DNA of 32,300 nt, taken from the NCBI GenBank assembly GCA_012960315.1, contig DUBN01000015.1, positions 3,652 through 35,951 on the forward strand, read 5' to 3'. Made by a program: the position numbers and the translations under genes. Below the pieces are notes generated by a model, which was not told the origin of the DNA, made no database searches, and saw only the letters and a program-made list of their open reading frames with translations. Of the stretch, positions 1-32,300 are shown piece after piece; the stretch's first letter is position 1, and the number at the start of each line of letters is the position of its first letter. This DNA is from Acidimicrobiia bacterium (GTDB lineage Bacteria > Actinomycetota > Acidimicrobiia > Acidimicrobiales > Poriferisodalaceae).

Positions 1-1
1 C

Positions 2-1183
2 GGTTGGATCGACGATCGTCGTTGTTTCCAGTACACAGCGCAGGGCAAAACTGGTGACCAAACGCTCACCCACAGAAACAAATCTCTCCTAGAGCACAAA
101 TCGAAGAACAGATCTCTTCGCTTGTTTCAAGCCACCAGCATTAGAGAGGGCACAAAGGGCACAAAGAACCATGCCTACATCGGCGAATTTGAAGTCGACT
201 CGGATATGCCCTTCTTAAGGCGCGAAGCGCCCGACGAAAACGGTGTTTCACGCTCCGTTATCGTCTTTCGCCTACTGCCCCTTGGGGAAGTTCTAACGAC
301 CGCTGAAGACACACCCGTCCCCGCCGCCTCTTCTAGACCGCCCAGAGTGACAAAGGTAATGGCAGCTGCAACAAACGAGCCCCGCTCAGACTCACAAACT
401 TCCACAGGGAACCAAAACCGTATTACGAGCGCTCGTATGCCTTGGGTTTCACAAACAGCGCTCATGTTCCCTACCTTGCACGCACTTCGAGAACTCGGCG
501 GCAGAGCCGATATCGATGCGATAGCGGCTCATGTCGCCGATCAGCTTGGGCTAACGCAGCAGCAGCGCGAAATCCCAAACCCAGGTGTTGATACCAGACC
601 CAAGTTTGACTACGACCTGGCATGGGCTCGAACAAAGCTTCATACAGATGGCTTGGTGACTAACCCATCTCAAAAGATTTGGTCCCTGGTCGAAAGCCGA
701 ACCACACCAGAAGACGAGCTTGCAAAGTCGCATTTCCTCAAAACTCCAAAGGAAGCGGAGGAAGTTCCCTTCGAAATGTTTGGCGGTGAGGACGTCCGTC
801 GTACGTCCGAACGAAAAGTCCGAACCAACCAGGCGACATTTAGATTCGACGTCCTCGCTCGGTATGGCTGCGAGTGCGCTGTGTGCTCAATCGACGAAAG
901 CGTCCTGATAGAGGCTGCTCATATCGTGCCCAAAGCTGACAACGGCAGTGACGACGTCCGAAATGGACTTCCGTTGTGTCTGCTTCATCACAAGGCCACC
1001 GAGAAAAACGTTGCGTTGATTCGGATACACCCTGAAACCCTCGAAGTTATTTGCACAGGTGGGCGGAGCTACGAAGAGCTGCGAGTCACGAAGAGTTCTT
1101 TGGAAGAGCTACCGAAGCTGCCAAATAAAGAAGCGTTGGAGTATTTGTGGGAAGCCACTGGTGCGCATCTGGCCGATGAATAA
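2..1183 (+). CDS. Type IV-like restriction endonuclease, SRA-like + Mrr_N + HNH, 5'-partial
   Basis: The reading frame is open from the first complete codon at base 2, so the gene enters from outside the window; the TTG at 122 is not needed as a start. Three regions can be seen. The first ~95 residues (YTAQGKTGDQ, N..LL.H, YIGEF, FRLLPL) resemble the SRA/YDG-type modified-base-binding domain found next to HNH nucleases such as ScoMcrA. Residues ~145-230 resemble the Mrr N-terminal winged helix (ALRELGG, DYDLAWARTKL..GL). The C-terminus is an HNH nuclease: CAVC at ~292-295, AAHIVPK with His307, Asn321, and LCLLHH with His329/330. The expected role is cleavage of DNA carrying modified bases, a defence function. 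Specificity cannot be read from the sequence. HNH is firm; the SRA-like call is from pattern only. The gene converges on its neighbour with a 44-bp gap. Confidence 0.8.
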   Translation, partial: GWIDDRRCFQYTAQGKTGDQTLTHRNKSLLEHKSKNRSLRLFQATSIREGTKGTKNHAYIGEFEVDSDMPFLRREAPDENGVSRSVIVFRLLPLGEVLTTAEDTPVPAASSRPPRVTKVMAAATNEPRSDSQTSTGNQNRITSARMPWVSQTALMFPTLHALRELGGRADIDAIAAHVADQLGLTQQQREIPNPGVDTRPKFDYDLAWARTKLHTDGLVTNPSQKIWSLVESRTTPEDELAKSHFLKTPKEAEEVPFEMFGGEDVRRTSERKVRTNQATFRFDVLARYGCECAVCSIDESVLIEAAHIVPKADNGSDDVRNGLPLCLLHHKATEKNVALIRIHPETLEVICTGGRSYEELRVTKSSLEELPKLPNKEALEYLWEATGAHLADE

Positions 1184-1227
1184 CCATCTGACCGAACGTC
1201 ATCTTGGTTGAGTGAATAGATACACGT

Positions 1228-1908
1228 CTACGAAGCGAGCGCTCTCGCTTCAGTGATCAACTTCTCAGCTTCAGTTGCACTAATAGACGACACAGATAAC
1301 GGCGGCGGAAGACAAGCTTTCAAATAGGCACGGACCAGTCTTCTCGTTTGAGCGACATTCATTGCGTTGGGAAGCCCACCCAACGCCTTTGCGTTAGCTC
1401 GTGCCATAAACAACAACCAGTCGCTCACGAGTGGGATTTGTATGACTGCGATGCGTTGCTTACGTCCATAGTCTCGTTCGTATCCGCACACCACCAGCGG
1501 TGGTTCTTGCGCTTCCCATCTTCGAAGGTTCCGAAACAGTGTTGATGGTTCGCAGCGAAACCGCTGCGCCACATCATCCAACCCTTGCTCCACCGTTATG
1601 TACCCAAGGGTTTTGGGGTATCTAGTTGCTTCTTTGACGATGCGTTTCCAGCGTTGACGCATGGAGCGTTGACGCATGCCCAAGACCTCTCTCGCATAGG
1701 CGTCTCCACCAATGGCAGAGCGAATCACATGTCGCTCTAAACCAGTTAGGAACTTTTGTGGCTCAACACGGAAGTCGCCTGCCAGTCCACCTAATTCACC
1801 CTTTAGGTCCTCGTATCGCTGAGCTACCTCGTCTGTAGTGGTCAAAACGGTCTCCGAGTTGCAAGTTTGCTCTCTTACACCAAGCTTAGTTTCTGGGGTT
1901 TTAAGCAT
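1228..1908 (-). CDS. Orphan protein with possible helix-turn-helix
   Basis: A 226-residue protein of unrecognised family. I chose the ATG at 1908; an in-frame start at 1974 would add 22 residues of low-complexity, Leu-rich sequence encoded by a C-rich stretch and looks less likely. The middle is basic. A segment near residues 108-133 (DDVAQRF..EPSTLFRNLRRWE) looks like a helix-turn-helix, suggesting DNA binding. A tandem 15-bp repeat (gcgttgacgcatg, twice at about 1660-1680) gives a short MRQRSMRQRW duplication. The upstream region (1981-2221) is packed with inverted repeats, so this could be a regulator or replication-type protein acting on them, but nothing shows that directly. It probably belongs to the accessory block left of tRNA-Pro. 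Confidence 0.6.
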   Translation of the reverse strand: MLKTPETKLGVREQTCNSETVLTTTDEVAQRYEDLKGELGGLAGDFRVEPQKFLTGLERHVIRSAIGGDAYAREVLGMRQRSMRQRWKRIVKEATRYPKTLGYITVEQGLDDVAQRFRCEPSTLFRNLRRWEAQEPPLVVCGYERDYGRKQRIAVIQIPLVSDWLLFMARANAKALGGLPNAMNVAQTRRLVRAYLKACLPPPLSVSSISATEAEKLITEARALAS

Positions 1909-1980
1909 GGTGGGACACCCCACACCTAAGAGTAATAAGAGGTTTTGGAGGGGGGTTTGGGGGGTGGCAACCACTACAAA

Positions 1981-2221
1981 GGCGCCCCTTCAAGAGGGGC
2001 GCCAAGGGATACAAGGCTGAGGGTGAACGTCTCCAACCGAGACGGGCACCCGAAGCCAAGAAGACTTCGGTCACCCACTCGGTTGTATCCATCAGGAGAT
2101 TACGTGCGGTGAGGCTGGGGCATCCAGCCGAGCCGCCTGGACGGCGTCTCGGATGTATGCCGTACTTCTTCGTAACCTTTTAGGCCACCAGTCTGTCTTT
2201 CGACGGCCTGTTTGGGCCGTC
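1981..2221. ncRNA. Candidate structured RNA or inverted-repeat control region
   Basis: The non-coding stretch 1909-2237 holds at least six inverted repeats. They are a perfect 9-bp stem at 1981-1989/1995-2003; an 8-bp closing helix 2007-2014/2083-2090 extended by 2017-2021/2078-2082; two arms inside it (2029-2033/2039-2043 on a 2022-2025/2047-2050 base, and 2050-2055/2065-2070, sharing base 2050); 2113-2118/2124-2129 on 2106-2109/2133-2136; 2141-2147/2157-2163 with one G-U; and 2202-2208/2215-2221. The 2007-2090 segment folds as a three-way junction on either strand. On the minus strand the 9-bp hairpin is followed by TTTGT, like a weak terminator ahead of the gene starting at 1908. It matches no RNA family I recognise. 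A plasmid- or phage-type origin or a leader is also possible. Confidence 0.35.
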
Positions 2222-2237
2222 CCCTACAGTTGAAGAG

Positions 2238-2798
2238 ATGCGGGGTGGACGGTTTCTGATTTCAGTGGTGACTGCCTGCCTGTTGGTGAGTTGCAGTTCT
2301 GGGTCGTGGACCACCATTGAAGGGAAAGTCTGGGAGGTGGAAACATCGGAACCCGCTTTCCTAATGACTGATAACGGACCCATTGAGGGATGCACACTTC
2401 GCGATGACTCCGACCCAGAGACGGAAGAGCCAACGGCGCTATCTGACTGGGGTTGGTCGCGTAGCTGGTTTGTCCCCGATTCCAAATCGGAAGGGTTTTA
2501 CCCGTTCATATTCCGCAACTGTGTAGGCCTCAAATACACATTCAGCATCGAATTGTTCAGCGAGTTTCTAGCCGATTGGTATGAAACAGAAAAAAGACAT
2601 CGATGTGAAGGCGAAGTCAAAGCCTACGAACTCAAGCTGGACTTGGAAGATTTATACCCCTTGTGGATCGATTTGGCTCGCGATGAACATGTTGTTACGT
2701 TTTTCCAATACGCAGCAGCAGGGAAAGAAGCCAGCCGCTTAGTTGCAATCAAAGATGCAGAATGCGAACGAAAAATTCGCCAAGCGGAAGACGACTAA
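2238..2798 (+). CDS. Orphan lipoprotein
   Basis: A 186-residue protein with an N-terminal lipoprotein signal: two basic residues, a hydrophobic core, then the lipobox LVSC with Cys19, so it is probably exported and lipid-anchored. The mature part is acidic with scattered Trp and several Cys (for example RNCVG, HRCEG). The C-terminal ~35 residues are rich in Lys, Glu and Ala and probably helical. I recognise no family. It lies directly after the inverted-repeat region and before the hairpin at 2991-3017, standing alone on this strand. It is probably part of the accessory block. Confidence 0.6.
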   Translation: MRGGRFLISVVTACLLVSCSSGSWTTIEGKVWEVETSEPAFLMTDNGPIEGCTLRDDSDPETEEPTALSDWGWSRSWFVPDSKSEGFYPFIFRNCVGLKYTFSIELFSEFLADWYETEKRHRCEGEVKAYELKLDLEDLYPLWIDLARDEHVVTFFQYAAAGKEASRLVAIKDAECERKIRQAEDD

Positions 2799-2990
2799 CC
2801 ACAGGTCCTGTATCCGAATCGATCCGTTACATCCCAGTGCCAGCTGTCCGCTTTTCCGCAAAACCACAACCCCACCCAAAAGCCCGCAGGACCCGAACAC
2901 CACCACACCACAGGCACCTGAGCCTGTAATCTCGACATCACCAAACGATGTAAGACGGTGACTTTGGCTACTCGAATGGCTACTCAGTGC

Positions 2991-3017
2991 GATGGACCGC
3001 CACCACAGCGGTCCATC
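2991..3017. terminator. Strong hairpin, likely terminator
   Basis: A perfect 10-bp stem (GATGGACCGC at 2991-3000, GCGGTCCATC at 3008-3017) with a 7-nt loop. It lies 27 bp beyond the 3' end of tRNA-Pro on the minus strand and ~190 bp beyond the lipoprotein on the plus strand. There is no T-tract on the correct side for either, as is common for GC-rich terminators in actinobacteria. It could instead be a protein-binding site at the island boundary. Confidence 0.45.
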
Positions 3018-3044
3018 AAAACTAGCCCTGGCCAGCATGTTTGT

Positions 3045-3121
3045 TGGTCGGGAAGACAGGATTTGAACCTGCGACCCCCTGCTCCCAAAGCAGGTGCGCT
3101 ACCAAGCTGCGCCACTTCCCG
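3045..3121 (-). tRNA. tRNA-Pro (UGG)
   Basis: A full cloverleaf can be drawn on the minus strand. The 7-bp acceptor CGGGAAG/CTTCCCG is followed by discriminator A and an encoded CCA. The D-arm is GCGCAGC..GGTAGCGC, the anticodon loop is TTTGGGA giving anticodon TGG, and the T-arm contains GGTTCAAATCC. Everything left of its 3' end looks like accessory DNA, which makes this end a plausible integration site. Confidence 0.95.
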
Positions 3122-3180
3122 AATCTCGACTCAGGCTACCGACCGAGAACAGCAGAGCGTCCGGTCACAACTCGACTAAA

Positions 3181-3372
3181 TCAAACTTCGATCTGGATTG
3201 CTTGCGTCGGGCAACTTTCTTCAGCCGCCCGACATTTTGACTCCATGTCACTTCCGGGACTTGCATCAAGTAACTCTGCCAAGCCGCTTTCGCCAACTCG
3301 GAACACCTCAGGAGCAAGCATCTCGCAGGATCCACTCCCGATGCACTTGTCAACTTCCAATATGACCTGCAC
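3181..3372 (-). CDS. Ferredoxin, 3Fe-4S type
   Basis: A 63-residue single-cluster ferredoxin. Cluster ligands are visible as CIGSGSC near the N-terminus (Cys10 and Cys16, with Gly at the position that is Cys in 4Fe-4S proteins), a Cys at 47 and CPTQAI with Cys54. The body (LAPEVF, SGLAEL, AAEESCP) matches the small ferredoxins that donate electrons to cytochrome P450 in actinobacteria, although Cys47 is an extra cysteine. No P450 or ferredoxin reductase lies next to it, so the partner is unknown. The length is normal for the family. The ATG at 3372 fits the usual N-terminus, in which the first beta strand begins almost at once (MQVILEVDKC). Confidence 0.88.
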   Translation of the reverse strand: MQVILEVDKCIGSGSCEMLAPEVFRVGESGLAELLDASPGSDMESKCRAAEESCPTQAIQIEV

Positions 3373-3530
3373 GTTTGTCTCCCCGTCACTGGGTTCGCCT
3401 CTGGACCCAATCCGAAGTGTGCCACTTCAGATCCCAAATAGGTGACATGACTCAAATCGACTCGTCTAACTATCTGCCTTCCCGGTTAGCTTGTGCAAAT
3501 AAATCAAGACAATTCGAGAGGGATTCTTCG

Positions 3531-4373
3531 ATGAAGTTAGGGATCGCAATATTTCCCACCGACAAAGCAATTCAGCCGGTGCAGTTGGCCAAAGAAGTCG
3601 AGGACCGTGGGTTCGAGTCACTGTGGTTCCCTGAGCACAGCCACATTCCGACTAGCCGCATCACTCCGTGGGGTGGACGCGAGGGCGCTCCCCCATTGCC
3701 AGAAGAATACTGGCGGACTCATGACCAATTCGTGGCCTTAGCTGCTGCTGCTGCAGTCACCGAAAATCTGATGCTGGGGACAGGGATAACGTTGGTCGCT
3801 CAGCGAGATCCGCTCTGGTTAGCCAAAGAGTGTGCCTCCCTTGACTTGATCTCCAATGGCCGGTTTATTCTCGGCATTGGGTACGGCTGGAACAAAGAAG
3901 AGATGGCTAATCACGGGCTGAAATACAACGAGCGTCGTGCGATAACCAGAGAAAACATGTTGGCGTGCCGTGAAATTTGGGCAAACGATGAAGCAGAATT
4001 CAGTGGCGACCACGTGAACTTTGACTCGAGTTGGTCATGGCCAAAACCAGTTCAGCAAGGTGGTCCTAAGGTTCTACTGGGCGGAGCTGCCGGACCTAAG
4101 ACCATCAAAGACATCGTCGAGTTCTGCGACGGGTGGATGCCTATCTCAGGTCGCCATGACCTCACGGGTGCGATCGAGGAAGTCCGTCAAGCGGCAGAAG
4201 ACGCTGGGAGAGACCCCTCGACTCTCGAGTTCGGTCAGTTCGGAACTCCCGCTAAACCAGAGGTTTTGGAGAGTCTGGAAGCCGCTGGAGCAAGCAGAGC
4301 AGTGTTGTGGGTCCCACCAGCCGATGCCGACACCGTGTTACCGCTTCTCGATTCCTACACAGAGTTGCTTTGA
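3531..4373 (+). CDS. LLM-class F420-dependent oxidoreductase (TIGR03619-like)
   Basis: A 280-residue luciferase-like monooxygenase-fold protein. The N-terminus MKLGIAIFPTD followed by GFESLWFPEHSHIP is typical of the Rv2161c-like F420-dependent family. Further hallmarks are LGTGITLVAQRDPLWLAKE, the GRFILGIGYGW loop and GGPKVLLGG. These enzymes use coenzyme F420 to reduce or oxidise small organic substrates in the cytosol; the substrate here is unknown. The ATG at 3531 was chosen because GAGAGGGA lies 7 nt upstream and the homologous N-terminus starts there; the open frame continues upstream to 3375 without family sequence. The Nudix gene follows after 28 bp and is probably co-transcribed. Confidence 0.9.
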   Translation: MKLGIAIFPTDKAIQPVQLAKEVEDRGFESLWFPEHSHIPTSRITPWGGREGAPPLPEEYWRTHDQFVALAAAAAVTENLMLGTGITLVAQRDPLWLAKECASLDLISNGRFILGIGYGWNKEEMANHGLKYNERRAITRENMLACREIWANDEAEFSGDHVNFDSSWSWPKPVQQGGPKVLLGGAAGPKTIKDIVEFCDGWMPISGRHDLTGAIEEVRQAAEDAGRDPSTLEFGQFGTPAKPEVLESLEAAGASRAVLWVPPADADTVLPLLDSYTELL

Positions 4374-4401
4374 AGTGACAGATAGCGCCCCAGGGGTGGA
4401 G

Positions 4402-5034
4402 ATGCTTGACGTTTTCGACGACTTGGGGCGCCATCTAGGTGTCAAGTCACGGGATGCCGTGCACCAATCTGGTGACTGGCACAGGGTCTTTCATTGCCAG
4501 ATCGCGGCAATTCGAAATGGCGTTCCTGTGGTGGTGTTGCAGCGTCGCTCCAACAGGAAGGCTGCATTCCCTGGTTTGCTTGACCTCAGCGCGGCCGGGC
4601 ATCTTGCCGCCGGAGAAGCACCACTTGATGGGGTTCGCGAACTCGCTGAGGAACTGGGTGTTTCTCCCCACAGGGAAAAACTTGTTTTGTTGGGGGAACG
4701 TCGTCTTGTTGACGACAGTGGCGAAGGCCGTCTCAACAAAGAAATGACGAGTGTTTTCTTACTACGCGATGACCGTCCCTTAAATGGTTACGTTCTACAA
4801 AGCGCCGAGGTGGACGCAGTATTTGACGCCCCTATCGATGACCTCTTGGCTTTGTTCGCGGGTGACATCAACAACGTTGAGCTGTTCGGAGTTGAACACG
4901 CAGGCTCAGAAAAAGCCCGCGAAGTTTCAGCTCAAGTTTCCTTAACTGATTTTGTGCCTGGTCAGAGTTATTGGGTCAGCCTGTTCATCATGTGTGAACG
5001 TTTTCTTCGAGGCGAACGACCGTTAGCTATTTAG
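4402..5034 (+). CDS. NUDIX hydrolase, IPP-isomerase/YfcD-like
   Basis: A 210-residue Nudix protein. It opens with MLDVFDDLGRHLGVKSRDAVH and then W.RVFHCQIAAI, the arrangement of the isopentenyl-diphosphate isomerase-like Nudix group. The Nudix box is AAGHLAAGE followed by REL.EELGV; the spacing between the first Glu and the RE pair is six residues, one fewer than the canonical pattern, which I believe this subgroup shares. The ATG at 4402 has AGGGG five bases upstream; a GTG at 4396 is an alternative. It probably hydrolyses a nucleotide or polyphosphate metabolite; isomerase activity is not implied. It converges with folE, the two stops being 3 bp apart. Confidence 0.85.
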   Translation: MLDVFDDLGRHLGVKSRDAVHQSGDWHRVFHCQIAAIRNGVPVVVLQRRSNRKAAFPGLLDLSAAGHLAAGEAPLDGVRELAEELGVSPHREKLVLLGERRLVDDSGEGRLNKEMTSVFLLRDDRPLNGYVLQSAEVDAVFDAPIDDLLALFAGDINNVELFGVEHAGSEKAREVSAQVSLTDFVPGQSYWVSLFIMCERFLRGERPLAI

Positions 5035-5037
5035 GTC

Positions 5038-5649
5038 CTATCGGCCCATGCCAATGAGTTGCAGCGCTTCGGCTCGGGTCGCGTCGCTGAGAAATATTCC
5101 TCGCACGGCAGAGGTGATAGTGAGTGAACCGGGTTTTTGAACTCCCCGCATCGACATGCAGTGATGTTCGGCTTCGATGACCACCAATGCTCCACGAGGG
5201 TCGAGGGCGTCCATCAGCTTGTCGGCGACCTGACTTGTGAGTCGTTCTTGTACCTGAGGGCGGCGAGCGTATGCCTCAACCAGACGAGCCAATTTTGATA
5301 GCCCAGTTATCTTCCCTGTTTCGCCGGGGACATATGCGACATGTGCTTTCCCGACGAACGGAAGGAGGTGATGTTCACACATGGAATAAAACGCGATGTC
5401 GCGAACCATCACCATCTCGTCATGCTCCTCCTCGAACTGGACTTCTAGATGGCGCTCGGGGTCTTCTCGTAAACCGGCGAAAACTTCTGCGTACATCTTC
5501 GCTACCCGTTCAGGGGTGCGTAACAACCCGTCGCGTTGAGGGTCTTCGCCGATAGCTTCCAATATCTCTACGACTGCTGCACTTATTCGTTCTAGATCGA
5601 CTGGTCGATTTGTCACGGCACCAGTATTGCTGAACTCTTCGATAGCCAC
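5038..5649 (-). CDS. folE: GTP cyclohydrolase I (FolE)
   Basis: A 203-residue GTP cyclohydrolase I, which converts GTP to 7,8-dihydroneopterin triphosphate, the first step toward folate (and a precursor step for deazapurines). The zinc ligands are visible as Cys91 and His94 in [10 protein letters not shown] and Cys164 in EHHCMSMRG. Other family blocks are [23 protein letters not shown] and [10 protein letters not shown]. Length is normal. It starts with GTG, 3 bp after the stop of thiP, so it is the last gene of the thiB-thiP-folE operon. It therefore probably falls under the TPP riboswitch at the operon head, an unusual link between folate synthesis and thiamine supply. Confidence 0.96.
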
Positions 5650-5652
5650 GAG

Positions 5653-7314
5653 CTAGAAATCTATCGGCGACTTTCTTCGGGACCTATTGGCGGTATCAAA
5701 AGAGAGCATTTCTGAAGTGATGACGGTTGCAGCTACCGCCACCGCTAGAACAACTGAGAGCGCCATTGCTTGACCGCGGAGCAGGTCGCCGGGTGTTCCT
5801 AAGAGTCTGAACACCGCCTGGGGTGCCGTGAGGGTGTCCGCCCGTCTCGGAAGAAAGGACGTCGCCCCGAATTCACCCAGGGAAATCGCGAACGCGAATC
5901 CGCCCGCGACGGTTATGCCGCGAGCGATGAGCGGCAAGTCGATTTGTCGACGGATCCGTGATGGAGAAGCACCGAGAAGGGCCGCTGCCTCTCGCAGAGA
6001 GGGATGAATTCTTCTCAGCATCGGGACCACCGAACGCACGACAAATGGCACGCCGACTAAGGCATGTGCGATGGGCACTATCCACCATCGAGTTCGCCAA
6101 TTGAACGGTGCTTCGTCTAACGCGATCAAGATTCCAAAGCCGACGGTGACAGCGGACACCCCAAGTGGAAGCATGGCACCGAGATCGAAAAATCGACTGA
6201 CTAATTTACGTCGAGTAACTATCGCCATCGCACAGATGACCCCGATGGTGAGCGCTACGACCATGGCAATCGCGGCGTACTTGATGGAGTTTCCTAGAGC
6301 GCTAATGGCGGTTGTGGGAAGTTGTGGCACTTTGTCAAAAAGTGCTCTGTAGTTCTGTAGGCCGTATCCCCCTCCGACCGATAACGATCTTTCGATCATC
6401 ACGAAAAGAGGGGTACCTAAGAAAACCAAGGTAAAGCAGGTGATTCCCGTTTGGGTTCTGGCCCTGAGTGGCGCGATGGGACTGCGTACCATTCGGGTCG
6501 TAACGCTGGTGCGTCGTTCGAGAGTCGAATTCACCAGAACAAGGACGAGAACCGCGACGACTTGGATCAGAGCCAAAGTTGCGCTGCTTGTCATATCTCC
6601 GCGAATAATTGCGTGTCGATATATTTCGGTTTCTACCGTGGCTTGACGAAGCCCTCCTAGGACCAACACGACACCAAAAGACGTGAATGAGAAAAGAAAT
6701 GTTATGACGGCCGCAGCAAGGATCGCTGGTTTAAGTCGCGGCCAGGTCACTCGCAAAAAAACTTGCGTACTGTTACTTCCAAGGGTCCGAGCTTGTTCTT
6801 CAAGTTGATGATCTAACCCCGACCAAAACACGCCGACAGTTCGCGCCACGACAGCAAAATTGAAGAAAGAGTGGGCGATGACAACTGCGATAGCAGTGTG
6901 GTTCAAGTTGGGTAGACCAAACGTTGAATTCATTCCTTCGAATAGCTCTTTGAATGCTCCGCCGACGACGACGGTTGGGAGCACGAAGGGAACGGTCACC
7001 AGTGCCTTGAACCACGCCCCCGTCCTTCCAGATGTTCGAGCTATCAAAGCGGCACCGGGAAGCGCCAAGATAAGAGTGAGTCCAGTGGATGCGGTTGCCT
7101 GCCATGCGGTGAACCAGAGCGCACCTCTTGCTCGCGGTGATTTGGCGATGTCTGCGAAGCCATCCCAACCCTGATTGAGTGCAGTAGCCAGAATCGTGAG
7201 GACGGGGTAGAAAAAGAAAAGCCCGAGGAACGCAACAGGGACAGCGGCGATAATGACGGTTGGTGCCCGTCGAACAATTTGGGGCCAGCCTGACATCTTC
7301 GAACCGTTAATCAA
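5653..7314 (-). CDS. thiP: Thiamine ABC transporter permease (ThiP-like)
   Basis: A 553-residue inner-membrane protein with about twelve hydrophobic segments arranged as two fused BPD-type permease domains. The EAA-type cytoplasmic loops can be seen in both halves (EEQARTLGSNSTQVFLRVTW and REAAALLGASPSRIRRQID). This double-permease layout is shared by ThiP and ferric-iron FbpB/AfuB transporters. The thiamine assignment comes from the adjacent thiB-like gene and the TPP riboswitch. The TTG start at 7314 overlaps the thiB stop by 8 bp and has GGTGG upstream; an ATG at 7296 is an alternative. No ATPase gene (thiQ) is present in the operon, so one must be supplied from elsewhere. Confidence 0.88.
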   Translation of the reverse strand: MINGSKMSGWPQIVRRAPTVIIAAVPVAFLGLFFFYPVLTILATALNQGWDGFADIAKSPRARGALWFTAWQATASTGLTLILALPGAALIARTSGRTGAWFKALVTVPFVLPTVVVGGAFKELFEGMNSTFGLPNLNHTAIAVVIAHSFFNFAVVARTVGVFWSGLDHQLEEQARTLGSNSTQVFLRVTWPRLKPAILAAAVITFLFSFTSFGVVLVLGGLRQATVETEIYRHAIIRGDMTSSATLALIQVVAVLVLVLVNSTLERRTSVTTRMVRSPIAPLRARTQTGITCFTLVFLGTPLFVMIERSLSVGGGYGLQNYRALFDKVPQLPTTAISALGNSIKYAAIAMVVALTIGVICAMAIVTRRKLVSRFFDLGAMLPLGVSAVTVGFGILIALDEAPFNWRTRWWIVPIAHALVGVPFVVRSVVPMLRRIHPSLREAAALLGASPSRIRRQIDLPLIARGITVAGGFAFAISLGEFGATSFLPRRADTLTAPQAVFRLLGTPGDLLRGQAMALSVVLAVAVAATVITSEMLSFDTANRSRRKSPIDF

Positions 7315-8359
7315 GAACGATTTCCACCCAACGTTCAGTCCATTCTTTTCGCTTGGCTTCTATTTCGGCGGGCTCAAGTGACAACGGGTTCTCGGTCAAC
7401 TGTGAATGTTCAATAAATTCGGCGGGGAGTTCCGCTTTTTGAGATACGGGATACATGAACATACTCATCGGAATCTCGTTCTGGAAGATGGGGCTCAAGA
7501 GGAAATCAATCAAACTTTGAGCCTCTTCTGGGTGCCTGGTTCCTGAAAGGATGCCGGCAAACTCGACCTGACGAAAACATGAATCGAGTAACACACCTGT
7601 GGGGGAAACATCGACTGGTGGGTCGGCGTAAATAACCTCAGCGACTGGGCTAGAGGCATACGAGACGACCATGGGGCGACTTCCCCCTCCAGCGATGAAC
7701 TCGCTGTAGTACGCGCTCTCCCAGCTGTTGGTGACGGCCACGTCGTTCGCCTTCAGTTGAGCCCAAAATTGTTCCCAATTGGGTGTTCCGGCGATGGTGG
7801 CTAACAGGAACGCCATACCTGGTGAGGACGTTTCCGGGTTCTGTACGACCAAGCTTCCAGCGAATTCTGGTAACACCAAATCCATTAAGGACGTCGGGGG
7901 TGGCCCGTTAAGAGCGTCAACCCAGTAATTGACGCAGACATCGCCGTAATCAATGGGGATCAGTCGGTGCGTTGAGTCGAGTTGAAATCGTTCGGGGACG
8001 TTGACGAGTTCAGATGTCTCATTCGGCTCGAGTATTGAACGGTCAAGGACGCGCTGCATGAACGTGTTGTCGATGCCGAAAATCACGTCACCCACCGGGT
8101 TGTCGGAACTCAATATTGTTTGGGCGACCAACGAACCAACGTCACCTGAGGTCAGCACTTCAACACGAATTCCTGTTTGTTCAAAGAACGCTTCGAAAAC
8201 TCCGTCTGAGATGGCGAAGGAGTCGTGAGTTACGAAGGTCAACACGACCGGTTCCGTATTTTTTGTAGCTTCGCTGGTCGTACCGGCTTCTGAGCTACAT
8301 GCGACAAGCACACCGGACGCTACGCATAGCGAAAACAACAGGGCACAAAGTCGTGACAT
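7307..8359 (-). CDS. thiB: Thiamine ABC transporter substrate-binding lipoprotein (ThiB-like)
   Basis: A 350-residue exported binding protein. The signal peptide ends in the lipobox LVAC with Cys21, so it should be lipid-anchored outside the membrane. The mature start VVLTFVTHDSFAIS and the later GDVIFGIDNTFMQRVLD closely parallel ThiB/TbpA (TxYTYDSF and DVVLGLDNN), and IDYGDVCVNYW is also typical. It captures thiamine, and possibly its phosphates, and delivers it to ThiP. The ATG at 8359 is preceded by GGAGG with a 5-nt spacer, and this ribosome site lies inside the TPP riboswitch. It is the first gene of the operon with thiP and folE. Confidence 0.93.
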   Translation of the reverse strand: MSRLCALLFSLCVASGVLVACSSEAGTTSEATKNTEPVVLTFVTHDSFAISDGVFEAFFEQTGIRVEVLTSGDVGSLVAQTILSSDNPVGDVIFGIDNTFMQRVLDRSILEPNETSELVNVPERFQLDSTHRLIPIDYGDVCVNYWVDALNGPPPTSLMDLVLPEFAGSLVVQNPETSSPGMAFLLATIAGTPNWEQFWAQLKANDVAVTNSWESAYYSEFIAGGGSRPMVVSYASSPVAEVIYADPPVDVSPTGVLLDSCFRQVEFAGILSGTRHPEEAQSLIDFLLSPIFQNEIPMSMFMYPVSQKAELPAEFIEHSQLTENPLSLEPAEIEAKRKEWTERWVEIVLD

Positions 8360-8360
8360 G

Positions 8361-8450
8361 GCTACCTCCGCTGGAATTACCCAGATCAGGTCATACGGGT
8401 CGCCAGCATGGGTATCTGGCCTCTCAGCCCAGTCGATCTGAGCTCCCCGG
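8361..8450 (-). promoter_or_regulatory. TPP riboswitch (THI element)
   Basis: The minus strand carries the conserved TPP aptamer blocks in order: GGGGAGCT near the 5' end, GGCTGAGAGG (CTGAGA at 8427-8422), ATACCC, then GACCCGTATGACCTGATCTGG and GTAATTCCAGCGGAGG. The last block normally reads GCGTAGGGA. Here it contains GGAGG (8369-8365), which is also the thiB Shine-Dalgarno sequence, 5 nt from the ATG. Ligand binding should therefore hide the ribosome site directly, making this a translational OFF switch. The operon encodes thiamine uptake plus FolE. The aptamer call is firm; the mechanism is inferred from the overlap. Confidence 0.95.
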
Positions 8451-8469
8451 ATTTCGGTTGTCAGCTTAG

Positions 8470-8543
8470 CGCCCCCGGCAGGACTCGAACCTGCAACCTT
8501 CGGGATAGAAGCCCGCTGCGCTGTCCAGTTGCGCCACGGAGGC
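8470..8543 (-). tRNA. tRNA-Arg (UCU)
   Basis: A cloverleaf on the minus strand: acceptor GCCTCCG/CGGGGGC with one G-U pair, D-arm GGCGCAACTGGACAGCGC, anticodon arm CGGGC-TTCTATC-CCG giving anticodon TCT, and T-arm GCAGGTTCGAGTCCTGC. The discriminator is G and no CCA is encoded. Confidence 0.94.
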
Positions 8544-8605
8544 CTGCAGTCAAGGTTGCCATTTGTCAGCGAAATTTCCGACCTGAAAAGGCATCTAGAC
8601 GGTTT

Positions 8606-9523
8606 TTATTTTGAGGGTCTTCGGTCCGGCCAACGAACCATTCCTGATTCAACACGGGGATCAGCTTGTTCATAGTCAGCATCATCGGGCCAAGCGATAC
8701 GCCCAGGTCCCTCGATGTCATACCTGATTCGAACCAGTTCGTCGTGTTCTTCGTTGTTGCCTTCAGCAGCTGATATTGCCTCAGCTGCGTTTTGATACCG
8801 GGACAGTCGATTCAGCATCGAGATGGTGGGTGTCATCATCAACATTTCATCGGACTCGTTGAGAGCGAGGGCGTCTGCTGGTCGGACCCATTCGTGATGT
8901 ACTGCTTCGTCGTCATCATGGAGGGGTTGCTGACCTTGTGGCATGGCGGTCACAAAGAATCGGGTGTCGTAGCGGCGAGGTGGACCCAACGGTGTTACCC
9001 ATCTGCTGACGTAGTGAACGCCTGAACCATCTAATACGAGATTCTGTTCTCGGACCATGGACACGAAGTCCACTTCGCCGGCATTCACGCCGGCTCGGTA
9101 CGTCCCAAATCGTTCCTCTGTGTCGCTCTGCGACAGATCCACTAATTCTTTCTCTCCTGGGGTGCGCGCCAACAAGATGCCTGCTTCTTCGAAGGTTTCG
9201 CGCAGAGCAGCCACCCAAAAAGCGACTCCACCTTTTTCGATTCCCAGGTTGTTGCTTGCTTCAGTATCGGTGAGACCTTCCACAACAGCGTCAGCTTCGG
9301 GCGTGCCGTCTTCAGGGTCGACCGCGCCTCCGGGAAACACCCACATGTCACCCACGAAAATTGATCTGGCGTTGCGTTTCAGCATGAGTACTTGAAGATC
9401 AGGACGGTCGTCGAGAATGAGAACCGTTGCTGCTAAGCGGATGACGATGGATTCGGGGTCGTAGTCGCCACCTGAACCTGGTGAGGAATGTCCACCCGAC
9501 GCAGTTTGTTCAGTTTGCGCCAT
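8606..9523 (-). CDS. NUDIX hydrolase, NUDT19-like
   Basis: A 305-residue Nudix protein. The first half of the Nudix box (FVGDMWVFPGGAVDPED) and the second half (ALRETFEEAGILL) are separated by an insertion of roughly 40 residues, the layout of the NUDT19/RP2 group, some of whose members cleave CoA and acyl-CoA. The N-terminal ~30 residues are low complexity. The ATG at 9523 was chosen because the stop of the upstream GrdB-family gene overlaps it (TGATG), implying translational coupling; a start at 9553 would run into that gene. The substrate cannot be read from sequence. The tight coupling to a selenoprotein candidate suggests a shared role. Confidence 0.88.
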   Translation of the reverse strand: MAQTEQTASGGHSSPGSGGDYDPESIVIRLAATVLILDDRPDLQVLMLKRNARSIFVGDMWVFPGGAVDPEDGTPEADAVVEGLTDTEASNNLGIEKGGVAFWVAALRETFEEAGILLARTPGEKELVDLSQSDTEERFGTYRAGVNAGEVDFVSMVREQNLVLDGSGVHYVSRWVTPLGPPRRYDTRFFVTAMPQGQQPLHDDDEAVHHEWVRPADALALNESDEMLMMTPTISMLNRLSRYQNAAEAISAAEGNNEEHDELVRIRYDIEGPGRIAWPDDADYEQADPRVESGMVRWPDRRPSK

Positions 9524-10485
9524 CAGTAGTCGATACCGGCACAGACCAGACATTCTTCGCTGTCATGGGTGAGCGCGGCGGCGGCGTGGTCATCTTGGTC
9601 CTGGTACTGAGGCGTCTCGTGTCGCGCAACTCGATCATCATCGTATTGCGATGATCCGCCTGCGGACTCGCTTGGTTCTACGAGAGCAAAGACTTTGTCT
9701 TTCCAGTCGTCGTTGTCTGACCACCGGTAGTCAAGATGGGCCATTGCTCCAGGTTCTGAGAGTGATTCAAACGCCGACAGAGTGTCGCGCATGATGGACG
9801 CGTTCAATTCCCGTTCGTTGGGGCGACCTGCGGTGTGACCTAGCGGATAGTCGAGGTAGACCGAGCGGGTCGGCCATGCGGATCGAGTGATGTCTCGGGC
9901 GCTGGACATCGACAACGTCGGAACGCCTGCTGCTTCAATGGCTCGTGCAATCAAACCCACGGTCTGATGGCAGACAGGTCAGACCGGTACGAGTAGTACG
10001 ACGTCAACTTCATCAGCAAGTACGCGGTCCACCAAGGCAGGGATGAGTTCTTCTACAACTCGTCTGGTGCTATAGATGCCCCCCATAAGGGTGTAGGCGT
10101 TGGGGCTGACGGATCCGAGCGCGTTTTCATCGATCATGGAGCGCAGTTGTTCGATCGGGAAGACGACGTTGATGTCTTTTCTGGCGTCGGTGAGGTCGTA
10201 CGCGAAATGGGTGGCTCGAAGATCGGAGGTGTCTACGTCTGTTGGGATCGCCCGGTAGCTAGTGTCGTCTTTGAAGTGGAAAGCAGTCTGACCCGCGACA
10301 TAAATACCACCGGTGCAGATAAGCCCAAGCTTCGACTCAGACAATGGTTTCGAGAGCGGAGCCCAATTCGGTGCATCTTCGCTTTCAAGCCAGCGATATT
10401 CGCCATATCCCAAACCGGAGTATTGGGCAGTGATCCGGGGGATGTAGTCAACCGGGGGTTGACGACGCTGTGGAGTGGTTGGCAT
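9523..10485 (-). CDS. GrdB-family selenoprotein, UGA = Sec169
   Basis: One 320-residue protein if the in-frame UGA at 9981-9979 is read as selenocysteine. The first 168 codons and the last 151 are in the same frame and both belong to the glycine/sarcosine/betaine/D-proline reductase selenoprotein B family. The upstream part shows HFAYDLTDARKDINVVFPI, MGGIYSTRR and VDVVLLVPV; the downstream part continues as PVCHQTVGLIARAIEAAGVPT. The UGA forms U-P-V-C where related proteins have CxxC, which is the catalytic redox site. A bSECIS-like hairpin follows. The last ~45 residues are an acidic tail ending in CLVC (Cys312, Cys315). The true reaction in this probably aerobic host is unknown; a redox role is inferred. 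It is coupled to the Nudix gene. Confidence 0.85.
9944..9961 (-). promoter_or_regulatory. Candidate bacterial SECIS hairpin (GrdB-family gene)
   Basis: Counting from the base after UGA, CGTG at +18 to +21 pairs with CACG at +32 to +35, closing a 10-nt loop that begins GG. This fits the published bSECIS rule (upper stem of at least 4 bp, loop of 3-14 nt with G in the first two positions, loop 16-37 nt from UGA). The stem is short, so the call leans on context. Confidence 0.55.
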
Positions 10486-10591
10486 CTGTTTATATTCCTA
10501 TGTCAGTCTCACGGGCCGCGCTCAACTTTGGCGCGGATATCTAATGCACTTGGCTTCCACCCCAACTGGTGTGGCAAGATTTGTGCTTCTT

Positions 10592-10669
10592 GGTGATCGT
10601 AGCTCAGTTGGTTAGAGCGCCTGTCTGTGGCACAGGAGGTCGGGGGTTCAATTCCCCTCGGTCACCCCA
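10592..10669 (+). tRNA. tRNA-His (GUG)
   Basis: Acceptor GTGATCG/CGGTCAC, D-arm AGCTCAGTTGGTTAGAGC, anticodon stem CCTGT/ACAGG around CTGTGGC giving anticodon GTG, T-arm GGGGGTTCAATTCCCC. The histidine-specific G at -1 (10592) faces discriminator C at 10666, and CCA is encoded at 10667-10669. Confidence 0.95.
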
Positions 10670-10848
10670 AGACCAGTAAAGGTCAAATGAGCAACACGTC
10701 CGTGGCATTTCAAGTAATTGTCACCCAAACCACCAACTCTTAGGCCCGTTGAGTCGCCGCCGCTGGCGAAGCAACTTGAGGTCCGGTCCACGGCTGTGTC
10801 CTAGCCTGGCGGCACACACATTTCAGCTCCAAAAGAATGGGATTAAAC

Positions 10849-11148
10849 ATGAGTTACACCTCTTTCTCCGTAGCGGCCCCTGGTCGCGCTTACGACGGGG
10901 TTATTGTCGGAAGCGACCAGTGGAACGAGCTACTCGGCAAGCAAATGGCAATTCTCGAAGCCGCCGGCACTGAACAAATCCTTAGCGGTTACGCAGCGGC
11001 GATCGGCAAGTTCGTCAACGTGAACAAATATGAGAGCGTCGAAAAATCGTCAACCGTCATCGCGCAGCTATCAGCAGCTCAGCTAATTGAGGTCGAAGCC
11101 TCTGGTCCCTTCATTAGCTTCGAAGAATGGTTCGAACTGATCGGCTAA
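10849..11148 (+). CDS. Small orphan protein
   Basis: A 99-residue protein without a family I recognise. I chose the ATG at 10849 (MSYTSFSVAAPGRAYDGVI); one at 10837 would add four residues. No signal peptide or membrane segment is seen. Ala-rich stretches in the middle (LEAAGTEQILSGYAAAIG) suggest helices, and the C-terminus FEEWFELIG is acidic and aromatic. It sits alone between tRNA-His and tRNA-Lys, with gaps of ~180 bp before and ~210 bp after. Coding is supported by an undisturbed frame and reasonable composition only. Confidence 0.6.
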   Translation: MSYTSFSVAAPGRAYDGVIVGSDQWNELLGKQMAILEAAGTEQILSGYAAAIGKFVNVNKYESVEKSSTVIAQLSAAQLIEVEASGPFISFEEWFELIG

Positions 11149-11357
11149 CTCATTGCCGAGCACGCGGGTGGGCGCGTCGCTGGTTTCGTTACGAAGTAAA
11201 CCTCATGATCGGGTTCCCTCAAATCCCGTGAGGTGTGGGCTTCAATGCTGACAGCGGAGAGATCACTATGGTCGAGAATCTTTCCTCCGTGGCGACACCT
11301 CCGGTGCGTTATCGGCGTGTCTTTCCGATCCGGCGACCGGTACTATGAGCAGTTCTA

Positions 11358-11430
11358 GCGCCTCTAGCTCAATTGGCAGAGCATCGGACTCTTAATCCGC
11401 AGGTTCCGGGTTCAAGTCCCGGGGGGCGTA
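11358..11430 (+). tRNA. tRNA-Lys (CUU)
   Basis: Acceptor GCGCCTC/GGGGCGT (two G-U pairs), TA at positions 8-9, D-arm GCTC..GAGC, anticodon arm TCGGACTCTTAATCCG giving CTT, T-arm CCGGGTTCAAGTCCCGG. The discriminator is A and CCA is not encoded. A -10-like TACTAT lies at 11341-11346. Confidence 0.93.
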
Positions 11431-11613
11431 CAACAAAAAGCAGACACTTTGCTCGCTGTTTTGGTCCACGAAACCCTCGACGGGTTTAAAAAATGGTTGC
11501 CTTCTTTAAGGGACGTGCTCATAAACACCGAACCAACCCAGTCAAGAATGCTGAGTCATAGGTCGGTTTGGTTCGAAGAACCACGTGCCTAGGTACCGCG
11601 TACGTTGGATCGG

Positions 11614-12009
11614 TTAATCGGTAACAAATGCGACGAAGTCGCAACTGATGAGCACAGGGCCGCTGCCGGGCACTTTCATGTTGTGTCGCGACGGGCGACA
11701 TCTGGGATCAGGGAAATGCTGCTCCCAAGGCCCGTTCAACGCGTCGCGACTGGTGGCAGGGTCGGTCACGTAGAACGTCATCTTGGCCACGTCGTCCCAC
11801 GTCGCTCCGGCTCCGTCAAGCATTTGACCAACGTGGATGAACAGGTTGTCGATTTGTTCTTCCAAGGTCTCGGGCAACTCCCGCGTGCCGCTGTTGTATG
11901 GCGGAGTGATGCTGCAGGTGACATACGGGCCGATACGCGTTGCCGCGGGGATCGGGTTGATGTGCTCGAAACTCTCAATATTGATTGACTTGCGCGCGTG
12001 TTCAACCAT
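11614..12009 (-). CDS. RidA/YjgF family protein
   Basis: A 131-residue RidA-fold protein. Family features include HINPIPAATRIGPYVTCS, EEQIDNLFIHVGQMLDGAGATWDDVAKMTFYV and the C-terminal VLISCDFVAFV. Classical RidA hydrolyses reactive enamines/imines; many paralogues act in specific catabolic pathways. The Arg of the IR.APxxx block that binds carboxylates in RidA cannot be placed with confidence near the C-terminus, so substrate use may differ. The ATG at 12009 overlaps the stop of the RraA-family gene by 8 bp, so the two are translated together. Confidence 0.86.
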   Translation of the reverse strand: MVEHARKSINIESFEHINPIPAATRIGPYVTCSITPPYNSGTRELPETLEEQIDNLFIHVGQMLDGAGATWDDVAKMTFYVTDPATSRDALNGPWEQHFPDPRCRPSRHNMKVPGSGPVLISCDFVAFVTD

Positions 12010-12745
12010 TGCTGGTTGGCCTGTTTTGCGATGTTTCGCGTTCTTCGAGCCACGCCTGATACTCGGGACGTTTGTCCTTGTGGAGGGGGAAGTAATCGCG
12101 GGTTGAGCCGCCGGCGCGAACACGTTCGATGGCGAACTCTTCGCGGATTTCCATTGCCATTGATGCTTCGGCGATCTCTTCGACCAATACTGCGGGAATC
12201 ACTACAGCACCTTCGCTGTCGCCGACGATGACGTCGCCAGGCATGACTGCCACACCAGCGCACGCGATGGGCACCTGATGATCGAGCGGGGAGTGCAGTC
12301 GACTGAGAACAGCAGCGTGGGATGCCTGGTGGTAGACCGGCATGCCGAGAGCCTTGATGGCCGGTGTGTCGCGCAGAGCGCCGTCGGTGATAACTCCGAC
12401 GCAGCCCCGGTACTGAGCACGCAAGGCGTAGATATCCCCGATGGTTCCGGCGTCGCTCTCGCCGCGGGCCTCGATGATGAGCACCTCACCGGGTTCGATC
12501 GACTCGGCTGCTTCCTTCTGGGCGTTAAATCCCATTAGGCCGGCGATATCGGGGCGCGCCGGGAGGTACCGCAGGGTATGGGCGTAACCAACCATTGACT
12601 GGCCTTCGGCTAGGGGACGCAGTCCGCTCAAGAAGCAATTTTGGTATCCAAGCCTCTGCAGTTGACTGGTAATGGTCGCTGTCGAAACTGAAGTCAATTT
12701 TTGCTTCAACTTGTCTGTCAATTCAACGGTGCGATGTGTTGTCAT
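12002..12745 (-). CDS. RraA-family protein (HMG-aldolase/oxaloacetate decarboxylase-like)
   Basis: A 247-residue member of the RraA fold. Key blocks are STATITSQLQRLGYQ near the N-terminus, the glycine-rich GDIYALRAQYRGCVGVITDGALRD (the aldolase G...RD signature), and PGDVIVGDSEGAVVIP. Proteins of this length with a C-terminal extension (RVRAGGSTRDYF) are usually 4-hydroxy-4-methyl-2-oxoglutarate aldolase/oxaloacetate decarboxylase-like or uncharacterised, rather than true RNase E regulators. It is the first gene of a pair with ridA and is divergent from a VOC dioxygenase, which suggests a small ring-cleavage or keto-acid pathway. That pathway is inference. Confidence 0.87.
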   Translation of the reverse strand: MTTHRTVELTDKLKQKLTSVSTATITSQLQRLGYQNCFLSGLRPLAEGQSMVGYAHTLRYLPARPDIAGLMGFNAQKEAAESIEPGEVLIIEARGESDAGTIGDIYALRAQYRGCVGVITDGALRDTPAIKALGMPVYHQASHAAVLSRLHSPLDHQVPIACAGVAVMPGDVIVGDSEGAVVIPAVLVEEIAEASMAMEIREEFAIERVRAGGSTRDYFPLHKDKRPEYQAWLEERETSQNRPTSNG

Positions 12746-12921
12746 GATGCGTCTCTCAGTGTCAAAGATGGACTAGTTAGGTGTCTTACGTCAGGTGCCC
12801 GTGCATTCCAGCTCACACGATGCACCCTAGGCAGTCTGGGCGAGCAGCGCTAACAACGCTCGAGCCTCAACCGCGCAGCAATCACTCGGATAGATTCTTA
12901 AGGGTTAGTAGGGGGCACATC

Positions 12922-13533
12922 GTGGTTGCAGAGAACGGGTTAGGCGGCGCGGAGGCTGGCGATGACGTCCCGAAGGCCAAACGAGCGGGTCCGGTCGCCC
13001 CAGTGGGGGTCAACCATCTGGTCTTGAACGTGCACGATATGGAGGAGTCCCACCATTTCTGGTCCGACCTCCTCGGGTTCGAACAGGTCGGTGAGCTCTT
13101 CAACCCCAGTGGCGGCGACCCGCCCATGCGAATGCGTTTCTACAGCGGCAAGAGTGACGACGAGTTGAGCCATCACGACATTGCCCTAGTGGAGCGTGCA
13201 GGCCTCCCTGATCCCGTGCCGTGGAGCATGATGACCGGTGTCGGCGCCATCAATCACATCGCCATCACCTACCCCGACCAGGAATCATGGCGCGAGCAGG
13301 TGGAGTTCTTGCGTGACCAGGGTGTGAAGCTGAACTTGAGGATGGACCACGGAATGACTCACAGCCTCTACATCAACGACCCCAACGGGTACGGCGTCGA
13401 GGTGTTGTATGACCTACCCCGCGAGGTATGGGGCCATGACATCAATGGTGCGCTGAGCTACGCGGTGACGTTGCCTAAAAGCGAGCTCTTGGAGGAGACC
13501 GAGCGAGTCTCCGATTTCCCACAGCCTATGTAA
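12922..13533 (+). CDS. VOC-family dioxygenase/glyoxalase-like protein
   Basis: A 203-residue protein with two beta-alpha-beta-beta-beta modules of the vicinal oxygen chelate superfamily. Module one is VGVNHLVLNVHDMEESHHFW..LLGFE; module two is GAINHIAITYPDQESW and ends in DPNGYGVEVLYD. The histidines of NHL and NHI and the Glu of VEVLY are the expected metal ligands, as in catechol 2,3-dioxygenases. The GTG at 12922 has AGTAGGGGG just upstream; the frame stays open to 12781 but that part looks non-coding. It diverges from the RraA/RidA pair and may act in the same pathway. Confidence 0.86.
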   Translation: MVAENGLGGAEAGDDVPKAKRAGPVAPVGVNHLVLNVHDMEESHHFWSDLLGFEQVGELFNPSGGDPPMRMRFYSGKSDDELSHHDIALVERAGLPDPVPWSMMTGVGAINHIAITYPDQESWREQVEFLRDQGVKLNLRMDHGMTHSLYINDPNGYGVEVLYDLPREVWGHDINGALSYAVTLPKSELLEETERVSDFPQPM

Positions 13534-13717
13534 CTGATCAGACCGCACCGATCGGCAGCGTCGAATGTGGCAGGTTCGTTAACGCCTGTTGATTCTCCGC
13601 AACGGGACACAACACGAAGGCTCCTGCTAAACGTCAACCGCGAACATTCGCTTCACTTCGCAGTTAGCCATTCCTGCCCTAGGCTTGTGCTTCTAGATCT
13701 GGAAATAAGGAGAAACC

Positions 13718-13912
13718 ATGGCCACTTACTCTTGTCCCTCTTGTGGCATGTCAGTGAACGCGACGTGCGGGGAATGCAACGAGCCGTTGGTGAACGACAG
13801 CATCACTAAAGACGATGGATCTACGGTCCAAGTTTCTAAATGCCCTAATGATCACGGCAAGATCAAATCACCGATGTGCTGTGGCGCCGATATGGGGTAC
13901 GCGGTCGCTTAA
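13718..13912 (+). CDS. Small zinc-ribbon protein
   Basis: A 64-residue protein with three cysteine groups: CPSCG near the start, CGECN in the middle, and a C-terminal SKCPNDHG..KSPMCCG. It probably binds one or two zinc ions. Expression is supported by a strong AAGGAG 7 nt before the ATG. The function is unknown; similar orphan ribbons often modify or partner a larger enzyme, but the neighbours do not say which. An inverted repeat at 13938-13965 lies 26 bp after the stop and probably ends the transcript. Confidence 0.82.
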   Translation: MATYSCPSCGMSVNATCGECNEPLVNDSITKDDGSTVQVSKCPNDHGKIKSPMCCGADMGYAVA

Positions 13913-13937
13913 GCACTTTCGTATCTTGTTTTCTTGT

Positions 13938-13965
13938 GGTGGCCTGGTTTCTGAACCAGGTCACC
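13938..13965 (+). terminator. Hairpin terminator after zinc-ribbon gene
   Basis: A 12-bp stem (GGTGGCCTGGTT at 13938-13949, AACCAGGTCACC at 13954-13965) with one G-U pair and a TCTG tetraloop. There is no T-tract after it, so it is a factor-dependent or GC-rich type terminator if it is one. Confidence 0.55.
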
Positions 13966-14035
13966 TCCAAGTCTTGGGAGCCGATCCGACAGGTATTGGC
14001 ATTACACACCATTTCGAAGCGGCAATGATGGATTA

Positions 14036-15784
14036 ATGGCTCGGCATCGTCTCATTCTCGCGTTGGTACTTGCCGCCGTCGGATGCACATCCACAGCGGC
14101 GAGAAACGACGAGGCTTCCTCTCGTCATCCTTCTTTTGCGACAACTACCACCATCGAACGTCAACTGTCCATTGATGCCGAAACGACCGCGGCTGTTACT
14201 CCTAGTACGACTGCGCTTATAGGTCCGGCTTCAACGCGACCCGATGAGTCACCTGAAGTTGTTGAGTTGCCCGGCGGCATCGACGACTCGCTATTAGGTC
14301 TCCATGGTCAGATTCGAGCCACTGCGTTTGGTCCGAACGGTGATTATGGGTGGGGGCTCAGTTACTACAGCGGCATCTGGGGTCACTTCAACGGCAGGCC
14401 ACCTGCTGAGGTGCTGAGCGTTAACGGCACGTCGCTCATCCCTGACAATTGGCGATACTCACAGACTCTTTGCCCTGAGGGAACTAGTGCCCGAGCGTCA
14501 CTCAGCGGTCACGGTCCTTCATATCGGGAAGTGTTTCAGGCCATCGATGGAGCGGTCGGGTATTGGCCTCAGACCCGATTCCCATCGAGCCAACCTAAAT
14601 TTCGGATGAGCGGCAACACGGACTGTTACACCACCAACACCTCGAACCCGGGGTGGGTTTGGAAAAGCGATAACGAAGTGATTCCGGGGCTCATTCAGTT
14701 ATCGAATCGAGTCCTTGTGCCTCCAGATGGAATCACTTTCGAAGCGACTGACGGTGAGTTATTGGGTACGGCCTGGATGGCGCTTCCGCTTTCGCAGCCT
14801 TATGAGCGAAGTGGTGTGGTGGTGGGAGATAAAAGTTGGACTCTTTTCCTTGAGGCAGCAAATTTTCGAGGACCTGTGGCTTATTGGGCTCCTGAGACCT
14901 GGAGCAGAGTCACGGTCAATCATCCTCCGGCTCATCTTCGCGGCCTTGATCACCGAGAAATAGACACTGAGTACAGGTTGTTTGCTAGTCATCTGAACAC
15001 CCCTAGTTTGAGCGCTGTTGTTGAGGGAAGAGACTGGAGTCGTATCCCTGAACTTCGGTTTCCTGTCGATTCCGAAGGGCGCACTGTCTTTCACCAAGAC
15101 GTGACTTTTTACGGTCGCGACGCGGTTTACGACCAAGTGGTTGCTGCTGTAAGCGGAGCACCGTTACCTGCTGCTTTTGATCGTTCGGCGTCCATTCATG
15201 CTCCCTTGCAGACGCACCGGTGGGAACTTCAGCATGGGGAATTGCCGGTTGTGGGGTTAGAGAAATTCGTTCAATTAGAGGATTGGGACACCGCCGACAA
15301 AGAGGGGTGGGCGTGGGGATTGCAGTGGTTGGAGCAGCCAGGGGTTTTCCCCTCTTATTTCCGTCGCGAGGGCAGTGAATGGTTGGCTGTCAATCGTTCT
15401 GATTCACCCTCCGAGATGACTTCCCCAGATCTTGTGTTCCCAGGCGCTATTCGACGGTCGGGGTACGCTCCCCCACTTGCAGATGGCCCCGCTCCGCGAG
15501 TGCAACAAGCTCTGCTCAACGATGGGTCTGTTGTTCGTTACACCTGGTATCGGTTCGTTGAACAGCCTGCTGTGGTGGCTCTTGACTTAGATGATGCACA
15601 AAAGGCGGTGTTGCAGTCTTTGGTGGAACAAATTCACCGCCAGTGGGGTCCGAACACAATATTTATGATGCCGCCGAGTGAGGGGGATCTAGCGAGCATT
15701 CAAACCGAGGTGCTCGTTGTACCTCCGACGGGAGCTGAGGTGGGTTGGGTGCCAGTGGTGATTAGCCAAACCGCAGCCGAATGA
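14036..15784 (+). CDS. Large orphan lipoprotein
   Basis: A 582-residue exported protein. The signal peptide ends in AAVGC (Cys17), so it should be lipid-anchored on the outer face. Residues ~20-70 are a Ser/Thr/Ala-rich spacer, then a large mature part rich in Trp, Tyr and Gly (GPNGDYGWGLSYYSGIWG, TYRLFASHLN-like segments) that looks like a beta-rich extracellular domain. A second region near residues 390-500 begins around LQTHRWELQHGELPVVGLEKF. I recognise no family. No catalytic motif stands out. It is a single-gene unit upstream of kynureninase with 125 bp between. Confidence 0.75.
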   Translation: MARHRLILALVLAAVGCTSTAARNDEASSRHPSFATTTTIERQLSIDAETTAAVTPSTTALIGPASTRPDESPEVVELPGGIDDSLLGLHGQIRATAFGPNGDYGWGLSYYSGIWGHFNGRPPAEVLSVNGTSLIPDNWRYSQTLCPEGTSARASLSGHGPSYREVFQAIDGAVGYWPQTRFPSSQPKFRMSGNTDCYTTNTSNPGWVWKSDNEVIPGLIQLSNRVLVPPDGITFEATDGELLGTAWMALPLSQPYERSGVVVGDKSWTLFLEAANFRGPVAYWAPETWSRVTVNHPPAHLRGLDHREIDTEYRLFASHLNTPSLSAVVEGRDWSRIPELRFPVDSEGRTVFHQDVTFYGRDAVYDQVVAAVSGAPLPAAFDRSASIHAPLQTHRWELQHGELPVVGLEKFVQLEDWDTADKEGWAWGLQWLEQPGVFPSYFRREGSEWLAVNRSDSPSEMTSPDLVFPGAIRRSGYAPPLADGPAPRVQQALLNDGSVVRYTWYRFVEQPAVVALDLDDAQKAVLQSLVEQIHRQWGPNTIFMMPPSEGDLASIQTEVLVVPPTGAEVGWVPVVISQTAAE

Positions 15785-15909
15785 CGCGCAGATTGACGCT
15801 TTGTCGAAGCTTGTTGTCATTGGTTTTTCGTTGGTAGAAACACGCGCTGGCGGGCGGGAACTATTAGTGCCGGATTGACCGTTGCCGTTAGGGATGTGAC
15901 GATCACTAT

Positions 15910-17160
15910 GTGATTTCTGCTGCCGAACTTGATACTCAGGACCCTTTGGCGGGGTTCCGTGACCGTTTCGTTCACAACTCGAGCGAACCAGACCTCATCT
16001 ATCTAGACGGAAATTCCCTTGGGCGACAACCTCGGGCAGCCGCTGATGTTGTGGCACGCGTAGTTGACCAGGAATGGGGTGAACGCCTTATCCGCGGTTG
16101 GAATGAAGGTTGGTTGGAAATAGCTGGGGGTGTTGGCGATCTCATCGGCGAGTTATTGGGGGCCCGACCTGGAGAAGTCACCCTCGCCGAGAACACCTCC
16201 GTGTGTTTGTACAAGGCCGTCGTTGCTGCTTTGCGGGAACGGTCTTCACGACGAAAAGTGGTCACCGATGATGAGAACTTTCCATCTGATATTCAGATAC
16301 TGCGTTCCGCTTGTCGGAGCGCAGCTTCAGATCAAATCGTCGAAGTCGTGGAGACTTCAGCGACGACTGACCCTACGGGAGCTTTGCTTAATGCAATAGA
16401 TGAGTCGACAGCTGTTGTTTCGCTCAGCCATGTGGCTTACCGGTCGGGGCGGCGTTGGGATCTCAAGGCCGTGAATCGGGCCGCTCAGCAGGCAGGCGCT
16501 TTAGTTGTTTGGGATTTTTCGCACTCGGTCGGAGCGATTCCCATTGATGTCGCTGCCGAGGGCGTTGATGTTGCGGTGGGTTGCACATACAAGTACCTCA
16601 ACGGAGGCCCAGGGGCCCCAGCGTTCATCTACGTTTCTTCACAACAACGTGCGCTCAGTAACCCGATATCGGGTTGGTTCGGTAGCCAAAAGCCGTTCGA
16701 TTTTGATTACCAGAGTCCTCCTGCTGAAGGCATCCAGCGATTCTTGACCGGCACACCTCACGTCGTTTCCGCTGCTCTTATCCAACCGGGGATCGAGTTG
16801 CTACTTGAGGCAGGCATGGACAGCGTCTACAAAAAATCTGTGGGGCTCACCGAACGCTTCATTGACTTGTGCGACAACCAATTAGCCAGGTTCGGATTCG
16901 AGATTGCCACTCCACGTGATCCCGCGTCTCGTGGATCACATGTCGCTGTGGTTCATGCTCAGGCACAAGCGATCGGTCTTGCTCTACTCAACGAACAATC
17001 CGTTATCCCCGATTTTCGTCCGCCGGATCTTCTGAGGTTTGGGTTTGCTCCCCTGTACATCGGTTTCGCTGACGTTGACTCAACGGTGAAACGCATCGTT
17101 GATGTCGTTGAGGGTGGAGGTATTGATCGATGGAAGGACAACACCCCTCTCGTACCGTGA
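15910..17160 (+). CDS. kynU: Kynureninase
   Basis: A 416-residue PLP enzyme of fold type I that cleaves kynurenine (or 3-hydroxykynurenine) to anthranilate (or its hydroxy form) and alanine. Seen in the sequence: IYLDGNSLGRQPR near the N-terminus, FPSD (124-127) that contacts PLP, SHVAYRSG, VVWDFSHSVGAIP with Asp202 and His205, and the PLP lysine Lys228 in CTYKYLNGGPG. All match kynureninase. It begins with GTG. No other tryptophan-pathway genes are next to it; the alanine product could feed the alanine dehydrogenase nearby, but that link is speculative. It converges with the thiolase gene. Confidence 0.95.
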   Translation: MISAAELDTQDPLAGFRDRFVHNSSEPDLIYLDGNSLGRQPRAAADVVARVVDQEWGERLIRGWNEGWLEIAGGVGDLIGELLGARPGEVTLAENTSVCLYKAVVAALRERSSRRKVVTDDENFPSDIQILRSACRSAASDQIVEVVETSATTDPTGALLNAIDESTAVVSLSHVAYRSGRRWDLKAVNRAAQQAGALVVWDFSHSVGAIPIDVAAEGVDVAVGCTYKYLNGGPGAPAFIYVSSQQRALSNPISGWFGSQKPFDFDYQSPPAEGIQRFLTGTPHVVSAALIQPGIELLLEAGMDSVYKKSVGLTERFIDLCDNQLARFGFEIATPRDPASRGSHVAVVHAQAQAIGLALLNEQSVIPDFRPPDLLRFGFAPLYIGFADVDSTVKRIVDVVEGGGIDRWKDNTPLVP

Positions 17161-17170
17161 CCGTTGCGGG

Positions 17171-18328
17171 TTAGGGAGCGTTAGCTCCGAAAACCAGTGT
17201 TGCGCACGCTGACCAATACCCTCCCCATCCGTGGCAGAGAGCCACGTCCACGTCGGGGACCTGGTTCGCTGCTTCGCCTCGGACTTGCCTGATCGACTCA
17301 AGCATGCACAACATCCCATAAGCACCTGTGTGGGCGTAGCTGAGCCCGCCACCGCTGGTGTTCATAGGTAACTTCCCACCTGGTGCGGTGTGCCCCTCGG
17401 CTATGAAGTGGCCACCTTCGCCGTAGTCGACGAAACCGAGTCCTTCTAGACCAAAGATGGGTGTATGGATGAACGCGTCGTAAATCATGAGATGGTCGAC
17501 ATCGGAGTGGGTGATACCTGAACTAGCGAATGCGGCTTCGCCGCTGGTCCGAATGAACTCTGGACGCAAAGGTTCGCGAACTCCCGCTGGGCTCATGGGG
17601 CCGCCTTCTAAAGCTCCTCCAGTGCCTAGGACATACACAGGGGGTTTTGGGTAGTCGGCGGCCCTGTCGGCCGAGGTGACGATCAACGCTCCGCCTGCAT
17701 CGGACACCAAACAACACATCGCGCGGCGGATAGGCCAGGCAACCATCGGCGAATCGAGAACTTCATCCACGGAGGTGGGTTCACGCAAGGTTGCTCGTGG
17801 CACGTCGACTGCCCAGGCACGCTGACTAACGGCACCGGCCGCTAGATCCTCGTCGCTGAGACCGTATTCGTGTTGATAGCGAAGCACCGGAAGTGTGAAG
17901 GTGGCTGCGGCTTGGCCCCCGCCGTGGAGCATGTCGAATTGTTGTCCGATTCCGCCTCGCTGCCCCGCGTCCCCGCTTTGGCCTAGGCGGCGAGTTGACT
18001 TGCCTGATTCTCCGTAAACAATGAGGACGGTGCTGCAATAGCCGGCGTGGATCGCAGCAATTGCGTTTCGTAGTTGGAACATCCAGGAGCAGCCCCCAAC
18101 GACGGTGTTGTCAGCCCAGGAGGGAAATATTCCTAGTTGTCGACTCATATCTGCGACGGGGAAATAGCCGCAGGTGAAGCCATCGATGTCGGCCGCTGTT
18201 ATTCCGGCGTCTCGCATTGCGTTGGCGGCGGCATCGATCGCCAATCCGGCCGATGACACGTCGGGAACGGTTCCTATTTCGGTCGACTCGGCTGCGCCGA
18301 CGATCGCGGTTGCTCCGGGCGGGATCAT
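17171..18328 (-). CDS. Thiolase-family protein (SCP-x/lipid-transfer type)
   Basis: A 385-residue thiolase-fold protein of the SCP-x/lipid-transfer group. Features are AIVGAAESTEIG at the start, VVGGCSW followed by AIHAGYCSTVLIVYGES, and the C-terminal blocks MNTSGGGLSYAHTGAYGM and LCHGWGG. Such proteins act either as thiolases or, with a DUF35 partner, as retro-aldolases that shorten acyl-CoA side chains (for example Ltp2/ChsH2 in steroid breakdown). The start ATG overlaps the DUF35 stop (ATGA), so the two are a coupled pair; the next upstream ATG would lie inside the partner gene. The exact reaction is undetermined. Confidence 0.9.
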   Translation of the reverse strand: MIPPGATAIVGAAESTEIGTVPDVSSAGLAIDAAANAMRDAGITAADIDGFTCGYFPVADMSRQLGIFPSWADNTVVGGCSWMFQLRNAIAAIHAGYCSTVLIVYGESGKSTRRLGQSGDAGQRGGIGQQFDMLHGGGQAAATFTLPVLRYQHEYGLSDEDLAAGAVSQRAWAVDVPRATLREPTSVDEVLDSPMVAWPIRRAMCCLVSDAGGALIVTSADRAADYPKPPVYVLGTGGALEGGPMSPAGVREPLRPEFIRTSGEAAFASSGITHSDVDHLMIYDAFIHTPIFGLEGLGFVDYGEGGHFIAEGHTAPGGKLPMNTSGGGLSYAHTGAYGMLCMLESIRQVRGEAANQVPDVDVALCHGWGGYWSACATLVFGANAP

Positions 18329-18738
18329 TGTTGTTCCTCGGTTGGTTCGAAACAAAGAACGGTGGTTTCGCCAAAGCTCGTAAATGTCGCCTGTAGAGGC
18401 ATGTCGAGGCGCAGGGTTTCGGGGGTTTGTTCGCAATTGATGATTGAGGAGGTGAGCATTGGGCCTTCTAACAGTTTCACTAAAGCAACCGAACGTGGTC
18501 CTTGGGTACCCCACAGATCAGGGGGCTTTTGTTGGATTGTGTAGCTGTACAAGGTCGCTTCGCCGCTCGCGTCGAAGAACTTGACGTCGGTTGAAGAGCA
18601 ATGCGGGCAAATGGGCGCCGGGGGAAAGTATGCGTCGTTGCAGGCATTGCACCGGTTGATACGCAGTATCCCTTGATTGCATCCGTCCCAATAGGGCTGA
18701 GTTTCGGGTGTGGGCACGGGGATGAGAGGGTGAGCCAT
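18325..18738 (-). CDS. DUF35 zinc-ribbon/OB-fold protein, thiolase partner
   Basis: A 137-residue two-domain protein: an N-terminal helix with PVPTPETQPYWDG, a rubredoxin-like zinc ribbon (CNACNDAYFPPAPICPHCSS) and an OB fold (GEATLYSYTIQQK onward). This is the standard companion of SCP-x thiolases and ketosynthase-like enzymes, needed for their activity or for acyl-CoA binding. The ATG at 18738 fits the usual family N-terminus; an ATG at 18768 is an alternative. It is the first gene of the pair and diverges from an SDR gene, with 128 bp between the starts. Confidence 0.9.
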   Translation of the reverse strand: MAHPLIPVPTPETQPYWDGCNQGILRINRCNACNDAYFPPAPICPHCSSTDVKFFDASGEATLYSYTIQQKPPDLWGTQGPRSVALVKLLEGPMLTSSIINCEQTPETLRLDMPLQATFTSFGETTVLCFEPTEEQQ

Positions 18739-18866
18739 ATCTAGAGTTTTAGCCTGACGTGACGTCATTTCGCTTGACCTTGCGAAGGAGTTCGCGACCA
18801 ATAACGCCTCGTTGAGGATACGGTGCAAATCTTGGGTCTCTAAAGTTCACCTGTGGGAGGGGCGAA

Positions 18867-19643
18867 ATGAGCGACAACGAAGGGAACGCGATCGTTGTTA
18901 CGGGCGCAGGCTCGGGCATTGGAAAAGCAACGGTCAACCGCTTGGCAAATGATGGCGCAAATGTGGTCGCGGTCGATGTCACAGAAAGCTCGTTGGAGTG
19001 GACCAAAGAATTTGATTCCGTGACGCCACTCGCGGGCGATGTAACCGATTCGAACACCAACGAAAAGATGGTTGCTTTGGCAGTTCAGAACTATGGGGGT
19101 CTAAACGCCGCTGTTCTCAATGCAGGAGTGGTGGCCCAAGGCGACATTGTTCGGGGCTCGATGTCGGACTATGACCGGGTAATGGACGTCAACGTGCGCG
19201 GTGTTGTGCTCGGATTGAAGTCTGCGGTCGCCGTGATGGCTTCAACCGGGGGCTCCATCGTTGTGACCGGTTCGGTATCTGGACTTCGAGGCGATAGCGG
19301 CCTTTGGGCTTACAACGCTTCTAAGGGCGCAGTGGTGAACCTTGCTAGAGCAGCGGCCCTTGATCTCGGTCACCTCAACATTCGTGTAAACGCTGTGTGT
19401 CCCGGACCAATTCACACCGCACTCACTAAGGATACGCGTGGCACCGAGATGGGGGACGCTATGGAGGCACGTCTACCTTTGGGGCGGTTCGGTGAACCAG
19501 AAGAGGTAGCGGCGGTGATTGCGTTTCTCACATCGACCCAATCATCGTTTGTTACAGGCGCCGCGATTCCCGTTGACGGCGGAGTAACTGCAGGGACCGG
19601 CCAATGGGCCACCTATAGCGGTCGTAAACGCGGCTACTTGTAG
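18867..19643 (+). CDS. Short-chain dehydrogenase/reductase (SDR)
   Basis: A 258-residue classical SDR. The nucleotide-binding TGAGSGIG is at residues 12-19, LNAG follows, the catalytic Ser lies in VTGSVSG, and Tyr149 and Lys153 are in YNASK. The C-terminal SFVTGAAIPVDGG is typical. Asp37 after the second strand (VVAVDV) suggests NAD rather than NADP. It oxidises or reduces an alcohol or ketone whose identity is unknown. It diverges from the thiolase/DUF35 pair, so it may supply a 3-keto intermediate to that pair; the AhpD-like gene follows 34 bp later. Confidence 0.92.
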   Translation: MSDNEGNAIVVTGAGSGIGKATVNRLANDGANVVAVDVTESSLEWTKEFDSVTPLAGDVTDSNTNEKMVALAVQNYGGLNAAVLNAGVVAQGDIVRGSMSDYDRVMDVNVRGVVLGLKSAVAVMASTGGSIVVTGSVSGLRGDSGLWAYNASKGAVVNLARAAALDLGHLNIRVNAVCPGPIHTALTKDTRGTEMGDAMEARLPLGRFGEPEEVAAVIAFLTSTQSSFVTGAAIPVDGGVTAGTGQWATYSGRKRGYL

Positions 19644-19677
19644 TTGTGAGTCAGTGCAGTTGTGCAATGCTGCGACC

Positions 19678-20250
19678 ATGAGCGAAGCACCCATTTCGAC
19701 CTTCCCAGTTCCGGCGTTGGATGACATTCCCGAAGATTTGCGGTCAATGATGATCGGAATTCAAGAAAAGACGGGCTTCATTCCCAACGTCTTCTTGGCG
19801 TTGAGTCACCGTCCCGAAGAGTTACGTGCATTCATGGCGTATCACGACGCTTTGATGGAACGGGACAGTGGTCTCACAAAGGCAGAACGCGAAATGATTG
19901 TCGTTGCCACCAGTGGTGCGAACAGTTGCATGTACTGCGTCGTGGCTCACGGCGCAATTCTTCGAATCAGAGCAAAGAACCCTCTCATTGCGGATCAGTT
20001 AGCCGTTGATCCCTTGAAAGCGGACCTTGAGAGCAAGCAAACCGCGATGATTTCCTTCGCTGTCAAATTGGCTCGAACGCCTGAAGCCGTCGACGCCGCT
20101 GACCATGAATCCTTGCGCGATCATGGGTTCAGCGACGATGACATTTGGGATATCGGAGCGATAACCGGGCTCTTCGCTATGTCGAACCGTTTAGCGCACT
20201 TGGCTTCGATGCGACCCAACGACGAGTTTTTCACCATGGGGCGAGGTTGA
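19678..20250 (+). CDS. AhpD-like peroxidase-related protein
   Basis: A 190-residue carboxymuconolactone decarboxylase/AhpD-fold protein of the peroxidase-related group. The catalytic pair is Cys84-Met-Tyr-Cys87 followed by His91 (CMYCVVAH), the AhpD CxxCxxxH signature. Flanking blocks GFIPNVFLALSHRPEELRAF and LTKAEREMIVVATSGANSC are characteristic. It probably takes part in thiol-based peroxide reduction in the cytosol. Both cysteines are encoded as Cys here, in contrast to the two selenoprotein candidates in this window. The ATG at 19678 matches the family start; an upstream frame opening at 19654 adds eight unlikely residues. Confidence 0.9.
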   Translation: MSEAPISTFPVPALDDIPEDLRSMMIGIQEKTGFIPNVFLALSHRPEELRAFMAYHDALMERDSGLTKAEREMIVVATSGANSCMYCVVAHGAILRIRAKNPLIADQLAVDPLKADLESKQTAMISFAVKLARTPEAVDAADHESLRDHGFSDDDIWDIGAITGLFAMSNRLAHLASMRPNDEFFTMGRG

Positions 20251-20276
20251 GCACCGAACCTCCAACAGAAATAAGT

Positions 20277-21392
20277 TCAGATCTCCAGCGCATCCTCAGC
20301 GGCGACATAGTCCACGCCAACTGAAGCCGCTACCTCGGGTTCAGTAACCATGCCCTTATGTACGTTCAACCCTCGCCGCAGATGCGGATCGGTTCGCAAC
20401 GCGTCAAGTCCCTGATCTGCGAGCGACACGACCCGAGGGAGGGTCGCATCGTTGAGAGCACGAGTAGACGTTTGCGGCACAACCCCGGGCATATTCGCCA
20501 CGCAGTAATGCACGACGTCATCTACTACGAAAGTCGGTTCGGCGTGGGTGGTAGGTCTTGAGGTTTCAAAACACCCTCCCTGGTCAATGGCTACATCGAC
20601 AACGACGGATCCCGGTTTCATTCGGCCAATTATTTCGACGGTGACCAGCTTGGGTGCCTTTGCTCCGGCAACAAGCACCGCTCCGATGACTAAATCAGCT
20701 TCCAAGACTTCTTGTTCGATGGTGGTCCGGTTAGAGGTGATGGTGGTGATACTCGCGCCGAACCTTTGCTCGAGATGGTCGAGCACCGTTGGATCGAGGT
20801 CGAGTACATGAACATCTGCACCCATGCCGACCGCGATCTCAGCTGCGTTTTCGCCGACGACTCCGCCCCCTATGATCACCACCCGCGCCGGAGGAACTCC
20901 CGGTACTCCACCGATCAGGATGCCCGCGCCACCGTGAACAGTTTCCAAAGCTGAGGCCCCAGCCTGCACAGCTAAGCGGCCAGCGACCCGAGACATCGGA
21001 GCTAGTAAAGGTAACCCACCGCTGCTATCGGTGACTGTTTCGTACGCTATGCAACTGGCCAGGCTGGCGATCAGATCGAGAGTCTGATCGCGGTCAGGAG
21101 CAAGGTGGAGGTAGGTGAACAAGATCTGGTCTGCCCGCAGACGAGCTCGTTCGACCAATTGGGGCTCTTTTACTTTCACAACCATGTCAGCGATACCCCA
21201 CACCTTCTCAACATCATTTGTGACCGTTGCGCCCGACGCTCGGTAATGGTCGTCGGTAGCACCAATACCGGAACCTGCTTCAGTTTCGAGGAGCACTTCG
21301 TGACCGCGGCCGGTGAGTTCTCGAACCGATGTCGGCGTCAACCCGACGCGCCGCTCAGCTTGTTTTATTTCTCTGGGAACGCCAATGCGCAT
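20277..21392 (-). CDS. ald: Alanine dehydrogenase
   Basis: A 371-residue NAD-dependent alanine dehydrogenase, which interconverts L-alanine and pyruvate plus ammonia. [20 protein letters not shown] is the classic start. Catalytic residues fall at family positions: Lys75 (VKVKEP), His96 (TYLHLAPD) and Asp270 ([11 protein letters not shown]). The Rossmann motif is [13 protein letters not shown]. Length is exactly typical. The ATG at 21392 sets this alignment. It diverges from an Lrp/AsnC gene across a 158-bp AT-rich region, the usual arrangement for an Lrp-type regulator controlling ald. Confidence 0.97.
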
Positions 21393-21550
21393 CGACGCAC
21401 CTCGCCAATCTTTGTTTATTGCCTTAAACACCCGATTTATCAGTGACCATAATGCGCTACTCTTGGCTATTATCTGCTTATTTTGCGTTTCTTTCTATGT
21501 TTTAGCGCATGATTCTTGCGTTAAATTGACTTTTCAAGGTTGAATATTCA
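21393..21550. promoter_or_regulatory. ald / Lrp divergent promoter region
   Basis: 158 bp, clearly richer in A and T than its flanks. It contains a spaced inverted repeat, ATGCGCT at 21452-21458 and AGCGCAT at 21504-21510, and several GCG cores set in T/A runs (ttttgcgttt, cttgcgttaa). This is the kind of array that Lrp/AsnC octamers bind. Promoter hexamers were not assigned. Confidence 0.5.
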
Positions 21551-22015
21551 ATGGACCAACTCGACCACATCGATCGCGCCCTCCTGCAATACCTCGGGCA
21601 TGCAGCGCGAGCCACCAACGCGGAATTAGCTGACAAAATCCACATGTCGCAATCGGCGACCCTACGGCGAGTACGTCGACTCGAAACCGAGGGCATCATC
21701 GAGCGCTACAGCGTTGTAGTAAATCGCAGCGCAATGGGTCGAGGCACTTCAGTTTTTGTTGAGATCACCCTCGACGGTCAAAACGACGGCCAACTAGACG
21801 AGTTCGAAGCCGCGGTAATTGATTGTCCCGATGTTCTTTCATGTCACCTCATTGCCGGCAGCTTTGATTATTTACTTCATGTCGCTTGTGACGACGTCGC
21901 CAGCTACGAAAACATTCATCGCCAGCAACTGGCCCACCTTCCTCACGTCGCACGGGTGCAGTCAAGTTTCGCTTTGCGCACCGTCTTGGACCGTCCGGCA
22001 ACAGCAATGTTGTGA
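21551..22015 (+). CDS. Lrp/AsnC-family transcriptional regulator
   Basis: A 154-residue regulator. The N-terminal winged helix is DHIDRALLQYLGHAARATNAELADKIHMSQSATLRRVRRLE (read in two halves: helix 2, then recognition helix), followed by the linker GIIERYSVVVN and a RAM ligand-binding domain (FVEITLDG, CHLIAGSFDYLLHVACDD). Lrp-type regulators sense amino acids. Its divergent position next to ald suggests that it activates ald in response to alanine or another amino acid, as described for AldR-type proteins in mycobacteria. It converges with the peroxiredoxin gene, 17 bp apart. Confidence 0.93.
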   Translation: MDQLDHIDRALLQYLGHAARATNAELADKIHMSQSATLRRVRRLETEGIIERYSVVVNRSAMGRGTSVFVEITLDGQNDGQLDEFEAAVIDCPDVLSCHLIAGSFDYLLHVACDDVASYENIHRQQLAHLPHVARVQSSFALRTVLDRPATAML

Positions 22016-22032
22016 CCGTTTGAAGCGAAGCT

Positions 22033-22482
22033 CTATCGAAGCTCTTGTAGCGTCGCCAACGCTCCATCAGCGTGCTTTCCCATATTGGATTCACTCGTGA
22101 TCATCGCGAGCACCCGCCGGTCGGTACCGACTACAAAGGTGCGCCGCTTGTTCGGCAAGCGCCCCATCCGCTTCACTCCGAATTGGCTGGCGACGCTCCG
22201 CTCAGGATCCGATAAGAGCATCAGATTCAGATGATTGGCTTCATCAAAGATGAGTTGTTGATCCCACGGATCAACGCTGATACCCACCACCGAAGCCCCA
22301 ACTTTGGCAAACTCTTCGCTGAGATCTCGGAAGCGGCAGCTCTCTTTGGTTCAACCTGGAGTCATGGCCTTCGGAAAAAAGAACAAGACCACAGGTCCCG
22401 GGAGCAACAAATCAAAAAACCGGATGGGATCTCCGAATTGATTGATGGCCTCAAAGTCGGGAGCAAGTTCACCTAGCCGCAC
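22033..22482 (-). CDS. Peroxiredoxin PrxQ/Bcp-type selenoprotein, UGA = Sec44
   Basis: A 149-residue peroxiredoxin if the in-frame UGA at 22353-22351 is read as selenocysteine. Before it: LGELAPDFEAINQFGD and VVLFFFPKAMTPG; after it: TKESCRFRDLSEEF, VVGISVDPWD and LLSDPERSVASQFGV. The UGA replaces the peroxidatic Cys of the family motif TPGCTxExC, giving TPGU, with resolving Cys49 five residues later. The start is GTG at 22482 with AGGA 7 nt upstream; an in-frame stop lies at 22494-22492, so no longer form exists. Read without recoding, only an 85-residue fragment lacking the active site remains. Expected role: reduction of peroxides with thioredoxin. It sits between lrp and a divergent CoA ligase. 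Confidence 0.88.
22314..22333 (-). promoter_or_regulatory. Candidate bacterial SECIS hairpin (peroxiredoxin gene)
   Basis: From the base after UGA, CTTC at +18 to +21 pairs with GAAG at +34 to +37 and closes a 12-nt loop that begins CG. The stem position equals that in the GrdB-family gene, and the loop satisfies the bSECIS rule of a G in the first two bases. An alternative GCTG/CAGC pairing (+11 to +14 with +30 to +33) competes, so the fold is uncertain. Confidence 0.5.
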
Positions 22483-22516
22483 GGCCGCATCCTAGGCGGG
22501 TGAGACCCTACGATCT

Positions 22517-24184
22517 GTGACCATGCGCGGACATCCACAACTTGATGATTTAGGCCCAGCTCTTCCTCGAGATCGCTGGACCTTGGTCGATGCCGTCCGC
22601 ACTCAAGCTTCCGTCTACGGTCACCGCGATTTCTTGTCCTTTGAGGACGGCAGCAGCCTTTCGTTTTTTGACTTCGACCGACTCTCTGACTGCCTCGCTA
22701 CTGCGTTAAGTGACCTTGGTTTGGGCGCCGGGGAACGTCTGTTGGCGCTGTTAACAAACAGTCGGGAGTTCATGCTGATGATGATCGCTACTCACAAGCT
22801 CCGGGCAGTGTTTGTTCCCATCAACACTGAGCTTCGCGGAAGCTTTCTCCAACATCAGGTTCACAACAGTTCACCGCGCGTCATTGTCGCTGAGGATGGC
22901 CTGATTGAACGTTTTGCCGACGTCGACACTTCAAAAGTTGACATACACACGGTGATTCGTGTCGCCGAGGGAACCTCAACCGGTAACCCATTACCCGATT
23001 CGTTAGCGGGGATACGCCATCTCCGCATTGATGAACTCTTAGACACGACACCACGCCCAGAAGTGCTGGCTGAGCCCCAACCAAGTGACGTGTGCACGAT
23101 CATGTACACCTCAGGCACGACCGGGCCATCCAAAGGCGTTTTGATGCCTCAAGGGCACTGTTACTTGTTCGGTCTGGGCACCGTGGCAGCGATGGAGCTA
23201 ACCGAAGACGATCGCTATTTTTGTTGCATGCCGTTGTTCCATGCCAACGGCTTATTCATGCAGGTGTATGCGTCACTTCTGGCCGGCGCGTCGTGCCACG
23301 TAACGAAACGATTCAGCGTGACCGACTGGCTCGATGTAGTTCGCGAAGAACAAATAACGGTAACCAATGCGCTTGGTGTAATGCCAGAGTTCATCTTTCG
23401 CAGTCCCGAATCACCCCACGATCGCGATCACCAGCTATCTCGCATCCTCGCGATTCCTGTCGCTGAAGAGTGGGGGTCAGCGATGGAGGAACGATTCGGG
23501 GTTGTTTTGCGTCAAGGCTTCGGCATGACTGAAGTCAACATGGTTAGTTACAGCGATGTTGACGATCCGGTTTTGCCTGGCTGCGCTGGCCTACCATTGA
23601 CAGATTTTTTTGAAGTAATCATCGCTGATCCGTCTACCGACATTGAGGTGCCGAGAACTGAGATCGGCGAAATCTTGGTGCGTCCAAAGGTGCCTTTTTG
23701 TTTCAACGTCGGTTATTTCAATATGCCCGAAAAAACGGTGGAGGCGTGGCGAAATCTCTGGTTTCACACCGGTGACGCGGGTCGTATGGATAACGACGGC
23801 AGATTGTTCTTCGTTGACAGAATCAAAGATCGGATTCGAAGAAGAGGCGAAAACATTTCTTCATATGAGCTAGAGCAGGCCTTAAACGAGCATCCGGCGG
23901 TCACCGAGTCGGCGGCTGTGGGGCTAAGGGTGTCTGGGGCAGGCGGCGAAGACGAAATTAAGGCGGTTCTGGCACTCCACGGCGTCGCACCTACGCCCTC
24001 CGAGTTTCTTGATTGGTGCGTTCCGAGAATGCCACGCCATATGGTGCCGAGATATCTCGAATTCGTCACGGAGCTAGATAAGACCGCGTCGGGGAAGATC
24101 CGAAAGCAGGCGATACGCGACGCTGGGGTGACGAGTGAAACTTGGGACCGTGAGTCGGTGGGATACGTCGTTCGGCGGGGCTGA
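22517..24184 (+). CDS. Acyl-CoA ligase, CaiC/FadD-like
   Basis: A 555-residue member of the ANL superfamily that activates an acid to its acyl-AMP and then its CoA thioester. The phosphate-binding loop is YTSGTTGPSKG near residue 196, followed by FCCMPLFHANG, the A5-type QGFGMTEVN, the hinge region FHTGDAGRMDNDGRLFFVDR and RIRRRGENIS, and the catalytic Lys near the end in TASGKIRK. The overall layout resembles carnitine/crotonobetaine-CoA ligases more than long-chain FadD. The start is GTG at 22517, or ATG at 22523. The substrate is unknown. It diverges from the selenoprotein peroxiredoxin. Confidence 0.93.
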   Translation: MTMRGHPQLDDLGPALPRDRWTLVDAVRTQASVYGHRDFLSFEDGSSLSFFDFDRLSDCLATALSDLGLGAGERLLALLTNSREFMLMMIATHKLRAVFVPINTELRGSFLQHQVHNSSPRVIVAEDGLIERFADVDTSKVDIHTVIRVAEGTSTGNPLPDSLAGIRHLRIDELLDTTPRPEVLAEPQPSDVCTIMYTSGTTGPSKGVLMPQGHCYLFGLGTVAAMELTEDDRYFCCMPLFHANGLFMQVYASLLAGASCHVTKRFSVTDWLDVVREEQITVTNALGVMPEFIFRSPESPHDRDHQLSRILAIPVAEEWGSAMEERFGVVLRQGFGMTEVNMVSYSDVDDPVLPGCAGLPLTDFFEVIIADPSTDIEVPRTEIGEILVRPKVPFCFNVGYFNMPEKTVEAWRNLWFHTGDAGRMDNDGRLFFVDRIKDRIRRRGENISSYELEQALNEHPAVTESAAVGLRVSGAGGEDEIKAVLALHGVAPTPSEFLDWCVPRMPRHMVPRYLEFVTELDKTASGKIRKQAIRDAGVTSETWDRESVGYVVRRG

Positions 24185-24187
24185 TTG

Positions 24188-24931
24188 TTAAAAGTAGTTA
24201 CCCCAGGCTGTGACGCCATGGAATCCGCCGTCTACCAAGATTGTTTGACCCGTGATGTACGCGGCGTCGTCGCCCGCTAAGAAAGCGACAACAGAGCCTA
24301 TTTCTTCGGGCTCACCCCATCGACCTAGCGCTATGTGGCTTGCTAAGCCATCCGCCAATCCGGGTGTTTTGCGCCCTTGTTCCCACATTTCGGTGATGAT
24401 CAGACCTGGGGCCACCGCGTTTACTCTTATGCCGAATTTCCCTAGTTGAGCTGCTTGGCTGCGGGTGAGGGAGTCAAGCGCTGCTTTGGTCGCACCATAG
24501 GTCGGAAGCTCGGCGACTCCAGTCGCTCCAGCTACCGATGACATGTGGATGATCGACCCGCGTCCGCGGTCGGCCATTTGGCGAGAGAGGGCTTTCGTGG
24601 TTTCAAGCGGTGCGTGGTAGTTGACACGCATCACCATCTCATCCTCGTCTTTGATTTCGCCGATGCCAGCATTATTGACGAGGATGTCGACACCACCCAA
24701 GGCTTTCACTGCTGATGCTGCCAACTCGGCGCCAGCACCTGGTTTCGTTAGATCTATGGGGAGTACCACCGGATCGTTGGCTAGCTCCGCAGCCACCCGG
24801 AACAGGTCGTCTTCTGAGCGGGCCGCGAGCGCCACTCGAGCTCCTTGCTCACAGAGTGCCCGGGCGCAATGTTCACCTATACCGCGGCTCGCACCCGTAA
24901 CAAGCGCTAGCCGTCCCTCAAGTTTCCCCAT
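24188..24931 (-). CDS. Short-chain dehydrogenase/reductase (SDR)
   Basis: A 247-residue classical SDR: TGASRGIG at 12-19, NNAG at 86-89, catalytic Ser131/132 in HMSS, Tyr145 and Lys149 in YGATK, and YITGQTILVDGG near the end. The Arg in ASRG and in LAARS (Arg38) favours NADP(H). Similar to 3-oxoacyl-ACP reductase FabG-like enzymes. The ATG at 24931 has AAAGGGG about 8 nt upstream; the open frame runs to 25153 across the divergent asparaginase gene and that part is not real. It converges with the CoA ligase with only 3 bp between, so both may act on CoA or acyl substrates. Confidence 0.92.
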   Translation of the reverse strand: MGKLEGRLALVTGASRGIGEHCARALCEQGARVALAARSEDDLFRVAAELANDPVVLPIDLTKPGAGAELAASAVKALGGVDILVNNAGIGEIKDEDEMVMRVNYHAPLETTKALSRQMADRGRGSIIHMSSVAGATGVAELPTYGATKAALDSLTRSQAAQLGKFGIRVNAVAPGLIITEMWEQGRKTPGLADGLASHIALGRWGEPEEIGSVVAFLAGDDAAYITGQTILVDGGFHGVTAWGNYF

Positions 24932-24998
24932 GGCGTTCCCCTTTCCGCGCTGCGAGTCTTGCAGCACTGTAATGTTCACGCTCTGAAAGACTGGCACC

Positions 24999-25958
24999 GT
25001 GAATGATCCGCTAGTTGTCGAAGTCACACGGGGCTCCAGCGTGGAGAGCCGCCATCTAGTCGACGTGGCGTTAGTTGATGGCGTCGGCAAAACGGTTGAC
25101 GGGTGGGGTGAATTCGATCGACCGACGTTGCCTCGTTCATCGCTAAAACCCATTCAAGCAACACCCCTAATCACCGAAGGCATCGCCGACGCGGCTGGTC
25201 TTACGAACGAACAACTCGCCATCGCGTGTTCTAGTCACAACGGTGAGACCCGCCACGTTCAAGTTGTTGATCGTTGGTTAGAAACGATAGGGGTGTCCCA
25301 CCGCGTTCTGGAATGCGGGGCCCATTTCCCCAGTGACTCTGTCGCAGCACGCAACCTTGTTTTGGCTGGCGTCGAGCCAGATAGCCGACACAACAACTGC
25401 TCAGGTAAACACACGGGATTCGTTGCGGTATCGAACTACTTTGAGTTGGACCCATCGGGTTACATTTCTCCTGAACATCCCGTGATGAAGGACTTCATAA
25501 CTCCAGCCGTTGAGGATTTCTGTCGGGTCGACCTAAGCAGGCAAACACCAAGCGTGGATGGCTGCGGGGTCCCCGTGTGGTCGATACCTCTCCATCATCT
25601 GGCCGTCGGATGGTCGCAGCTTCGGACACGAGGAGCGGGGAGCCGGCTCCTACAGGCAATGGTCCGCGAACCATTCCTCGTCGCTGGTTCGGGTCGTGCA
25701 TGCACCCGTTTAATCGAGTCCGCCGATGGCACCGCTGTCGTCAAGACCGGCGCCGAAGGCGTGTTTTGTGGGGTCGATCTTCGACAAGGCTTTGCGTTCG
25801 CCCTTAAAGCTCGCGATGGTCACGCTCGGGCAGCAGAAACAGCAGCTGAATGGATACTCGACCATCTGGGTTGCATCGAACATGCGTCTCCGAAAGTTCT
25901 ACAGAACTGGGCTGGCACAAACGTCGGGGAAATCCGAATCGCTTCTAGGGGCCGATGA
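24999..25958 (+). CDS. L-asparaginase, AnsA/PF06089 type
   Basis: A 319-residue asparaginase of the thermolabile Rhizobium-like family (asparaginase II, PF06089), which hydrolyses asparagine to aspartate and ammonia. Family marks are VTRGSSVESRHLVDVALVD at the start, SSLKPIQATP, IACSSHNGE, ECGAHFPS, the conserved HNNCSGKHTG with its metal/active-site Cys, and VDGCGVPVWSIPLHHLA. It has no signal peptide and is expected to be cytosolic. It begins with GTG. The FAD-linked oxidase starts 1 bp after its stop, so the two are co-transcribed. Confidence 0.93.
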   Translation: MNDPLVVEVTRGSSVESRHLVDVALVDGVGKTVDGWGEFDRPTLPRSSLKPIQATPLITEGIADAAGLTNEQLAIACSSHNGETRHVQVVDRWLETIGVSHRVLECGAHFPSDSVAARNLVLAGVEPDSRHNNCSGKHTGFVAVSNYFELDPSGYISPEHPVMKDFITPAVEDFCRVDLSRQTPSVDGCGVPVWSIPLHHLAVGWSQLRTRGAGSRLLQAMVREPFLVAGSGRACTRLIESADGTAVVKTGAEGVFCGVDLRQGFAFALKARDGHARAAETAAEWILDHLGCIEHASPKVLQNWAGTNVGEIRIASRGR

Positions 25959-25959
25959 A

Positions 25960-27336
25960 GTGGTAGCCAACTCTCAGTTATTGATGGAACTTGAAGCCCG
26001 ACTGGATCCTAAATGTATTCAATCCGACGTTGATGTGATCGCAGCGTACGCCCAGGACCGAGCGGTTTTCGAGGGCGCTGGTAGCGCTGCGGTGCTCGTC
26101 ATGCCCCGCTCAACGGCGGAGGTCGTAGCAGCAGTTGAGGCAGCTAAATCGGCAGGCGTTCCGATTGTCCCTAGGGGAGCTGGAACCGGTCTCACCGGTG
26201 CAGCCAACGCTACCGATGGATGCGTTTTGCTGTCCCTCCATCGCATGAATCAGATTCTAGAAATCGATGCCATAAACCGAATGTGCCGAGTTCAGCCAGG
26301 GGTCATCAACTCAGATTTAAAAGGCGCAGTCGCCAAGCACGGTCTTTTCTACCCTCCAGATCCGGCGTCGTTCGAAATGTCATCGGTCGGAGGCAACGTG
26401 GCAACCAACGCTGGTGGGCTGTGCTGTGTCAAATACGGAGTTACCCGCGATTACGTAATCGGTCTCGAAGTCGTTCTCGCTAGTGGCGTAGTAATTCGAA
26501 CGGGCCGTCAGACACTTAAATCCACGACCGGCTTAGATCTGACAGGCCTTTTTGTTGGGTCAGAAGGTGTTTTGGGAGTTATTACCGAGATCACATTGAA
26601 GTTGGTGCCCTCTCCCCCACCTCCTGCAACGGCAGTCGCCTATTTCGACCAGCTCCCGCACGCAGGCGAAACCATCATCGAGGTCTTTAAGCAAGGACAC
26701 GAGCCGTCCATGATGGAGATCTTGGATCGGGCCAGTCTCCGACAGGTAGACGCTGTCTACAACATGGGCCTTGATGTAGATGCTGCCTGCCTTCTTCTGA
26801 TTCAAACATCAGGTGATCAAGCTGTCGCTTCGATTGAAGCTATTGCGAACATCTGTCGGACGGCAGGCGCGACCTATGTAGCTCATGTCGACGACCCCGA
26901 AGAGGGCGAGATGCTGGTTGAGGTTCGAAGACGAGTGTGGCCGGCGTTCGAACATCTCGGAAAAGCGATGCTTCCCGAAGATGTCGCCGTGCCGCGTCAG
27001 CATTTGCCTGAGCTGATGGCTGGCATCGTTGCTATTGGAGAGCGCCACGAGTTAGAGCTCCCCACTATCGGTCACGCGGGAGACGGCAATATGCATCCAC
27101 TTCTTATCTTCAATGGCGAAGACAAGAACGAAGTTGAACGAGTAAGAACGGCGTTTGCCGAGATCGTGAAACTCGCGCTCAGCCTTGGTGGCACTATTGC
27201 GGCCGAACACGGCGTCGGGACGCTGAAGCGAGCATTCGTATCTGAAGAGATAGGCCCGGCTGAACTTGGGACCATGGAAGTAATCCGAGCGGCGTTAGAT
27301 CCTGACCGTCGATTCAACCCAGGTAAGAAGCTTTAA
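25960..27336 (+). CDS. FAD-linked oxidase, GlcD/D-lactate dehydrogenase-like
   Basis: A 458-residue flavoprotein of the VAO family. The FAD-binding part shows VLVMPRSTAEV, VPIVPRGAGTGLTGAA and PDPASFEMSSVGGNVATNAGG; the C-terminal cap shows GHAGDGNMHPL (metal and substrate His) and AAEHGVGTLKR. It is closest to glycolate oxidase subunit GlcD and D-2-hydroxyacid dehydrogenases. GlcE/GlcF are not beside it, so it may work alone with a quinone or electron-transfer flavoprotein. The GTG at 25960 has AGGGG 9 nt upstream and follows the asparaginase stop by 1 bp; an ATG at 25984 is an alternative. Confidence 0.93.
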   Translation: MVANSQLLMELEARLDPKCIQSDVDVIAAYAQDRAVFEGAGSAAVLVMPRSTAEVVAAVEAAKSAGVPIVPRGAGTGLTGAANATDGCVLLSLHRMNQILEIDAINRMCRVQPGVINSDLKGAVAKHGLFYPPDPASFEMSSVGGNVATNAGGLCCVKYGVTRDYVIGLEVVLASGVVIRTGRQTLKSTTGLDLTGLFVGSEGVLGVITEITLKLVPSPPPPATAVAYFDQLPHAGETIIEVFKQGHEPSMMEILDRASLRQVDAVYNMGLDVDAACLLLIQTSGDQAVASIEAIANICRTAGATYVAHVDDPEEGEMLVEVRRRVWPAFEHLGKAMLPEDVAVPRQHLPELMAGIVAIGERHELELPTIGHAGDGNMHPLLIFNGEDKNEVERVRTAFAEIVKLALSLGGTIAAEHGVGTLKRAFVSEEIGPAELGTMEVIRAALDPDRRFNPGKKL

Positions 27337-27337
27337 C

Positions 27338-28327
27338 TTATTTAAGATCTGGTCGCAGCATTACTCTGCCGGTCGTTTTTCGACCAGACAAGTCCACGAG
27401 ACCGCCCATAAGTTCCTCTAGACGTAGCTCTCTACTCACCAGCGGGTCCAGCGTTCCGTTACTCACCATCTCCCACAGTTGGGAATAGCACTCGTCAAGC
27501 ACTTCATCCATGCGACCCTTGTATCCGCCCATGTGAACACCTACTACCGAGTAGTTCTTGACGAGGAGGTGGTTGGCTGGAGCGCTAGGGATATCCCCGC
27601 TCGCGAATCCGATCACCAGCAGACGGCCTTCCCATGCGACGAGACGTCTCGCTACGTCGAAGTAATCACCACCAACTGGGTCAAAAATCAGATCGCAACC
27701 TCTACCCGAGGTGGCGTCCATCACTTTTTCATAGAGGTCTTCGGAGTTGTAGTCCACGACCACGTCCGCCCCGAGTGATCTACAAACCTCAACTTTGTCG
27801 CTTCCTCCTGCAGCAGCAATAACAGTGCAGCCGTGCACTTTCGCCATTTGAACGGCCGCTGATCCGACCCCTCCTGCCGCGGCGAGAACGAGAACCGTTT
27901 CTCCCGGCTGCATGTGTCCTCGCCTATGGAGAGCTGTCCATCCAGTGCCGTATATAACATTCATCGCCGATGCGACAGGCAGAGACACATTTGCGGGCAC
28001 GATGCGCATCTCTTCGGCGCGCACGAGCGCTTCTTCGGCATAACCACCCCATCCAGATGTGGTCATCCCAAGGACGCGGTCACCTGGCTTCAGATCGCAT
28101 TGGGGTCCGGCCTCAACGACCGTCCCAGCCACACTCATGCCCGGCGTGAATGGGGGATCTAAGCGGACTTGGTATTGGCCCTGGCATTGCAAAATGTCAG
28201 CGAAGTTTAAATCGCTAGCCGACACTGCAACTCGTGCCTCTCCTGCGCCCGGAGTTGGCGATTCGATCTCTTGCAGCGAGAGAACATCCCACGGGTCGCC
28301 TAGTTCGCTGAGTCGCCACGCTCTCAT
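27338..28327 (-). CDS. Zinc-independent MDR oxidoreductase, quinone reductase-like
   Basis: A 329-residue medium-chain dehydrogenase/reductase of the NADPH:quinone oxidoreductase group. The N-terminal GroES-like domain has ASDLNFADILQCQGQY and PFTPGMSVAGTVVEAG; the cofactor domain has VLVLAAAGGVGSAAVQMAK and GADVVVDYNSEDL. The zinc-binding cysteines and His of alcohol dehydrogenases are missing, as usual for this group. The ATG at 28327 has a near-perfect AAGGAGG upstream. It converges with the GlcD-like gene (1-bp gap) and diverges from the renalase-like gene. Substrate: unknown quinone, enone or enoyl compound. Confidence 0.93.
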   Translation of the reverse strand: MRAWRLSELGDPWDVLSLQEIESPTPGAGEARVAVSASDLNFADILQCQGQYQVRLDPPFTPGMSVAGTVVEAGPQCDLKPGDRVLGMTTSGWGGYAEEALVRAEEMRIVPANVSLPVASAMNVIYGTGWTALHRRGHMQPGETVLVLAAAGGVGSAAVQMAKVHGCTVIAAAGGSDKVEVCRSLGADVVVDYNSEDLYEKVMDATSGRGCDLIFDPVGGDYFDVARRLVAWEGRLLVIGFASGDIPSAPANHLLVKNYSVVGVHMGGYKGRMDEVLDECYSQLWEMVSNGTLDPLVSRELRLEELMGGLVDLSGRKTTGRVMLRPDLK

Positions 28328-28402
28328 GGGGCCTCCTTGGAGTTTTCGTCTGGAGGGCACCGTACCAACCAACTTCTTGCGCAGTGGGAGTAAGTTCAAG
28401 TC

Positions 28403-29350
28403 ATGACTAGCTCCTCGCCTGAGATCGCAGTTGTTGGAGCTGGCGTTGCTGGGGCGTCGGCGGCGTATCGCTTAAGTGAACTCGGGTTCAAAAGCCATGT
28501 GTACGAAACTGAAGGGCACCCAGGTGGACGGATGGCAGCCACTGTGATCAATGAAGCCAAGTTTGATCATGGAGCGCAATTTTTCACGACTCGAGGCCAC
28601 AGATTTCAGTCTGCGGTCGATGCCGCAGCCGCAGATGGGGCGGTCAAGGTTTGGACACACGGCTTTGATGAACCTCCAGATGGTTACGAACGATGGTGCG
28701 GTGTGCCTGACATGACGGCCTTGGCGAGTTGGCTCTTAGCCAAGGCTGATGTAATGGTTCATTTCGGTCAACCGGTCGACAATCTCAAACATCTAAACGC
28801 CTCGGCAATCGTCCTCACCCCACCGGTTCCTGTAAGCCTCGCTCTCGCACAGCATTCCGATCTCGAACCACCAGAAAATCTTCTGAACAGACTAAGAAAC
28901 GTCGAATATAAGCGCACCATCGCAGTGCTTTTCTCCTTGGAAGAACACCCCAGAGGTCTGCCGAGCCACGGAGGGATTCAGTTTGTAGATGACCCTGAAT
29001 TAGCTTTTATCGCCGACAACGCCACAAAAGGGGTGAGCGAATCTCCAGCGGTCACTGTTCATCTGTCAAACGACGCAAGTTTGGCTCTTTGGAACCAACC
29101 TGATCACGAACTAACCGAGTTCGCCTCCGAATACCTCGAAGCCAAGATTGGTGCTGTCGTTTCGCTCGGCAGCGTGGTGAAACGTTGGCGTTACGCCGGT
29201 CCAGTGCAGGTCCTCGAAGAATCAGCGTTCTTGTGGGGTAACCAACCTCTAATCGCCATGGCCGGAGAGGCGTTCAACGGTCCCAAGGTCGAAGGTGCTT
29301 TTGATTCAGGCAGGTACGCGGCCGAAAAGATCGCTGAGCTCCTCTCTTGA
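28403..29350 (+). CDS. Renalase-like FAD-dependent oxidoreductase
   Basis: A 315-residue flavoprotein. The dinucleotide-binding motif AVVGAGVAGASAAYRL is at the N-terminus, then ETEGHPGGRMAA and FDHGAQFFTTR, the signature of renalase and its bacterial relatives. The C-terminal FAD contact is IAMAGEAFNGPKVEGAFDSGRYAAE. Bacterial renalases oxidise abnormal dihydro forms of NAD(P)H; many relatives are uncharacterised. Length is typical. The following small gene starts 31 bp after it on the same strand. Confidence 0.9.
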   Translation: MTSSSPEIAVVGAGVAGASAAYRLSELGFKSHVYETEGHPGGRMAATVINEAKFDHGAQFFTTRGHRFQSAVDAAAADGAVKVWTHGFDEPPDGYERWCGVPDMTALASWLLAKADVMVHFGQPVDNLKHLNASAIVLTPPVPVSLALAQHSDLEPPENLLNRLRNVEYKRTIAVLFSLEEHPRGLPSHGGIQFVDDPELAFIADNATKGVSESPAVTVHLSNDASLALWNQPDHELTEFASEYLEAKIGAVVSLGSVVKRWRYAGPVQVLEESAFLWGNQPLIAMAGEAFNGPKVEGAFDSGRYAAEKIAELLS

Positions 29351-29381
29351 AGAGGGGTCTTGCACGGAGGGACGTCAAAAG

Positions 29382-29741
29382 GTGAGCCGCGCCGACCACA
29401 TAGCTGGCCTGGAGGTGGGGCGTCTCACTCCAGTTGACATCGAATACTTTTTCAGGACCCTTCAGCCGCGTGTTCCCAACAGAGTGAGCGAGGATCACCA
29501 GGCTCTCCTTAGCCAGCTTCACTTACGTCTGCACAATTTGGCGGTGTATCTGGGCGACCCGTTAGCTGTTTCGTTCGATCACAACGACGTCAGCAAAGTT
29601 GTGTCGTCCATTGGTGAGCGACTTGAGAGGATGAAACGACGCGAATGGCGTGCACGCATCGCAGGCATCAAAGTTCTGCAGCACTTACGTCTTGAAATCG
29701 GGGAAATCTCCGCTGACCTCTACCAAATGTCTACCGGATGA
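29382..29741 (+). CDS. Small orphan protein
   Basis: A 119-residue, mostly helical, basic protein of unknown family. I chose the GTG at 29382 (VSRADHIAGLEVG), with GGAGGG 10 nt upstream; the frame opens earlier at 29295 but overlaps the renalase-like gene. Leu-, Arg- and His-rich helices follow (QALLSQLHLRLHNLAVYLG, then ERLERMKRREWRARIAGIKVLQ in two parts). No signal peptide or membrane helix is evident. It is likely co-transcribed with the gene before it. Confidence 0.65.
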   Translation: MSRADHIAGLEVGRLTPVDIEYFFRTLQPRVPNRVSEDHQALLSQLHLRLHNLAVYLGDPLAVSFDHNDVSKVVSSIGERLERMKRREWRARIAGIKVLQHLRLEIGEISADLYQMSTG

Positions 29742-29789
29742 TTCTGTTTGCCAGCGCGGCCTAACGTTGGGGCCCGGAAGGGGATCACT

Positions 29790-30212
29790 ATGTCGTTCAC
29801 ATCAAGTGACCATGAAGAAATTCGACAATTGTTAGCTCGTTACAACTTCGCGATCGACTTTGGAGACATCGACAGTTGGGTACAGACATTCACTTCAGAT
29901 GGAGTGTTCAGTTGTTTAGGTATGCCAGAGGGCGCTCCGTTGGGAGGCACTCACCGAGGCGCCGATGCTCTTCGAACGTACGCCGAGACTCATTTTTCGA
30001 TTAATCAAGGCCGAGCTCGGCATTGGAACTGGAATTTACTCATTGAGGGGAACAACGATTCGGCAACTATGCAGTGTTACCTCAACGCGTATAGCGCCGG
30101 GCAGGGCGACACCGCTCTATTCAGAGTCACTGGTATGTACAGAGATCGAATGGTACGCACCGATGACGGCTGGAAATTCATCGAACGCGAAGTCACCATT
30201 GACCCGGCGTGA
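29790..30212 (+). CDS. SnoaL-like/NTF2-fold protein
   Basis: A 140-residue protein with the NTF2-like cone fold of the SnoaL-like domain: SDHEEIRQLLARYNFAIDFGDIDSWVQTFTSDGVF, read as the first helix pair, then HRGADALRTYAE, HWNWNLLIEG and the last strand DGWKFIEREVTID. The Tyr/Asp/His pocket of this fold suits dehydratases, isomerases and ring hydroxylase subunits; no exact reaction can be given. The ATG at 29790 has GGAAGGGG upstream; a start at 29748 adds 14 residues with no homology pattern. It precedes the 2OG oxygenase on the same strand, 66 bp apart. Confidence 0.85.
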   Translation: MSFTSSDHEEIRQLLARYNFAIDFGDIDSWVQTFTSDGVFSCLGMPEGAPLGGTHRGADALRTYAETHFSINQGRARHWNWNLLIEGNNDSATMQCYLNAYSAGQGDTALFRVTGMYRDRMVRTDDGWKFIEREVTIDPA

Positions 30213-30278
30213 ATGACAGTTTGAGATGATCACAACATCGTTGACATACGCTTGTGAAAAGACGGCTGAGGGGGCACT

Positions 30279-31247
30279 GTGTCAGTAACTGAAGCTTCAA
30301 CGGGTTTGATTCCTGTGCTGGACCTTCAAGCACTAGTCGACGGCGAGCCCGACGGAATTCAAGACTTGGCGTTGGAGTTACGTCAGGCCTTACAAAAGGT
30401 CGGGTTCTTCTCCATCGTCAACCATGGGGTGTCGTGGAGTTTGGTGGAAGACATTTACAGCGCCACTCAAACCTTGCACGCTCTCCCACAGACAGAAAAA
30501 GACGCCATCACGATGGACCGCACACACGGTGGATACCTCGGGATGGGGGCCGGAACCTCATATGCAAGCGAGATAGCAGGAGAAGACCGCAAACCAAATC
30601 AAAACGAGGCGTTCTTCGTTCACGAAGGCGGGTACCGGGAAAGCAACCAATACCCGGACCTCACTGGCTTTAAAGAACTGACGGCCTCCTACATTCGCAA
30701 CATGGAGGGTTTAGCTAACTCGTTGATGACGTTACTGGCGTTGTCATTAGGTCTCGACGCTAGTTTTTTCGCTAAAGATTTCGACGTTCCAAGCGTGACT
30801 CTTCGCATGTCGCACTACCCGGTAATGCAGTACACCGATAATGAGTGGGGGCTCGCTCCTCACACCGACAGTTCTATATTCACGTTCTTACCGGTCAACG
30901 ACACCCCAGGTCTTGAGGTTCGACCAGATGGACACGACTGGATCCAACCATCAGTAATTCCGTGTTCGTTTTTGGTGAATAGTGGCGACATGCTGAAACG
31001 GTGGACTAATGGCGGTTATTTGTCGACCGCTCACCGGGCAAGCAACTTGTCCAATGTTGATCGCTATGCCGTGCCGTTCTTCTATGGACCTAGAGACGAC
31101 GCAGTAGTTGACCCCGTTCCCACAACAGTGTCCGAAAGTAATCCCAGCAGATATGAGCCCATTACCTACGGCGATTACCAACGCTGGTTCATTGACAGAA
31201 ATTACAGAAAAATGACCGGGCAAATAGCTTCCGAAACTCCGCCATAA
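30279..31247 (+). CDS. 2-oxoglutarate/Fe(II) oxygenase, IPNS-like
   Basis: A 322-residue non-haem iron oxygenase of the isopenicillin N synthase/gibberellin oxidase superfamily. The N-terminal DIOX_N part has IPVLDLQALV and KVGFFSIVNHGV. The iron triad is His195-Asp197 (APHTDSS) and His252 (STAHRAS). Arg262 of the co-substrate site is present in DRYAVPFF, but the usual Ser two residues later is Ala264. Such enzymes hydroxylate or desaturate small molecules using 2-oxoglutarate and O2. It starts with GTG. The substrate is unknown, and the upstream SnoaL-like protein may belong to the same pathway. Confidence 0.93.
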   Translation: MSVTEASTGLIPVLDLQALVDGEPDGIQDLALELRQALQKVGFFSIVNHGVSWSLVEDIYSATQTLHALPQTEKDAITMDRTHGGYLGMGAGTSYASEIAGEDRKPNQNEAFFVHEGGYRESNQYPDLTGFKELTASYIRNMEGLANSLMTLLALSLGLDASFFAKDFDVPSVTLRMSHYPVMQYTDNEWGLAPHTDSSIFTFLPVNDTPGLEVRPDGHDWIQPSVIPCSFLVNSGDMLKRWTNGGYLSTAHRASNLSNVDRYAVPFFYGPRDDAVVDPVPTTVSESNPSRYEPITYGDYQRWFIDRNYRKMTGQIASETPP

Positions 31248-31546
31248 AGTAAACCGACCGTCAAGCAAGACAGCTGAGCGTGGAGTTACTCCGGCCAGGT
31301 TCTCGATAGATCGAGGACAAGCTATTCCGATACCTTCCGGCGGCGGATCTTTTCCATGATGAGTAGCTCTCGGAATCTTCTCTTTCTTCATGTTCCTCGT
31401 AGTACCTGGCAGACGCAAAGAACAAGAACGTCCAATGCAGCCCACCTCAGGAGAATGACACATAGACACTTGGGAAGCTGAAGCCCTCAGACTGGGAAAT
31501 CGGGTCGGGGGCCTACACCTTTTAAGGTCAACTACTATCGCTACTC
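31248..31546. other. Intergenic region without a recognised gene
   Basis: Together with the tiny frame that follows, this leaves ~367 bp without a firm gene. It holds two short inverted repeats, CTCGATAGATCGAG at 31302-31315 and ACCTTTTAAGGT at 31517-31528, the latter 18 bp before the small frame at 31547 and a possible operator. A minus-strand open frame reaches in from the oxygenase gene but has no family pattern. Confidence 0.5.
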
Positions 31547-31612
31547 ATGAGTGTGTACGTCGACCCAAACGACGCTTTGGGTGCCGTGCTCGACGCTAAG
31601 GAGTCGACATAG
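31547..31612 (+). CDS. Possible 21-residue leader peptide upstream of VOC gene
   Basis: An ATG-started frame encodes 21 residues (MSVYVDPNDALGAVLDAKES plus Thr) and stops 2 bp before the ATG of the VOC gene. The VOC ribosome site AAGGAG lies inside its last codons, so its translation could affect that of the VOC gene. Length and composition alone cannot show that it is expressed. Confidence 0.3.
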   Translation: MSVYVDPNDALGAVLDAKEST

Positions 31613-31614
31613 TT

Positions 31615-32070
31615 ATGATCCGAGCGATTCACCACACTGCGATCTCTACCAGTGACCTTGAGAGGTCACTCACCTTCTACCGAGACTTGCTGGGCTTCCG
31701 CGAGGTCGACCGCTTTTCGTGGAGGCAGGGGTCGTCGGTTGTCGACGCCATCACCGGTCTGAAGGACTCAGCGGCCAAAGTCGCTTTGCTGCGACTGGAG
31801 AACGCATTCATTGAACTATTCGAGTACAACTCTCCTCAACCCAAACGAGGAGATCCACACCGGCCCGTATGCGATCACGGCATCACACATCTGTGCGTCG
31901 AGGTGACCGACATTGATGCAGAGTACGAACGACTCTCCGAGGCAGGGATGCTGTTCCACGCAAAACCCGTGACCGGGGGTCATGGTGTGCGCGCGACGTA
32001 TGGCCGGGATCCCGACGGCAATGTGATCGAGCTACTTGAACTTTCCGAAGGCAGCATCCTTTCTATTTGA
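31615..32070 (+). CDS. VOC-family protein (glyoxalase/epimerase-like)
   Basis: A 151-residue single-chain protein with two VOC modules. Module one is IRAIHHTAISTSDLERSLTFY..LLGF and ends ENAFIELFEYN; module two is HGITHLCVEVTDID and ends GRDPDGNVIELLEL. The metal ligands expected for the family are visible: His6 or His7, Glu in IELFEY, His in THLCVEV and Glu in IELLEL. It could be a lactoylglutathione lyase-like, methylmalonyl-CoA epimerase-like or resistance-type enzyme; the surroundings do not decide. The ATG at 31615 has AAGGAG 11 nt upstream. Confidence 0.88.
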   Translation: MIRAIHHTAISTSDLERSLTFYRDLLGFREVDRFSWRQGSSVVDAITGLKDSAAKVALLRLENAFIELFEYNSPQPKRGDPHRPVCDHGITHLCVEVTDIDAEYERLSEAGMLFHAKPVTGGHGVRATYGRDPDGNVIELLELSEGSILSI

Positions 32071-32130
32071 TCGGAGTGTGAGAACCCCGATCTGCAACTA
32101 GCACGTCCCTTCGTACACAGCTGAAAACGT

Positions 32131-32300
32131 CTAAGAACGCTTCCTGTGCGAAGCATTTCCGTTGTTTTTAGCTTTTAGCCACGCTTTGAACCCATGGAGA
32201 ATTCTCCGGTGAAGTGGGTGCATTTCGACGTACTCAGGGTTTTGTTGTGCCGCTTGAATGGTTCTTAACAGCACAGCAACTTTCAACCATGTCAGATCCC
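32131..32300 (-). CDS. 3' end of an unidentified leftward gene
   Basis: The minus strand is open from the right edge of the window to a TAG at 32133-32131, giving the last ~55 residues of a protein. The end is basic, with helices such as TWLKVAVLLRTIQAAQQNP and RRILHGFKAWLKAKNN. Composition and codon use look coding. The start lies outside the window and no family is recognised. It converges with the VOC gene, leaving 60 bp. Confidence 0.55.
   Translation of the reverse strand, partial: DLTWLKVAVLLRTIQAAQQNPEYVEMHPLHRRILHGFKAWLKAKNNGNASHRKRS

Follow-up and report, generated by a model that had tools for sequence, protein, structure and literature searches.

Two open reading frames lie end to end in one frame on the minus strand of a 32,300-nucleotide stretch of DNA from an Acidimicrobiia bacterium (contig DUBN01000015.1; the whole stretch is referred to below as the window), and under translation table 11 they are two separate open frames. 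An earlier note on this DNA had read them as the halves of one selenoprotein of the GrdB family, divided by a UGA codon for selenocysteine (Sec). The locus raises two questions: whether the gene is broken at this codon or is read through it, and, if it is read through, whether the family name tells what the protein does.

Direct reading of the frame bore out the proposed coordinates, 10485-9979 and 9978-9523 with the UGA at 9981-9979. The upstream part starts with ATG, encodes 168 amino acids and ends in this TGA; past codon 169 the same frame runs on to the terminal TGA at 9525-9523, for a total of 320 residues, with the sequence ...DVVLLVPVUPVCHQTVG... around Sec169. The features of the locus are collected in Table 1. 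The protein used as the query for profile, PDB and tblastn searches (P0001) carried one extra C-terminal residue, the terminal stop having been read as C.

Table 1. Features assigned at the locus, in coordinates of the window.
Feature	Position	Strand	Basis
PrdB-like selenoprotein gene (predicted)	9523..10485	-	320 codons + TGA stop, one in-frame UGA (Sec)
Predicted Sec codon, UGA 169 (U169-P-V-C172)	9979..9981	-	Site conservation and Sec machinery
Putative SECIS-like hairpin, 8-bp stem, 3-nt loop starting with G (9960-9958)	9950..9968	-	Conservation and fold
C-terminal CxxC tail (Cys312, Cys315), within ...HDSEECLVCAGIDY	9541..9552	-	53/54 complete UxxC/UxxX rows
Nudix hydrolase gene	8606..9523	-	Pfam NUDIX 48.5 bits (longer ORF 8606-9553); PDB 3qsj 61 bits

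The UGA proved to be conserved among relatives. By tblastn, a PrdB-like match was found in all 39 genomes of the family set, and every listed match that runs across residue 169 bears one TGA. Reading 33 loci in frame (30 of the family-set matches listed, plus L002-L004) revealed TGA in the corresponding motif of each; this motif was UPVCHQ in most, UPLDHQ in L045 and L046, UPVCTG in L003 and UPLCTR in L004. Another set, of 67 named loci, was obtained with two search patterns, one of them written with Cys at the Sec site. The codon was TGA in 58 and TGC in seven of its 65 readable loci, the remaining two being cut short (L160) or devoid of the motif (L164). Thus, Sec and Cys alternate at residue 169, and the earlier claim that relatives bear Cys where this protein has U-P-V-C holds for some of them. 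In a phylum sample, 50 of 296 genomes had a PrdB-like match at E <= 1e-20; five site-spanning matches were without an in-frame stop and two had an additional TAG or TAA. The 29 phylum-sample loci that were read (L069-L097) had TGA in 28 cases and TGC in one (L077). On viral contigs there were 47 pattern matches, none of which was confirmed.

Some loci vary at the position of the resolving Cys as well. In two from Actinomycetota (L079 and L081; genomes G119 and G152), TGA stands at both the Sec and the resolving-Cys positions (U-P-I-U) and the frame stays open for 102 codons beyond the second TGA, apparently a double-selenocysteine motif. L045, L046 and L153-L156 have U-P-L-D-H for U-P-V-C-H, with Sec kept and the resolving Cys replaced by Asp; the Cys form of this variant is seen in L157.

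The half of the gene downstream of the UGA is under purifying selection, as judged from dN/dS, which was 0.08-0.14 on the 3' side of the UGA and 0.05-0.13 on the 5' side in the computable pairs, with several values saturated; for the closest pair it was 0.117 after the UGA and 0.054 before it. The host genome (2.82 Mb in 91 contigs, 96.6% complete) also contains all four components of Sec decoding that the earlier note had singled out for a search. Its tRNA-Sec scored 65.1 bits, above the cut-off, and has the anticodon TCA (UCA). In profile searches, selA (395 bits) was found to adjoin selB (284 bits), and selD (370 bits) has a UGA of its own inside the motif SHGAGUACK. Three further PrdB-like genes of this genome contain one UGA each.

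The sequence that follows the UGA could fold into a SECIS-like hairpin, the stem of which starts 13 nt after the first base of the UGA. Of the 57 Sec loci, 42 can make all eight pairs; none of the seven Cys loci can, although they still make 5-7 pairs, and the loop opens with G in 54 of the 57 Sec loci; these counts omit L142 (an N in the sequence), which reads TGA and stays among the 58, as well as L160 and L164 (no motif). Pairing was found in 93.6% of the hairpin cells, as compared to at most 51.5% when the stem was slid by 1-3 positions. Relative to 2000 synonymous-codon shuffles within columns, in which relatedness is uncontrolled, paired cells were in excess (425 of 456, vs a shuffle mean of 410.2 and a maximum of 418). 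In a separate covariation test, cells with a change on both sides numbered 14, vs 3.1 in shuffles. Two of the five covariation measures did not exceed the shuffles, namely pairs with a change on both sides (3 vs 2.0) and further pair types (4 vs 4.0), neither of which is unusual. Folded singly, the window's own 42 nt gave -12.9 kcal/mol with a modest z of -1.49. Combined, the support for this candidate hairpin is good but not overwhelming.

Taken together, the comparisons show a UGA that would be decoded through SelA, SelB, SelD and tRNA-Sec, with a hairpin right after it, and the window gene is almost certainly an intact selenoprotein gene. The contrary reading is that of a broken gene, in which the TGA arose by nonsense mutation or assembly error or simply acts as an ordinary stop. 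It could cite the two separate open frames under table 11, but the identical TGA in many separate assemblies, the selection on the 3' half and the full Sec machinery refute it and leave it a negligible probability. Because the UGA is conserved, a pseudogene or a sequencing error is rejected, in agreement with the single 320-residue selenoprotein that the earlier note had proposed.

The second question turns on family membership. The best profile was that of PrdB, TIGR04483, which matched residues 39-257 over profile positions 18-236 of 238 (E 2e-47) with 161.7 bits, below the cut-off of 300 bits; two genuine PrdB, taken as controls from plasmids that carry prdA, scored 424.7 and 408.2 bits. 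Identity to the genuine proteins (from Terrisporobacter and from a Ligilactobacillus plasmid) is 31-32%, and the UxxC motif of PrdB is present in the window protein, in a core that reads LVPVUPVCHQ here vs LTAGUGTCHR there. A match to Pfam GRDB (PF07355; 29 bits, cut-off 22, profile positions 216-345 of 347) makes the protein a member of the superfamily. GrdB itself was considered and rejected: TIGR01918 scored 44.3 bits vs a cut-off of 65.45 and matched profile positions 220-421 of 431 only, leaving the N-terminal half of GrdB unmatched. The label of the earlier note is therefore sound at the level of the Pfam domain, but the protein is nearer to PrdB than to GrdB and falls below both family cut-offs.

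No pyruvoyl partner was detected. The pyruvoyl family PF09338 (PrdA/GrdE) had no match in the host genome or in any of the 39 family genomes, and TIGR04480 (PrdA) likewise had none in these 39. The control genomes of these searches gave no match, and controls were taken elsewhere: PF09338 matched in 13 of the 296 phylum genomes, one of which (G327) is also among the 50 with a PrdB-like match, and two genuine PrdA scored 80 and 94 bits with PF09338 and 976 and 928 bits with TIGR04480. Since the family genomes are drafts, 25 of the 39 being at least 90% complete and at most 5% contaminated, the absence of PrdA/GrdE is likely, not proven. Around the window gene no prd genes were found, whereas the two genuine prdB genes adjoin prdA. 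The searches thus show a PrdB-like protein in genomes with no PrdA/GrdE partner detected. With scores below the PrdB and GrdB cut-offs and the partner not found, the family name does not give the function.

Little is then left of the idea that this protein serves D-proline reductase as its PrdB subunit (or is a GrdB) and reduces D-proline together with a pyruvoyl subunit. The homology to TIGR04483, the shared UxxC and the identity to genuine PrdB all speak for it, yet it is largely refuted by the low score beside those of genuine PrdB, the two pyruvoyl profiles unmatched in all 39 family genomes, the lack of neighbouring prd genes and the altered core motif, and we regard it as very improbable. 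Judged by these comparisons, the window protein is very probably not a D-proline reductase.

The gene neighbourhood was less informative. The Nudix neighbour of the earlier note is real, its ATG (9523-9521) overlapping the selenoprotein stop as TGATG, and the two genes are likely translationally coupled. It is restricted to near relatives, though: it lies directly downstream in 16 of the 67 named loci by tblastn (L098-L112 and L120, with L101 cut by a contig end; ORF clustering gave 14 of 67), and identity within the set is highest in these 16. In the remaining 51 loci, of which some are short, tblastn gave no match to the Nudix gene at E <= 1e-5. Thus, the two genes form an operon only locally, among near relatives, and their pairing cannot be used to define the function. 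Neighbours elsewhere include photolyase, ScpA, a class I W/Y-type tRNA synthetase, amidase, MMPL and others, and clustering of the neighbourhoods of the 67 loci gave no partner that is constant across the clade. The Nudix protein had no match in NCBIfam. A TPP riboswitch (57.1 bits) and a tRNA-Arg, at 8346-8543 of the window, lie upstream of a gene for a solute-binding protein (7307-8359).

Other PrdB-like genes have surroundings of their own. The UGA-bearing paralogue B of the host genome (L052, 8537-9379 on contig 78) is surrounded by APH, ECH, zinc ADH, alpha/beta hydrolase, MaoC and acyl-CoA dehydrogenase domain genes. Cys-type PrdB-like genes in a Desulfobacteraceae MAG (L147) and a Burkholderiales MAG (L158) are near a CoA-transferase family III gene.

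These contexts bear on a further alternative, that CoA or acyl-CoA-linked compounds are the substrates, which the protein would cleave reductively or detoxify in concert with a CoA-type Nudix hydrolase. The overlap with the Nudix gene, the ECH, MaoC, acyl-CoA dehydrogenase and ADH genes beside paralogue B and the CoA-transferase III genes near the Cys relatives are consistent with it. Against it stand the Nudix adjacency in only 16 of 67 loci, the different neighbours elsewhere (photolyase, ScpA, W/Y-type tRNA synthetase, amidase) and the Nudix protein unmatched in NCBIfam, and we consider this alternative improbable.

A less expected feature, left unmentioned by the earlier note, is the C-terminal CxxC tail. 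We surveyed 66 rows with the core motif, including the window and omitting L160 and L164; 55 of them are UxxC, one with an unread last letter. Setting aside L152, which is cut by a contig end, there are 54 complete UxxC rows, of which 53 have a CxxC among their last 30 residues. The exception, and the only complete UxxC row of the 66 that has no tail CxxC, is L133 (6001-6918), with HxxR instead. The tail is absent from all 11 UxxD, CxxC and CxxD rows of the same set, from the two genuine PrdB, from the Sec-bearing paralogue group B (6 loci read) and from all 29 phylum loci read, 28 of which have TGA. L147, the only Cys row near the window's clade, is without CxxC, its placement in the tree being unsure (branch 1.52). 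In two gammaproteobacterial Sec rows (L148 and L151), the tail has a CxxC but differs in sequence. Tail-less Sec relatives exist, and Sec therefore does not require the tail; on the evidence of these rows, the tail is a trait of the window's clade and not of Sec use. Alignment A3 consisted of the window and 50 of the 67 loci, after rows with X and some others had been removed by hand.

An AlphaFold model built with 51 sequences had a pLDDT of 88.5 and a pTM of 0.90. In this predicted model, Sec169 lies between a strand (162-166) of an alpha/beta core and the beginning of a helix (170-185), a place where redox motifs are common. Residues 291-300 are modelled confidently (pLDDT 90), and the tail residues 311-320 have a mean pLDDT of 56. 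A PDB sequence search found nothing with the protein; with the profile there was a single match, to a designed protein (E 0.61). Foldseek, run with the model, had no hits at E <= 0.001. The best VIA-align Z was 7.5, a level that possibly reflects a common arrangement only. That no PDB relative was found does not imply a new fold.

Considering all of the above, the best reading as a whole, which we favour with some reserve, is a seleno-dithiol reductase that stands alone and may be recharged by its tail. The first part, that the protein works alone as a seleno-dithiol reductase, we infer and regard as fairly likely; the second, that the tail is the internal reductant, is tentative and less likely than not. 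In such a mechanism, Sec169 would attack a small electrophilic substrate, or the leaving group of one, and the intermediate would be resolved by Cys172 as a selenenyl-sulfide. The Cys312-x-x-Cys315 tail might then reduce the selenenyl-sulfide by dithiol exchange, and might in turn be reduced by a cellular thiol system, these last two steps being the weaker ones. Ribonucleotide reductase and thioredoxin reductase use their C-terminal cysteine tails for dithiol exchange of this kind.

The alternative that survives best differs from this only in the role of the tail. The protein would again be a stand-alone selenoprotein, but its CxxC would bind a metal, form a structural disulfide or dock a partner, while the selenenyl-sulfide would be recycled directly by external thiols, either thioredoxin-like or of low molecular weight. 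The existence of tail-less Sec relatives and the low confidence with which the end of the tail is modelled are in line with this alternative. It accounts less well for the occurrence of the tail only together with UxxC in the 66-row set and, as a weak point from a single row, for the lack of CxxC in L147, a Cys row that keeps the Q-Y-Q region. We judge it somewhat unlikely.

The host of this selenoprotein is a less expected one. The earlier note had called it a probably aerobic actinobacterium, an inference which gains from two observations: the nearest named relatives are MAGs labelled Acidimicrobiia/Acidimicrobiales, including the marine MedAcidi-G3, and the genome has two COX1-family genes (522 and 157 bits), on account of which we too call it probably aerobic. 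As far as the profile searches go, it is a PrdB-like gene without PrdA in a genome with haem-copper oxidases that is unusual here. A 2026 review states, in the passage cited, that selenoproteins are rarely retained by aerobic bacteria (PMC13188914). The surprise is tempered by a 2016 survey, which in its relevant passages describes Sec use in aerobes as well as anaerobes (PMC5029168).

Marine 'PrdB' selenoproteins with UxxC are themselves already known, having been in print since 2005, to go by the tables and descriptions of the surveys. In the Sargasso Sea data, 'proline reductase PrdB' with UxxC is listed as the third most abundant selenoprotein family, with 42 genes, Sec outnumbering Cys by 42 to 1, and its function is given as D-proline cleavage (PMC1088965). 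The Global Ocean Sampling (GOS) survey lists 'PrdB' among the most abundant selenoproteins, with 235 Sec and 110 Cys forms, under pfam07355 in its table (PMC2398784). The words actinobact and PrdA are absent from the main texts of both papers (PMC1088965, PMC2398784), and our literature search found no description of PrdB without PrdA.

In sum, a selenoprotein of a known kind is well supported here; it varies in a way specific to its clade, and its functional label cannot be kept. In the marine surveys of 2005 and 2008, 'PrdB' ranks with the most numerous selenoprotein families, and its link to D-proline cleavage was made by homology. If the partner subunit is truly missing, the D-proline function would be wrong for an abundant set of ocean proteins. 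Automatic gene calling can also break such selenoprotein genes into two fragments and so miss them. One could imagine, though we regard it as doubtful, that the marine 'proline reductases' of oxic waters do not reduce proline at all and make up a separate family of one-subunit seleno-reductases without a pyruvoyl partner. On this view, a CxxC arm acquired at the C terminus in the Acidimicrobiia/K189A clade would reload the selenenyl-sulfide at the active site, shuttling electrons within the protein as ribonucleotide reductase does.

Compared to known systems, the window protein has the homologous core and the UxxC motif in common with PrdB (TIGR04483), but it has 320 residues instead of 241, with an N-terminal addition and the C-terminal CxxC tail, and it carries UPVCHQ for UGTCHR in genomes where PrdA was not found. 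With GrdB (TIGR01918, PF07355) it shares the C-terminal Pfam-domain region; it does not match the N-terminal half, and a GrdE-type partner was not found. Proteins encoded on Haematobacter and Roseomonas plasmids, labelled by PGAP as 'glycine/sarcosine/betaine reductase selenoprotein B family protein', are PrdB-like with no prdA annotated within 4 kb on either side, as here; at 30-31% identity, they differ in having Cys in place of Sec and no CxxC tail. On the Haematobacter plasmid (L173, 1153-4888), a gene for an aminotransferase class III-fold protein of about 900 residues stands directly 5' of the Cys-type PrdB-like gene. Although a C-terminal tail, such as the window's clade has, goes unmentioned in the tables and descriptions of the Sargasso Sea and GOS surveys, the marine 'PrdB' described there resemble the window protein in their UxxC motif, their marine origin and the preponderance of Sec over Cys.
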